38,648 nucleotides of DNA from Bacteroidales bacterium (GTDB taxonomy: Bacteria; Bacteroidota; Bacteroidia; Bacteroidales; F082), in contig JAFWRA010000121.1 of NCBI GenBank assembly GCA_017508895.1, forward strand, positions 1 to 38,648, written 5' to 3'. The notes under the pieces are model-generated. The model was not told the DNA's origin. It saw only the letters and a program-made list of their open reading frames with translations, and ran no database searches. Positions 1-38,648 of this stretch are shown one piece after another (positions within the stretch are counted from its first letter, which is position 1; each line of letters starts with the position of its first letter). The position numbers and the translations under genes are program-made.

Positions 1-809
1 ACTATTTCTCCTTGCTCGACCCAGCCAAGAGTGCGGCTGAGAACATCGATATGATGTTCTTCTCCACCAATGCGGAATTCAGGAACGAGTTTCGACGCTT
101 GTACACCTCTTTGTTCAAAACCCCTGAACGATACATGGACATCATCCGTCTGCTTTCGAAAAGCAAGGAAGGGTTGACAAGGGGACAGATTGCCACTGCC
201 CTCAAAATGTCTTCGTGCGAGGAATTGACCAAGATGCTCAAGGATTTGGTTTATTGCGACCTCATCATCCACCATAGTGACGGAGGCAAAAAGAACTCCG
301 GCATCTACAGATTGATTGATTTCTTCACCATCTTCTACCAGACTTTCTGCGCCTCCGAAACCATCACCGACCGTGCTTATTGGAGGCACACCCTCAACAC
401 ACCAGGCCAAAACAACTGGTACGGACTGGCGTTTGAACGCCTATGTATGTATCATGTTTGGGAAATCATACAATCCCTGCGCTTGGACACCATCCTCACC
501 TCATATTATTCTTGGCGTAGCCGCAAGTCCACCCCAGGGGCACAGATTGACATGATAATAGACCGCGCCGATGGTGTTGTTGATATTTGCGAGATGAAAT
601 ACTCCCGCTATGAATACAGCCAGGATGCTGAAGAGAGCCTAAAGCTAGGAAACCGAATCAAGACCTTCCAGACTGAAACCAAGACTTCAAAAGCCATTCG
701 GACTGTCCTCATAACCACCAAGGGATTGGCTCAAGGTGAACATAGTGATGATTTTGCTAAAGTGCTAACAATAAACAACTTATTTATTGAGAACACCGAG
801 GAAGGTTAA
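1..809 (+). CDS. AAA-family ATPase, C-terminal half with PD-(D/E)XK-like domain (5' end outside window)
   Basis: The frame is open from base 3, so the N-terminal AAA domain lies outside the window. About the first 100 residues look like the winged-helix part of the archaeal-type ATPase family (a helix-rich stretch with KSKEGLTRGQIATAL). Then comes a YRLIDFFTIFYQTF segment and a W-G-x-x-FE segment. The last 100 residues carry a nuclease-like core: GAQIDMIID, about 15 residues, then CEMKYS, matching the D...E-x-K of PD-(D/E)XK folds. The same order is seen in the remnant at 35849-36397. No function is established for this family. The gene is convergent with the minus-strand gene at 861. A palindrome (810-850) begins at the stop codon. 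Confidence 0.8.
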   Translation, partial: YFSLLDPAKSAAENIDMMFFSTNAEFRNEFRRLYTSLFKTPERYMDIIRLLSKSKEGLTRGQIATALKMSSCEELTKMLKDLVYCDLIIHHSDGGKKNSGIYRLIDFFTIFYQTFCASETITDRAYWRHTLNTPGQNNWYGLAFERLCMYHVWEIIQSLRLDTILTSYYSWRSRKSTPGAQIDMIIDRADGVVDICEMKYSRYEYSQDAEESLKLGNRIKTFQTETKTSKAIRTVLITTKGLAQGEHSDDFAKVLTINNLFIENTEEG

Positions 810-850
810 GCCAAACTTGCCAAAAAATTCAAAGTTTGGCGGTAAATATC
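810..850 (+). repeat. A-loop palindrome with TATC tag, copy beside first ATPase
   Basis: Arms GCCAAACTT (810-818) and AAGTTTGGC (832-840) pair perfectly around a 13-nt loop with a run of six A. Exactly 6 nt after the right arm is TATC (847-850). It lies between two convergent genes but has no T-tract, so it is a poor intrinsic terminator. It has the same architecture as the three repeats at 35802-36513, with different arm sequence. Confidence 0.6.
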
Positions 851-860
851 TCTTTTGGAA

Positions 861-2153
861 TTACTTCTTAAGCTCACAAACGCCAGGATAAAACTCCGTC
901 ATTTTCCTCCTGAACTCCGAATCCGCCGAGTTGGCATAGCTGCTGTCGCGGTCTTTCACCCACTCGGGACCGTGGAAGAAAAGCCGCATCTTCTTGTAGT
1001 CACCACGGTCGGAGAAGCTCTTGATGATGTAAATCAGTTCGTAAGGCTTGTTGTTCTTGCCGCGCCATTCTATCACGGGCAACTCCTCCCCTTTTGGGCG
1101 ACATCTTCCCGTCAGGCGGTAGGCGAACAAGGCTTTCACTTCGTTGTCGTCGGCGATATAACCCTTTTCGGCAAGCCAATCGATGAAAGCAATCAAAGTC
1201 TCAACACCTTTCTTCTTTAAGATATCGTCCATGTAGAAAAACTCTTTTGGGGTGTTGGATTTGTATTGCCAATCGAAGAAGTCATCGGGGAGCATGAAAG
1301 GCTCAGAAGGCTTCGGCTTGGGGTTTTGGTATTCTTCCCTTATCCTGTCAATCAAATCTTTGGCTATGGGATGGTCGAGAATCGGATCAATCAGGTTACT
1401 TTCCTTCAACAAGAAATCATCGTACCAGTCCCAATAGTAACGAAGGTACACGCCTAGATTGATTTCGATGAAATGGCGGTAGTCGGAACAATACTGATAG
1501 AGCGTCTCGTCGCTGTCGTCGGAACTAATTCGCTCGGAGGATGGCTGCCATCGCTCCACGGCTTCAAGTACCACGTCGCTGTCTTCCGCATCGTTGTTTT
1601 TCAAGCGGCCAGCCATGTAGTCGAGAAGATAGGGCAAGTCCTCGTCCTCCATGTTCTCGCCTCTGAAAGAATCGTCCAAGCAACTGGCGCACAATTTGGC
1701 CAAGGCCGTGGTGTCGCATCGGCTCTGTTCCAATAACGATGTAAAGCCCTCCATGTCGTTTTGCTCAATCCTGTCAAACAAATCCTTTTTTTCGCTTGAT
1801 CCGATTTGCAATACCGAAAGGAAATCCATGACGGTTGTTTTGAGCAGGGTCTTTAGCGTTTTGAAAATCTCACTGGGCAACATGAAAGGCATGTCGGCAT
1901 CATCGTCGTTGAGAATATCAACCTTCTCGTCCAGCAGAAAGCGGTTGTTGTGAACGAACACGATGGCATTACAAAACGGGGCGAACACTTCCTTCCATAA
2001 TTGAAGAGGTTCTTTCAGATCATTATCAGCCTCCTCATCCCGAAGGATCTCGTCCACATCTTCGGCTATTTTCTTCGAGATAGGGTTTTCAATGACCCGC
2101 TTTAAGCCGTCATAATAGAGTTTCCGTTTGACTATTTCATCATCGCAATTCAT
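861..2153 (-). CDS. Hypothetical acidic cytoplasmic protein
   Basis: A 430-residue protein that I do not recognise. It has no signal peptide or obvious membrane segment. It is rich in Asp, Glu and Trp, with a Trp/Tyr-rich centre (YLRYYWDWYDDF) and a motif PFMLP occurring twice (PFMLPSEIF and PFMLPDDFFDW), which hints at an internal duplication. A possible start 102 bases further upstream gives an unlikely Cys-rich leader. I chose the ATG at 2153 because a -7 promoter box lies immediately upstream of it. The gene converges on the ATPase ending at 809. Confidence 0.7.
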   Translation of the reverse strand: MNCDDEIVKRKLYYDGLKRVIENPISKKIAEDVDEILRDEEADNDLKEPLQLWKEVFAPFCNAIVFVHNNRFLLDEKVDILNDDDADMPFMLPSEIFKTLKTLLKTTVMDFLSVLQIGSSEKKDLFDRIEQNDMEGFTSLLEQSRCDTTALAKLCASCLDDSFRGENMEDEDLPYLLDYMAGRLKNNDAEDSDVVLEAVERWQPSSERISSDDSDETLYQYCSDYRHFIEINLGVYLRYYWDWYDDFLLKESNLIDPILDHPIAKDLIDRIREEYQNPKPKPSEPFMLPDDFFDWQYKSNTPKEFFYMDDILKKKGVETLIAFIDWLAEKGYIADDNEVKALFAYRLTGRCRPKGEELPVIEWRGKNNKPYELIYIIKSFSDRGDYKKMRLFFHGPEWVKDRDSSYANSADSEFRRKMTEFYPGVCELKK

Positions 2154-2158
2154 GGGCG

Positions 2159-2166
2159 CAAAAATA
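2159..2166 (-). promoter_or_regulatory. -7 box TATTTTTG for the gene at 861-2153
   Basis: TATTTTTG matches the Bacteroidota TAnnTTTG box. A TTG lies 22 nt further upstream as a possible -33 element. The box ends only 5 nt before the ATG, so the transcript would have almost no leader. Confidence 0.5.
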
Positions 2167-2354
2167 ATCAATCTGCCACAAAAATCACCAATTTCAGCCG
2201 GACAATTATAGTTACAACCATTTTTATCTCTATTTCTATTACCTATAAATCCCACATGTAATCTTTTTACCTCAATCTCTATTTTTATACTTTTTTATTT
2301 TTTCTTGTGAGTGAAATGGATAAAAACGAATCCTGGTTGGGCAACAAAACGAAC

Positions 2355-2394
2355 CCCTATCTTGTTGATTTTCAAGATAGGGATTTTCTTTTTC
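2355..2394. terminator. Perfect 10-bp hairpin, probable terminator
   Basis: CCCTATCTTG (2355-2364) pairs with CAAGATAGGG (2373-2382) around an 8-nt loop, with T-rich sequence after it on the plus strand. It lies downstream of the minus-strand lipoprotein gene ending at 2454. The 300-base gap 2154-2453 holds this hairpin and the promoter at 2159; I see no gene in it. Confidence 0.6.
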
Positions 2395-2453
2395 TCAGGT
2401 CTTCACTCTACGGCATCATCCGTTTGCCAACCGAAGGTGCTCCATTCCCGTCG

Positions 2454-3557
2454 CTATTGTTTTCTCAGCTGAAACTCACTGCAATGGGCAATTGTCTTCG
2501 TGGAGCCGTTGGAGAAAACACGCTTGACGCAGGGCACTGAGTTATCCCATTTCGAAGCTTTTTCGGATGAAAGGGGCTCAAAGCCCACATAGACCAAGGA
2601 GCCGTCGTCCAACCATTCGGCATGGTATTCAGAGCAATCCGTGTCTTCCAAGGGCATCTGTACCGCTCCGTCAACACTTGAAACACACAACATGCCATGT
2701 GGATAGTCGCCCCACTCAAGAATGGCCATATAGAGCACCATCATATTGTCGGGCGACGATGAAACGTATTCGAACTCGCGTTCCGTGGCATAGTCGTGGT
2801 CGGAGACGTATTTGTCGAAGTCAATCTTATCCGTCAGACAGATGTGTTCGATGCCGTCCACAAGCCAATAGTTGCCTTCCTTCTCGTTGAGGAATTCCTT
2901 GAGCTCGTCACGCACAGGGTCAAATGTGTAATTCTCTTCCGTTTGTTCCTCTGCTTTAGCTTCTAGACGAGCCCTCTCCTCACGATCCCATTCTTCCCAG
3001 TTCCAATCGGTGATCTCACCCGTGTCAAGGTTATAGAGTTTCTGCTGGCTCAACGCGTACGAATCCCAACTGAACTCATGCCACAAGCCCAGCGCGTTGT
3101 GACCAGCGTAATACAAAAGCGGCGACACCGTTCCGTAGGTCTCAGTCACGCATTTCTCATAGTCCAATCCCCAGTCAGCCAACTTGACAGGTCGAAGCGA
3201 TGGGGCATCCAATTGCATGGATTTCAGCACCATCTTCCCTTTTTCGGGAACGCAGTAATACAGCATGTTGTCCACGAAGGCACAGTTTACCACGCTGTCG
3301 GACTCAACATCGCAGGGTGTCAGGGTTGAGGTCTTTGTGTTGTAAAAAAACAACTTGCCCTTATCGAGCATCACCATGTCGCAATCCGACAAGGCACCGA
3401 TATTTTGTTCAGCCAACAAAGGGGTTGCATCATCGGCCTTCTCAACCTTGTTGACGGTATCCTTTACGATGGCAACAGGATTCTGCTTTGTATTTTGATG
3501 ACAGCCAACGACAACCATAGCCATCATGATGAGCAGGATATAAACACTTCTCTTCAT
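2454..3557 (-). CDS. Lipoprotein of unknown function
   Basis: A 367-residue protein starting MKRSVYILLIMMAMVVVGC, a signal peptide ending in a lipobox with Cys19. After a short linker there are repeated aromatic/Asp patterns (KLFFYNTKTSTLTPCD, WLVDGIEHICL, MLCVSSVDG, WLDDGSLVYVG) that read like WD/beta-propeller blades. That is my inference, and I do not recognise a family. The longer ORF start 42 bases upstream would put residues before the signal peptide, so the ATG at 3557 is preferred. Its stop-side neighbour is a hairpin at 2355. The upstream neighbour, udk, is on the same strand 38 bases away. Confidence 0.75.
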   Translation of the reverse strand: MKRSVYILLIMMAMVVVGCHQNTKQNPVAIVKDTVNKVEKADDATPLLAEQNIGALSDCDMVMLDKGKLFFYNTKTSTLTPCDVESDSVVNCAFVDNMLYYCVPEKGKMVLKSMQLDAPSLRPVKLADWGLDYEKCVTETYGTVSPLLYYAGHNALGLWHEFSWDSYALSQQKLYNLDTGEITDWNWEEWDREERARLEAKAEEQTEENYTFDPVRDELKEFLNEKEGNYWLVDGIEHICLTDKIDFDKYVSDHDYATEREFEYVSSSPDNMMVLYMAILEWGDYPHGMLCVSSVDGAVQMPLEDTDCSEYHAEWLDDGSLVYVGFEPLSSEKASKWDNSVPCVKRVFSNGSTKTIAHCSEFQLRKQ

Positions 3558-3595
3558 AACCAAAAACCAATAAACACGACTATGCTGACGATGCC

Positions 3596-4204
3596 TCACT
3601 TGCCCAAGTGCATCCTGATCCTCGAAGCCAGTATGTCGACCACCACGGGGCTTGAGCCGCGTGGCAGGATGATGTCGGCGCTGCGTTTGGTGGGTTCAAT
3701 GAACTGCTGGTGCATGGGTTTGACGAAGGTCTGGTAATGACGCAGCACGTCCTCCCAGGTGCGGCCACGTTCAGCGATGTCGCGGCGGATGATACGCATC
3801 AGGCGCTCGTCGCTATCGGTATCCACAAACACCTTGATGTCCATGCGCTTGCGAAGTTCTTCCTGGGTCAGCACCATGATGCCTTCCACGATGATGACCT
3901 CGGTGGGATGCACATAGATGACCTCCTGTGAACGGGCACACGTGACGTAGGTGTAAATAGGCATGGGGATAGTTTCGCCTTTTTTCAGGCGGTCGAGATG
4001 ATCGATGAGCAGGTCCCACTCGATGGCATCGGGATGGTCGAAGTTGATCTGCTTCTTCTCCTCTGGCGTCTTGTCGCCGTTGTCGAAGTAATAAGCGTCT
4101 TGCGAAATGACTGATACTGAATTCTCTGGCAACTGTCTCACCAGTTCCTTAACGACGGTGGTTTTCCCTGAACCCGAACCGCCAGCGATTCCAATGACTA
4201 ACAT
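3596..4204 (-). CDS. udk: Uridine kinase
   Basis: A 202-residue P-loop kinase, normal length for Udk. It phosphorylates uridine and cytidine to UMP and CMP in pyrimidine salvage. The Walker A GGSGSGKTT is at residues 8-16. SQDAYYFD carries the substrate-binding Asp/Tyr pair, NFDHPDAIEWDLL is the family signature, and RRDIAERGRTWEDVL is the lid. The start at 4204 places the P-loop at its usual distance from the N-terminus; the open frame continues upstream but is not protein-like. The gene is transcribed divergently from the FMN-binding lipoprotein gene. A TATCTTTG box lies 21 nt upstream of the start. Confidence 0.95.
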   Translation of the reverse strand: MLVIGIAGGSGSGKTTVVKELVRQLPENSVSVISQDAYYFDNGDKTPEEKKQINFDHPDAIEWDLLIDHLDRLKKGETIPMPIYTYVTCARSQEVIYVHPTEVIIVEGIMVLTQEELRKRMDIKVFVDTDSDERLMRIIRRDIAERGRTWEDVLRHYQTFVKPMHQQFIEPTKRSADIILPRGSSPVVVDILASRIRMHLGK

Positions 4205-4225
4205 AATCTTAGAGTTTTGATGGCA

Positions 4226-4233
4226 CAAAGATA
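4226..4233 (-). promoter_or_regulatory. -7 box TATCTTTG for udk
   Basis: TATCTTTG on the minus strand fits TAnnTTTG and lies 21 nt before the udk ATG. No convincing -33 TTTG is visible. Confidence 0.5.
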
Positions 4234-4246
4234 GGGGTTTTGTTGC

Positions 4247-4276
4247 ATTGTTGGTTGTCGAATTGTTGAATTGTTG
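4247..4276. repeat. Short heptad repeat, ATTGTTG units
   Basis: Three ATTGTTG heptads with imperfect spacing lie between the divergent udk and FMN-binding genes. The array overlaps the -33 element of the plus-strand promoter. A related array is at 8682-8720. Confidence 0.55.
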
Positions 4277-4296
4277 TGAGGTTTTGCTTATTTTTG
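4266..4296 (+). promoter_or_regulatory. Promoter for the FMN-binding lipoprotein gene
   Basis: A TTG at 4266-4268 is followed after exactly 20 nt by TATTTTTG at 4289-4296. This is the standard Bacteroidota -33/-7 arrangement. The ATG is 26 nt downstream. Confidence 0.7.
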
Positions 4297-4321
4297 CACA
4301 AATTTTCAAAAACGAATCAAA

Positions 4322-4813
4322 ATGAATGTCATTAAGAAAACCTTGGGCGCACTGATGGCGGCTGGCGTAGTGGCCTTTTGCAGCTGCGGTCCCAAATTCC
4401 CCGAACTCCCTGTCGCAGAAGTCCAACCCTATTTCGGCGATGCCGCCAAGACCAAAGCCATCGATACGGCTTATTATGAAGTGAAAGACGCCAAAGGCAA
4501 CAAATTGGGCACTGTGCTTTTCTCCTCTCCCTATTCCGATAACATAAAAGGCTTCAACGGCCCTACACCTTTATTAATAGCTTTGGATGCCGAAGGTCGC
4601 ATCAAGACCGTTGCCTTGTTGGAGAACGAGGAGACACCTCGCTTTGCGCAACGTGTAGTGGAAGGTGGCCTTTATGAGGCATGGAACGGACTCACCGTCG
4701 ACGAAGCTTTGAACAAGGACGTGGATGCCGTCAGCGGTGCCACCTACACCTCCAATGGCGTGAAGAAGAGCCTTGAAGCCCGTTTGAAAGCCTATCAAAG
4801 ACAGACAAAGTAA
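4322..4813 (+). CDS. FMN-binding domain lipoprotein (predicted flavinylated)
   Basis: A 163-residue exported lipoprotein. The signal peptide ends near FCSC, with Cys22 the likely lipid site. Residues 58-160 form an FMN-binding domain of the RnfG/NqrC type: GFNGPTPLLIALD, then ENEETPRF, then DAVSGATYTS. The SGATYT motif (Thr143) is where ApbE-type transferases attach FMN by a phosphoester bond in this family. It is therefore probably a periplasm-facing flavin electron carrier. No Rnf or Nqr subunits or apbE lie nearby, so its partner is unknown. It is transcribed divergently from udk with its own good promoter, and a beta-barrel gene follows 63 bases downstream. Confidence 0.85.
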   Translation: MNVIKKTLGALMAAGVVAFCSCGPKFPELPVAEVQPYFGDAAKTKAIDTAYYEVKDAKGNKLGTVLFSSPYSDNIKGFNGPTPLLIALDAEGRIKTVALLENEETPRFAQRVVEGGLYEAWNGLTVDEALNKDVDAVSGATYTSNGVKKSLEARLKAYQRQTK

Positions 4814-4876
4814 CCGCGTTTTCTTGGTATGGTTTTTGTAAATTCATAAGACATTATCCATAAAAATGAATGCCTT

Positions 4877-5548
4877 ATGAAAAAGACCTTATTATCCCTG
4901 TGCCTCCTGCTGGCCTTGACTATCGCCGCTGTGGCACAGCCTCGTCCACCGAGGCCGCGTTATCGTCATGTGCCAAGACGAACCGTCGTCAGGCAACGTG
5001 CGCCAAAGCATCCCGAACATTGCTATAGCCCGGTGGGGACATTCCGTTTCCATGTCCTTGGCGATTTGGGCGTCAGCGACTTGGGGGCCATCTTCGTGCA
5101 CGAAATCCCTTATCATTTCAGCGTTGGCGGCATGGCTGAATACCAAGTAGGCCGCATCACCAACTTGGGCATCGGCGCCGAGTATTATTCCAGCTACGGC
5201 GAGCATTGCCGCCTGTTCAGAAACATGCAGGAGACTTACATTCACACCTTGCCCATCTACGCCAACCTGAAGTTCAGCTTGCCCTACACGTCCGTCAGTC
5301 CCTTTATCGAAGGCCGGATCGGGTTTTCCGCACCTTTGGGCGAAGTCACCTGCAACGACCCGGATGGCGTACGCCATTATATGGCAACGGGATTATACAC
5401 GGGAGGTGCCGTAGGCCTGAGGATTTACCGAGTCCACCTCAGCTTTGGCGTTTCGGCCATCGACATCGTCGACAGCGCCTTAGGCTTCAACGGGGGGCGC
5501 AAAGATGTAATCACGGATTATTACGTCAGACTGTCGTTCGCGTTCTGA
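4877..5548 (+). CDS. Outer-membrane beta-barrel protein
   Basis: A 223-residue protein with a cleavable signal peptide ending AAVAQ (about residue 21), then a Pro/Arg-rich linker (PRPPRPRYRHVPRR) and alternating hydrophobic strands. The protein ends in Phe (RLSFAF), the usual outer-membrane barrel terminus recognised by BAM. The size suggests an 8- to 10-stranded barrel. The exact family is not recognised. It probably follows the lipoprotein gene in one transcript and is closed by the terminator at 5563. Confidence 0.75.
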   Translation: MKKTLLSLCLLLALTIAAVAQPRPPRPRYRHVPRRTVVRQRAPKHPEHCYSPVGTFRFHVLGDLGVSDLGAIFVHEIPYHFSVGGMAEYQVGRITNLGIGAEYYSSYGEHCRLFRNMQETYIHTLPIYANLKFSLPYTSVSPFIEGRIGFSAPLGEVTCNDPDGVRHYMATGLYTGGAVGLRIYRVHLSFGVSAIDIVDSALGFNGGRKDVITDYYVRLSFAF

Positions 5549-5562
5549 ACCATCGAACAGAA

Positions 5563-5625
5563 AACTGCCTTGCCTATTAGACCCCCGAGGGGATGACATA
5601 ATAGGCAAGGCAGTTGGTTTTTATT
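5563..5625. terminator. Strong bidirectional terminator between convergent genes
   Basis: A perfect 17-bp stem has arms at 5563-5579 and 5599-5615, with a small CCCC/GGGG hairpin inside its loop. It is followed by GGTTTTTATT on the plus strand and a TTTTC tract on the minus strand. It serves the barrel gene and rsmI, whose stop it touches. Confidence 0.85.
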
Positions 5626-6322
5626 CCTCGGAATCGTCATCAGGGGCATACGCCGAAGCACCCTCCATCACGATAACGATTTCGCCTTTGATCTCTTTCT
5701 TTGAAAAATGCTCAATCAATTCGGCCAAGGTGCCACGGGCGTTCTCTTCGTGGATCTTGGTCAGCTCGCGCGAGACGCAAGCCTTTCTCTCAGGGCCACA
5801 GACCTCGGCCAACTGCTGCAAAGTCTTCAGCAGGCGGAATGGCGATTCATAGAGGATGGTAGTATAGGGATAGCCTGCCACCGCCTGCAACTTGGTCTGA
5901 CGGCCTTTCTTGTGTGGCAGGAAGCCTTCAAAGATGAACTTTTCAGCAGGCAAGCCCGAGTTGACCAATGCGGGGACAAAGGCCGTAGGTCCAGGCAGAC
6001 ACTCCACCTCGATGTTTCGTTTCACGCACTCGCGGACCAAAAGGAAGCCCGGGTCGGAGATGGCTGGGGTACCAGCATCGGTCACCAAGGCGAGGGACTC
6101 CCCTGCCTCGATGCGGTCGGCGATGCGTTCCACCACCTGATGCTCATTGCGGATATGGAACGGCATCATGGGCTTGCTGATTTCAAGATGCCTCAGCAGG
6201 TTGCCTGAGGTGCGGGTGTCTTCGGCAAGGATGGCGTCAACTTCCTTCAGGATACGGATAGCCCGCAAGGTGATGTCCTCCAGATTGCCGATGGGCGTGG
6301 GCACAAGATAGAGTTTCGACAT
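5621..6322 (-). CDS. rsmI: 16S rRNA (cytidine-1402-2'-O)-methyltransferase
   Basis: A 233-residue protein of the tetrapyrrole-methylase fold, somewhat shorter than the E. coli enzyme, which is common in this phylum. It methylates the 2'-OH of C1402 in 16S rRNA using SAM. Motifs seen: LYLVPTPIGNLEDITLRA at the N-terminus, AEDTRTS, DAGTPAISDPG for SAM binding, and LPGPTAFVPALVNSGLP. The C-terminal arm is acidic. It starts 5 bases after the stop of the upstream coiled-coil gene, so the two are probably co-transcribed. Confidence 0.95.
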   Translation of the reverse strand: MSKLYLVPTPIGNLEDITLRAIRILKEVDAILAEDTRTSGNLLRHLEISKPMMPFHIRNEHQVVERIADRIEAGESLALVTDAGTPAISDPGFLLVRECVKRNIEVECLPGPTAFVPALVNSGLPAEKFIFEGFLPHKKGRQTKLQAVAGYPYTTILYESPFRLLKTLQQLAEVCGPERKACVSRELTKIHEENARGTLAELIEHFSKKEIKGEIVIVMEGASAYAPDDDSEE

Positions 6323-6327
6323 GGCTC

Positions 6328-7614
6328 TTATGATTCAAACTTACGAGAGACCAAATCCTTGAGTTTCTGATAGGCCTCGTTGCTGCTGTTCCACTGCAAC
6401 TCAATCTTCAACTCATTCAAGTATATCATGGCACCGTTCAAGGTCTTCAAGTCGTTGAGGTTTTCGATGGACTTGTTGTATTTTTCCATGCTTCCTCCAA
6501 ACAACTCATTGACGAACAAGAACTTGTCATTGATTCCTATGGCCGATTTCAGGTCACGGGCTGGAGCCTGCTGCAACTTGGCAGCCAATGAATGGTCTTC
6601 CCCCATCATCTTTTCGCCAAGAGTCTCGCCTGTCGCCATCTCAAATTCGGTGTCGTCACGCTTGAAGACGTCTTCATACTCTGAAGGTGCCGAATGCTCA
6701 ATCTCTTCCGGCTTCATGTCCCAAAGACCCGTCTCCGTCCCGTAAGCGCCGCTTTTATTCTCATGTTCCATCTTAGGCATCTCGAAAGGATTGTCCCTCA
6801 CCAGACTCTCACCATCCACCAGGTCGCGTTCGGGGATCTCCTCTTCAGGAATCTCCTCCACAAAATGAACGACCCGCTCTTCCACTGCCGCAGGACTCTC
6901 CTCAACCGCAACCACTTCTTCAACTTCCGGCTCTTCTTCTATTGTCGGCTCCTCTATTGTTGGTTCTTCTATTGTCAGCTCTTCTTCTACTGCCGGTTCT
7001 TCTATAGTCAGCTCTTCTTCTATTGTCGGCACAGCCATGTCGTCTGTGGTCTCTTCAGGTTTCTCCTCTTCCTGCGCGGGGACGTCCTCAAAACGGAAGA
7101 AAAGTCCTAACTCATCGCCCTCGGGGTTCTTTTCTGGTTCACGATTGAAATCGATTGCTTCACTCTCAACAAGTTGGGGAGTCGTAACCTCAATGGGCTC
7201 TTCTTCCAAAACGAGGGTTTCCTCCTCAGGTTCCTCTTGAGTGACCTCTTCGGGTACTGATGCAGGCGTTTCCTCCGCCACATTCTCCACATTCACAACG
7301 GGTTCCGCTGGTTCTTCTTGTGCTGGGGTTTCCACCTTTTCCTCGGCGTCCTCATTGCCTTGCATCATCGGAGCAAACAAGCTCGAAAAGGCTTCAGAAT
7401 CGATATCCATTTCCTCATCGTCGCCGTTTTCGCCCAAATTGACGGAACAAAGGAGGTCATAAACCGTGTGAGTGCGGTTCATCAGCACATCCAAATCAAG
7501 CAGCCCGAGAGGTTTTTCGTTCCTCAGAAGATAGTTGACCTGTTGATGTAACAGACTGATTTCATGCTTTATGGCAAGCAATTTTTCTTTTTGATTCTCA
7601 AAAATGTCGTTCAT
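6328..7614 (-). CDS. Acidic coiled-coil protein with conserved C-terminal domain, Bacteroidales-type hypothetical
   Basis: A 428-residue cytoplasmic protein. Residues 1-40 form a likely coiled coil (NQKEKLLAIKHEISLLHQQV). Residues 60-300 are low-complexity and Glu-rich, including near-repeats of EEELTIEEP. The last 80 residues are a helical domain containing LKSAIGINDKFLFVNELF and YNKSIENLNDLKTLNGAMIYL. From memory, similar C-termini occur in Bacteroidales hypothetical proteins near cell-envelope genes, but no function is assigned. I chose the ATG at 7614 because upstream residues look random. The Glu-rich repeats are coded by short near-identical DNA units that could vary by slippage. Confidence 0.75.
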   Translation of the reverse strand: MNDIFENQKEKLLAIKHEISLLHQQVNYLLRNEKPLGLLDLDVLMNRTHTVYDLLCSVNLGENGDDEEMDIDSEAFSSLFAPMMQGNEDAEEKVETPAQEEPAEPVVNVENVAEETPASVPEEVTQEEPEEETLVLEEEPIEVTTPQLVESEAIDFNREPEKNPEGDELGLFFRFEDVPAQEEEKPEETTDDMAVPTIEEELTIEEPAVEEELTIEEPTIEEPTIEEEPEVEEVVAVEESPAAVEERVVHFVEEIPEEEIPERDLVDGESLVRDNPFEMPKMEHENKSGAYGTETGLWDMKPEEIEHSAPSEYEDVFKRDDTEFEMATGETLGEKMMGEDHSLAAKLQQAPARDLKSAIGINDKFLFVNELFGGSMEKYNKSIENLNDLKTLNGAMIYLNELKIELQWNSSNEAYQKLKDLVSRKFES

Positions 7615-7628
7615 ATATGAATTATCTT

Positions 7629-7636
7629 TATTTTTG
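7629..7636 (+). promoter_or_regulatory. Possible -7 box TATTTTTG for tdk
   Basis: TATTTTTG fits TAnnTTTG, 106 nt upstream of the tdk ATG. No good -33 element is seen, so this is tentative. Confidence 0.3.
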
Positions 7637-7638
7637 TG

Positions 7639-7682
7639 CTTCGACAAGCTCAGCAACTGCTTTGAATAGTTCAGCAACCGCT
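7639..7682. repeat. Dispersed TTCGACAAGCTCAGC-type repeat
   Basis: CTTCGACAAGCTCAGC begins at 7639. TCAGCAAC[T/C]GCT occurs twice, 21 bp apart (7650 and 7671). The core matches, with one change, the inverse of GAGCCTGTCGAAG at 28123. CCGCTT...AAGCGG forms a further small inverted repeat just after it. It lies in the gap between two divergent genes. Confidence 0.5.
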
Positions 7683-7742
7683 GGAAGTTCCGCTTTGACG
7701 GAATTAAGCGGCTAAATTACGAATAATCCAATAACAAATGCC

Positions 7743-8336
7743 ATGTTTTTAGAAAAAGATTCTCACAACAAAACGCAAGGGTGGATTGAGGTCATTTGCG
7801 GCTCCATGTTTTCGGGCAAGACGGAAGAGTTGATACGTCGTTTGAAACGCGCCAAAATCGCCAAACTGAAGGTGGAGATTTTCAAGCCGGGTGTGGACAC
7901 GCGCTACAGCGAGGAAGATGTGGTGTCGCACAACTCTACCGCTCTGCATTCCATCCCGGTGGAAAGCGCCAGTGAGATTCTTTTCTATGCCAACGACGTG
8001 GATGTCATCGGCATCGATGAAGCGCAGTTCCTTGACAATGAACTGCCTAACGTATGCCAGCAATTGGCCAACCAAGGTGTGAGGGTGATTATCGCGGGTT
8101 TGGACATGGATTTCATGGGCAAACCCTTCGGTCCCATGCCCACCCTAATGGCCATCGCCGAAGATGTGACCAAGGTACACGCCATTTGTGTGCGCTGCGG
8201 TGGTCAGGCACAATTCTCACACCGCACCATTGCAGGCGATAAATTGGTGGTTCTCGGAGAAACCGAAAGCTACGAACCGCTTTGCAGGGCTTGCTACTTG
8301 AAAGCGCGTGAAGAACGTGAAATGAAAACGCTGTGA
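7743..8336 (+). CDS. tdk: Thymidine kinase (type II)
   Basis: A 197-residue type II TK of normal size, phosphorylating thymidine to dTMP in salvage. Walker A is GSMFSGKT at residues 20-27. DEAQFL contains the catalytic Glu (about residue 95). CVRCGG and CRACY supply the four zinc-binding cysteines of the lasso domain. The start ATG gives a short N-terminal extension before [14 protein letters not shown], as in relatives. It is transcribed divergently from the coiled-coil gene. Confidence 0.96.
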
Positions 8337-8398
8337 TGTGAGCACCACATGCCTTTGTAACAAAACAAAAAACCAAGCTTTCCCCTTAAAGGGATCCA

Positions 8399-8671
8399 TC
8401 AATCCTCCTTACGGCGTTTGCCTACGAGATAGGCCGCGCCGAGGGTGGTCAACAGAGCAATGCCCGTGCCCAAGGGTCCGTCGGCATCCTGGTCTTCAGT
8501 TTCACCGTGGCCGGGAAGCAATAAGGCATCTTCACCTGCTTTTGCGCCAAAAATACCGGATTCTTTTCCCATACCGAAGAGACCTCTCTCTTCATACACT
8601 TCCACATCCTGTGCGAAAGTCGTTGCGCACATGCTCAGGACGATGGCGATGGTCATTATTAGTTTTTTCAT
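8399..8671 (-). CDS. Small secreted protein with C-terminal sorting-like tail
   Basis: A 90-residue protein with a signal peptide (MKKLIMTIAIVLSMCATTFAQ), an acidic/Gly-rich middle and a C-terminal tail. The tail begins with a Pro-Leu-Gly motif, continues with an about 18-residue hydrophobic helix (GIALLTTLGAAYLVG) and ends in basic KRRK. This three-part tail resembles the PID-CTERM-like or other exosortase-type sorting signals found in Bacteroidota small exported proteins. I infer processing or membrane anchoring, but no sorting enzyme is visible here. Its likely promoter box is at 8844-8851, giving a long leader that contains a heptad repeat. Confidence 0.75.
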   Translation of the reverse strand: MKKLIMTIAIVLSMCATTFAQDVEVYEERGLFGMGKESGIFGAKAGEDALLLPGHGETEDQDADGPLGTGIALLTTLGAAYLVGKRRKED

Positions 8672-8681
8672 GTTATATGTT

Positions 8682-8720
8682 ATTGTTTAATTGTTGATTG
8701 TCTATTTGTTTAATTGTTGA
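8682..8720. repeat. Heptad repeat, ATTGTTG/ATTGTTTA units
   Basis: TTGTTTAATTGTTGA occurs twice (8683-8697 and 8706-8720), 23 bp apart, built from 7- and 8-nt ATTGTT-containing units. It lies in the leader of the small secreted protein gene. Confidence 0.6.
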
Positions 8721-8843
8721 GATGCAAGCTTCTATACTTAATCGTCACCGCGCTTATGGCTCACAAATCATCTCACCACAATTCCTATTTATTGAATTTC
8801 AATGATTTAAAATTTATTCTTATCGTTATTTTGAAAACGGCTG

Positions 8844-8851
8844 CAAAGATA
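8844..8851 (-). promoter_or_regulatory. -7 box TATCTTTG upstream of the small secreted protein gene
   Basis: TATCTTTGCAGCC on the minus strand matches TAnnTTTG followed by GC, typical of the phylum. The ATG is 172 nt downstream. No clear -33 element is seen. Confidence 0.45.
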
Positions 8852-9039
8852 TAAAAAAAAGTGGATATGCGAGTCTTTTTCTACACTTTTTGGATGGAAC
8901 TGGAATAAAAGCCAAAAGGATTGGGTGGATTTTGAAACCAATACAATGACGGCAGCCTCAACTTGAACGATTTCCTGGTTGAAGCGGCCACTGTCATAGT
9001 CACGAATCATTGTCCCGAAGTCAAATTCTGAACAGTTAC
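8852..9039. other. Gene-free stretch before the CvpA stop
   Basis: A minus-strand reading frame (8807-9010) contains a protein-like piece, MIRDYDSGRFNQEI, but breaks down into Phe/Lys-rich sequence over the promoter box. It may be a gene remnant. I see no intact gene. Confidence 0.3.
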
Positions 9040-9600
9040 TTAAACGTGAATAAGGTCATGCTCTTGGGTTTCTTCCTCATCGTCCTCCTCGGAATCGGGC
9101 AGCACCTCCTTGGCGTAATCCTTCACCAAATCGAAGCCGCGATAGACGTAAGGCACCGTTTCCTCAATATAAGGATAGAGTTTCGACTGCTCACGCACCT
9201 CAGGTTTCACCATGCCTATCAGCTGGAAGTTGTTGAGCACCATCACCAAGATGCTACACAGTAACACGCCCTTGGCTACACCGAAAACAGCGCCGCCCAG
9301 CTTATTGAAAAAGCCCAAGTTCATGGCTTTTATCAAATTGGTCACCCATTTGCCAATCACGTTGACGAGAATGACCAACAGGATGAATGTCAGCACAAAA
9401 GCAACAGTATTCAGGTGCTTCGGATTGATTTCCACGAAGTCCTGCAAATGCGAAGCCGTGAAGTCGGAGAAATGCATGGCGCCATAGATGCCGATAGCAA
9501 AAGCCAACAAAGTGACCACTTCGATGATAAGGCCCTTTCGGAAACCCTTGAAACCGAAAAGGAAGAGGATTATGGCGATTATTAGGTCTAGATAGTTCAT
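9040..9600 (-). CDS. CvpA family inner-membrane protein
   Basis: A 186-residue protein beginning MNYLDLIIAIILFLFGFKGFRKG, the standard CvpA N-terminus. Four hydrophobic segments follow at about residues 3-20, 28-47, 65-87 and 103-123, then a soluble acidic tail (EEDDEEETQE). CvpA relatives are required for colicin V production and envelope homeostasis in enterobacteria; the molecular role is unclear. The GFFNKLGGAVFGVAKG segment between TM3 and TM4 is characteristic of the family. It is on the same strand as, and downstream of, the M64 peptidase gene, separated by an array of heptad repeats. Confidence 0.88.
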   Translation of the reverse strand: MNYLDLIIAIILFLFGFKGFRKGLIIEVVTLLAFAIGIYGAMHFSDFTASHLQDFVEINPKHLNTVAFVLTFILLVILVNVIGKWVTNLIKAMNLGFFNKLGGAVFGVAKGVLLCSILVMVLNNFQLIGMVKPEVREQSKLYPYIEETVPYVYRGFDLVKDYAKEVLPDSEEDDEEETQEHDLIHV

Positions 9601-9606
9601 ATTTTA

Positions 9607-9699
9607 ATGCGGAATGCTGTATGCGGAATGCTGAATGCGGGATGTGGAATGTGGAATGCGGAATGACAAATTCATTCAGCATTCAACATTCATAATTCA
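9607..9699. repeat. Long heptad array with inverted halves
   Basis: Nine successive 7-mers of the form ATGNNGN (ATGCGGA, ATGCTGT, ATGCGGA and so on) run from 9607 to about 9669. They are followed by TTCANNA heptads (TTCAGCA, TTCAACA, TTCATAA, TTCATCA) to 9699. GAATGCTGAATG (9626-9637) and CATTCAGCATTC (9673-9684) are perfect inverses, so the transcript could fold into a large hairpin between the M64 and cvpA genes. Confidence 0.75.
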
Positions 9700-10968
9700 T
9701 CATTTGGAATAATAAAGTATCATCCGTTCAATAGCGCGTTGGCAAACGGGGCAGAAATCATCGCCTTTGAAGGTCTTCATCAAGCAGTCCATGCGGGGAC
9801 TATAGACGCCTTCGGGCTCATAACCTCCGCCTTCAAAGACCCCGACCGAGTTCTCATACTTTTGCTCGCGTGGCGTGGGCACTGGCGTTTTCTTGTCCAT
9901 CATGTTCTTCCACTTCGCGTCAAAGTTGACGAGGGTAGTGATGTTGGGCTCCCAAGGCTCCAGGTCGTTATTGTACATGTCGCCATAGGTGTCGTCGTCG
10001 TAATACTCATCGGCCAAACCTGCAAAACCATGCCCGAACTCATGAATGATGACATCGCTCGAGAAGCCGTTGCTGCTTGCGCTGGAGCAATAGAAGTTGT
10101 AAATGCCGCCACCGCCGTATTTCTCCGTGTTGACGAGGATATATATCTGGTCGTAAGGCACTTGTCCAGCCAAATCGCGGATGTCGCGGTTGTCGGTACT
10201 CATGCAATAACGCTCTGAGTCGAAGGTCCAAAAGCTGAAACGCATGACCGTATTCTTATAAATATGGTCGCCCGGCATGGTGCAGCCCGACTCGGCTGAA
10301 GGCGCCATCACGCCACGGATGTTGAAGCTCTCGCGATAACGGTCATAGGGTGCGTAGCTAAACATGCTCTTCACAAAGAAGTCGCAGTCTTTGATGAACT
10401 TGCCCATCTCGGCTTGGGTATAGCCCTCTGGGAGTATCACGATGTCAACGGCTTTGGTGATGTCCTTGTTGCCAATCCACGCATCGTAAACTGGCAAATC
10501 GAGTTTGTCATAATCGCGGATGAAATAGTCATCAGGGTTGACCGTGAAGCGCATCCCTTCCTTGAGCTGTCCCTCCCAGGTCTTGTAGCACAAGGCGATG
10601 TCAATCTTCACCTTAGGGAAAGGCACGATGACGGATTCCTCGAAAGTTTTGGTGACTTGCTTGGCTTCATCGGTAGTCTGCCACTCGCCGTAGAGGTTTT
10701 GGTAGCCTTTGGAAAACAGCAGTTTATCCGTTCCCGACGCATACACTTTGACGATGTAACTGCCAAACTCCAGGTTGTCAATGAGGTTGATTTTCGAGCC
10801 GCTCCAATAAGGCTCACGAATCAGCTCCTTGAGGGAATAGTTGGTCTCGTTGTGGTTGCCCGTCAGGCAATAGTCGACGCGCAGGGAGGATTCGGTGAAA
10901 TACTGGTCAAATTGCGCCCAAGCCATCATCGGCAACAGGGCAAGGAGGATCAAAAAGGGTTTCTTCAT
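9700..10968 (-). CDS. Peptidase M64 family secreted metalloprotease
   Basis: A 422-residue exported protein with a signal peptide ending MMAWAQ (residue 19). An N-terminal beta domain (residues 20-150) includes VDYCLTGNHNETNYSL. The catalytic domain starts near DIVILPEGYTQ (residue 175). The zinc motif HEFGHGFAGLADEY at residues 309-322 gives HExxH (His309, Glu310, His313) with the downstream Asp320. Cys residues near the C-terminus (DCLMKT, FCPVCQRAIE) are typical. Family members include IgA-cleaving enzymes, but the substrate cannot be inferred here. The start at 10968 is chosen because it begins the signal peptide; the open frame extends 48 bases further. It is divergent from the lipoprotein gene at 11053. 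Confidence 0.92.
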   Translation of the reverse strand: MKKPFLILLALLPMMAWAQFDQYFTESSLRVDYCLTGNHNETNYSLKELIREPYWSGSKINLIDNLEFGSYIVKVYASGTDKLLFSKGYQNLYGEWQTTDEAKQVTKTFEESVIVPFPKVKIDIALCYKTWEGQLKEGMRFTVNPDDYFIRDYDKLDLPVYDAWIGNKDITKAVDIVILPEGYTQAEMGKFIKDCDFFVKSMFSYAPYDRYRESFNIRGVMAPSAESGCTMPGDHIYKNTVMRFSFWTFDSERYCMSTDNRDIRDLAGQVPYDQIYILVNTEKYGGGGIYNFYCSSASSNGFSSDVIIHEFGHGFAGLADEYYDDDTYGDMYNNDLEPWEPNITTLVNFDAKWKNMMDKKTPVPTPREQKYENSVGVFEGGGYEPEGVYSPRMDCLMKTFKGDDFCPVCQRAIERMILYYSK

Positions 10969-10995
10969 AATGCCACTGGTTATAATTTTATCCCA

Positions 10996-11003
10996 CAAAA
11001 ATA
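10996..11003 (-). promoter_or_regulatory. -7 box TATTTTTG for the M64 peptidase gene
   Basis: TATTTTTG on the minus strand, 27 nt before the ATG. The -33 element is unclear. Confidence 0.45.
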
Positions 11004-11023
11004 GTGATTTTTTCAATAATCCT

Positions 11024-11031
11024 TATCTTTG
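11024..11031 (+). promoter_or_regulatory. -7 box TATCTTTG for the lipoprotein-ABC pair
   Basis: TATCTTTGCACGG on the plus strand, 21 nt before the ATG at 11053. It lies back-to-back with the M64 promoter box. Confidence 0.5.
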
Positions 11032-11052
11032 CACGGTAAAAACACCTTTATC

Positions 11053-11673
11053 ATGAAAAATGTATTATTCATTGTCTTATTGTCCCTTGGCCTCTTATCT
11101 TGCAACAACACGACTTCACCAAAGGAAAACGCTGACATTTTTGAAGCCGTCGATCAAGTCCTTAATTTGATGAAAAACAATGTCTTTATAGGCGACACTA
11201 TCACTGCCGACGGTTTGGGAAGCCTCAAGCTTGGTGCCAAAATCCCTGACACGATTCCTGGATATGACGTCACAGTCCTCATCTTTGAAGATGAGGAGGA
11301 AATGGAAAATGTCATCGTCGAAGTCACCAAAGACGACAAGCTCATCCTTCAAATACAGCCAGGATATGTCGACGAAACAGACGCCGCCAACGACACCATT
11401 GCCGGCATCCTCGTCATCTCCGACCAGTTTGCCACGGCAGACGGCATCCGCGTAGGCTCAAACGTCCAAGATATCCTAAAAAAGCAAGGCGTGACAACCT
11501 ATTTCAACGAGAAAAGGTTTTTCATCAAGGACCATGGCTTGACCTATATTATCAAACCCGAAGACTATGAGGGAGCGTTGCCTGCCGTTAACATCGACAG
11601 CCCAGTGGAGGTCGAGCAACCCACCTTTAAGGCCGATGCCAAAGTCAGGGCTATCGGTATCTTCGGAGAATAG
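11053..11673 (+). CDS. Lipoprotein of unknown function
   Basis: A 206-residue protein starting MKNVLFIVLLSLGLLSC, with a lipobox LLSC and Cys17. The mature part contains ITADGLGSLKLGAKIPDTIPGYD and a second, similar segment, TADGIRVGSNVQDILKKQG. Such G-x-x-x-G-x pairs are seen in small periplasmic proteins with repeated ligand-binding lobes; that is only my inference. An in-frame TTG at 11029 lies inside the promoter box and is rejected as a start. The ABC ATPase gene follows 29 bases later on the same strand, so co-transcription is likely. Confidence 0.75.
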   Translation: MKNVLFIVLLSLGLLSCNNTTSPKENADIFEAVDQVLNLMKNNVFIGDTITADGLGSLKLGAKIPDTIPGYDVTVLIFEDEEEMENVIVEVTKDDKLILQIQPGYVDETDAANDTIAGILVISDQFATADGIRVGSNVQDILKKQGVTTYFNEKRFFIKDHGLTYIIKPEDYEGALPAVNIDSPVEVEQPTFKADAKVRAIGIFGE

Positions 11674-11702
11674 ACTTATTCATCGTATTCGATTGACGCG
11701 AA

Positions 11703-13487
11703 ATGTCCTCACCCCTACTGAATATCCGCAACCTCAAGGTCTCATTTTCCCACGACGGGGAATGGGTTGAAGCTGTACATGGCATCGACCTCGACGTGCT
11801 GGCGGGGCGTACTTTGGGACTTGTGGGCGAGTCGGGGTCAGGCAAATCGGTGAGTTCGTTGGCCGTGATGCGCCTTCTCAATGAGAAGATGAGCCGTATC
11901 GAAGCCGACAGCATCCAAATCGAAGGCGAGGAAATCAAAGGCTTCAGCGAAAAGCAGATGGCCGAAGTAAGAGGCAAATGCATTGCCATGATTTTCCAAG
12001 AGCCCATGACCTCGCTCAACCCTGTCTATAAATGCGGTTATCAGGTTAGTGAGATGATTTTGCAACACGAAACAGTGAGCAAAACAACTGCCAAGGAGCG
12101 TGTCATCAGCCTCTTCAAGCAAGTGATGCTGCCCCGTCCTGAAGCCATCTACAACAGCTATCCACATGAGCTCTCGGGCGGTCAAAAACAGCGTGTGATG
12201 ATTGCCATGGCCATCGCCTGCAACCCCAAGCTGCTTATCGCCGACGAGCCGACCACCGCCTTGGACGTGACCGTACAGTTGGAAATCCTGAAACTTCTCC
12301 GAAAGCTGCAAGCCGAAACGGGCATGGGCATGATTTTCATCACCCACGACCTCGGTGTGGTGGCCGAAATCGCCGACGACGTAGCCGTCATGCATAACGG
12401 AGAGATTTTGGAACGCGGCACTGTGCAGCAAATCCTCAACCACCCACAGCATCCTTACACCCAAGGCCTTTTGGCCTGCCGTCCACCGATGGACGTGCGT
12501 CTCAAACGTCTGCCCATCGTCAAGGAGTTTCTTGACGGACAATGGCAAGGCGGCAAAGAGCAGATTTTGCACGATTTGCAAATCACGACTGAAGAAAGAA
12601 AGACACATCTTGAGCAACTCTATTCCCAAAAACCGCTTTTGAAAGTGGAAGGTCTGAAGACTTGGTATCCTCTGCGAAAGGGTGTTTTCAGCCGCGTCTA
12701 CGACCATGTTAAAGCCGTCGATGACGTGAGTTTGGAAGTCTACGAAGGTGAGACCCTCGGTTTGGTGGGTGAATCGGGATGTGGCAAGACCACATTAGGG
12801 CGTTCCATACTGCGCTTGGCGGAACCCACAGGTGGCAAGGTGTGGTTCGACGGCATTGAAGTGACCGCACTGAAAGGCCAGGCCTTACGCGATTTCCGCA
12901 AGCAGGCACAGATTGTATTCCAAGACCCCTACTCTTCCCTTAACCCACGCATTACCATTGGCGAAGCCATCGCTGAGCCTATGCGCGTGCATGGGATTCA
13001 TGGTCGTGAACTGCATACCGCAGCTCAAAATGGAGCTCAATTGCGGGACGCAATAGACGACAATGAATTGCGGGACGCAGTTTGTGACTTGTTGGAACAA
13101 GTGGGCTTGGACGCATCGCATTACAATCGCTATCCCCACGAGTTCTCGGGCGGTCAACGACAACGCATCTGCATCGCCCGCGCCCTGGCAGTCAACCCGC
13201 GCTTGGTCATCTGCGACGAGTCGGTATCGGCCTTGGACGTCTCGGTGCAGGCTCAAGTCCTCAACCTACTCAACCGCCTGAAGGAAGAACGCCACCTCAC
13301 CTATATCTTCATCTCCCACGACTTGAGCGTGGTGCGTTTCATGAGCGACCGCGTCGTGGTGATGTACAACGGCAAGCCCGTAGAGATAAACGAAGCGGAT
13401 GCCCTTTTCGAACATCCGCTTAACGCTTATACCAAGAAATTGATTGATGCGCTCCCTGGCAGGAACCATCACTTCAGCAACACCTGA
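11703..13487 (+). CDS. Peptide ABC transporter, two fused ATPase domains (DppD-DppF/YejF type)
   Basis: A 594-residue cytoplasmic protein with two complete nucleotide-binding domains, like YejF or GsiA. Domain 1 has Walker A GESGSGKS (42-49), signature LSGGQKQR, Walker B LLIADEPT and switch HD. Domain 2 has GESGCGKT (about 356), [15 protein letters not shown] and HD. In domain 2 Walker B ends DES rather than DEP, seen in many family members. The HPYT...L tail after domain 1 marks the oligopeptide subfamily. The permease genes are not adjacent. An insert of about 20 residues (about 440-461) in domain 2 is encoded by a palindromic repeat (see 13041-13082). The 3' end overlaps the convergent M49 gene by 19 bases. 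Confidence 0.93.
13041..13082 (+). repeat. Palindromic repeat inserted in frame in the ABC ATPase
   Basis: Two tandem units 27 bp apart each contain TTGCGGGACGCA. The first is a perfect palindrome, ATTGCG-GGA-CGCAAT (13040-13054); the second has one mismatch (13066-13082). They are joined by CGACAATGAA. The same unit, with the same CGACAATGAA tail, is in the intergenic region at 38131-38157. The insert encodes LRDA twice, nine residues apart, and keeps the frame. Confidence 0.75.
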
Positions 13488-15115
13488 GGACCCATATTGT
13501 AATAGATGTCCACAGGGATGCCAGCGGCATTCACGCGGTCGAGGTCGGCTTGCAGTTCCGGTTTGATGACGCTCATCTCACCCAGCCATGCCTTGGTGGC
13601 TTCGTAGTCGCCATTGCCTTGGTGCTTCAGGATGTCACCAGCGAGTTTTTCAACGGCTACTTTCATCTTCTCGAAGTCGATGGCATAGCGGCCATCTTCG
13701 TTGCGCACGAAAGCACCTTCATTCTGGAAATAATTGAAGGTAAGCATATTGGCCTTGCCGTGGGCACTGGCGGCACCGAAACGCACCGAACGGAAGATAC
13801 CCGCCATGAAGGTGGTGTAGTTGTCTTCCATCGTGGTAGTGGTGTATTCGCCCATTTCGGAGAGTTTGGTCACGAGATAGAGACCAAGCACGTCGGCTTT
13901 GGCTTCCTCGAGGGCGTTGTATTGGTTGCTGAGGGCTTCGCGAACAGTACCTTTACCCGTGATGGTGTTCTTGATGCCCATGCCGTGGGCGGTCTCGTGG
14001 AACATCACATTGGAGAAGAAGGCGTCAAACTTGATGTGCTCCATCGATTCGGGGGTCATCAGCTCCTTGGAGATGGGTTCCAGAATCTTGTCGAACTTGG
14101 CCTGCATGGCGTTCTTGAGCTGGAGCTTGCGGGTACCACGCTCAAGCTGCACGCGCTCGTCGTTGGGCAGGTTGATGGCGATGGTTTTCGAGTTGGCATT
14201 GCAGTCGCCAGCGTAATAGACCACATCGTAGGCGGCAAGGTCAACGTCGCTGCCAGGTACTTCTTTTTTGTACTCGGCAGGCACAGGCAGTTGCTTCTGC
14301 AATTCAGGCACAAAAGCAGCGTAACGAGCCAGTTTCTTCGTCCAATCCTGATCTTTGATGAGGATAAAAGCCTCGTGCGAAGCCTTGATGCCATAGCGGG
14401 CATCGGTGTAGTTCTCGATGGGACCAATCACCATGTCGATGTTATTGTTGCGCACGTCCATCCATTGCATGTCGCTCTGCAGATAATCATCGGTGCGGAG
14501 GGCTAAGGCACGAAGTTTCAGATAAGTGGCAAACTCCTTGTCGCCAGCTAACTCAGAGGCTTGATCGAGCAACGAGGCGGCCTTCTCGATTTGTTCAGCA
14601 AAGTAGTCATGATACCACACACACTTCAGTGCACCGTTCTCGTCGCGGACAATCATGGTGTATTGGCTGGTCTTGTTCGGGTCGTCGAAAGCAATCCATT
14701 CCTCCTCGGTCATGTCGGCAGGATAGAACTGAGCTCCAGCGGGTTTCGGGCCGATGCCTTCCACGAAGGGTTTGTTGCCATCAAGGCCATCCCAAGGACC
14801 GTAGGCAATGGTAGCCAATTTCTTGATGTCGGCATTGTCGCCGATTTTAGCCATCAGTTCGTCCTTGTCGCCGTAGTTCTCTCTCCAAAAGAGGCCGTCC
14901 ATGATGTCAGCAGCTTCGAAGAGCAGCGGTAGCATTTGTTTTTCGCTATCGCTGAGGTGATCAATGTTTGTCGTCAAAGTATACTGGGCATACTTGTCCG
15001 ACAGATGGGTTTCTTCTTGAACAGGCTCTTGCACCGGTTCAGGCTTTTTGTTGTTGTCGCAGGCGGTGGCCATCAATGCCACTACTGCAATAATTGATAA
15101 GTACTTGATTTTCAT
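13469..15115 (-). CDS. M49-like (dipeptidyl peptidase III type) lipoprotein metallopeptidase
   Basis: A 548-residue lipoprotein with signal peptide VVALMATAC and Cys19. A Pro/Glu linker is followed by a helical domain resembling DPP III relatives. The zinc motifs are HETAHGMG (about residue 373) and EEAKAD (about residue 403). Classical M49 has HExxGH with three residues between, whereas this has HExxH, as in a shorter Bacteroidota branch. The EExxAD glutamate matches the third zinc ligand. It probably releases dipeptides from peptides in the periplasm, fitting the neighbouring peptide ABC ATPase, with which its 3' end overlaps by 19 bases. Confidence 0.82.
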   Translation of the reverse strand: MKIKYLSIIAVVALMATACDNNKKPEPVQEPVQEETHLSDKYAQYTLTTNIDHLSDSEKQMLPLLFEAADIMDGLFWRENYGDKDELMAKIGDNADIKKLATIAYGPWDGLDGNKPFVEGIGPKPAGAQFYPADMTEEEWIAFDDPNKTSQYTMIVRDENGALKCVWYHDYFAEQIEKAASLLDQASELAGDKEFATYLKLRALALRTDDYLQSDMQWMDVRNNNIDMVIGPIENYTDARYGIKASHEAFILIKDQDWTKKLARYAAFVPELQKQLPVPAEYKKEVPGSDVDLAAYDVVYYAGDCNANSKTIAINLPNDERVQLERGTRKLQLKNAMQAKFDKILEPISKELMTPESMEHIKFDAFFSNVMFHETAHGMGIKNTITGKGTVREALSNQYNALEEAKADVLGLYLVTKLSEMGEYTTTTMEDNYTTFMAGIFRSVRFGAASAHGKANMLTFNYFQNEGAFVRNEDGRYAIDFEKMKVAVEKLAGDILKHQGNGDYEATKAWLGEMSVIKPELQADLDRVNAAGIPVDIYYNMGPQVLLK

Positions 15116-15153
15116 AGTTTTAAAAATTAATAACTTGAAACATTTTGATGAGG

Positions 15154-15161
15154 CAAATTTA
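15154..15161 (-). promoter_or_regulatory. -7 box TAAATTTG for the M49 gene
   Basis: TAAATTTGCC on the minus strand, 38 nt before the ATG. A TTTTTTG lies 22 nt further upstream, inside the terminator tract of the preceding gene. Confidence 0.5.
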
Positions 15162-15183
15162 AGATGTTTTGTAACACGAAAAG

Positions 15184-15221
15184 CAAAAAATAAAAATTGC
15201 GTCAGTCAACTGACGCAATTT
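15184..15221 (-). terminator. Intrinsic terminator after the acyl-CoA dehydrogenase gene
   Basis: A perfect 12-bp stem (15194-15205 with 15210-15221), a 4-nt loop, then TTTATTTTTTG on the minus strand. It lies 20 bases after the stop of the gene at 15242. Confidence 0.88.
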
Positions 15222-15241
15222 ACGATTTTCCAATCCGAATA

Positions 15242-16384
15242 TCAGCACCCAATCGCCCGTGAAATCACCAGACGGAGGATTTCGGAAGTGCCTTCGCCGA
15301 TTTGGAGGATGCGTTGGTCGCGGTAGAAGCGCTCCATGTCGAAATCCTTGAGCAGACCATGACCACCCATCACCTGAACCGCCTTGTCGCAGACCTCAGC
15401 GGCCACTTCAGAGCAATAGAGCTTGGCCATCGCCGCTTCCTTGCCGAAGGGACGATGCTGGTCTTTCAGCCAACAGGCACGATAGAGCAAACCTCTTGCC
15501 GCATCGATCTTCATGGCCATATCAGCCAACTTGAAACTCACCGCCTGGAACTTGCAGACGGGTTTGCCAAACTGCACACGTTTCTTGGAATAGGCCAAAG
15601 CCATCTCATAAGCACCTTGCGCACAACCCAAGCCCATGGCACCAATAGAAAGACGACCTGAATCGAGGGTGGCCAGCATGATATGGGAGCCTTCGCCCGG
15701 CTTGCCAAGGATACAGTCTTCAGGCAACTTCACATCGTTGAAAACCAGCTTGCCCGTGTTGGAGGCACGCCACATCATCTTGTCGTGCATGGGGGTCTGG
15801 GTGAAGCCTTCGCGTTTGTTTTCCACCAATAAGGCCGTGAATTCCGGTTTGCCGTCCTTCTCGCCCGAGACTGCCTGCACCGTTGTGCCCAAGGAAATCG
15901 GTGTGGCGCTGTTGGTGATGAAGATCTTGGAGCCGTTGAGATGCCAAAACATACCGTCAAATTGGGCAGTGGTCTTGGTGCCGCGTGAGTCGCTGCCAGC
16001 ATCTTCCTCGGTCAGGCCAAAGCCCCAGAGACGGTCTTTGCAAAGCTGAGGCAGATACTTGCGTTTCTGCTCCTCGGTACCATAGTCCTTGATGGGTCCG
16101 ATGCCCAAGGAGTTGTCTGCAGCGATGGTGGCAGCGGTAGAGCCGTCAACGCGGGCCAATTCCTCCACTGCGATGATATAGCTCAGATTGTCAAGCCCTT
16201 GGCCACCATATTCCTTCGGGACAGTCATGCCCAAAAGACCTTGTTCAGCCATCTTGAGGGTCAAACCGACATCGAAATGCTGATCTTCGTCATTTTCGCG
16301 AGCTACGGGTTTCACTTCCTGTTCGGCGAAGTCGCGCACCCGCTGGCGGAGGGCTTCCTGTTCTTTTGTTAGGTCGAAGTTCAT
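15242..16384 (-). CDS. Acyl-CoA dehydrogenase (short/branched-chain type)
   Basis: A 380-residue FAD enzyme of standard length that makes the trans-2,3 double bond in acyl-CoAs. Seen: N-terminal helical domain (FDLTKEQEALRQRVRDFAEQEV), GLTEEDAGSDSRG for FAD and substrate binding, and ITNSATPISLG. The C-terminal domain has RVQFGKPVCKFQA, QVMGGHGLLKD and IGEGTSEI. Glu364 in GEGTSE is at the catalytic-base position of butyryl- and short-chain dehydrogenases. No etfAB is nearby. It follows the biotin carboxylase gene by 43 bases, so a role in branched-chain acyl-CoA (for example leucine) breakdown is plausible. Confidence 0.93.
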   Translation of the reverse strand: MNFDLTKEQEALRQRVRDFAEQEVKPVARENDEDQHFDVGLTLKMAEQGLLGMTVPKEYGGQGLDNLSYIIAVEELARVDGSTAATIAADNSLGIGPIKDYGTEEQKRKYLPQLCKDRLWGFGLTEEDAGSDSRGTKTTAQFDGMFWHLNGSKIFITNSATPISLGTTVQAVSGEKDGKPEFTALLVENKREGFTQTPMHDKMMWRASNTGKLVFNDVKLPEDCILGKPGEGSHIMLATLDSGRLSIGAMGLGCAQGAYEMALAYSKKRVQFGKPVCKFQAVSFKLADMAMKIDAARGLLYRACWLKDQHRPFGKEAAMAKLYCSEVAAEVCDKAVQVMGGHGLLKDFDMERFYRDQRILQIGEGTSEILRLVISRAIGC

Positions 16385-16390
16385 TTATTA

Positions 16391-16437
16391 TTCAAGATTT
16401 AATATTCAAAATTCAAAGATTCAAAATTCAAGATTCT
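16391..16437. repeat. Heptad repeat, ATTCAAA units
   Basis: Successive ATTCAAA/ATTCAAG heptads with one extra G after two perfect units. A 28-bp core matches 22844-22873 with one change, including the extra G. The array runs into the last codons and stop of the biotin carboxylase gene. Confidence 0.75.
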
Positions 16438-18422
16438 AACTCTAAAAGCTGTAGTTTATTATCCACCATCTGGCCTTCTTCAACGAAAATCCGTTTCACC
16501 TTGGCCTTTCCAGCGGCGACGATATTGTTCTCCATCTTCATGGCTTCCACCACCATCATAATCATGCCCTCATCCACTTCATCACCTTCTTTCACGTTGA
16601 TTTTCACCACCTTGCCAGGCATAGGCGACACCAACTTTGATTTGTCGTTCACCGTTTCCTTGCAAGCATAATCCAACGTGTCGTTGAGCTGGTCGGTACG
16701 GAAGCAAGTAAAGTTAAGTCCATGGAAGTTAACGATCGTCTTCTGATCCTCATTGACCGAACAATAGACCGTCTCTGCCTTTCCATTCAGCAAGATTTTC
16801 ATCTGATTGTTTTCATACCGGATAAACTCCACCTTGAAAGGAGCCTCACCCATCGTGCCTTTAATCCTTCCAGCTCCAGCATCATTAATGCAGACAGGGA
16901 CTTTTTTACCTTCCACATCCACTGTCAATTGCATGTGGAAGCGCCAATAGCCGATTTCCTCCCATACATTCTCGGTATGATGCTCAAACTGTCTCTTGCA
17001 ACAGTCAAACATCAGGAAAGAAGCCGCTATATCGTTGGCATTCAGATTGTCCCGACTATCATTCAAGGCTTTGAGCAACCCATCCTGATGAGAAGCGCAG
17101 AAGCCCGTATCTATTCTATTTTCAACAAAATCAGCATTTTTTATCACCTCCCAAAGGTAAGCTTTATTGGTGGTCAGCCCTTGGATGATAAACTCCTTCA
17201 ATGCCCGCTGTGCCGTTTCAAGCGCACTTTGACGGTTCTTGGCATGGCAAACCAATTTGGCAATCATTGGGTCGTAAGCCTCTGAAATCGTGCATGGACC
17301 GTCAATGCTACTATCGACACGGGCACCACGAATCTGAGGTTCGTGATAAGCCGTCACCTTACCTGGAGTAGGAAGGAATCCATTTTCAGGGTTTTCGGCA
17401 TAGATTCGCAGTTCGATGGCATGGCCTTGTGGTTGAATCATATCCTGCGTCCAGCCCATCTCCTTCCCTCTCGCAATGCGAATCTGCTCTTCCACGATGT
17501 CGATGCCCGTGCGCATTTCGGTCACAGGATGTTCCACTTGAATGCGTGTATTGATTTCCAAGAAATAAAAATTCAAGTCCTTGTCGACCAAAAACTCCAC
17601 CGTCCCGGCGTTGCGGTAGCCGATGGCCTTGCAAAGCTTCACGGCCGTTTCCAACATCTGCTGACGTTTTTCCTCTGTCAAGGTTGGCGACGGCGACTCT
17701 TCGATGATTTTCTGATAACGGCGTTGTATGGTACACTCACGCTCATGAAGATGAATGATGTTTCCGTGATGGTCAGCCAGCACCTGCACCTCGATATGTC
17801 GCGGATTCTCAATGTATTGCTCCACAAAAACCGTCCCATCAGCGAAATACTTCTCCGCCTCACGGGAGGCACGTTCCAACTCCTCCTGCAAGTCCTCTTT
17901 TCGCCTGACGATATGCATACCTTTGCCGCCGCCGCCTGCCGCCGCCTTGATCAACACCGGATAAGGCATCTTGGAGGACTGCATCAGAATCTCCTCCTTG
18001 CTTCCTGTGAGACCAAAAGTGACTGGGATGCCTTCCTTTATGGCAATGTTTCGGGCCGCAATCTTATTGCCCATCAAACGAATCACTTCCGCATCTGGAC
18101 CAATGAAAATCAAGTTGTTGGAGGCACACGCTTCAGCCAACTCGGGGTTCTCGGAGAGGAAGCCGTAACCAGGATGGATGGCATCGGCACCTGAATCCAA
18201 GGCGGCATCGATGATTTTCTGAATATTAAGATAAGTATCTTTCAACATGCCGTCGCCAAGAGGATAAGCCTCGTCAGCCAAACGACGGTGCAAAGCCTCG
18301 GCATCATTGTCAGCAAAGACCGCTACAGAGGCGATATGCAGCCTACGCAAAGTCTTGATAATCCGCACTGCAATCTCGCCGCGGTTGGCAACCAGCACTT
18401 TATTGATTCTTTTTGCGTTCAT
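16428..18422 (-). CDS. Biotin-dependent acyl-CoA carboxylase, alpha subunit (biotin carboxylase + BCCP)
   Basis: A 664-residue protein. Residues 1-450 are biotin carboxylase: VLVANRGEIAVRII, HPGYGFLSENPELA, AAAGGGGKGMHIV for ATP, EFLVDKDLNFYFLEINTRIQVEHPVTE, and RIYAENP. A middle beta domain (about 480-590) resembles the BT domain of propionyl- or methylcrotonyl-CoA carboxylases. The C-terminal 75 residues are a biotinyl domain with EAMKMEN, biotin on Lys629. ATP-dependent carboxylation of biotin supports propionyl-, methylcrotonyl- or acetyl-CoA carboxylation; which one cannot be fixed. The carboxyltransferase (beta) subunit is not in the window. The next gene is an acyl-CoA dehydrogenase, favouring a catabolic role. 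The start ATG at 18422 removes six non-conserved residues. Confidence 0.93.
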   Translation of the reverse strand: MNAKRINKVLVANRGEIAVRIIKTLRRLHIASVAVFADNDAEALHRRLADEAYPLGDGMLKDTYLNIQKIIDAALDSGADAIHPGYGFLSENPELAEACASNNLIFIGPDAEVIRLMGNKIAARNIAIKEGIPVTFGLTGSKEEILMQSSKMPYPVLIKAAAGGGGKGMHIVRRKEDLQEELERASREAEKYFADGTVFVEQYIENPRHIEVQVLADHHGNIIHLHERECTIQRRYQKIIEESPSPTLTEEKRQQMLETAVKLCKAIGYRNAGTVEFLVDKDLNFYFLEINTRIQVEHPVTEMRTGIDIVEEQIRIARGKEMGWTQDMIQPQGHAIELRIYAENPENGFLPTPGKVTAYHEPQIRGARVDSSIDGPCTISEAYDPMIAKLVCHAKNRQSALETAQRALKEFIIQGLTTNKAYLWEVIKNADFVENRIDTGFCASHQDGLLKALNDSRDNLNANDIAASFLMFDCCKRQFEHHTENVWEEIGYWRFHMQLTVDVEGKKVPVCINDAGAGRIKGTMGEAPFKVEFIRYENNQMKILLNGKAETVYCSVNEDQKTIVNFHGLNFTCFRTDQLNDTLDYACKETVNDKSKLVSPMPGKVVKINVKEGDEVDEGMIMMVVEAMKMENNIVAAGKAKVKRIFVEEGQMVDNKLQLLELES

Positions 18423-18442
18423 TGTTTCAAAAAATAACACCG

Positions 18443-18473
18443 CAAAAATAGTCTTTTTCTACAGAAAACAAAA
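18443..18473 (-). promoter_or_regulatory. Promoter for the carboxylase-dehydrogenase pair
   Basis: On the minus strand TTTTG (18473-18469), 18 nt, then TATTTTTG (18450-18443). The ATG is 20 nt downstream. Confidence 0.65.
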
Positions 18474-18663
18474 CTATTATCATTTCATTTGCTCATAATC
18501 GCACGCCAAACCGCTTTGCGAGGGCTCATTATACATGAAAGGCGACATCGGGAAAATGTTCGTTGAAGAAGGCCACAGCCTGTTTAAACAAGTGCAAAGG
18601 CACATTTTTTCGGGGTAAAATGATGCTCTGAAGAAAAAAATTTGAAAAATTTGCAGAAAAATG

Positions 18664-18693
18664 TTTGGCGAATTGAAAAATGTTGTATTTTTG
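18664..18693 (+). promoter_or_regulatory. Promoter for tRNA-Ala
   Basis: TTTG at 18664-18667, an 18-nt gap, then TATTTTTGC at 18686-18694. The tRNA begins 14 nt after the box. Confidence 0.7.
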
Positions 18694-18706
18694 CAGCCGC
18701 AAATGA

Positions 18707-18780
<74 letters not shown>

Positions 18781-18788
18781 CAAAAAAG

Positions 18789-18821
18789 AAAACCCGCTGA
18801 AGAGCCAGCGGGTTTTTCTTT
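18789..18821. terminator. Terminator between tRNA-Ala and the AAA gene
   Basis: CCCGCTG (18793-18799) pairs with CAGCGGG (18806-18812), preceded by A-rich and followed by TTTTTCTTT sequence. It works for the tRNA and probably also for the convergent ATPase gene, whose stop lies at its edge. Confidence 0.88.
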
Positions 18822-20290
18822 ATGACTTCACAATGACATTTCCAGTAGTAGCGTCCTTGAAATTGCTCTCCGCAAACACCTTTTTCATGTCCTCAATCTG
18901 GCGCTTGCACGACTTTGAAATGCTGATGGTCCGTAAAGCAATCTTTTCAAGCGTTTCCATATTCAAGTTCTTCTGCTCGATGAAAATCTCTTCCATTGCC
19001 TCATTGACAACCGCTTCAATATCAGCACCATTGAAGCCATCAGTATGCTTAATTAGTTTCTCTGAAGGTTCAAGGTTTCCATAACCTTTTTTCTTAAGAT
19101 GCACATCGAAAATGGCCTTGCGTTCTTCTGCAGTCGGCAAGTTCACGCAGAAAATCTCATCGAAACGACCTTTTCGTTTCAATTCAGGGGGCAAATGGTC
19201 AGCGTTATTGGCCGTAGCGATGACGTAAACACTACTCGTCTTGTCTTGCATCCACGAGAGGAAGTAGCCAAACATTCGGGTCATGATATCGTTTCCGCCA
19301 ATGCCCGAAAATGCCTTCTCGATTTCGTCGATCCACAGCACACATGGTGAAGCAGCCTCAGCAATTTGAATGGCTCGGTGCAGGTTTCCTTCACTTTCAC
19401 CCACATATTTTCCCATCATGCTTCCCATATCCATTTTCAACAAAGGCGTATTGAACAAAGCCGCCGATGCCTTGGCGCACAATGATTTTCCGCAACCAGG
19501 CATGCCAACGATAAAAACACCTTTGGGCACAGCCACATTTTTGTTGATGGCTTCGCCAATGTTCTTGATAATCTTTTCTTTTTTCAGCAGGTATGATTTC
19601 AAGGCATTCAAGCCTCCGATGCTGTCGAGATTGGCTGGCGTGTCGACGAGCTCAAGCAAACCGGATTTCCTGACCATCTGCTTCTTGTGCTGCAGTATCA
19701 TGGATTGGTCTTCGGCGGTCAGCGTTCCGTTGCTGCTCATGGCCATATCCAGCATCCGGTCAATCTCAAAATAGGTCAAGCCTTTCAGCGAAGGCATCAG
19801 TTTCTCCATCTCGGCTTCCCTAAAGTTTTCCTTATACTCGTTGACTTCAACGTGCCAATCAATCAGTTCCTTTATTTCTTCGTCACTTGGGAATGCTATG
19901 TCAAGATAAGAAGCGTATTTGTCGAGTTCTTGGGGCAGATGGATATAGGTTGAGACGATGATGACGGTCGTGCTGAACGCCACGGTCGACAGCCTTGGCA
20001 ATGCCTTCGGCAATAGCGGCTTTATCTTCGTCATTTCTGCCTGCAGTGAGTTTATCGGTTTCGGAAAGAATCCATCTCTTGGTCGTATCGCCGTTTTCGT
20101 GTGCGGCTTCCAACGACGCTTTCTTTTCTTGCATCTTGTCAAGCAACGACAAAGAAGAATTGATGTCTTCCATGCACTTTTCGCTCGCGCCCATTTCATG
20201 AGCCACCTGAGCGATGATTTGTTCCACCTCCATTTCAGGATGGGCTTCGTATGCTTGCAGCAATGCTGCCATGATTTCGCTGTAGGTCAT
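18820..20290 (-). pseudogene. AAA+ ATPase (Ycf46/SpoVK-like), frameshifted
   Basis: The ATPase domain is intact: GMPGCGKS Walker A, VLWIDEIEKAF Walker B, RKGRFDEIF sensor region. It is preceded by VSTYIHLPQELDKYASYL, as in Ycf46-like ATPases (...LPxEL...). The N-terminal 105 residues (MTYSEIMAALLQAYEAHPEM...) are in another frame, read from 20290 and running out after KAVDRG. Both frames meet at about 19976. Removing one A from the plus-strand GAACGCC there would give DRGVSTTVIIVSTYI and a single 489-residue protein. The total length is 3 x 490 + 1, as expected for one extra base. It could be a true pseudogene or an assembly error. It is the last gene of the minus-strand run that includes ctpA and fabD. 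Confidence 0.8.
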
Positions 20291-20342
20291 ATATTTATAA
20301 TATTGCTGTAAATGTAGTCTATTTCCAGACCAATGAACGTTT

Positions 20343-21929
20343 CTACTTCTTCAATTCCTCCAACGCGCGCTGCAAGATCTCATCCATCGGTGCATAGATG
20401 GGGTAAAAACCTTCATCATCGAAGAGGTTGCGGGCAATGTAAGCTTTCAACAAGATATTAGCCTCGCGGCGTGCCACCTGCTTCTGCTCATCGGTGCCTT
20501 TGATGCCTTTTTCGTCGACCAGTTTCAGAAGCTCTGCAAACATGGCGTCACTCACCTCAAAACCTTGGTTGAAAGCCTTAACGGTCTTGTAACGTTGCAA
20601 CTGCTGACGATGCTTGTCGGTGTATTCAAAAGCATATTGATAAAGCAAGCCTAAATTGACGATGCGGTTGAAATAGTATTCCAAGGTGTCGTTCGGCAAT
20701 GGCACATAGATGTCGGGCATGATGCCACCGCCACCGTAGACGGTTTTACCTTTGGGCGTTGTGTATTTCAACGAGTCGGCGAAATGGATGCTGTCCTCGC
20801 TGAAGAGCTCACCGTTTTCCAAACGCTCAAACGACTCAAGCAAGTACTTTTCATGATCGCTGTCGTAGGGCTTCTGGATGCAGCGTCCCGTGGGCGTGTA
20901 GTAACGAGCCACTGTAAGGCGAATAGCGGATTTGTCACTAAGCATGATTTGCTCCTGCACCAAGCCCTTGCCAAACGAACGCCGACCGATGATGGTGCCA
21001 CGGTCGTTGTCCTGCAAGGCACCGGCCACAATCTCGCTCGCGCTGGCCGATTCACCGTCGATAAGCACCACAACGGGAATATCTTCCAGCATCCCATGGC
21101 GACGCGCTTTCATATACTGGCGCGGACGGTTGCGACCTTCAGTATAGACGATAAGGCTGCCCTTGGGCAAAAACTCGTCGGCGATATCCACTGCAGCATT
21201 CAAATAACCGCCTGAGTTGCCCCGAAGGTCAAAGACCAGTTCCTTCATGCCTTGGGCTTTCAGGTCTTTGACACCTTTTCTGAACTCTTCGACCGTAGTC
21301 GCAGAGAACTTGCTGAGCTTCAGATAGCCGACTTTTTCATCAAGCATATAGGCGATGTCAACGCTATAGGTGGGAATCGCGGCACGTGTAATGGTATAGT
21401 CGAGCAGGCCCTCCACCCCACGACGCAGCACCTTGACGCGAACCTTGGTGTTTTTCGGGCCTTTCAGCTTACGCATCACATCCTCATTCTTCAAGTTTTT
21501 ACTTGCCACCAAGGTGTCGTCAACATAGATGATACGGTCGCCCGCCAAAATGCCCACTTTCTCGGAAGGGCCTCCTTTGATGACGTTGACGATGGCGATG
21601 GTATCCTTTTCCAAGCGGAACTGTACTCCGATGCCATCAAAGCTACCCAATAGCGGGTCATTCACCTCGTTGAATTCCTCCAAAGAGACGTATGCGCTGT
21701 GCGGGTCAAGTTTCTCCATCATTGCGGCGATGGCTTCGTCCTGAAGTTGATGTGCATCAGGCTGCTCAACATAATCATTGCCGATGTACCACATCACCTC
21801 GTCAAACTTGCTGCCGCCATCCACAATCGGGGCAGTTTTCCTGACACCTCTTATAATATAGAAACCCACCATGAAGCCTGCCAACATCAGCAAGACACTC
21901 ATAATGGGTCTGATTTTGTTTTTATCCAT
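20343..21929 (-). CDS. C-terminal processing protease (S41 family, CtpA/Prc-like)
   Basis: A 528-residue protein with one N-terminal membrane anchor (about residues 9-27), periplasmic otherwise. An N-terminal helical region is followed by a PDZ domain (about 95-180; GIGVQFRLE, VGILAGDRIIYVDD), then the S41 core: FDLRGNSGGYLNAAV, a DGESASASEIVAGAL serine loop (about 291-305) and FGKGLVQEQ with Lys321 of the Ser-Lys dyad. The C-terminal 150 residues are helical. It trims C-termini of envelope proteins. It starts 11 bases after the fabD stop on the same strand. Confidence 0.93.
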   Translation of the reverse strand: MDKNKIRPIMSVLLMLAGFMVGFYIIRGVRKTAPIVDGGSKFDEVMWYIGNDYVEQPDAHQLQDEAIAAMMEKLDPHSAYVSLEEFNEVNDPLLGSFDGIGVQFRLEKDTIAIVNVIKGGPSEKVGILAGDRIIYVDDTLVASKNLKNEDVMRKLKGPKNTKVRVKVLRRGVEGLLDYTITRAAIPTYSVDIAYMLDEKVGYLKLSKFSATTVEEFRKGVKDLKAQGMKELVFDLRGNSGGYLNAAVDIADEFLPKGSLIVYTEGRNRPRQYMKARRHGMLEDIPVVVLIDGESASASEIVAGALQDNDRGTIIGRRSFGKGLVQEQIMLSDKSAIRLTVARYYTPTGRCIQKPYDSDHEKYLLESFERLENGELFSEDSIHFADSLKYTTPKGKTVYGGGGIMPDIYVPLPNDTLEYYFNRIVNLGLLYQYAFEYTDKHRQQLQRYKTVKAFNQGFEVSDAMFAELLKLVDEKGIKGTDEQKQVARREANILLKAYIARNLFDDEGFYPIYAPMDEILQRALEELKK

Positions 21930-21940
21930 GTTTTACGCTG

Positions 21941-22831
21941 TCATTCGACGGTTGCACTCGACAATTCTAAATTTCTGTCCATCTTGCGGAACAATCCTTG
22001 CAGCACCGTGCCAGGTCCCACTTCGACCACAGTACGGACTCCCGTAGCCAAAATGTTGCTCATGGTCTGCGTCCACATCACGGGTGAAGTCAGTTGGGCA
22101 ATCAGGTTCTTCTTGATGATCTCGGGGTCGTTGACCGACTGTCCGGTAACATTCTGGTAAACGGGACAGATGCCTTGGTTGAACGTGGTCTCCTTGATGG
22201 CTTCGGCAAGCTCGACACGAGCCGGCTCCATCAATGGGCTATGAAAAGCGCCACCCACACTCAGCTGCACCACACGTTTGGCGCCAGCCTCCTTCAGTTT
22301 TACGGAAGCGGCAGCCACGCCTTCCAAAGAGCCCGAGATGACCAACTGGCCGGGGCAGTTATAGTTGGCAGGCACCACCACTGCATCTTTGATGGACGCA
22401 CAAACACTCTCGATTAAGGAATCTTCAGCTCCTATGACAGCAGCCATCGTGCCAGGCTGAGCCTCGCAGGCTTTCTGCATAGCCATGGCGCGCTTGCTCA
22501 CCAAACGCAAGCCGTCTTCAAAGCTAAGCACCTTGTTGGCTACCAAAGCCGAAAACTCACCCAAAGAATGGCCTGCCACCATGGTGGGGTCAAAGTCCTC
22601 AAGCAAAGAAGCCAAAATCACCGAATGCAGGAAGACGGCCGGCTGGGTCACCTTGGTTTGGCGCAAGTCTTCTTCCGTGCCTTCAAACATGACATCGGTA
22701 ATCTTGAATTTCAAGATACTATTGGCTTTCTTGAACATATCCTTGGCTTTCGACGACTTGTCGAACAAGTCTTTGCCCATCCCTACAAACTGGGCCCCTT
22801 GACCGGGGAAAACGTATGCTTTAATCATCAT
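21941..22831 (-). CDS. fabD: Malonyl-CoA:ACP transacylase
   Basis: A 296-residue enzyme loading malonyl onto acyl-carrier protein for fatty-acid synthesis. FPGQGAQFVGMG at the N-terminus, VAGHSLGEFSALV with the nucleophile Ser89, Arg in LRLVSKRAMAMQ, and GGAFHSPLM with the catalytic His (about residue 200). The start is MM; the second Met (22828) is equally possible. It is downstream of folE with a heptad array in the 43-base gap. Confidence 0.95.
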   Translation of the reverse strand: MMIKAYVFPGQGAQFVGMGKDLFDKSSKAKDMFKKANSILKFKITDVMFEGTEEDLRQTKVTQPAVFLHSVILASLLEDFDPTMVAGHSLGEFSALVANKVLSFEDGLRLVSKRAMAMQKACEAQPGTMAAVIGAEDSLIESVCASIKDAVVVPANYNCPGQLVISGSLEGVAAASVKLKEAGAKRVVQLSVGGAFHSPLMEPARVELAEAIKETTFNQGICPVYQNVTGQSVNDPEIIKKNLIAQLTSPVMWTQTMSNILATGVRTVVEVGPGTVLQGLFRKMDRNLELSSATVE

Positions 22832-22839
22832 TTGTTATT

Positions 22840-22877
22840 TAAGATTCAAAATTCAAAGATTTAAAATTCAAAATTCA
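22840..22877. repeat. Heptad repeat, ATTCAAA units, second copy
   Basis: ATTTAAG, ATTCAAA, ATTCAAA, G, ATTTAAA, ATTCAAA, ATTCAGT. The order and the single-G interruption repeat those at 16391-16437. It fills the fabD-folE gap and includes the folE stop. Confidence 0.75.
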
Positions 22878-23498
22878 GTGCAAGTTACTGCCTATTAGTT
22901 GGAAGAACTCTTCGCGGGTAGTTTCGCGCTCGAAGGCACCGATGAAGTCGCTCGTCGTGGTCACGGCACCTTGCTTCTGCACGCCACGCATCGACATACA
23001 CAGATGTCGTGCCTCGATGACCACTGCCACACCCAAAGGATGCAGCGCATCGTTGATGGCGTTCTTGATTTGGGTGGTCAAGCGCTCTTGTACCTGAAGA
23101 CGGCGGGAATACGCCTCCACCACACGAGCGATTTTGCTCAGTCCGGTGATGTAGCCATTGGGGATATAACCGACGTGGGCTTTACCGATAAACGGAATCA
23201 GGTGATGTTCACATAACGAATACACCTCAATATCCTTGACAATTACCATTTGGCGATAATCTTCCTTGAACTTTGCCGACAACAGGATCTCCATCGGGTC
23301 TTGTTCATACCCTTGCGTAAGGAACTGCATAGATCTGGCTACGCGCAAAGGCGTCTTTAGAAGGCCCTCGCGTTGCGGGTCTTCTCCCAAAAGTTCCAGA
23401 ATAGCGGCGTAGTGCTCCTGAAGTTTAGCCAACCGTTCCGTGTCGTACTGCTCGACGACTTCGTAGCCGAAACGTTTCCTAAGCTTTTCGTCCATCAT
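22875..23498 (-). CDS. folE: GTP cyclohydrolase I
   Basis: A 207-residue enzyme converting GTP to 7,8-dihydroneopterin triphosphate for folate. Motifs: [20 protein letters not shown] (zinc Cys and His), [23 protein letters not shown], and [16 protein letters not shown] with the third zinc ligand. The long frame extends into the upstream gene. The ATG at 23498 is chosen because its A is also the last base of the bactofilin stop codon, implying translational coupling, and because it begins at the usual N-terminus ([11 protein letters not shown]). Confidence 0.95.
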
Positions 23499-23866
23499 CA
23501 GCCGATTTTTTGCTTGGGCATTGCCACTGTCGATTGCTGTCCCATGACACATTTGCCTGTGAACTGGGCACCTACTTCGATGAGCAACTGCTTGGTGGTC
23601 AAGTCGACCTCCACTTTCGAGGTGGATTTCAGGGCGGTCAGCTCATCCGTATTGATATTTCCTTTGACAACACCCGATATTTCAGCTTGTTTGCAGTTCA
23701 AATCGCCTTCGATGACGCCCGTTTGGCCTACAGAGATTTTACCATTAGATTTCACTGAGCCAATCAGATGACCGTCGATGCGGATGTCGCCATTCGACTC
23801 GATGTCGCCCTTGAAGGTAGTACCGTTTCCAATGAGGTTGCGTGCAGGTGATTCCATTATAGCCAT
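23498..23866 (-). CDS. Bactofilin (polymer-forming cytoskeletal protein)
   Basis: A 122-residue protein with a right-handed beta-helix repeat pattern: [46 protein letters not shown], and so on. Bactofilins polymerise without nucleotides and support cell shape or envelope placement. The short flanking tails ([14 protein letters not shown]) and the size are typical. It starts 5 bases after the SprE/PorW-like gene and overlaps the folE start by one base, so it is in the same transcript. Confidence 0.9.
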
Positions 23867-23871
23867 AGTAA

Positions 23872-26544
23872 CTAGTTTTTATTGTTGGTTTCGATGAATG
23901 TATTGTATTCTTCCAAGTCCTTGGACTGATAGAAGACAGGATAATTCTTGATTGAGATGGGGGTTATCGTATATTTCGACTTGTCGATGCCTCCAAAGAC
24001 ATAATCGCTGATGAACATTGAGGTGATATAGTCGGCGGCTTTGCTTTCATTATCGAAGCTACCGATGGTAACGATGGTGTGTTCATCGTCAAGAATGACA
24101 TTATTGACATTGAAAGAACGGGTACGATGCTCCTTCTTGTTGAAGTCGCTGATACGCACCAACAGCGGGTCGACGCGGACGGACCTCGAATCGCAGACAA
24201 TCATGACAAAATGCTCCGAATTGGGTTCGTAGACGTAGGGGGTCTCCTTCTTTATCTCAGGCTTGTCACCGCCTTTTTCATTGCCAATATCCGTCAACAC
24301 CAAACCGAGATGATACTCCTCGTTGATGGTCTCCAGTACCTGTTGCGCGTATGGCGTGATGCTGCTCTGCGGATATGTACGCACCAGGTTGTACAAGGAG
24401 AACGCCATAGTGTCGATAGCCACCAAACGGCCTTCCGCTACGGCATGAAGGAAAGCGAAACGCGGCATCAACGCTGTGTCGGCCTCATAAAGTTTCATAG
24501 CCCGCTCCGTGTTCATCTTCACACGGTAGTACTGTCCTTGTTCTAAAGCTTCGTATGTCTTGGCGTAGAACTCGGAGGCTTCCTTCTCTTGCGCCTGCAA
24601 CTTCTCGAAATAGCTCGGGTCGTTAATGAACTCCGCATAGCTCGAAGTCGGGTACTTGTCGAAAATCTTGCCTTTGTAGATCAACGCTTTTTCTTCATTC
24701 GATAAGTCTTTATACATCTTATAAAGCGCATACCAGGTGGGAAGCTCTTTTTCGTTGCCAGGATAGCGGGTGTCCAACTGCTCATACGACTCGATGGAAC
24801 GTGGCAAGTCGGAGAGACGGTCCATATAGATGAAGCCCATGTGATACAGACCGTCGGCAATGAGTGAGTCGGCCACCTCTTTCTGTTCCATGGTGAAAGG
24901 CAGGTCTTGCAAGTAATAACCTCGGTCGTGGTTGGTATAGGATATATTACTCAACGAGTCCTGATTGGCTTTGTTCTCATCCCCTTCCAAACCGCTTTCG
25001 TCTTCGCCTTTCAAGACCGCTGCGAGACTCCTCTTGTCGCTGATGTGCCAGTTGTCTTCGTTTTTACGCATACCCCATTTGCGAGTGAATTCGGTCATAC
25101 CTTTCGACACCGAGTTCGTGTTATAGAAATACCACGAGGCAGCGGCGTTGTTTGTCGGTTCCGACTTTGGTTGCTCACTCTCGCCCACTGCCGAGCCCAT
25201 CAGTGCCAGTTGCTCTTCATATTCGCGTTGGGCTTTTTCCATCTCCTCTTGCTCGATAACCTGAGCGATGATTTTATCAATCAATATGTTGCGTTCGATG
25301 GAATCCATGGCAGCCACGCGCAACAGACTGTCCTGGTCGCGGACCACGCTGGCATACATCACCAATTCATTTAGGGTTTGGGAAATGTTCATGATGCTAT
25401 CGTAGCCCTCGTATTCGCGGTTCATGCTTGAAACAGCCGTGTCGTAATACGCTTGCGCCAACTCATATTGGTTTTTCTCGAAAAGGATGGAAGCCACCTT
25501 GAGTGACGACTGCAAACGTTGTATTTGGTTGTCCTTATAAGCCGCCACCGACTTACGCAGGTAACGAACGGCTTTTGCCTCGTCGCCTTCGCGGAGGGCA
25601 AGTTCAGCCATGGCATAGTAAATACGGTCGCAGAAGTCTTCGTTGTTCGAGTCTCGGAGCATCTTGTTCATCATCTTGTAGAGCTCGGCGGCATTGTCGA
25701 CAGTGCCCACTTTAGCCATATTCATCCTCGACTCAAAGACCATCTCATATTCGGGATTGCGCTTGATGACCTTCTTGAATTGCGCCGTGGCGCGTTCCGA
25801 GTCGCCTTGAAGCATGTAAATCTGTCCCAAAATGAACATGGCACGGGTGCGCAGGTCACGGTTGTCATTGAGCATGATACCGGATTTCAGGTATTTCACG
25901 GCATTGTTATAGTCCTTCGTGGCGATATAATAGTCAGCGATGGTGAAATCCATGTTGCGCAAAAGCTCCTTGGGAGGCTTGCTCAGTCCCGATGTCTTAG
26001 CCCGCAGCTGTTCGATCAAGGCGATGGCTTTGGGGTATTCTTCGGTCTGAATGTAGGTCTTAATCAGCCACATGTTGGCCACATGAGCGATATCGTTGGC
26101 ATTGTATTCTGTGGCCACAAAGTCGAAGGTGCGCTTGGCTGGGATATAATCGTGTTTGAAGAAATGCGCCTTGCCCATGACCAGATAAGCATCGTCGATC
26201 CATTTCACGCGTTCGACATTACCGAATTTCATGGAGTGTTTCTGCACGCAGATGGAGGTCTTTTCAAGGGCACGATCCATGGTGGAGTTCATTGCCATGC
26301 CATCCTGCTTGGTACCGTAGTTATAGACGCGCAACACCTTCGAATAGTCGTCCTTCACTTGCGTCTTGAGTTGGCTCTCGCCGTCTTTTAGGCTTTTTTC
26401 GCCGTTCCAATAAATGTTGTAATGGCTGGTAAGGTTATGGTACATGCGGCGGGTGAGCGTGTTCTTCTTCGTCGAGCAACCGCTCAACAGCAGAAGTCCA
26501 ATCACGCTGACCACCGTCACGATTATGTTGGTTTTTCTATGCAC
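23872..26544 (-). CDS. T9SS-associated TPR lipoprotein (SprE/PorW-like)
   Basis: An 890-residue lipoprotein with signal peptide VVSVIGLLLLSGC and Cys23. The motif STKKNTLTRRMYHNLTSHYNIYWNG just after the Cys is the hallmark of SprE (Flavobacterium) and PorW (Porphyromonas). Tetratricopeptide-like repeats follow (AKRTFDFVATEYN, AVKYLKSGIML, ATAQFKKVIKRNPEY, AVRYLRKSV). The C-terminal 120 residues form a SPOR-like or alpha-beta domain. SprE/PorW is needed for type IX secretion and gliding, at the outer membrane. It starts with GTG preceded by AGGA, which is only 2 nt from the start codon. T9SS cargo proteins lie at 29731 and 32424 in this window. Confidence 0.88.
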   Translation of the reverse strand: MHRKTNIIVTVVSVIGLLLLSGCSTKKNTLTRRMYHNLTSHYNIYWNGEKSLKDGESQLKTQVKDDYSKVLRVYNYGTKQDGMAMNSTMDRALEKTSICVQKHSMKFGNVERVKWIDDAYLVMGKAHFFKHDYIPAKRTFDFVATEYNANDIAHVANMWLIKTYIQTEEYPKAIALIEQLRAKTSGLSKPPKELLRNMDFTIADYYIATKDYNNAVKYLKSGIMLNDNRDLRTRAMFILGQIYMLQGDSERATAQFKKVIKRNPEYEMVFESRMNMAKVGTVDNAAELYKMMNKMLRDSNNEDFCDRIYYAMAELALREGDEAKAVRYLRKSVAAYKDNQIQRLQSSLKVASILFEKNQYELAQAYYDTAVSSMNREYEGYDSIMNISQTLNELVMYASVVRDQDSLLRVAAMDSIERNILIDKIIAQVIEQEEMEKAQREYEEQLALMGSAVGESEQPKSEPTNNAAASWYFYNTNSVSKGMTEFTRKWGMRKNEDNWHISDKRSLAAVLKGEDESGLEGDENKANQDSLSNISYTNHDRGYYLQDLPFTMEQKEVADSLIADGLYHMGFIYMDRLSDLPRSIESYEQLDTRYPGNEKELPTWYALYKMYKDLSNEEKALIYKGKIFDKYPTSSYAEFINDPSYFEKLQAQEKEASEFYAKTYEALEQGQYYRVKMNTERAMKLYEADTALMPRFAFLHAVAEGRLVAIDTMAFSLYNLVRTYPQSSITPYAQQVLETINEEYHLGLVLTDIGNEKGGDKPEIKKETPYVYEPNSEHFVMIVCDSRSVRVDPLLVRISDFNKKEHRTRSFNVNNVILDDEHTIVTIGSFDNESKAADYITSMFISDYVFGGIDKSKYTITPISIKNYPVFYQSKDLEEYNTFIETNNKN

Positions 26545-26608
26545 TTCCTAGTCGTTTTAAAAGCAATAACTCCAATTTGCCCCGATTATTTCAAAACCAA
26601 TGAGAAAA

Positions 26609-27910
26609 TCACCTGCGTTGTTCAAACCACTCCAATGCCGCATCAAGGAGTTCGGCATCGGTAGGCTCGACCAATGCAGAACGCATGACAACGGCAACAC
26701 TGTCGTTGGTCGACTTGAACTCACAAAGCAGCAGATTCTCGAATTCGGCCTGACGGCTTTTCTCAATACCGACGCGCTGCTGGTCAAGGACTTGCATAGC
26801 CCTGTCCTTGTATTCGTCCAAGGCGAGATATTGCACCAAGCCCTGAACCAGTTGCAGGCTGTCCTCCGACCAATCCACCGTCAATGGTTCGGTGAACGAT
26901 TTCATCTCATATTTCTTGCACAATTCGGGCAGCTGGCCTTGAATCCGTTCCACTTCCCGTTTGAATTCAACAGCGCGCCGCTCAGCCCTTTCTTTCTCAA
27001 CGTTCGCCTTAATCTTAGGCACATAAAGGAACAACAGTGCTCCAACGACAGCGGCAACGATGACAAACAGGATTATTTTCACCACTGAACGGCCTTTGCC
27101 GACGGCCGACCTCACCTCCGAAATCGAGTCGAAACGCTGCTCCTTCGAGAACTGGGTGCAATGGGTGGCGACACTGTTATACTGCTTGGTGATATTCCGT
27201 TCGCCGATGAATTCCATGATTTTGCCGAGAGAATAAATGTCGGCGCGGGTGTCGTAGTCCTCCCCCTTGATGATTTCAGGGGCGACAAATTCCATCTCTT
27301 TGATAAGGAGCTCACGGTCAGCATCTTGATTGGTTTCGGGCACGCCGATGTCTATCAACTTGACACGATAATCATTGGCTGTAATCATGACGTTTTCAGG
27401 CATCAGGTTACAGTGGACCATCCGGTTGCGGTGCAGATATTGCAATGCGTCACAAATCTCAACGAGAATACTCTTCACCTGTTTTTCGGAGAGTGTGCCC
27501 ACTCGCACATGTTCGGCCAAAGTCTTACCCTCAATGAACTCAAATACAATGCAATCGCCAAGGCCTTGGATATTGACGAAATCAAGTGCCTTGCGGAAGA
27601 ACTTGTTGTCGAGCATATTGGTAATATCATACTCCTGGCGCAAAGAAGCCTTGCATGAAGCATTTTTCGCAAGCTCTGGCTTCAATGCCTTGATGACGAC
27701 TTTCTTGCCATTGTTTCGAGCAGTAAAGACCCTGCTGTTGCCATAGCGCGACGTATATAACGGCCGAATATCGGAATAGTCTTTTGAAGAAATCGCTTCC
27801 TCCTTCATCGGTCGGCTTTCCACTTTCTCCTGAACTGGATTCTCGGCTTGGTTTTGAGCCGATTGGCCTTCTTGTTCAGACTCGTTGTCCAAAAAAATAA
27901 TATCTGACAT
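26609..27910 (-). CDS. Membrane-anchored Ser/Thr kinase-like protein, probably a pseudokinase
   Basis: A 433-residue protein. Residues 50-270 are a protein-kinase fold: VVIK (Lys74), Glu93 in RQEYDI, DALQYLHRNRMVHCNLMPENVM, LIDIG, VAPEI. The catalytic HRD is HCN (His166-Cys167-Asn168), so the proton-accepting Asp is replaced by Asn, while the metal-binding Asn173 and Asp187 remain (DIG for DFG). One TM helix (about 275-298) is followed by a charged coiled coil and a periplasmic helical domain. The glycine loop is weak (YGNSRVF). It probably signals or binds ATP without catalysis. It is first in the run with SprE/PorW, bactofilin and folE. Confidence 0.82.
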   Translation of the reverse strand: MSDIIFLDNESEQEGQSAQNQAENPVQEKVESRPMKEEAISSKDYSDIRPLYTSRYGNSRVFTARNNGKKVVIKALKPELAKNASCKASLRQEYDITNMLDNKFFRKALDFVNIQGLGDCIVFEFIEGKTLAEHVRVGTLSEKQVKSILVEICDALQYLHRNRMVHCNLMPENVMITANDYRVKLIDIGVPETNQDADRELLIKEMEFVAPEIIKGEDYDTRADIYSLGKIMEFIGERNITKQYNSVATHCTQFSKEQRFDSISEVRSAVGKGRSVVKIILFVIVAAVVGALLFLYVPKIKANVEKERAERRAVEFKREVERIQGQLPELCKKYEMKSFTEPLTVDWSEDSLQLVQGLVQYLALDEYKDRAMQVLDQQRVGIEKSRQAEFENLLLCEFKSTNDSVAVVMRSALVEPTDAELLDAALEWFEQRR

Positions 27911-27978
27911 TCTTCATAATGTATTTAACTACGTTGAAATGCCCCGCATTCGGCGGAGCCAATCTTACGATTTGGGCG

Positions 27979-27986
27979 CAAATATA
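27979..27986 (-). promoter_or_regulatory. -7 box TATATTTG for the pseudokinase-SprE run
   Basis: TATATTTGCGCCC on the minus strand; a TTTTG lies 22 nt further upstream. The ATG is 68 nt downstream. The gap 27911-28220 otherwise holds a terminator, a dispersed repeat and pieces of possible gene remnant. Confidence 0.5.
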
Positions 27987-28029
27987 GTTCATTTTTCCGA
28001 ACCAACTGCAAAAGTGGTCGGGAAAAAGA

Positions 28030-28085
28030 TTTTTTAATGAAAAAGCCTGACAAAATCACTCCGTTTCGTGGAGCGATTTTGTCAG
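28030..28085 (-). terminator. Long-stem terminator downstream of the XRE gene
   Basis: A 16-bp stem with one mismatch (28047-28062 with 28070-28085), a 7-nt loop GTTTCGT, then GGCTTTTTC on the minus strand. It is 136 bases after the XRE stop. Confidence 0.8.
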
Positions 28086-28122
28086 CGGAATGTCGTTGTT
28101 GATGAGATAAACCTTGATCCCA

Positions 28123-28137
28123 GAGCCTGTCGAAGGG
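28123..28137. repeat. Dispersed GAGCCTGTCGAAGGG repeat
   Basis: This is the inverse of the CTTCGACAAGCTC element at 7639 with one change in 13 bases. From memory, this sequence family is scattered in many Bacteroidota genomes and encodes GPSTGSG when read through. The minus-strand frame here does read LGPSTGSG. Confidence 0.5.
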
Positions 28138-28220
28138 CCGAGCCGCTTCAAATTCCTGCAAACCGTCTTGATTTCCGAGCGTGAAATTTACAACAAAACC
28201 AATCTGCAACTTTCCATGGC

Positions 28221-28433
28221 TCAAGCATTTTCATCATTTCTATACTCCAAAATATCCCCCGGAGTGCATTGCAGTTCGCGGCAGATGGCATCGAGGGTGC
28301 TGAGGCGAATGGCCTTGGCCTTGCCCGTCTTGAGGATGGAGAGGTTGGCTTGGGTGAGGCCGATGCGCTCTGCCAATTCGTTGGAGCGCATCTTACGCTT
28401 TGCCAGCATAACGTCTATGTTGATGATAATCAT
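28221..28433 (-). CDS. XRE/Cro-family helix-turn-helix regulator (YozG-like)
   Basis: A 70-residue DNA-binding protein made of one HTH domain: MLAKRKMRSNELAERIGLTQANLSILKTGKAK, then STLDAICRELQCTPGDILEY. The ATG at 28433 is preceded by a clear Shine-Dalgarno AGGAG, unusual here, which decides the start against a GTG/ATG 42 bases upstream. It is the partner of the DUF2975 membrane protein just upstream, as in the yoaS-yozG type pair. The HTH probably regulates that operon. An inverted heptad hairpin lies immediately upstream of its ribosome site. Confidence 0.93.
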   Translation of the reverse strand: MIIINIDVMLAKRKMRSNELAERIGLTQANLSILKTGKAKAIRLSTLDAICRELQCTPGDILEYRNDENA

Positions 28434-28452
28434 TGTATTCTCCTTTTTGACT

Positions 28453-28507
28453 CGAGACTGCGAGACACGGGACACGAGACCAATTTCGTCCCGCGTCTCG
28501 CGTCTCG
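28453..28507. repeat. Inverted heptad hairpin, CGAGAC/GTCTCG units
   Basis: The left arm 28453-28473 is made of NCGNGAC heptads with one extra T. The right arm 28488-28507 is made of GTCNCGN heptads. They pair over about 20 bp with one bulge and one mismatch, leaving a 14-nt loop. It sits between the DUF2975 stop and the AGGAG of the HTH gene. Confidence 0.75.
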
Positions 28508-28517
28508 AAGTCTCGTG

Positions 28518-28994
28518 TCAGACGGTTAAATTGTTTTCCTCCACCGCATCGGCGGCCACTTTGTACATGAAGGCGAAGAAGAGCAGGAAGAAGGGAGTGA
28601 CGAAGTTGGTGTGCTGGAACTGAATTATCACATCTTCTTTCCAAAGGACTGGAAGATTTCCAAAACCTAAAAGATGGATAAATTCAGCCAAGGCAATCCA
28701 GAACATGAGTTTTACATTGCTTTTCGGGAATACAGTATTTTCGCGGATTCCTCTAAAAGTATTGAGAATGGCTTTGATGCAGAGAGTTATCATTGCAACG
28801 GTGCCCAACAAATAACAAACGAGGACGACAGATTTCATCACAGAATTTACTGACCAATCGACAGAATGAGGAGAGGCACTACACCCAAAAATATCAATTA
28901 TTAGATATTTCGCCACAAGCCCCGCCCAAATAATACAAAATATCAAGGCAATGTAGCAGCATAAACGAATGTTTTTTAAAGTCTTATCTTTCAT
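28518..28994 (-). CDS. DUF2975 family membrane protein
   Basis: A 158-residue protein with four hydrophobic helices (about 10-31, 52-76, 95-115, 128-148). Conserved features of DUF2975 are ILNTFRGIRENTVFPKSNVK and the following helix. The function is unknown; the pairing with a small XRE gene, as here, is typical of the family. The ATG at 28994 begins MKDKTLKNIRLCCY; the upstream extension in the open frame includes the promoter box and is rejected. A TATTTTTG box lies 22 nt before the start. Confidence 0.88.
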   Translation of the reverse strand: MKDKTLKNIRLCCYIALIFCIIWAGLVAKYLIIDIFGCSASPHSVDWSVNSVMKSVVLVCYLLGTVAMITLCIKAILNTFRGIRENTVFPKSNVKLMFWIALAEFIHLLGFGNLPVLWKEDVIIQFQHTNFVTPFFLLFFAFMYKVAADAVEENNLTV

Positions 28995-29016
28995 GATTAT
29001 GATTAAAAGAATGTTG

Positions 29017-29024
29017 CAAAAATA
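29017..29024 (-). promoter_or_regulatory. -7 box TATTTTTG for the DUF2975-XRE pair
   Basis: TATTTTTGC on the minus strand, 22 nt before the ATG at 28994. No well-spaced -33 element is seen. Confidence 0.5.
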
Positions 29025-29051
29025 TGGATTAATTTGGATATAAACCCTCAA

Positions 29052-29078
29052 AGGATGCCGATATGTTTTCGGCATCCT
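29052..29078. terminator. Hairpin after the lipoprotein gene at 29101
   Basis: AGGATGCCGA (29052-29061) pairs with TCGGCATCCT (29069-29078) around a 7-nt loop. The T-tract is weak in both directions, so this is a probable, not strong, terminator for the secreted-protein cluster. Confidence 0.55.
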
Positions 29079-29100
29079 CGAAATTGCTTTTCAAACAACA

Positions 29101-29694
29101 CTAATTTGTTTCAGTATAATCTACTGCTACAGCCACATACATTCCTGACTCTTCATCATAATAAGCAGTGTAGATACCTTCTTGGATAACGATGAAATCA
29201 TTTTGTACCACAATCGGTGAACCAATTACCAAATAACCATCTGCGGTGAAGCCGTTCTCCTCGGAGGTTGGAACAATGACCAATTTACCATCCTCAAAAT
29301 ACCCCATCGCATTGGCCTGCATGGAAGAATTTTCCTTCTTCCGAATAACAAGACAATACCCAGGCATATCAGGATCGCAATCTCCATTAAGCAATCTTAA
29401 TTCCCATGAAATAATAAAAGGAAGCCCTGCTTCTTTTTCCTCAAACCCGCAATCATTCAACACTTTTTCACACACATAGGTATAATCTTTAATGGGTTGG
29501 TTTTCAAAGAAAGCCTTCCCCTCCTCCCAACTCATGGCTTCAGCCATTTCAGCGAGGGTGTAGTCATTCGGATTCTTGGGTTGTTGCTCGAATGACATTT
29601 CCTGTTGTGCTGTCTTTTCCTTGTTGCATGCAACGATGGCTACAGCGGCCACTGCGAGAGCCGCGGCTCCCAAGATGATTTTGAATTTGTTCAT
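29101..29694 (-). CDS. Lipoprotein of the C10-protease cluster
   Basis: A 197-residue protein with signal peptide AALAVAAVAIVAC and Cys23, followed by NKEK. The mature part contains DYTLAEMAEAMSWEEGKAFFENQ and a beta-rich C-terminal half (YLVIGSPIVVQNDFIVIQEGIY). I do not recognise a family. The leader resembles that of the lipoprotein at 31316 (ALAVLAAIIVACTKEKEK), so the two may share ancestry or export handling. It is the last gene of the minus-strand cluster and is followed by the hairpin at 29052. Confidence 0.7.
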   Translation of the reverse strand: MNKFKIILGAAALAVAAVAIVACNKEKTAQQEMSFEQQPKNPNDYTLAEMAEAMSWEEGKAFFENQPIKDYTYVCEKVLNDCGFEEKEAGLPFIISWELRLLNGDCDPDMPGYCLVIRKKENSSMQANAMGYFEDGKLVIVPTSEENGFTADGYLVIGSPIVVQNDFIVIQEGIYTAYYDEESGMYVAVAVDYTETN

Positions 29695-29730
29695 TTTGTT
29701 TACCTTTCTTTTTTAGTATGTTTTTGTTCT

Positions 29731-31254
29731 TTAATTTGTTTTGTCTACAATGAGGCGCAAAGTTTGTGTTTTTCCTTCATGATCAGCAATTTTCAGAAGA
29801 TAAGTTCCAATAGCCAATTTCTGCACGTTTGCTTCATTCCCCTGGAAACTCATGACGCATTGGCCCAAAGCGTTGTAGATATGAGATTCCTTGGCCTCAA
29901 CACCACCAATCTTAAGGGTTCCTTTGGCAGGATTGGGATAGACAAACGCCATGTTCTCTTCTTGGATTTCGTCAAGCCCGACTGTACCATCGGCATCGAT
30001 TTTCAAGGCAAAAACATCTTGACACAATTCTGGATTATGGTCATACACATTGCCAACAATCAGACAACCTCCATCTGAGGTGGCCATGGTTTGAAAGGCA
30101 GAATATATATTTCCATCCTTCATAAAACGTTTCTGCCACAAAACATTCAAATCTGGATCTGTTTTTGTAACCACAAGATGAGTTCCATTACTTCCGTAAG
30201 GCCATGAACTAAAAATGATGTTTTGCATGGAACACTGAAATACCATTCCGTTTTCATTGATGTCCACAGACCTATAAAAAGAAGGGGCCTCAACCGTGTC
30301 ATTCAAGTGCCCAATGATACAATACTGAGGGCATATTTGAAAGGCAGAATCCGTTTTTGCCAAGACAGAAGACTGGTCATCCACGATTGTGGTCCCAGCC
30401 AAAGAAGTTTCGTTTAAACGAGATGAAATGTAATATCCTCCATCGGGAGAAGGGCACATCATACTATTATATAGGGATAGGTCGCCCATATAAACATTAC
30501 CATGCCCATCGTCTTCATACCAATTGGAAATATCGTATATTCCTTTCAACTGAAGGTCAGCATCATACAACATTGCACATGAATTGACATGTGTGCCCTG
30601 AATCTGCCGTTTGCGGAGAAATATGCCAAATCCAGTCGAATCATCATGGATATGAAATATATTCGCCACGTAAGAAGCCAAGGAATCTTCCATTCTCTCA
30701 ACTTGAGTCACAATGCCTTCATTGGAAATCTTGCATAACTTGATTTCTTTTTCAGTCAATTGCCCCCGATAGCTTAATAGAGCAAAATAGCCATCCGTCG
30801 TCTGTAAAAACCTATAGTCATCCAACCAGTAATCCATGCTATCGGAATTTGGCAACGAAGCCATCGAGCGGCTTAATACGTTCAAATCGCCATCAATACG
30901 AAGTGTCAATAACATGGCAGAGTCGTCAGAGGTTGTGCAAACGGCCAGCCCCTCTACACTTCCACTATCACCAGTAGACGGGAAAAGGTTGCAGAGATTA
31001 ATAGCAGTGTCTGTTGCAGATAGACACATTTCGCCGAGAAAGACCCCTTCTGAAGACATTTTAATCACCTTGCTCTCCTTTTTCAAAGAAGACTGATTTC
31101 TGAGTGAAAGCATAAAACCGTTTTCCGTTTCAAGAACATCACCTACCCTCCACGTTTTTCTATCGGGATCTGAAAATGTATGATAAAACCCTTGTTGAGA
31201 AAATGAATCCAGACACATGATAATGAATAAAAATGTTAGCGCGGATTTCTTCAT
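29731..31254 (-). CDS. Secreted protein with T9SS type A sorting domain
   Basis: A 507-residue protein with a short signal peptide ending CLDSFSQ. The body (about 25-420) has repeated beta-strand units (DGYFALLSYRG, DGGYYISSRL, DGGCLIVGNVYD) like a beta-propeller with Asp-Gly-Gly turns. The C-terminal 85 residues are a T9SS CTD: FVYPNPAKGTLKIGG, IYNALGQCV, and LAIGTYLLKIAD, which directs export and surface attachment. The ligand or enzyme activity is unknown. A 20-bp tandem duplication lies just upstream. It sits between two lipoprotein genes on the same strand. Confidence 0.85.
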   Translation of the reverse strand: MKKSALTFLFIIMCLDSFSQQGFYHTFSDPDRKTWRVGDVLETENGFMLSLRNQSSLKKESKVIKMSSEGVFLGEMCLSATDTAINLCNLFPSTGDSGSVEGLAVCTTSDDSAMLLTLRIDGDLNVLSRSMASLPNSDSMDYWLDDYRFLQTTDGYFALLSYRGQLTEKEIKLCKISNEGIVTQVERMEDSLASYVANIFHIHDDSTGFGIFLRKRQIQGTHVNSCAMLYDADLQLKGIYDISNWYEDDGHGNVYMGDLSLYNSMMCPSPDGGYYISSRLNETSLAGTTIVDDQSSVLAKTDSAFQICPQYCIIGHLNDTVEAPSFYRSVDINENGMVFQCSMQNIIFSSWPYGSNGTHLVVTKTDPDLNVLWQKRFMKDGNIYSAFQTMATSDGGCLIVGNVYDHNPELCQDVFALKIDADGTVGLDEIQEENMAFVYPNPAKGTLKIGGVEAKESHIYNALGQCVMSFQGNEANVQKLAIGTYLLKIADHEGKTQTLRLIVDKTN

Positions 31255-31262
31255 GTAATTAA

Positions 31263-31302
31263 TGCTTTGATTTTATTTTTACTGCTTTGATTTTATTTTT
31301 AC
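31263..31302. repeat. 20-bp tandem duplication upstream of the T9SS gene
   Basis: TGCTTTGATTTTATTTTTAC occurs twice in perfect tandem (31263-31282, 31283-31302), nine bases before the ATG at 31254. It may affect promoter or leader length. Confidence 0.8.
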
Positions 31303-31315
31303 AAGTCAAACCCTG

Positions 31316-32386
31316 TCAATAATCATTTCCACCTCCCGCACCATTGCAATGAAACACCCCATATTTAAGAGTCAATTCATGAAAGCAATTGCCATCTCTT
31401 GAACCACGTCCCACTATTAAATCACTCTTGTAATAGGCACTAATGACAACTTTTCCCGATGGACAATAATGGTTAATCAACTCGGGACCTTTGCTTAAAT
31501 AATAATTCATGTCTTCAGGACAAATACAGCCTCCTGGATTCGATGCCCATGGCTCATGAGGGTCTTCGTTTCGATAATAAATCTTGTAATGACAAGGACT
31601 ATTTTCATCATAAACAAAGTTGTCATAAGGGTAATAATAATAATAACCATGACAACTCAAGTCTATGTCTTCTGTATCAGTAAAATATCCACTTCCTTGA
31701 AAACATTCATGACCAGAAATTCGCAAATTCAGTTTTCTCGTTAATTCCAATGGGGCACCGCTTTCTGGATGCTCACCTATATATGGGCCACATTTGCCAC
31801 CTGCTACAATGTATCCATCTCCATAATCATGATACCATTCATTCCAATAATCTGTAGAATCAAACCACATTGGAATAGTTACAAACCCTCTAACATTGAG
31901 TATGGTCTGTACAACAATGTCATCGTCTTTACTTTCATTTTCAAAAACCGTCTGAATAGCAAGAACGCTTTTCTCGGGTAGGTTGCAGTCTGCATACGCA
32001 TTTTCTACATCTTTAGATAATGTTATAAACGCTTCATTGAGTCGCGCAAGAGTCACTCCATTGCCATCAGTTGGAAGTTTGTAGTAAAACGTATCACATT
32101 GTATTTCAGTAGTCTGGTATCCTGCATCGCCGTATGTATAATTGAGTACTGCTTCAAGATGCCAACGAGCATCTTCTAAAGACAGAGTCTCACCGCCTTT
32201 CGATGCAGACTGCATCTTTTCTTTAAATTGTTTCAAATAAGCACTCATGTCATCCTCTTTTGAAACAGTTACCATTTCGCTGCAATTTCGAGCGGCCTTC
32301 TTTTCTTTTTCTTTTGTGCAAGCTACAATTATCGCGGCTAACACCGCGAGAGCTATTGCTCCTACTAAAAATCTGGCTTTTTTCAT
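31316..32386 (-). CDS. Lipoprotein of the C10-protease cluster, 356 residues
   Basis: Signal peptide MKKARFLVGAIALAVLAAIIVAC with Cys23, then TKEKEKK. The mature protein has LSLEDARWHLEAVLNYTYGDAG near residue 90 and several Tyr/Cys-rich beta stretches (HECFQGSGYFTD, HGYYYYYPYDNF, NPGGCICPEDM). From memory, the EDARWHLEAxLNYTY motif occurs in other Bacteroidales secreted proteins, but no function is known. The ATG at 32386 is preceded by AAAGGA and begins the signal peptide, so an upstream in-frame start is rejected. The gene is 37 bases after the C10 protease stop. Confidence 0.75.
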   Translation of the reverse strand: MKKARFLVGAIALAVLAAIIVACTKEKEKKAARNCSEMVTVSKEDDMSAYLKQFKEKMQSASKGGETLSLEDARWHLEAVLNYTYGDAGYQTTEIQCDTFYYKLPTDGNGVTLARLNEAFITLSKDVENAYADCNLPEKSVLAIQTVFENESKDDDIVVQTILNVRGFVTIPMWFDSTDYWNEWYHDYGDGYIVAGGKCGPYIGEHPESGAPLELTRKLNLRISGHECFQGSGYFTDTEDIDLSCHGYYYYYPYDNFVYDENSPCHYKIYYRNEDPHEPWASNPGGCICPEDMNYYLSKGPELINHYCPSGKVVISAYYKSDLIVGRGSRDGNCFHELTLKYGVFHCNGAGGGNDY

Positions 32387-32423
32387 TTTTGTAATTCCTT
32401 TCATTTTATCATTAAGCATTTTA

Positions 32424-34178
32424 TCATTCCTTTACAAACTTGCCATAATAGACAATTCCTGAGCTGCATTTCACGCGTACCACATACATTCCTTTGTGTA
32501 GCGCCGAAACATCAATGTTGTCATGGGCATTATCATCTTTTAGCACCATACCACCCATAATATTGAACACTTCAACAAAAGTCACCTTTTCCGAGGGGTT
32601 ACCTATTTGGATACTAAATGAACCTGTGACGGGATTGGGGAAGATAACCATTCCCAAAGGCGAAACCGAGGATGAGGTTTGATTATTGCATTCTATTTCT
32701 TGTTGTACCCTTTCATCCGACAATTCAGACAAATAATCACCTTCCCCTCTTGAACTGCCACACGGAGCTATAATCGCGGTAAACTCCGATCCCTCAGCGG
32801 CATAAAAGCCGTCAGTTAGCAGTATCTCTTCGCCCGCTTGGAGATGAACACTTGCGCCGCTATTTATCACATAATTGTGATAATTGTTGCTGAAACGATT
32901 CTGGGCTGAATAGTACTTTGAAACATTTACAGCAAATATCCTATTACATTGCATGATGATGTTCTCCCAACAATCTGTAGGATAAATACTACATATTATG
33001 CTGTGATTATAATTGAAAGCATAATTATCCGGACACAAGTTTGAAATTGTATAAAGTCCATCAAAATTACCTCTCCAACCCCAATTAAAATGAAAATATT
33101 GATTATCGTTCTCATCTTTATAATACCCATCGCACACAAAAGCATGACCAACCCCATAAGAAATATCATGGCCAACATAATAAATCGGTCGATTGTTGAA
33201 CAATTCCTGAAACAGTTTACTCATCCAAACATTATCATCTGAAGCGCGTGTTGCAATACTAGAATTTGTGAATCCATAATTATGAAAACCATTTTTCGCA
33301 CCATAAATAGTGTTTCCGGAACTACATGGATCATTACTTAAGCCGCTACAATAGTTCATTCCTGCTTCAACCCCACATTCGTGTATCAGTTTTGCAACAG
33401 CATTCCTTTGATTGGTATAACTACTATTGTTTTGCTTAAACAATTTGTCTGGCATATTATTCCAATCAAATTGAGCGCAGACAGAAGGATTGTCAACGGG
33501 CTCATTCCAGTATTTCATAATTTGTGCCATAGCAACGGCTCCACATCCAGCAAGACAATGTTGTGGGCAGTCGGTTCCATTTGGAACCTCGTAATTATAA
33601 GCATAATAATCTATTTGCGACAAGATTGTGTCATTAGATCTGCTCTGTCCCCATCGGGTTGATATCAACGGAGGAATAACGACAACCGTCGTCGATTTGT
33701 CCATTTTCTCTTGTTGCAACCCATCCCATAACATATTAGTTATTTCATTTTCAACATTATTGTCAAAACAATATCTATTCTGTTCCGCATAATTGTTAAG
33801 CAACAATTTTAATCCATCCGGAACATCTTCACCGAACAAAAAAGCAGATTCTATTTGTGTGGATTCGATAGTGCAAGAATCCACATATCCCAAGACAGGC
33901 AAACAAGACTTATTCCCCGAAAGAAACACTTTCTGACCATTTTTGAAGCAAACCTCATAAATCAAGCAATTGCCTTTTTCTTCCAGAGAGAAGACGCCAG
34001 AAACAGATGATTCCGAAAAACTTGCTGATTTTTCCGGGTATTTCCTAATCATACCGCCAATAGCAGCCTTAACAGCCTCTTTCTGTGATACTTGCTGTGC
34101 TGACACTTCAAAGACCAACAGCAGCACAAACAACAACCACATCCCTTTCCTAATAGATTGTGAGTACTTCATTTTCAT
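32424..34178 (-). CDS. C10 family cysteine protease (streptopain type) with T9SS sorting domain
   Basis: A 584-residue secreted protease. Signal peptide ends VFEVSAQ (residue 28). A SpeB-type propeptide (30-170) contains QKVFLSGNKSCLPVLGYVD. The catalytic domain carries CLAGCGAVAMAQIMKYW (nucleophile Cys212), GVGHAFVCDGYY (His345) and FHFNWGWRGNFDG, the usual C10 motifs; the Gly after Cys212 replaces the more common Val. The C-terminal 85 residues form a T9SS CTD (VIFPNPVTGSFSIQIG, ALHKGMYVVRVKC). Its start overlaps the stop of the upstream lipoprotein gene by 4 bases. Relatives include interpain and Bacteroides Bfp proteases. Confidence 0.93.
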   Translation of the reverse strand: MKMKYSQSIRKGMWLLFVLLLVFEVSAQQVSQKEAVKAAIGGMIRKYPEKSASFSESSVSGVFSLEEKGNCLIYEVCFKNGQKVFLSGNKSCLPVLGYVDSCTIESTQIESAFLFGEDVPDGLKLLLNNYAEQNRYCFDNNVENEITNMLWDGLQQEKMDKSTTVVVIPPLISTRWGQSRSNDTILSQIDYYAYNYEVPNGTDCPQHCLAGCGAVAMAQIMKYWNEPVDNPSVCAQFDWNNMPDKLFKQNNSSYTNQRNAVAKLIHECGVEAGMNYCSGLSNDPCSSGNTIYGAKNGFHNYGFTNSSIATRASDDNVWMSKLFQELFNNRPIYYVGHDISYGVGHAFVCDGYYKDENDNQYFHFNWGWRGNFDGLYTISNLCPDNYAFNYNHSIICSIYPTDCWENIIMQCNRIFAVNVSKYYSAQNRFSNNYHNYVINSGASVHLQAGEEILLTDGFYAAEGSEFTAIIAPCGSSRGEGDYLSELSDERVQQEIECNNQTSSSVSPLGMVIFPNPVTGSFSIQIGNPSEKVTFVEVFNIMGGMVLKDDNAHDNIDVSALHKGMYVVRVKCSSGIVYYGKFVKE

Positions 34179-34768
34179 GACTTTATATTTTTAATTTCTA
34201 TCAAACGCAGTGCAAATGTAGCAGTAGAGCAATTATGAGAGGGATCTGGGTCCGCTGGTCCATTCAACCACCAATGAAGATCGGCTTTCGGATGAAAAGT
34301 AATAATTCCTTCCATGTAACATTTTTTATCTCGGTCTACACCCTCAAACAATGCCCTTTCGCATTCTATGTGAATCGGAGCCGACAGACGTTTAGCATTC
34401 ATTGCAGCAACTGAGTCATCTGAGATTTCAAATTGAACATAAAGGCTGTCAGACTCATTCGCCATCAATGTTTGTCCATTCACATGGTTAATCCAACCAC
34501 AGACTTTTACAGTATCACTTTCACGAGAATAGTAAGGATAATTCGGCTTGTCATCCCTTGAATAATATTGCATATAATGAACAACATCTTCCCATGTGTT
34601 ATAACCAGTTCCTAATTTCATTCCTATGAAATAATTGACACATTCACAGTCATCTGTCAAGGGATTGTATACAATTCCATCATGCCCATAATAACAATTC
34701 TTGTTCTTCTTGTTGCACCCAGTAATAACAAGAAATGCCATCACTATTATGATTAGTGTTTTTCTCAT
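34175..34768 (-). CDS. Lipoprotein translationally coupled to the C10 protease
   Basis: A 197-residue protein with signal peptide MAFLVITGC, Cys18, then NKKNKNCYYGHDG. The mature part is beta-rich with paired Cys (DDCECVNYF, VKVCGW, IECERALFEG, KKCYMEG) and a HWWLNGPADPDP segment. I do not recognise the family. The last 4 bases overlap the protease start, implying coupled translation. In Bacteroides fragilis, small lipoprotein inhibitors are encoded beside C10 proteases, so an inhibitor or chaperone role is a reasonable inference but is not shown here. Confidence 0.75.
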   Translation of the reverse strand: MRKTLIIIVMAFLVITGCNKKNKNCYYGHDGIVYNPLTDDCECVNYFIGMKLGTGYNTWEDVVHYMQYYSRDDKPNYPYYSRESDTVKVCGWINHVNGQTLMANESDSLYVQFEISDDSVAAMNAKRLSAPIHIECERALFEGVDRDKKCYMEGIITFHPKADLHWWLNGPADPDPSHNCSTATFALRLIEIKNIKS

Positions 34769-34784
34769 CTCTACGTCCTTTCCT

Positions 34785-35630
34785 TTATTTCTTCATCTCA
34801 TCAATCTGCTTCTGCAAGTCAATGACATAGCGTGCCAGTTCCTCTACTTTTTCCAAAAGGATGGCATTCATCTGGCCAAGATCAACATCGCCTTGTTCTT
34901 CCACTTCGCTTGCAGAGGGCACGCCCGGCAAATGCTTGTTGGCTTTCACATAGGCATCGAGTTCTTTCAAATTCATTAATTTGTAATTCTCGCCGAAGAC
35001 ATAGTCAGGCCAACAGTCGGGACTTGTACACACATGCACCTCTTTTGCCAAAACCTTGCCATTCACCGAAAACTTCGCTGGAGGCTCATTCGTGCCAACA
35101 CCCACATTTCCATTATCGGCAAGAAAAAGAACATTATTCATAAAGCCACCGCCTGTGTTGTAGGGTTTCCAGAAGTTCAACCCATAGCCTTCATCTTCAT
35201 TTCCCACATATTCAATGCCCCATTTGCCGTAGGGATTGGTCGAAGTAGGTTCATCGCCAAACAAGATAGATCCATTTGCAGAGCCCGGGGCTCTTTCGGA
35301 AGATGCCGAAATCAAGATATTACCTTCAACCACATGCAACATCTGCAACGGCGATGTCGTGTTAATACCTATCGAACCACCCGCATCTATATAAATGCGG
35401 TCTGTATTGTTAGTGCAAATACGGACAGGAAAGGCATTAGTTGAGCCTAACATATTCCCACTTGTGAGAGACAACAAGTTTCCGTCTCTATACCATAACT
35501 TTTGTTCAATAATTGGAGTAACCGGATCCGTGCCCGACCCAATTCCATTGGGGCTGTCTTGCGCCTGCAAGCTGATTACAGCCGTCATGAAAACGGCCAT
35601 TGCCATCATAGTTAATTGTTTCTTTTTCAT
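34785..35630 (-). CDS. Secreted protein with tail-fibre-like repeats and conserved Bacteroidota C-terminus
   Basis: A 281-residue exported protein with signal peptide AVISLQAQ (residue 24). The middle has IGINTTSPLQMLHVVEGN and VGVGTNEPPAKFSVNGKV, motifs seen in trimeric fibre/beta-roll proteins. The end is the widespread C-terminal block WPDYVFGENYKLMNLKELDAYV, KHLPGVPSASEV, LLEKVEELARYVIDLQKQIDEM, finishing as a coiled coil. The block often occurs in large surface proteins, and here it is in a short one. It begins the minus-strand cluster ahead of the lipoprotein-C10 pair. Confidence 0.82.
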   Translation of the reverse strand: MKKKQLTMMAMAVFMTAVISLQAQDSPNGIGSGTDPVTPIIEQKLWYRDGNLLSLTSGNMLGSTNAFPVRICTNNTDRIYIDAGGSIGINTTSPLQMLHVVEGNILISASSERAPGSANGSILFGDEPTSTNPYGKWGIEYVGNEDEGYGLNFWKPYNTGGGFMNNVLFLADNGNVGVGTNEPPAKFSVNGKVLAKEVHVCTSPDCWPDYVFGENYKLMNLKELDAYVKANKHLPGVPSASEVEEQGDVDLGQMNAILLEKVEELARYVIDLQKQIDEMKK

Positions 35631-35685
35631 AGTTTTAACTTTTTAAATTCGACATTTTGTTTGTTTTTCGGGTGTCATGACGCTA

Positions 35686-35693
35686 CAAAATTA
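35686..35693 (-). promoter_or_regulatory. -7 box TAATTTTG for the secreted-protein cluster
   Basis: TAATTTTG on the minus strand, 55 nt before the ATG at 35630. The -33 element is not obvious. Confidence 0.4.
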
Positions 35694-35801
35694 CAACTTT
35701 TTATCGAATTACGATATATATTTAATGAGATTTTTGAATTATTTGTCCGATTACAAATCAAACTTATCAGAAATACATCTCCGGGAAGATTGTGATACCC
35801 T

Positions 35802-35842
35802 ATCCGTAACTCATAAAAAAACAGGGTTACGGATTAAGTATC
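35802..35842 (+). repeat. A-loop palindrome with TATC tag, copy 3' of the ATPase remnant
   Basis: ATCCGTAAC (35802-35810) and GTTACGGAT (35826-35834) are perfect inverses around a loop with seven A. TATC (35839-35842) follows the core GTTACGG by exactly 6 nt. Confidence 0.75.
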
Positions 35843-35848
35843 GCGATT

Positions 35849-36397
35849 TTAACGGTCAAACAGGTCGTCCATCGTCACCTCGGCTTGGACATCGCCGCTG
35901 TGCGAGTTTTGGCTTATTCCATAGGTGGTTATCATGGTGAGATGCAAGGCCTTGCGGGTGCGCGTCAGGTGCCGGAAAGTGGTCAGCCGACGGCGAAGCA
36001 AGACCTCATAATCCTTGTCGATAATGTAGGTGTCGTTAGCAAACTTCATCTCGCAAACATTGATAACCTCGTCGCGGCGGTCGATAAGCAAGTCGATTTG
36101 CGTACCTTTCCACTCGTTGCCGTCATTGTCGGTGAAGGTTGGGCACGACCACGAACACACATTGCTCAGCACCGCCTTGATGCCAATGGCTTCCTTGATT
36201 TGCGGGATGTGCTGCAAGCAAACCTGCTCGAAGGCATAGCCGCGCCACGTCATCCGCGACGGGTTCTCGCGCATATTGCTCCAAAAATGATGGTCCTGGC
36301 CGTTGTTGTTCGCCACGAAACGCAAGTGGAACAGACAGAACAAGTCAGTCAGTTGATACATCACATCGCGTTCGGTTTTTCCGAATGCCGTAAATTT
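35849..36397 (-). pseudogene. Remnant of an AAA/PD-(D/E)XK ATPase, C-terminal half only
   Basis: The homologous part begins at about KFTAFGKTERDVMYQLTDLFCLFHLRFV and continues through WRGYAFEQVCLQHI to GTQIDLLIDRRDEVINVCEMKF (PD-(D/E)XK Asp, Glu, Lys) and the C-terminus. It matches the C-terminal half of the gene at 1-809 in order and spacing. The ATP-binding N-terminal half is missing. Upstream the frame runs through two palindromic repeats (36420-36513), whose translation is not protein-like, so the break lies at the repeats. An in-frame ATG at 36361 could make a short product, but a functional gene is unlikely. It is bounded on both sides by the same repeat. Confidence 0.75.
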
Positions 36398-36419
36398 TCC
36401 ATATGAAATGTGATAGTCG

Positions 36420-36513
36420 CTCCGTAACTCAAAAAAAAATCGAGTTACGGAGTTATTATCAATAAATACATGCTCCGTAACGGCCAAAAAACTAGGGTTA
36501 CGGAGCTTGTATC
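36420..36513 (+). repeat. Two tandem A-loop palindromes with TATC tags
   Basis: Unit 1: arms CTCCGTAACTC (36420-36430) and GAGTTACGGAG (36442-36452), A9 loop, TATC 36457-36460. Unit 2: arms CTCCGTAAC (36473-36481) and GTTACGGAG (36497-36505), A6 loop, TATC 36510-36513. The units are 53 bp apart in the same orientation. Cores CCGTAAC/GTTACGG and the 6-nt gap to TATC match 35802-35842. Confidence 0.8.
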
Positions 36514-36553
36514 AATCGTTGCTGCTTGTAAAAACCGGCAAAAAAACTGCATC

Positions 36554-37906
36554 CTACAACACCGCCGCCATATACAAAGGCAAATAAACAATGTCGGTTC
36601 CCACTTTCACGTCGCCGTCATGCAGCACGAATGGCGTTGAGAGATAAGGTCCGTATTTCCTGATGCACTTCTCCAACGAGGTAAGCGAATATCTGTCACC
36701 GCTTTTCACTTCTATAGGCGAAATGTTGTGGCGATTGGTAATCTTCGATTTCCGTACCAAAAAGTCAATCTCCATGCGATCCTCGGCATCTTTGTTGTTC
36801 GACTTGCTGTAGAAAAACAACTTGTGCCCTGCCGCAACAAGCATTTGCGCCACAACGTTTTCCACCAACATCCCTTCGTTGGTTTCCAACTTGCCCAGCA
36901 TCATCTTCTGGTAGATTTCAACTGGCACTTGTCCCCTTTCATTGAAAGCATGGCTGACAAGCAGCCCCGTGTCGCCCATATAGCATTTCAGCGTGGTTCG
37001 GCTCTCGTTCAGGCGCAAGCCAAGGCTCGGTTCGGTTGCGTTGTAGCAGCAATTGACGATGCGAGCGTCGCTGAGCCAGAAAAATGCATCATCGTAATCG
37101 CGCATACGGGCGTCCGTACCAAGAGCCGAAAGCCGAAACTTTTTCTCGTGCTTTTGCAACTGTCCGGGAATCTCGTCGAAAATGGCTGTCACCTTGTTTT
37201 CAGCGTTATCGGCATATTTGTGAATATCATTCCGATAGAGCGTCAAGATTTGCCTTTTGACGGCTTCTACCTTACGAAAGTCCTGAGTCTCGATGTATCT
37301 CAACACGGCTTGAGGCATCCCCCCGACCACCATGTAAAGCCGAAACAAATCCATCGCCTTCCGATGCAACGCCTGACCAAGCGGCTGGCGTTTCGCATAG
37401 CAATCCTCAATATAAGGCATCAAGGTCTCGTTTCCCATGGCCCACAAGAACTCCTCAAAATCCATCGGGAACATGTCTACCGTTTCTTCTTCCGATGGTA
37501 TTACAATGTCTTTCACGTTCTTTTTGATGCTAATCAGCGAACCCGTCTCCATATAATCAAACCGTCCATCGGCCACAAGGAACTTAATGGCTTCTCGAGC
37601 GCGAGGGCAATCCTGCACCTCATCGAAAATGACGACCGACCGACGAGGTTTCAGCTGCTTGTTGTAATGCAATTGGAGATTCAACAGCAATTTGTCGAGG
37701 TCTTCCAAATACAAGTCAAACCACTCTTTTACATCCCTTGGCGCAAGACGAAAATTAATGAGCAAGTAATCGTCATACTCATTTCGGGCAAATTCCTCAA
37801 CAATAAAACTCTTACCTATACGCCGCGCTCCTTCCACCATCAATGCACTCGTTCCTTTGCTCACTTCCTTCCATTCAAGTAACTTGTTGTATATCTTTCG
37901 TTTCAT
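36554..37906 (-). CDS. AAA_14/DUF4143-type ATPase with PD-(D/E)XK-like C-terminal domain
   Basis: A 450-residue intact protein of usual length. Walker A is GARRIGKS (residues 26-33), Walker B VVIFDEVQD (about 90), sensor METGSLISI. An LRLY/MVVGGMPQAV helix region and a winged-helix middle (EIPGQLQKHEKKFRLS) follow. The C-terminal DUF4143 part is nuclease-like: GMLVENVVAQML, then MEIDFLVRK and PIEVKSG with the D...E-x-K triad. The function is not established; family members are scattered accessory genes in Bacteroidota and archaea. Its upstream region holds a 33-bp phased repeat array and a good promoter, suggesting autoregulation. It is a distant relative of the ATPases at 1-809 and 35849. 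Confidence 0.9.
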   Translation of the reverse strand: MKRKIYNKLLEWKEVSKGTSALMVEGARRIGKSFIVEEFARNEYDDYLLINFRLAPRDVKEWFDLYLEDLDKLLLNLQLHYNKQLKPRRSVVIFDEVQDCPRAREAIKFLVADGRFDYMETGSLISIKKNVKDIVIPSEEETVDMFPMDFEEFLWAMGNETLMPYIEDCYAKRQPLGQALHRKAMDLFRLYMVVGGMPQAVLRYIETQDFRKVEAVKRQILTLYRNDIHKYADNAENKVTAIFDEIPGQLQKHEKKFRLSALGTDARMRDYDDAFFWLSDARIVNCCYNATEPSLGLRLNESRTTLKCYMGDTGLLVSHAFNERGQVPVEIYQKMMLGKLETNEGMLVENVVAQMLVAAGHKLFFYSKSNNKDAEDRMEIDFLVRKSKITNRHNISPIEVKSGDRYSLTSLEKCIRKYGPYLSTPFVLHDGDVKVGTDIVYLPLYMAAVL

Positions 37907-37917
37907 AATAGTAATTT

Positions 37918-38031
37918 CACGTTTTTGAGGTTAAAAAACAGCCTATTTTTCACGTTTTTGACTTTAATTTCTGTGCAAAATTACACGTTTTTGAGGTTAT
38001 TGCAACACAAAAAACACACTTTTTTGAGGTT
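37918..38031 (-). repeat. Four direct repeats phased at exactly 33 bp
   Basis: CACGTTTTTGAGGTT at 37918, CACGTTTTTGACTTT at 37951, CACGTTTTTGAGGTT at 37984 and CACTTTTTTGAGGTT at 38017. Starts are 33 bp apart each time; the 18-nt spacers differ from each other. On the coding strand of the ATPase gene the unit reads AACCTCAAAAACGTG. Copy 1 ends 11 bases from the ATG. One copy lies between the -33 and -7 boxes. Confidence 0.92.
37976..38005 (-). promoter_or_regulatory. Promoter of the ATPase gene, within the repeat array
   Basis: TTG (38005-38003), 19 nt, then TAATTTTG (37983-37976) on the minus strand. Repeat copy 3 fills the spacer, copy 4 lies upstream of the -33 box and copies 2 and 1 downstream of the start site, as expected for operators. 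Confidence 0.75.
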
Positions 38032-38079
38032 TCGCAATTTTTGAAGAAGAAATCTTCGTGCCATTTTGTCAGTTTTTCG

Positions 38080-38087
38080 TATCTTTG
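38080..38087 (+). promoter_or_regulatory. -7 box TATCTTTG for pheT
   Basis: TATCTTTGCGG on the plus strand with a weak TTCG 21 nt upstream. The leader to the ATG is about 95 nt and contains two palindromes. Confidence 0.5.
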
Positions 38088-38101
38088 CGGCTTCATGGTC
38101 G

Positions 38102-38157
38102 GGAACTACTTCCGTAGTTCCATTTTCAAACTGCGGGACGCAGTTTGCGACAATGAA
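38102..38157 (+). repeat. Palindromes in the pheT leader, GCGGGACGC family
   Basis: GGAACTAC/GTAGTTCC (38102-38109, 38114-38121) and AAACTGCG/CGCAGTTT around GGA (38128-38146), then CGACAATGAA. The second element is the same 27-bp unit that is inserted in the ABC ATPase at 13041-13082. Confidence 0.75.
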
Positions 38158-38187
38158 ATAAATTGAAAATTAAATAAATACAATAAA

Positions 38188-38648
38188 ATGAAAATCTCCT
38201 ACAACTGGTTGAAACAATACGTCAACTGCGATTATCCGGCCGAGAAAGTCAGCGAACTGCTCACCTCCACGGGCCTCGAAGTGGAAGACCTCGAACGTTT
38301 TGAGTCGGTGAAGGGCGCCTTGAAAGGAGTCGTCGTGGGTAAAGTGCTCACCTGCATCGACCACCCCAACTCCGACCACCTGCATATCACCACCGTCGAC
38401 GTCGGCGGCGAAGAGCCCTTGCACATCGTGTGCGGCGCACCCAATGTAGCGGCTGGTCAGAAGGTGCTCGTAGCCACCATCAACACCGAGCTTTGGATTG
38501 GCGACGAACATATCACCATCAAGAAAGGCAAGATCCGTGGCGAAGTCTCGGAAGGCATGATTTGCGCCGAGGACGAGCTGCAACTCGGCACCTCGCACGA
38601 CGGCATCATGGTGCTGCCCGACGACTATGAAGTGGGCAAGCCCGCATC
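38188..38648 (+). CDS. pheT: Phenylalanyl-tRNA synthetase beta subunit, N-terminal part (cut by window end)
   Basis: 153 residues are visible. MKISYNWLKQYVNCDYPAEKVSELLTSTGLEVEDLE is the standard PheT start. A tRNA-binding OB domain follows (VVVGKVLTCIDHPNSDHLHITTVDVG, HIVCGAPNVAAGQKVLVA). KKGKIRGEVSEGMICAEDELQLG is also characteristic. It charges tRNA-Phe together with PheS. The start ATG is the first in frame after the leader palindromes. The frame is open to the window end. Confidence 0.95.
   Translation, partial: MKISYNWLKQYVNCDYPAEKVSELLTSTGLEVEDLERFESVKGALKGVVVGKVLTCIDHPNSDHLHITTVDVGGEEPLHIVCGAPNVAAGQKVLVATINTELWIGDEHITIKKGKIRGEVSEGMICAEDELQLGTSHDGIMVLPDDYEVGKPA

Follow-up and report, generated by a model that had tools for sequence, protein, structure and literature searches.

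The window, as we call the whole stretch of 38,648 nucleotides analysed here, carries near its end the reverse-strand gene of a 450-residue ATPase, P0001 (36554..37906; AAA_14 and DUF4143 domains, from the ORF list and Pfam). Upstream of it the first-pass annotation had reported four copies of a 15-bp repeat, starting at 37918, 37951, 37984 and 38017 in exact 33-bp steps, and a repeat search of the window sees the same array again, as one family of four copies at 37913-38032 with spacings of 33/33/33. The sequence AACCTCAAAAACGTG has seven matches in the whole window at up to three mismatches, where the shuffle mean is 1.58 and none of 100 shuffles reaches seven. When both strands were scanned in tiles for chains at 31-35 bp with a score above 10, the ATPase array was the best place in the window. 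The second place is a 33-nt tandem repeat at about 6920-7030, within the reverse-strand ORF 6328-7677, for which the Pfam scan gave no match.

The copies, all taken on the reverse strand, are arranged across the promoter and leader of the ATPase gene. Putative operator copy 4 (38017..38031, AACCTCAAAAAAGTG, one mismatch) lies upstream of the promoter. Copy 3 (37984..37998, AACCTCAAAAACGTG with no mismatch) occupies the whole spacer between the TTG of the -33 element (38003..38005, reverse strand) and the -7 box TAATTTTG (37976..37983, reverse strand), which comes immediately after the copy and has the TTG 19 nt upstream of it. Copy 2 (37951..37965, AAAGTCAAAAACGTG, two mismatches) falls in the 5′ UTR or at the predicted transcript start, and copy 1 (37918..37932, again AACCTCAAAAACGTG with no mismatch) is in the 5′ UTR, with the ATG 11 nt beyond its end. 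Both promoter elements were read from the sequence by the Bacteroidetes -33/-7 consensus, and the overlap of repeats and promoter described earlier is borne out. The accompanying claim, that the copies sit three helical turns apart on one face of the DNA, is not: it holds at 11 bp per turn only. At 10.5 bp per turn 33 bp is 3.14 turns, and the 33-34 bp found across the clade correspond to 3.14-3.24 turns, which takes the copies off a strictly common face. We do not accept one-face phasing as it was put, since neither spacing is a multiple of 10.5. The divergent neighbour with a tRNA_bind domain (38188..38646, forward strand; ORF list and Pfam), presumably pheT, continues past the window end and is outside the unit formed by array and ATPase.

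P0001 matches DUF4143 with 79.9 bits (cut-off 28.1) and AAA_14 with 77.8 bits (cut-off 27), and both domains are matched in 65/65 aligned members. Above cut-off the protein has just these ATPase and DUF4143 matches; no Rep or transposase domain was found in it, with TniB at E 0.039. Curated NCBI families gave no match, and the search for structurally solved relatives returned none by sequence (sole match E 1) or by profile (best E 0.24). We take the DUF4143/AAA_14 ATPases of this kind to be of the COG1373 type. Judged by its profile matches, P0001 is the PADLOC phage-defence candidate PDC-S01 (PDLC04792 at E 1.5e-114 and PDLC04786 at 1.4e-112). Residues resembling a PD-(D/E)XK site are kept among the aligned relatives (E379 in 63/65, D381 in 65/65, E399 in 64/65 and K401 in 65/65), and weak NERD matches occur in 17 of the 65 aligned members. 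On these alignments the acidic residues and the E-x-K motif are intact, and the protein is a putative nuclease.

PDC-S01 itself has been presented as the fusion of an ATPase with a PD-(D/E)XK member. It is reported to be the fourth most common prokaryotic defence system, with 29,494 bacterial and 9,986 archaeal instances, and validation is said to be pending for most such candidates (PMC12988326, available portions). In a rumen set it is reported to outnumber every other single locus, at 10,358 (PMC13356809, available portions). P0001 resembles the family in its full-length match to PDLC04792. What the available portions of these two accounts (PMC12988326, PMC13356809) describe is without operators, self-recognition or a residue-base code.

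Homologues were sought in 149 genomes of the same bacterial family, and at least 97 of these have one at E 1e-30. The family sample comprises the window, 30 loci returned by the search and 80 chosen loci (60 next-best, 20 more distant); with the partial locus L052 left out, these 111 become 110. A second sample, from named genomes, holds the best 80 of 535 relatives. By their record titles, these best 80 of 535 span Bacteroidales, Lachnospiraceae and other Clostridia, Bacilli and Bifidobacterium, and also include Mobiluncus, Collinsella, Treponema, Fibrobacter, Fusobacteriaceae and others.

When the 250 nt upstream of each gene are matched to themselves, the best lag is 32-34 bp in 107/110 family homologues, and it is 33 or 34 bp in 76/80 named-genome loci (best 80 of 535). 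Lag 32-34 together with a score of at least 13 is found in 100/110 and 59/80 (best 80 of 535) respectively, and in 1/2180 Markov shuffles. A chain detector, its cut-off set from 216 shuffled regions at their 99% point, accepts 102/110 family homologues and 63/80 named-genome loci (best 80 of 535). The repeats are therefore not missing upstream of close homologues, as the first-pass annotation had allowed they might be: arrays precede 165 of the 190 clade genes. The arrays consist of 2-6 direct copies, mostly 3-4 (three in 67 family and 47 named-genome genes, four in 28 and 13), at 31-34 bp and nearly all at 33 or 34. Counted over the family and the named genomes respectively, spacings of 33 bp number 187 and 93, of 34 bp 40 and 41, of 32 bp 10 and 1, and of 31 bp 1 and 1. 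The last copy stands a median of 21 nt from the start codon (n=165). The remaining 25/190 genes are at or below the detector cut-off; most of them retain two poor copies by eye, and for L117, L209 and L238 inspection by eye of the upstream region found repeats absent or nearly so.

Upstream regions of other genes at the same loci served as controls, 202 of them after 144 had been dropped because they belonged to P-loop ATPase genes or shared DNA with an ATPase upstream region. Chains occur in 2/202 and lag 32-34 with a score of at least 13 in 3/202. The two chain owners are the truncated clade ATPase of L052 and a 426-aa AAA_14 + DUF4143 protein in L181, and the third control with the lag signal, in L208, is an AAA_14 protein. 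Before cleaning, 24/242 controls had lag 32-34 and a score of at least 13, a count inflated by divergent neighbours, whose upstream regions include the ATPase's array. The array geometry is thus a feature of the ATPase clade and not of this locus alone.

Some individual loci illustrate the range. The nearest genome has an 85%-identical orthologue with four copies at 33 bp, all of which read AATCT where three of the four in the window read AACCT. In Segatella copri DSM 18205 the homologue WP_006848557.1 is preceded by three copies of CRTCAAAACGTG at -90/-57/-24, with one change in the third. As for the promoter, TAnnTTTG is found somewhere within 200 nt in 38/43 main-clade genes; in 20/43 its first base directly adjoins the end of a repeat, and 0/43 have it at any of the remaining offsets examined (-1 to 7). 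Homologues on viral contigs exceed the cut-off in 20/23 cases, or 17/18 by distinct protein, and records labelled as plasmid or phage carry an array at 11/15 testable loci, L326 having given no usable start. Two of the plasmid loci, L322 and L331 (Parabacteroides and Phocaeicola), lack an array by the detector; by eye, each has two copies of AAGTGCGGAWAAATGTAT about two 33-bp steps apart.

Towards the edge of the family the picture is mixed. In the distant GARQ clade 7/28 have arrays. At L047, about -200 upstream, a divergently transcribed GARQ-type ATPase of 398 aa comes with a 33-bp array to itself, TTGCCTATGAATTAG, so that one intergenic region holds two private arrays. The 426-aa ATPase of L181, 5′ of 4170, belongs to another branch (GVRRSGKS) and has its own array at 32 bp beside the array gene. 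A phylum-wide search for DUF4143 supplied a further set, its best 30 loci (L147-L176), mostly GPRQSGK proteins of about 390 aa (384-424 aa, by choice of start). Among these best 30 loci, 0/30 have a direct-repeat chain above cut-off; 20/30 have an inverted repeat of 31-41 bp (at most 1/50 shuffles as good), and 18 of the 20 end within 17 nt of the start codon. In the 450-aa clade an inverted repeat was found in 4/190 (0/25 shuffles as good). With inverted repeats in one branch and direct repeats in the other, the DUF4143 family appears to use two putative operator geometries, palindrome or direct repeats. Within the ~390-aa set, L167, L169, L160 and L173 have repeats at 21-22 bp.

It is the geometry that is shared across the clade; the repeat sequence is not. 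Genomes could be tabled for 94/109 fetched loci, and 12 genomes with at least three tabled chain-bearing paralogues were used to compare paralogues. Inside one array the repeats are 0.93 identical (55 genes, 12 genomes), a value partly set by the chain detector itself. Between paralogues of one genome the identity is 0.51 at the best shift (117 pairs, 12 genomes), and 0/117 pairs reach 0.8. Each paralogue carries its own distinct repeat sequence, and geometry alone is shared. The earlier expectation that the motif would recur upstream of this ATPase clade at about 33 bp therefore stands for the spacing and fails for the 15-bp sequence. Such paralogues can be numerous: at least 16 of the 149 genomes, G001 and its genus included, have at least 10 or 11 ATPase matches, and up to 41 first-look ATPase candidates were seen in a single genome.

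The motif of the window also keeps to its own locus. In five related genomes the exact repeat has 10 sites, all in the array or its remnant, so that the random scatter which the first-pass annotation had considered was not seen. Strays with one mismatch number 1-3 per genome in the same five, 10 in total vs 4 for a reversed-pattern control, and in G001 there are 23 matches at up to two mismatches, four of them the array, vs 19 in the control. A few weak scattered sites may thus exist in related genomes. We have rejected a motif regulon: in the five related genomes, sites without mismatch are confined to the array or remnant. A pattern of two neighbouring copies has 12 matches in 7/149 genomes, the reversed control having 0 among the matches listed. 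All of the 12 lie at an intact ATPase (four genomes) or a broken one (three genomes: L055, L058 and L060), and none of the 12 pair matches in the 149 genomes is an array of the window motif in trans. In L055, L058 and L060 the arrays thus remain beside broken ATPase genes; in the L055 remnant a 12-bp deletion has abolished the 33-bp spacing between two copies.

Covariation is found between protein and motif. The starting set was the 98 chain-bearing genes whose products are at least 47% identical to P0001, and 77 of these fit one motif. The other 21, including a clade with a GCGCA motif, were set aside; two (L039, L204) re-entered, and with 13 more from a motif scan the main-clade set comes to 92 genes with an effective number of 58. 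Their motif is AA[TC]CT[TC]G-A-WWW-[CG]-GTG. Over the 92 genes, mutual information peaks where base 7 is paired with residue 371 (z 9.4) and base 8 with residue 369 (z 9.1). When residue 371 is R or K, base 7 is G in 38.2/39.2 weighted genes, and with other residues it is mostly A or C; Y369 goes with G at base 8 in 11/12, and S and A mostly with A. Among further pairs, G at base 13 accompanies R/K267, C at base 12 accompanies D/E/N265 in most cases, and C at base 4 accompanies R377.

Significance was gauged by simulating motif evolution on the protein tree and comparing over all columns. The signal was reached by 7/2000 simulated trees for 371 and 12/2000 for 369; an earlier run gave 0/400 for each, and a single-column test 0/2000. 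Corrected additionally for the 15 variable motif positions these become about 0.05 and about 0.09, which is borderline. The pairs at bases 4, 12, 13 and 16 are top-ranked for their base but weaker, the counts among the four being 133, 139, 273 and 349 of 2000 trees. For bases 3-8 the top column falls in 369-393 for three of six (the others are 399, 429 and 230), and for bases 9-13 and 16 it falls in 226-270 for five of six (the other is 89, R89 with base 11); both regions were named after the data had been seen. Base 17 is an exception and pairs with V111.

A second clade offers a comparison, with 52 genes less four near-duplicates giving 48 and an effective number of 32. Its top pair is column 370 with base 9 (p 0.025 over columns), where K goes with G in 13.0/13.0, T with A in 8.2/9.2, and N, D, H and S with C. 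Base 10 with column 69, outside both regions, has the same p of 0.025, a value that would not stand alone among the motif positions of this clade. Loci outside the rule-finding (L316-L321), with their register set by eye, agree with these pairings, apart from L319, which depends on the register. In L317, with Y369 and K371, bases 8 and 7 are both G, and in L316, with N369 and A371, they are A and C; C goes with N370 in L318, and G with K370 in both L320 and L321. What persuades us of the loop is that it recurs in a second clade and that basic residues pair with G, and these two points weigh more than either p-value. As far as alignments can tell, the strongest specificity signal is in loop 369-371, in the nuclease-like C-terminal part.

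We think it likely that the array is the operator of the ATPase itself, and that the ATPase reads the repeats and represses its own gene, privately for each paralogue. The first-pass annotation had already suggested that the ATPase binds the array, and computation favours this through the arrays at 165/190 genes, the private motifs and the covariation in two clades. Its further guess, that a winged-helix part does the reading, fares less well: weaker signals at 226-270 are in its favour, and the strongest lies elsewhere, in loop 369-371. In the mechanism that we propose, as the simplest account, the ATPase would read each repeat of about 16 bp directly. The left half would be read mainly by the loop at about 369-377, perhaps also by 388-393, beside the PD-(D/E)XK-like site, and the right half by the region at about 226-270, expected to be a helix-turn-helix. 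Because the specificity loop adjoins the PD-(D/E)XK-like motif, the reading head seems to include the nuclease fold, provided that the domain has one. Several ATPase molecules would oligomerise, perhaps cooperatively, on three or four sites, 33-34 bp apart and probably side by side, and would cover the -33/-7 promoter and the leader, turning off their own transcription. Paralogues would have diverged in protein and operators alike, so that each gene in a genome would answer to itself alone; as the protein residues change in step with the repeat, a gene copy probably recognises and switches off only itself.

Repression might be relieved by ATP hydrolysis or by a phage or plasmid signal. A Thermus relative, TT_P0211 (AAA 14, DUF4143), is up 6.6-fold in an Ago-positive strain that carries plasmid (PMC4406477, available portion); this rise is compatible with inducibility and is no evidence for the present mechanism. 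A more far-reaching version of autoregulation, which we put forward tentatively and consider doubtful, would make the protein a self-addressed, sequence-specific ATPase-nuclease, whose two-part evolvable code, made up of the nuclease-domain loop and a second region, locks its copies on the promoter and whose release both induces the gene and arms the nuclease. Release would follow a disturbance of the array by foreign DNA, by replication or by competing sites. Each of the many paralogues would keep an address to itself, and the ~390-aa branch, with its inverted repeats, would have the dimeric version of this device.

The array could instead be a depot or target. Its repeats would keep the ATPase-nuclease inactive until loss, titration or replication of the locus freed it as an addiction or defence nuclease, or it would attack incoming elements with the same address. 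The PD-(D/E)XK-like residues are kept beside the specificity loop, although repression by itself would not call for them; PADLOC lists the family as a defence candidate, and the paralogues are numerous with mutually distinct addresses. We nevertheless rate this as unlikely, since L055, L058 and L060 keep an array with a broken ATPase, from which it follows that loss of the gene is tolerated, and since autoregulation fully accounts for the way the array straddles the promoter.

An ATPase gene preceded by direct repeats, with homologues on plasmids and on phage-labelled contigs, also calls to mind iterons or a mobile-element end, so that gene and array would form a replication or transposition unit. 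The Rep genes of iteron plasmids have even direct repeats upstream that are bound by the gene product and double as autoregulation sites. P0001 resembles them in the even spacing of the direct repeats before its gene. It differs in that no Rep domain was found, in the spacing of 33-34 bp and in the private sequence of each paralogue. We hold this explanation to be very improbable: the protein is without a Rep or transposase domain, the gene or its array adjoins the same divergent neighbour as in the window in G001, G114, G029, G141 and the G138 remnant, and the position is tied to promoter and start codon.

Operator arrays for host regulators are common, and the repeats could be bound by a host transcription factor rather than by the ATPase. 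We find this scarcely credible, however, with paralogues of one genome having unrelated repeats, arrays accompanying the gene in many phyla, and repeats covarying with ATPase residues. The regular repeat-spacer look, with repeats of 15 nt and spacers of 18 nt, speaks for a miniature element of CRISPR type or an RNA element in the leader. This reading can be practically dismissed, given that Rfam at the gathering threshold finds one tRNA only in the whole window, that the promoter lies inside the spacers with copy 4 upstream of the -33 element, and that orthologue spacers are partly shared (40/54 and 33/54 identical, the repeats 56/60 and 51/60). In CRISPR arrays the repeats measure about 23-47 bp, each spacer is unique and Cas genes accompany the array; the likeness is in the regular repeats and differing spacers, whereas here the repeats are 15-16 bp in 2-6 copies with the promoter in the spacers, and no Cas family was found among the 23 window ORFs scanned against Pfam.

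Autoregulation by the ATPase, our preferred reading, would join a known theme, as autoregulation through repeated operators is already known. Restriction, toxin-antitoxin and phage repressors repress themselves through repeated sites, and immunity groups differ in their operators. The likeness is in the repeated sites at the promoter of the gene itself. Here, however, the putative regulator is an ATPase with a nuclease-like domain that holds the strongest specificity signal, and the sites are direct repeats at 33-34 bp kept across phyla. In the open-access literature we found no description of arrays upstream of these ATPases, which does not establish their absence from print. New in the literature searched are the clade-wide, paralogue-private and co-diverging array and the mapping of specificity to a nuclease-like domain. 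A candidate site together with a candidate reading code would give a direct handle on binding, repression and cleavage with a defined substrate. The paralogues would supply natural sets of mutually distinct protein-operator pairs, and the family may be a case of a nuclease fold serving sequence-specific gene control.

Elsewhere in the window, heptanucleotide tandem repeats (AATGCTG/AATGCGG; ATTCAAA) lie near ORF ends at 9606-9665, 16390-16436 and 22841-22877. A Peptidase C10 protein (32424-34178) and a second protein (29731-31254) each have a Por_Secre_tail domain, which we take to indicate type IX secretion.
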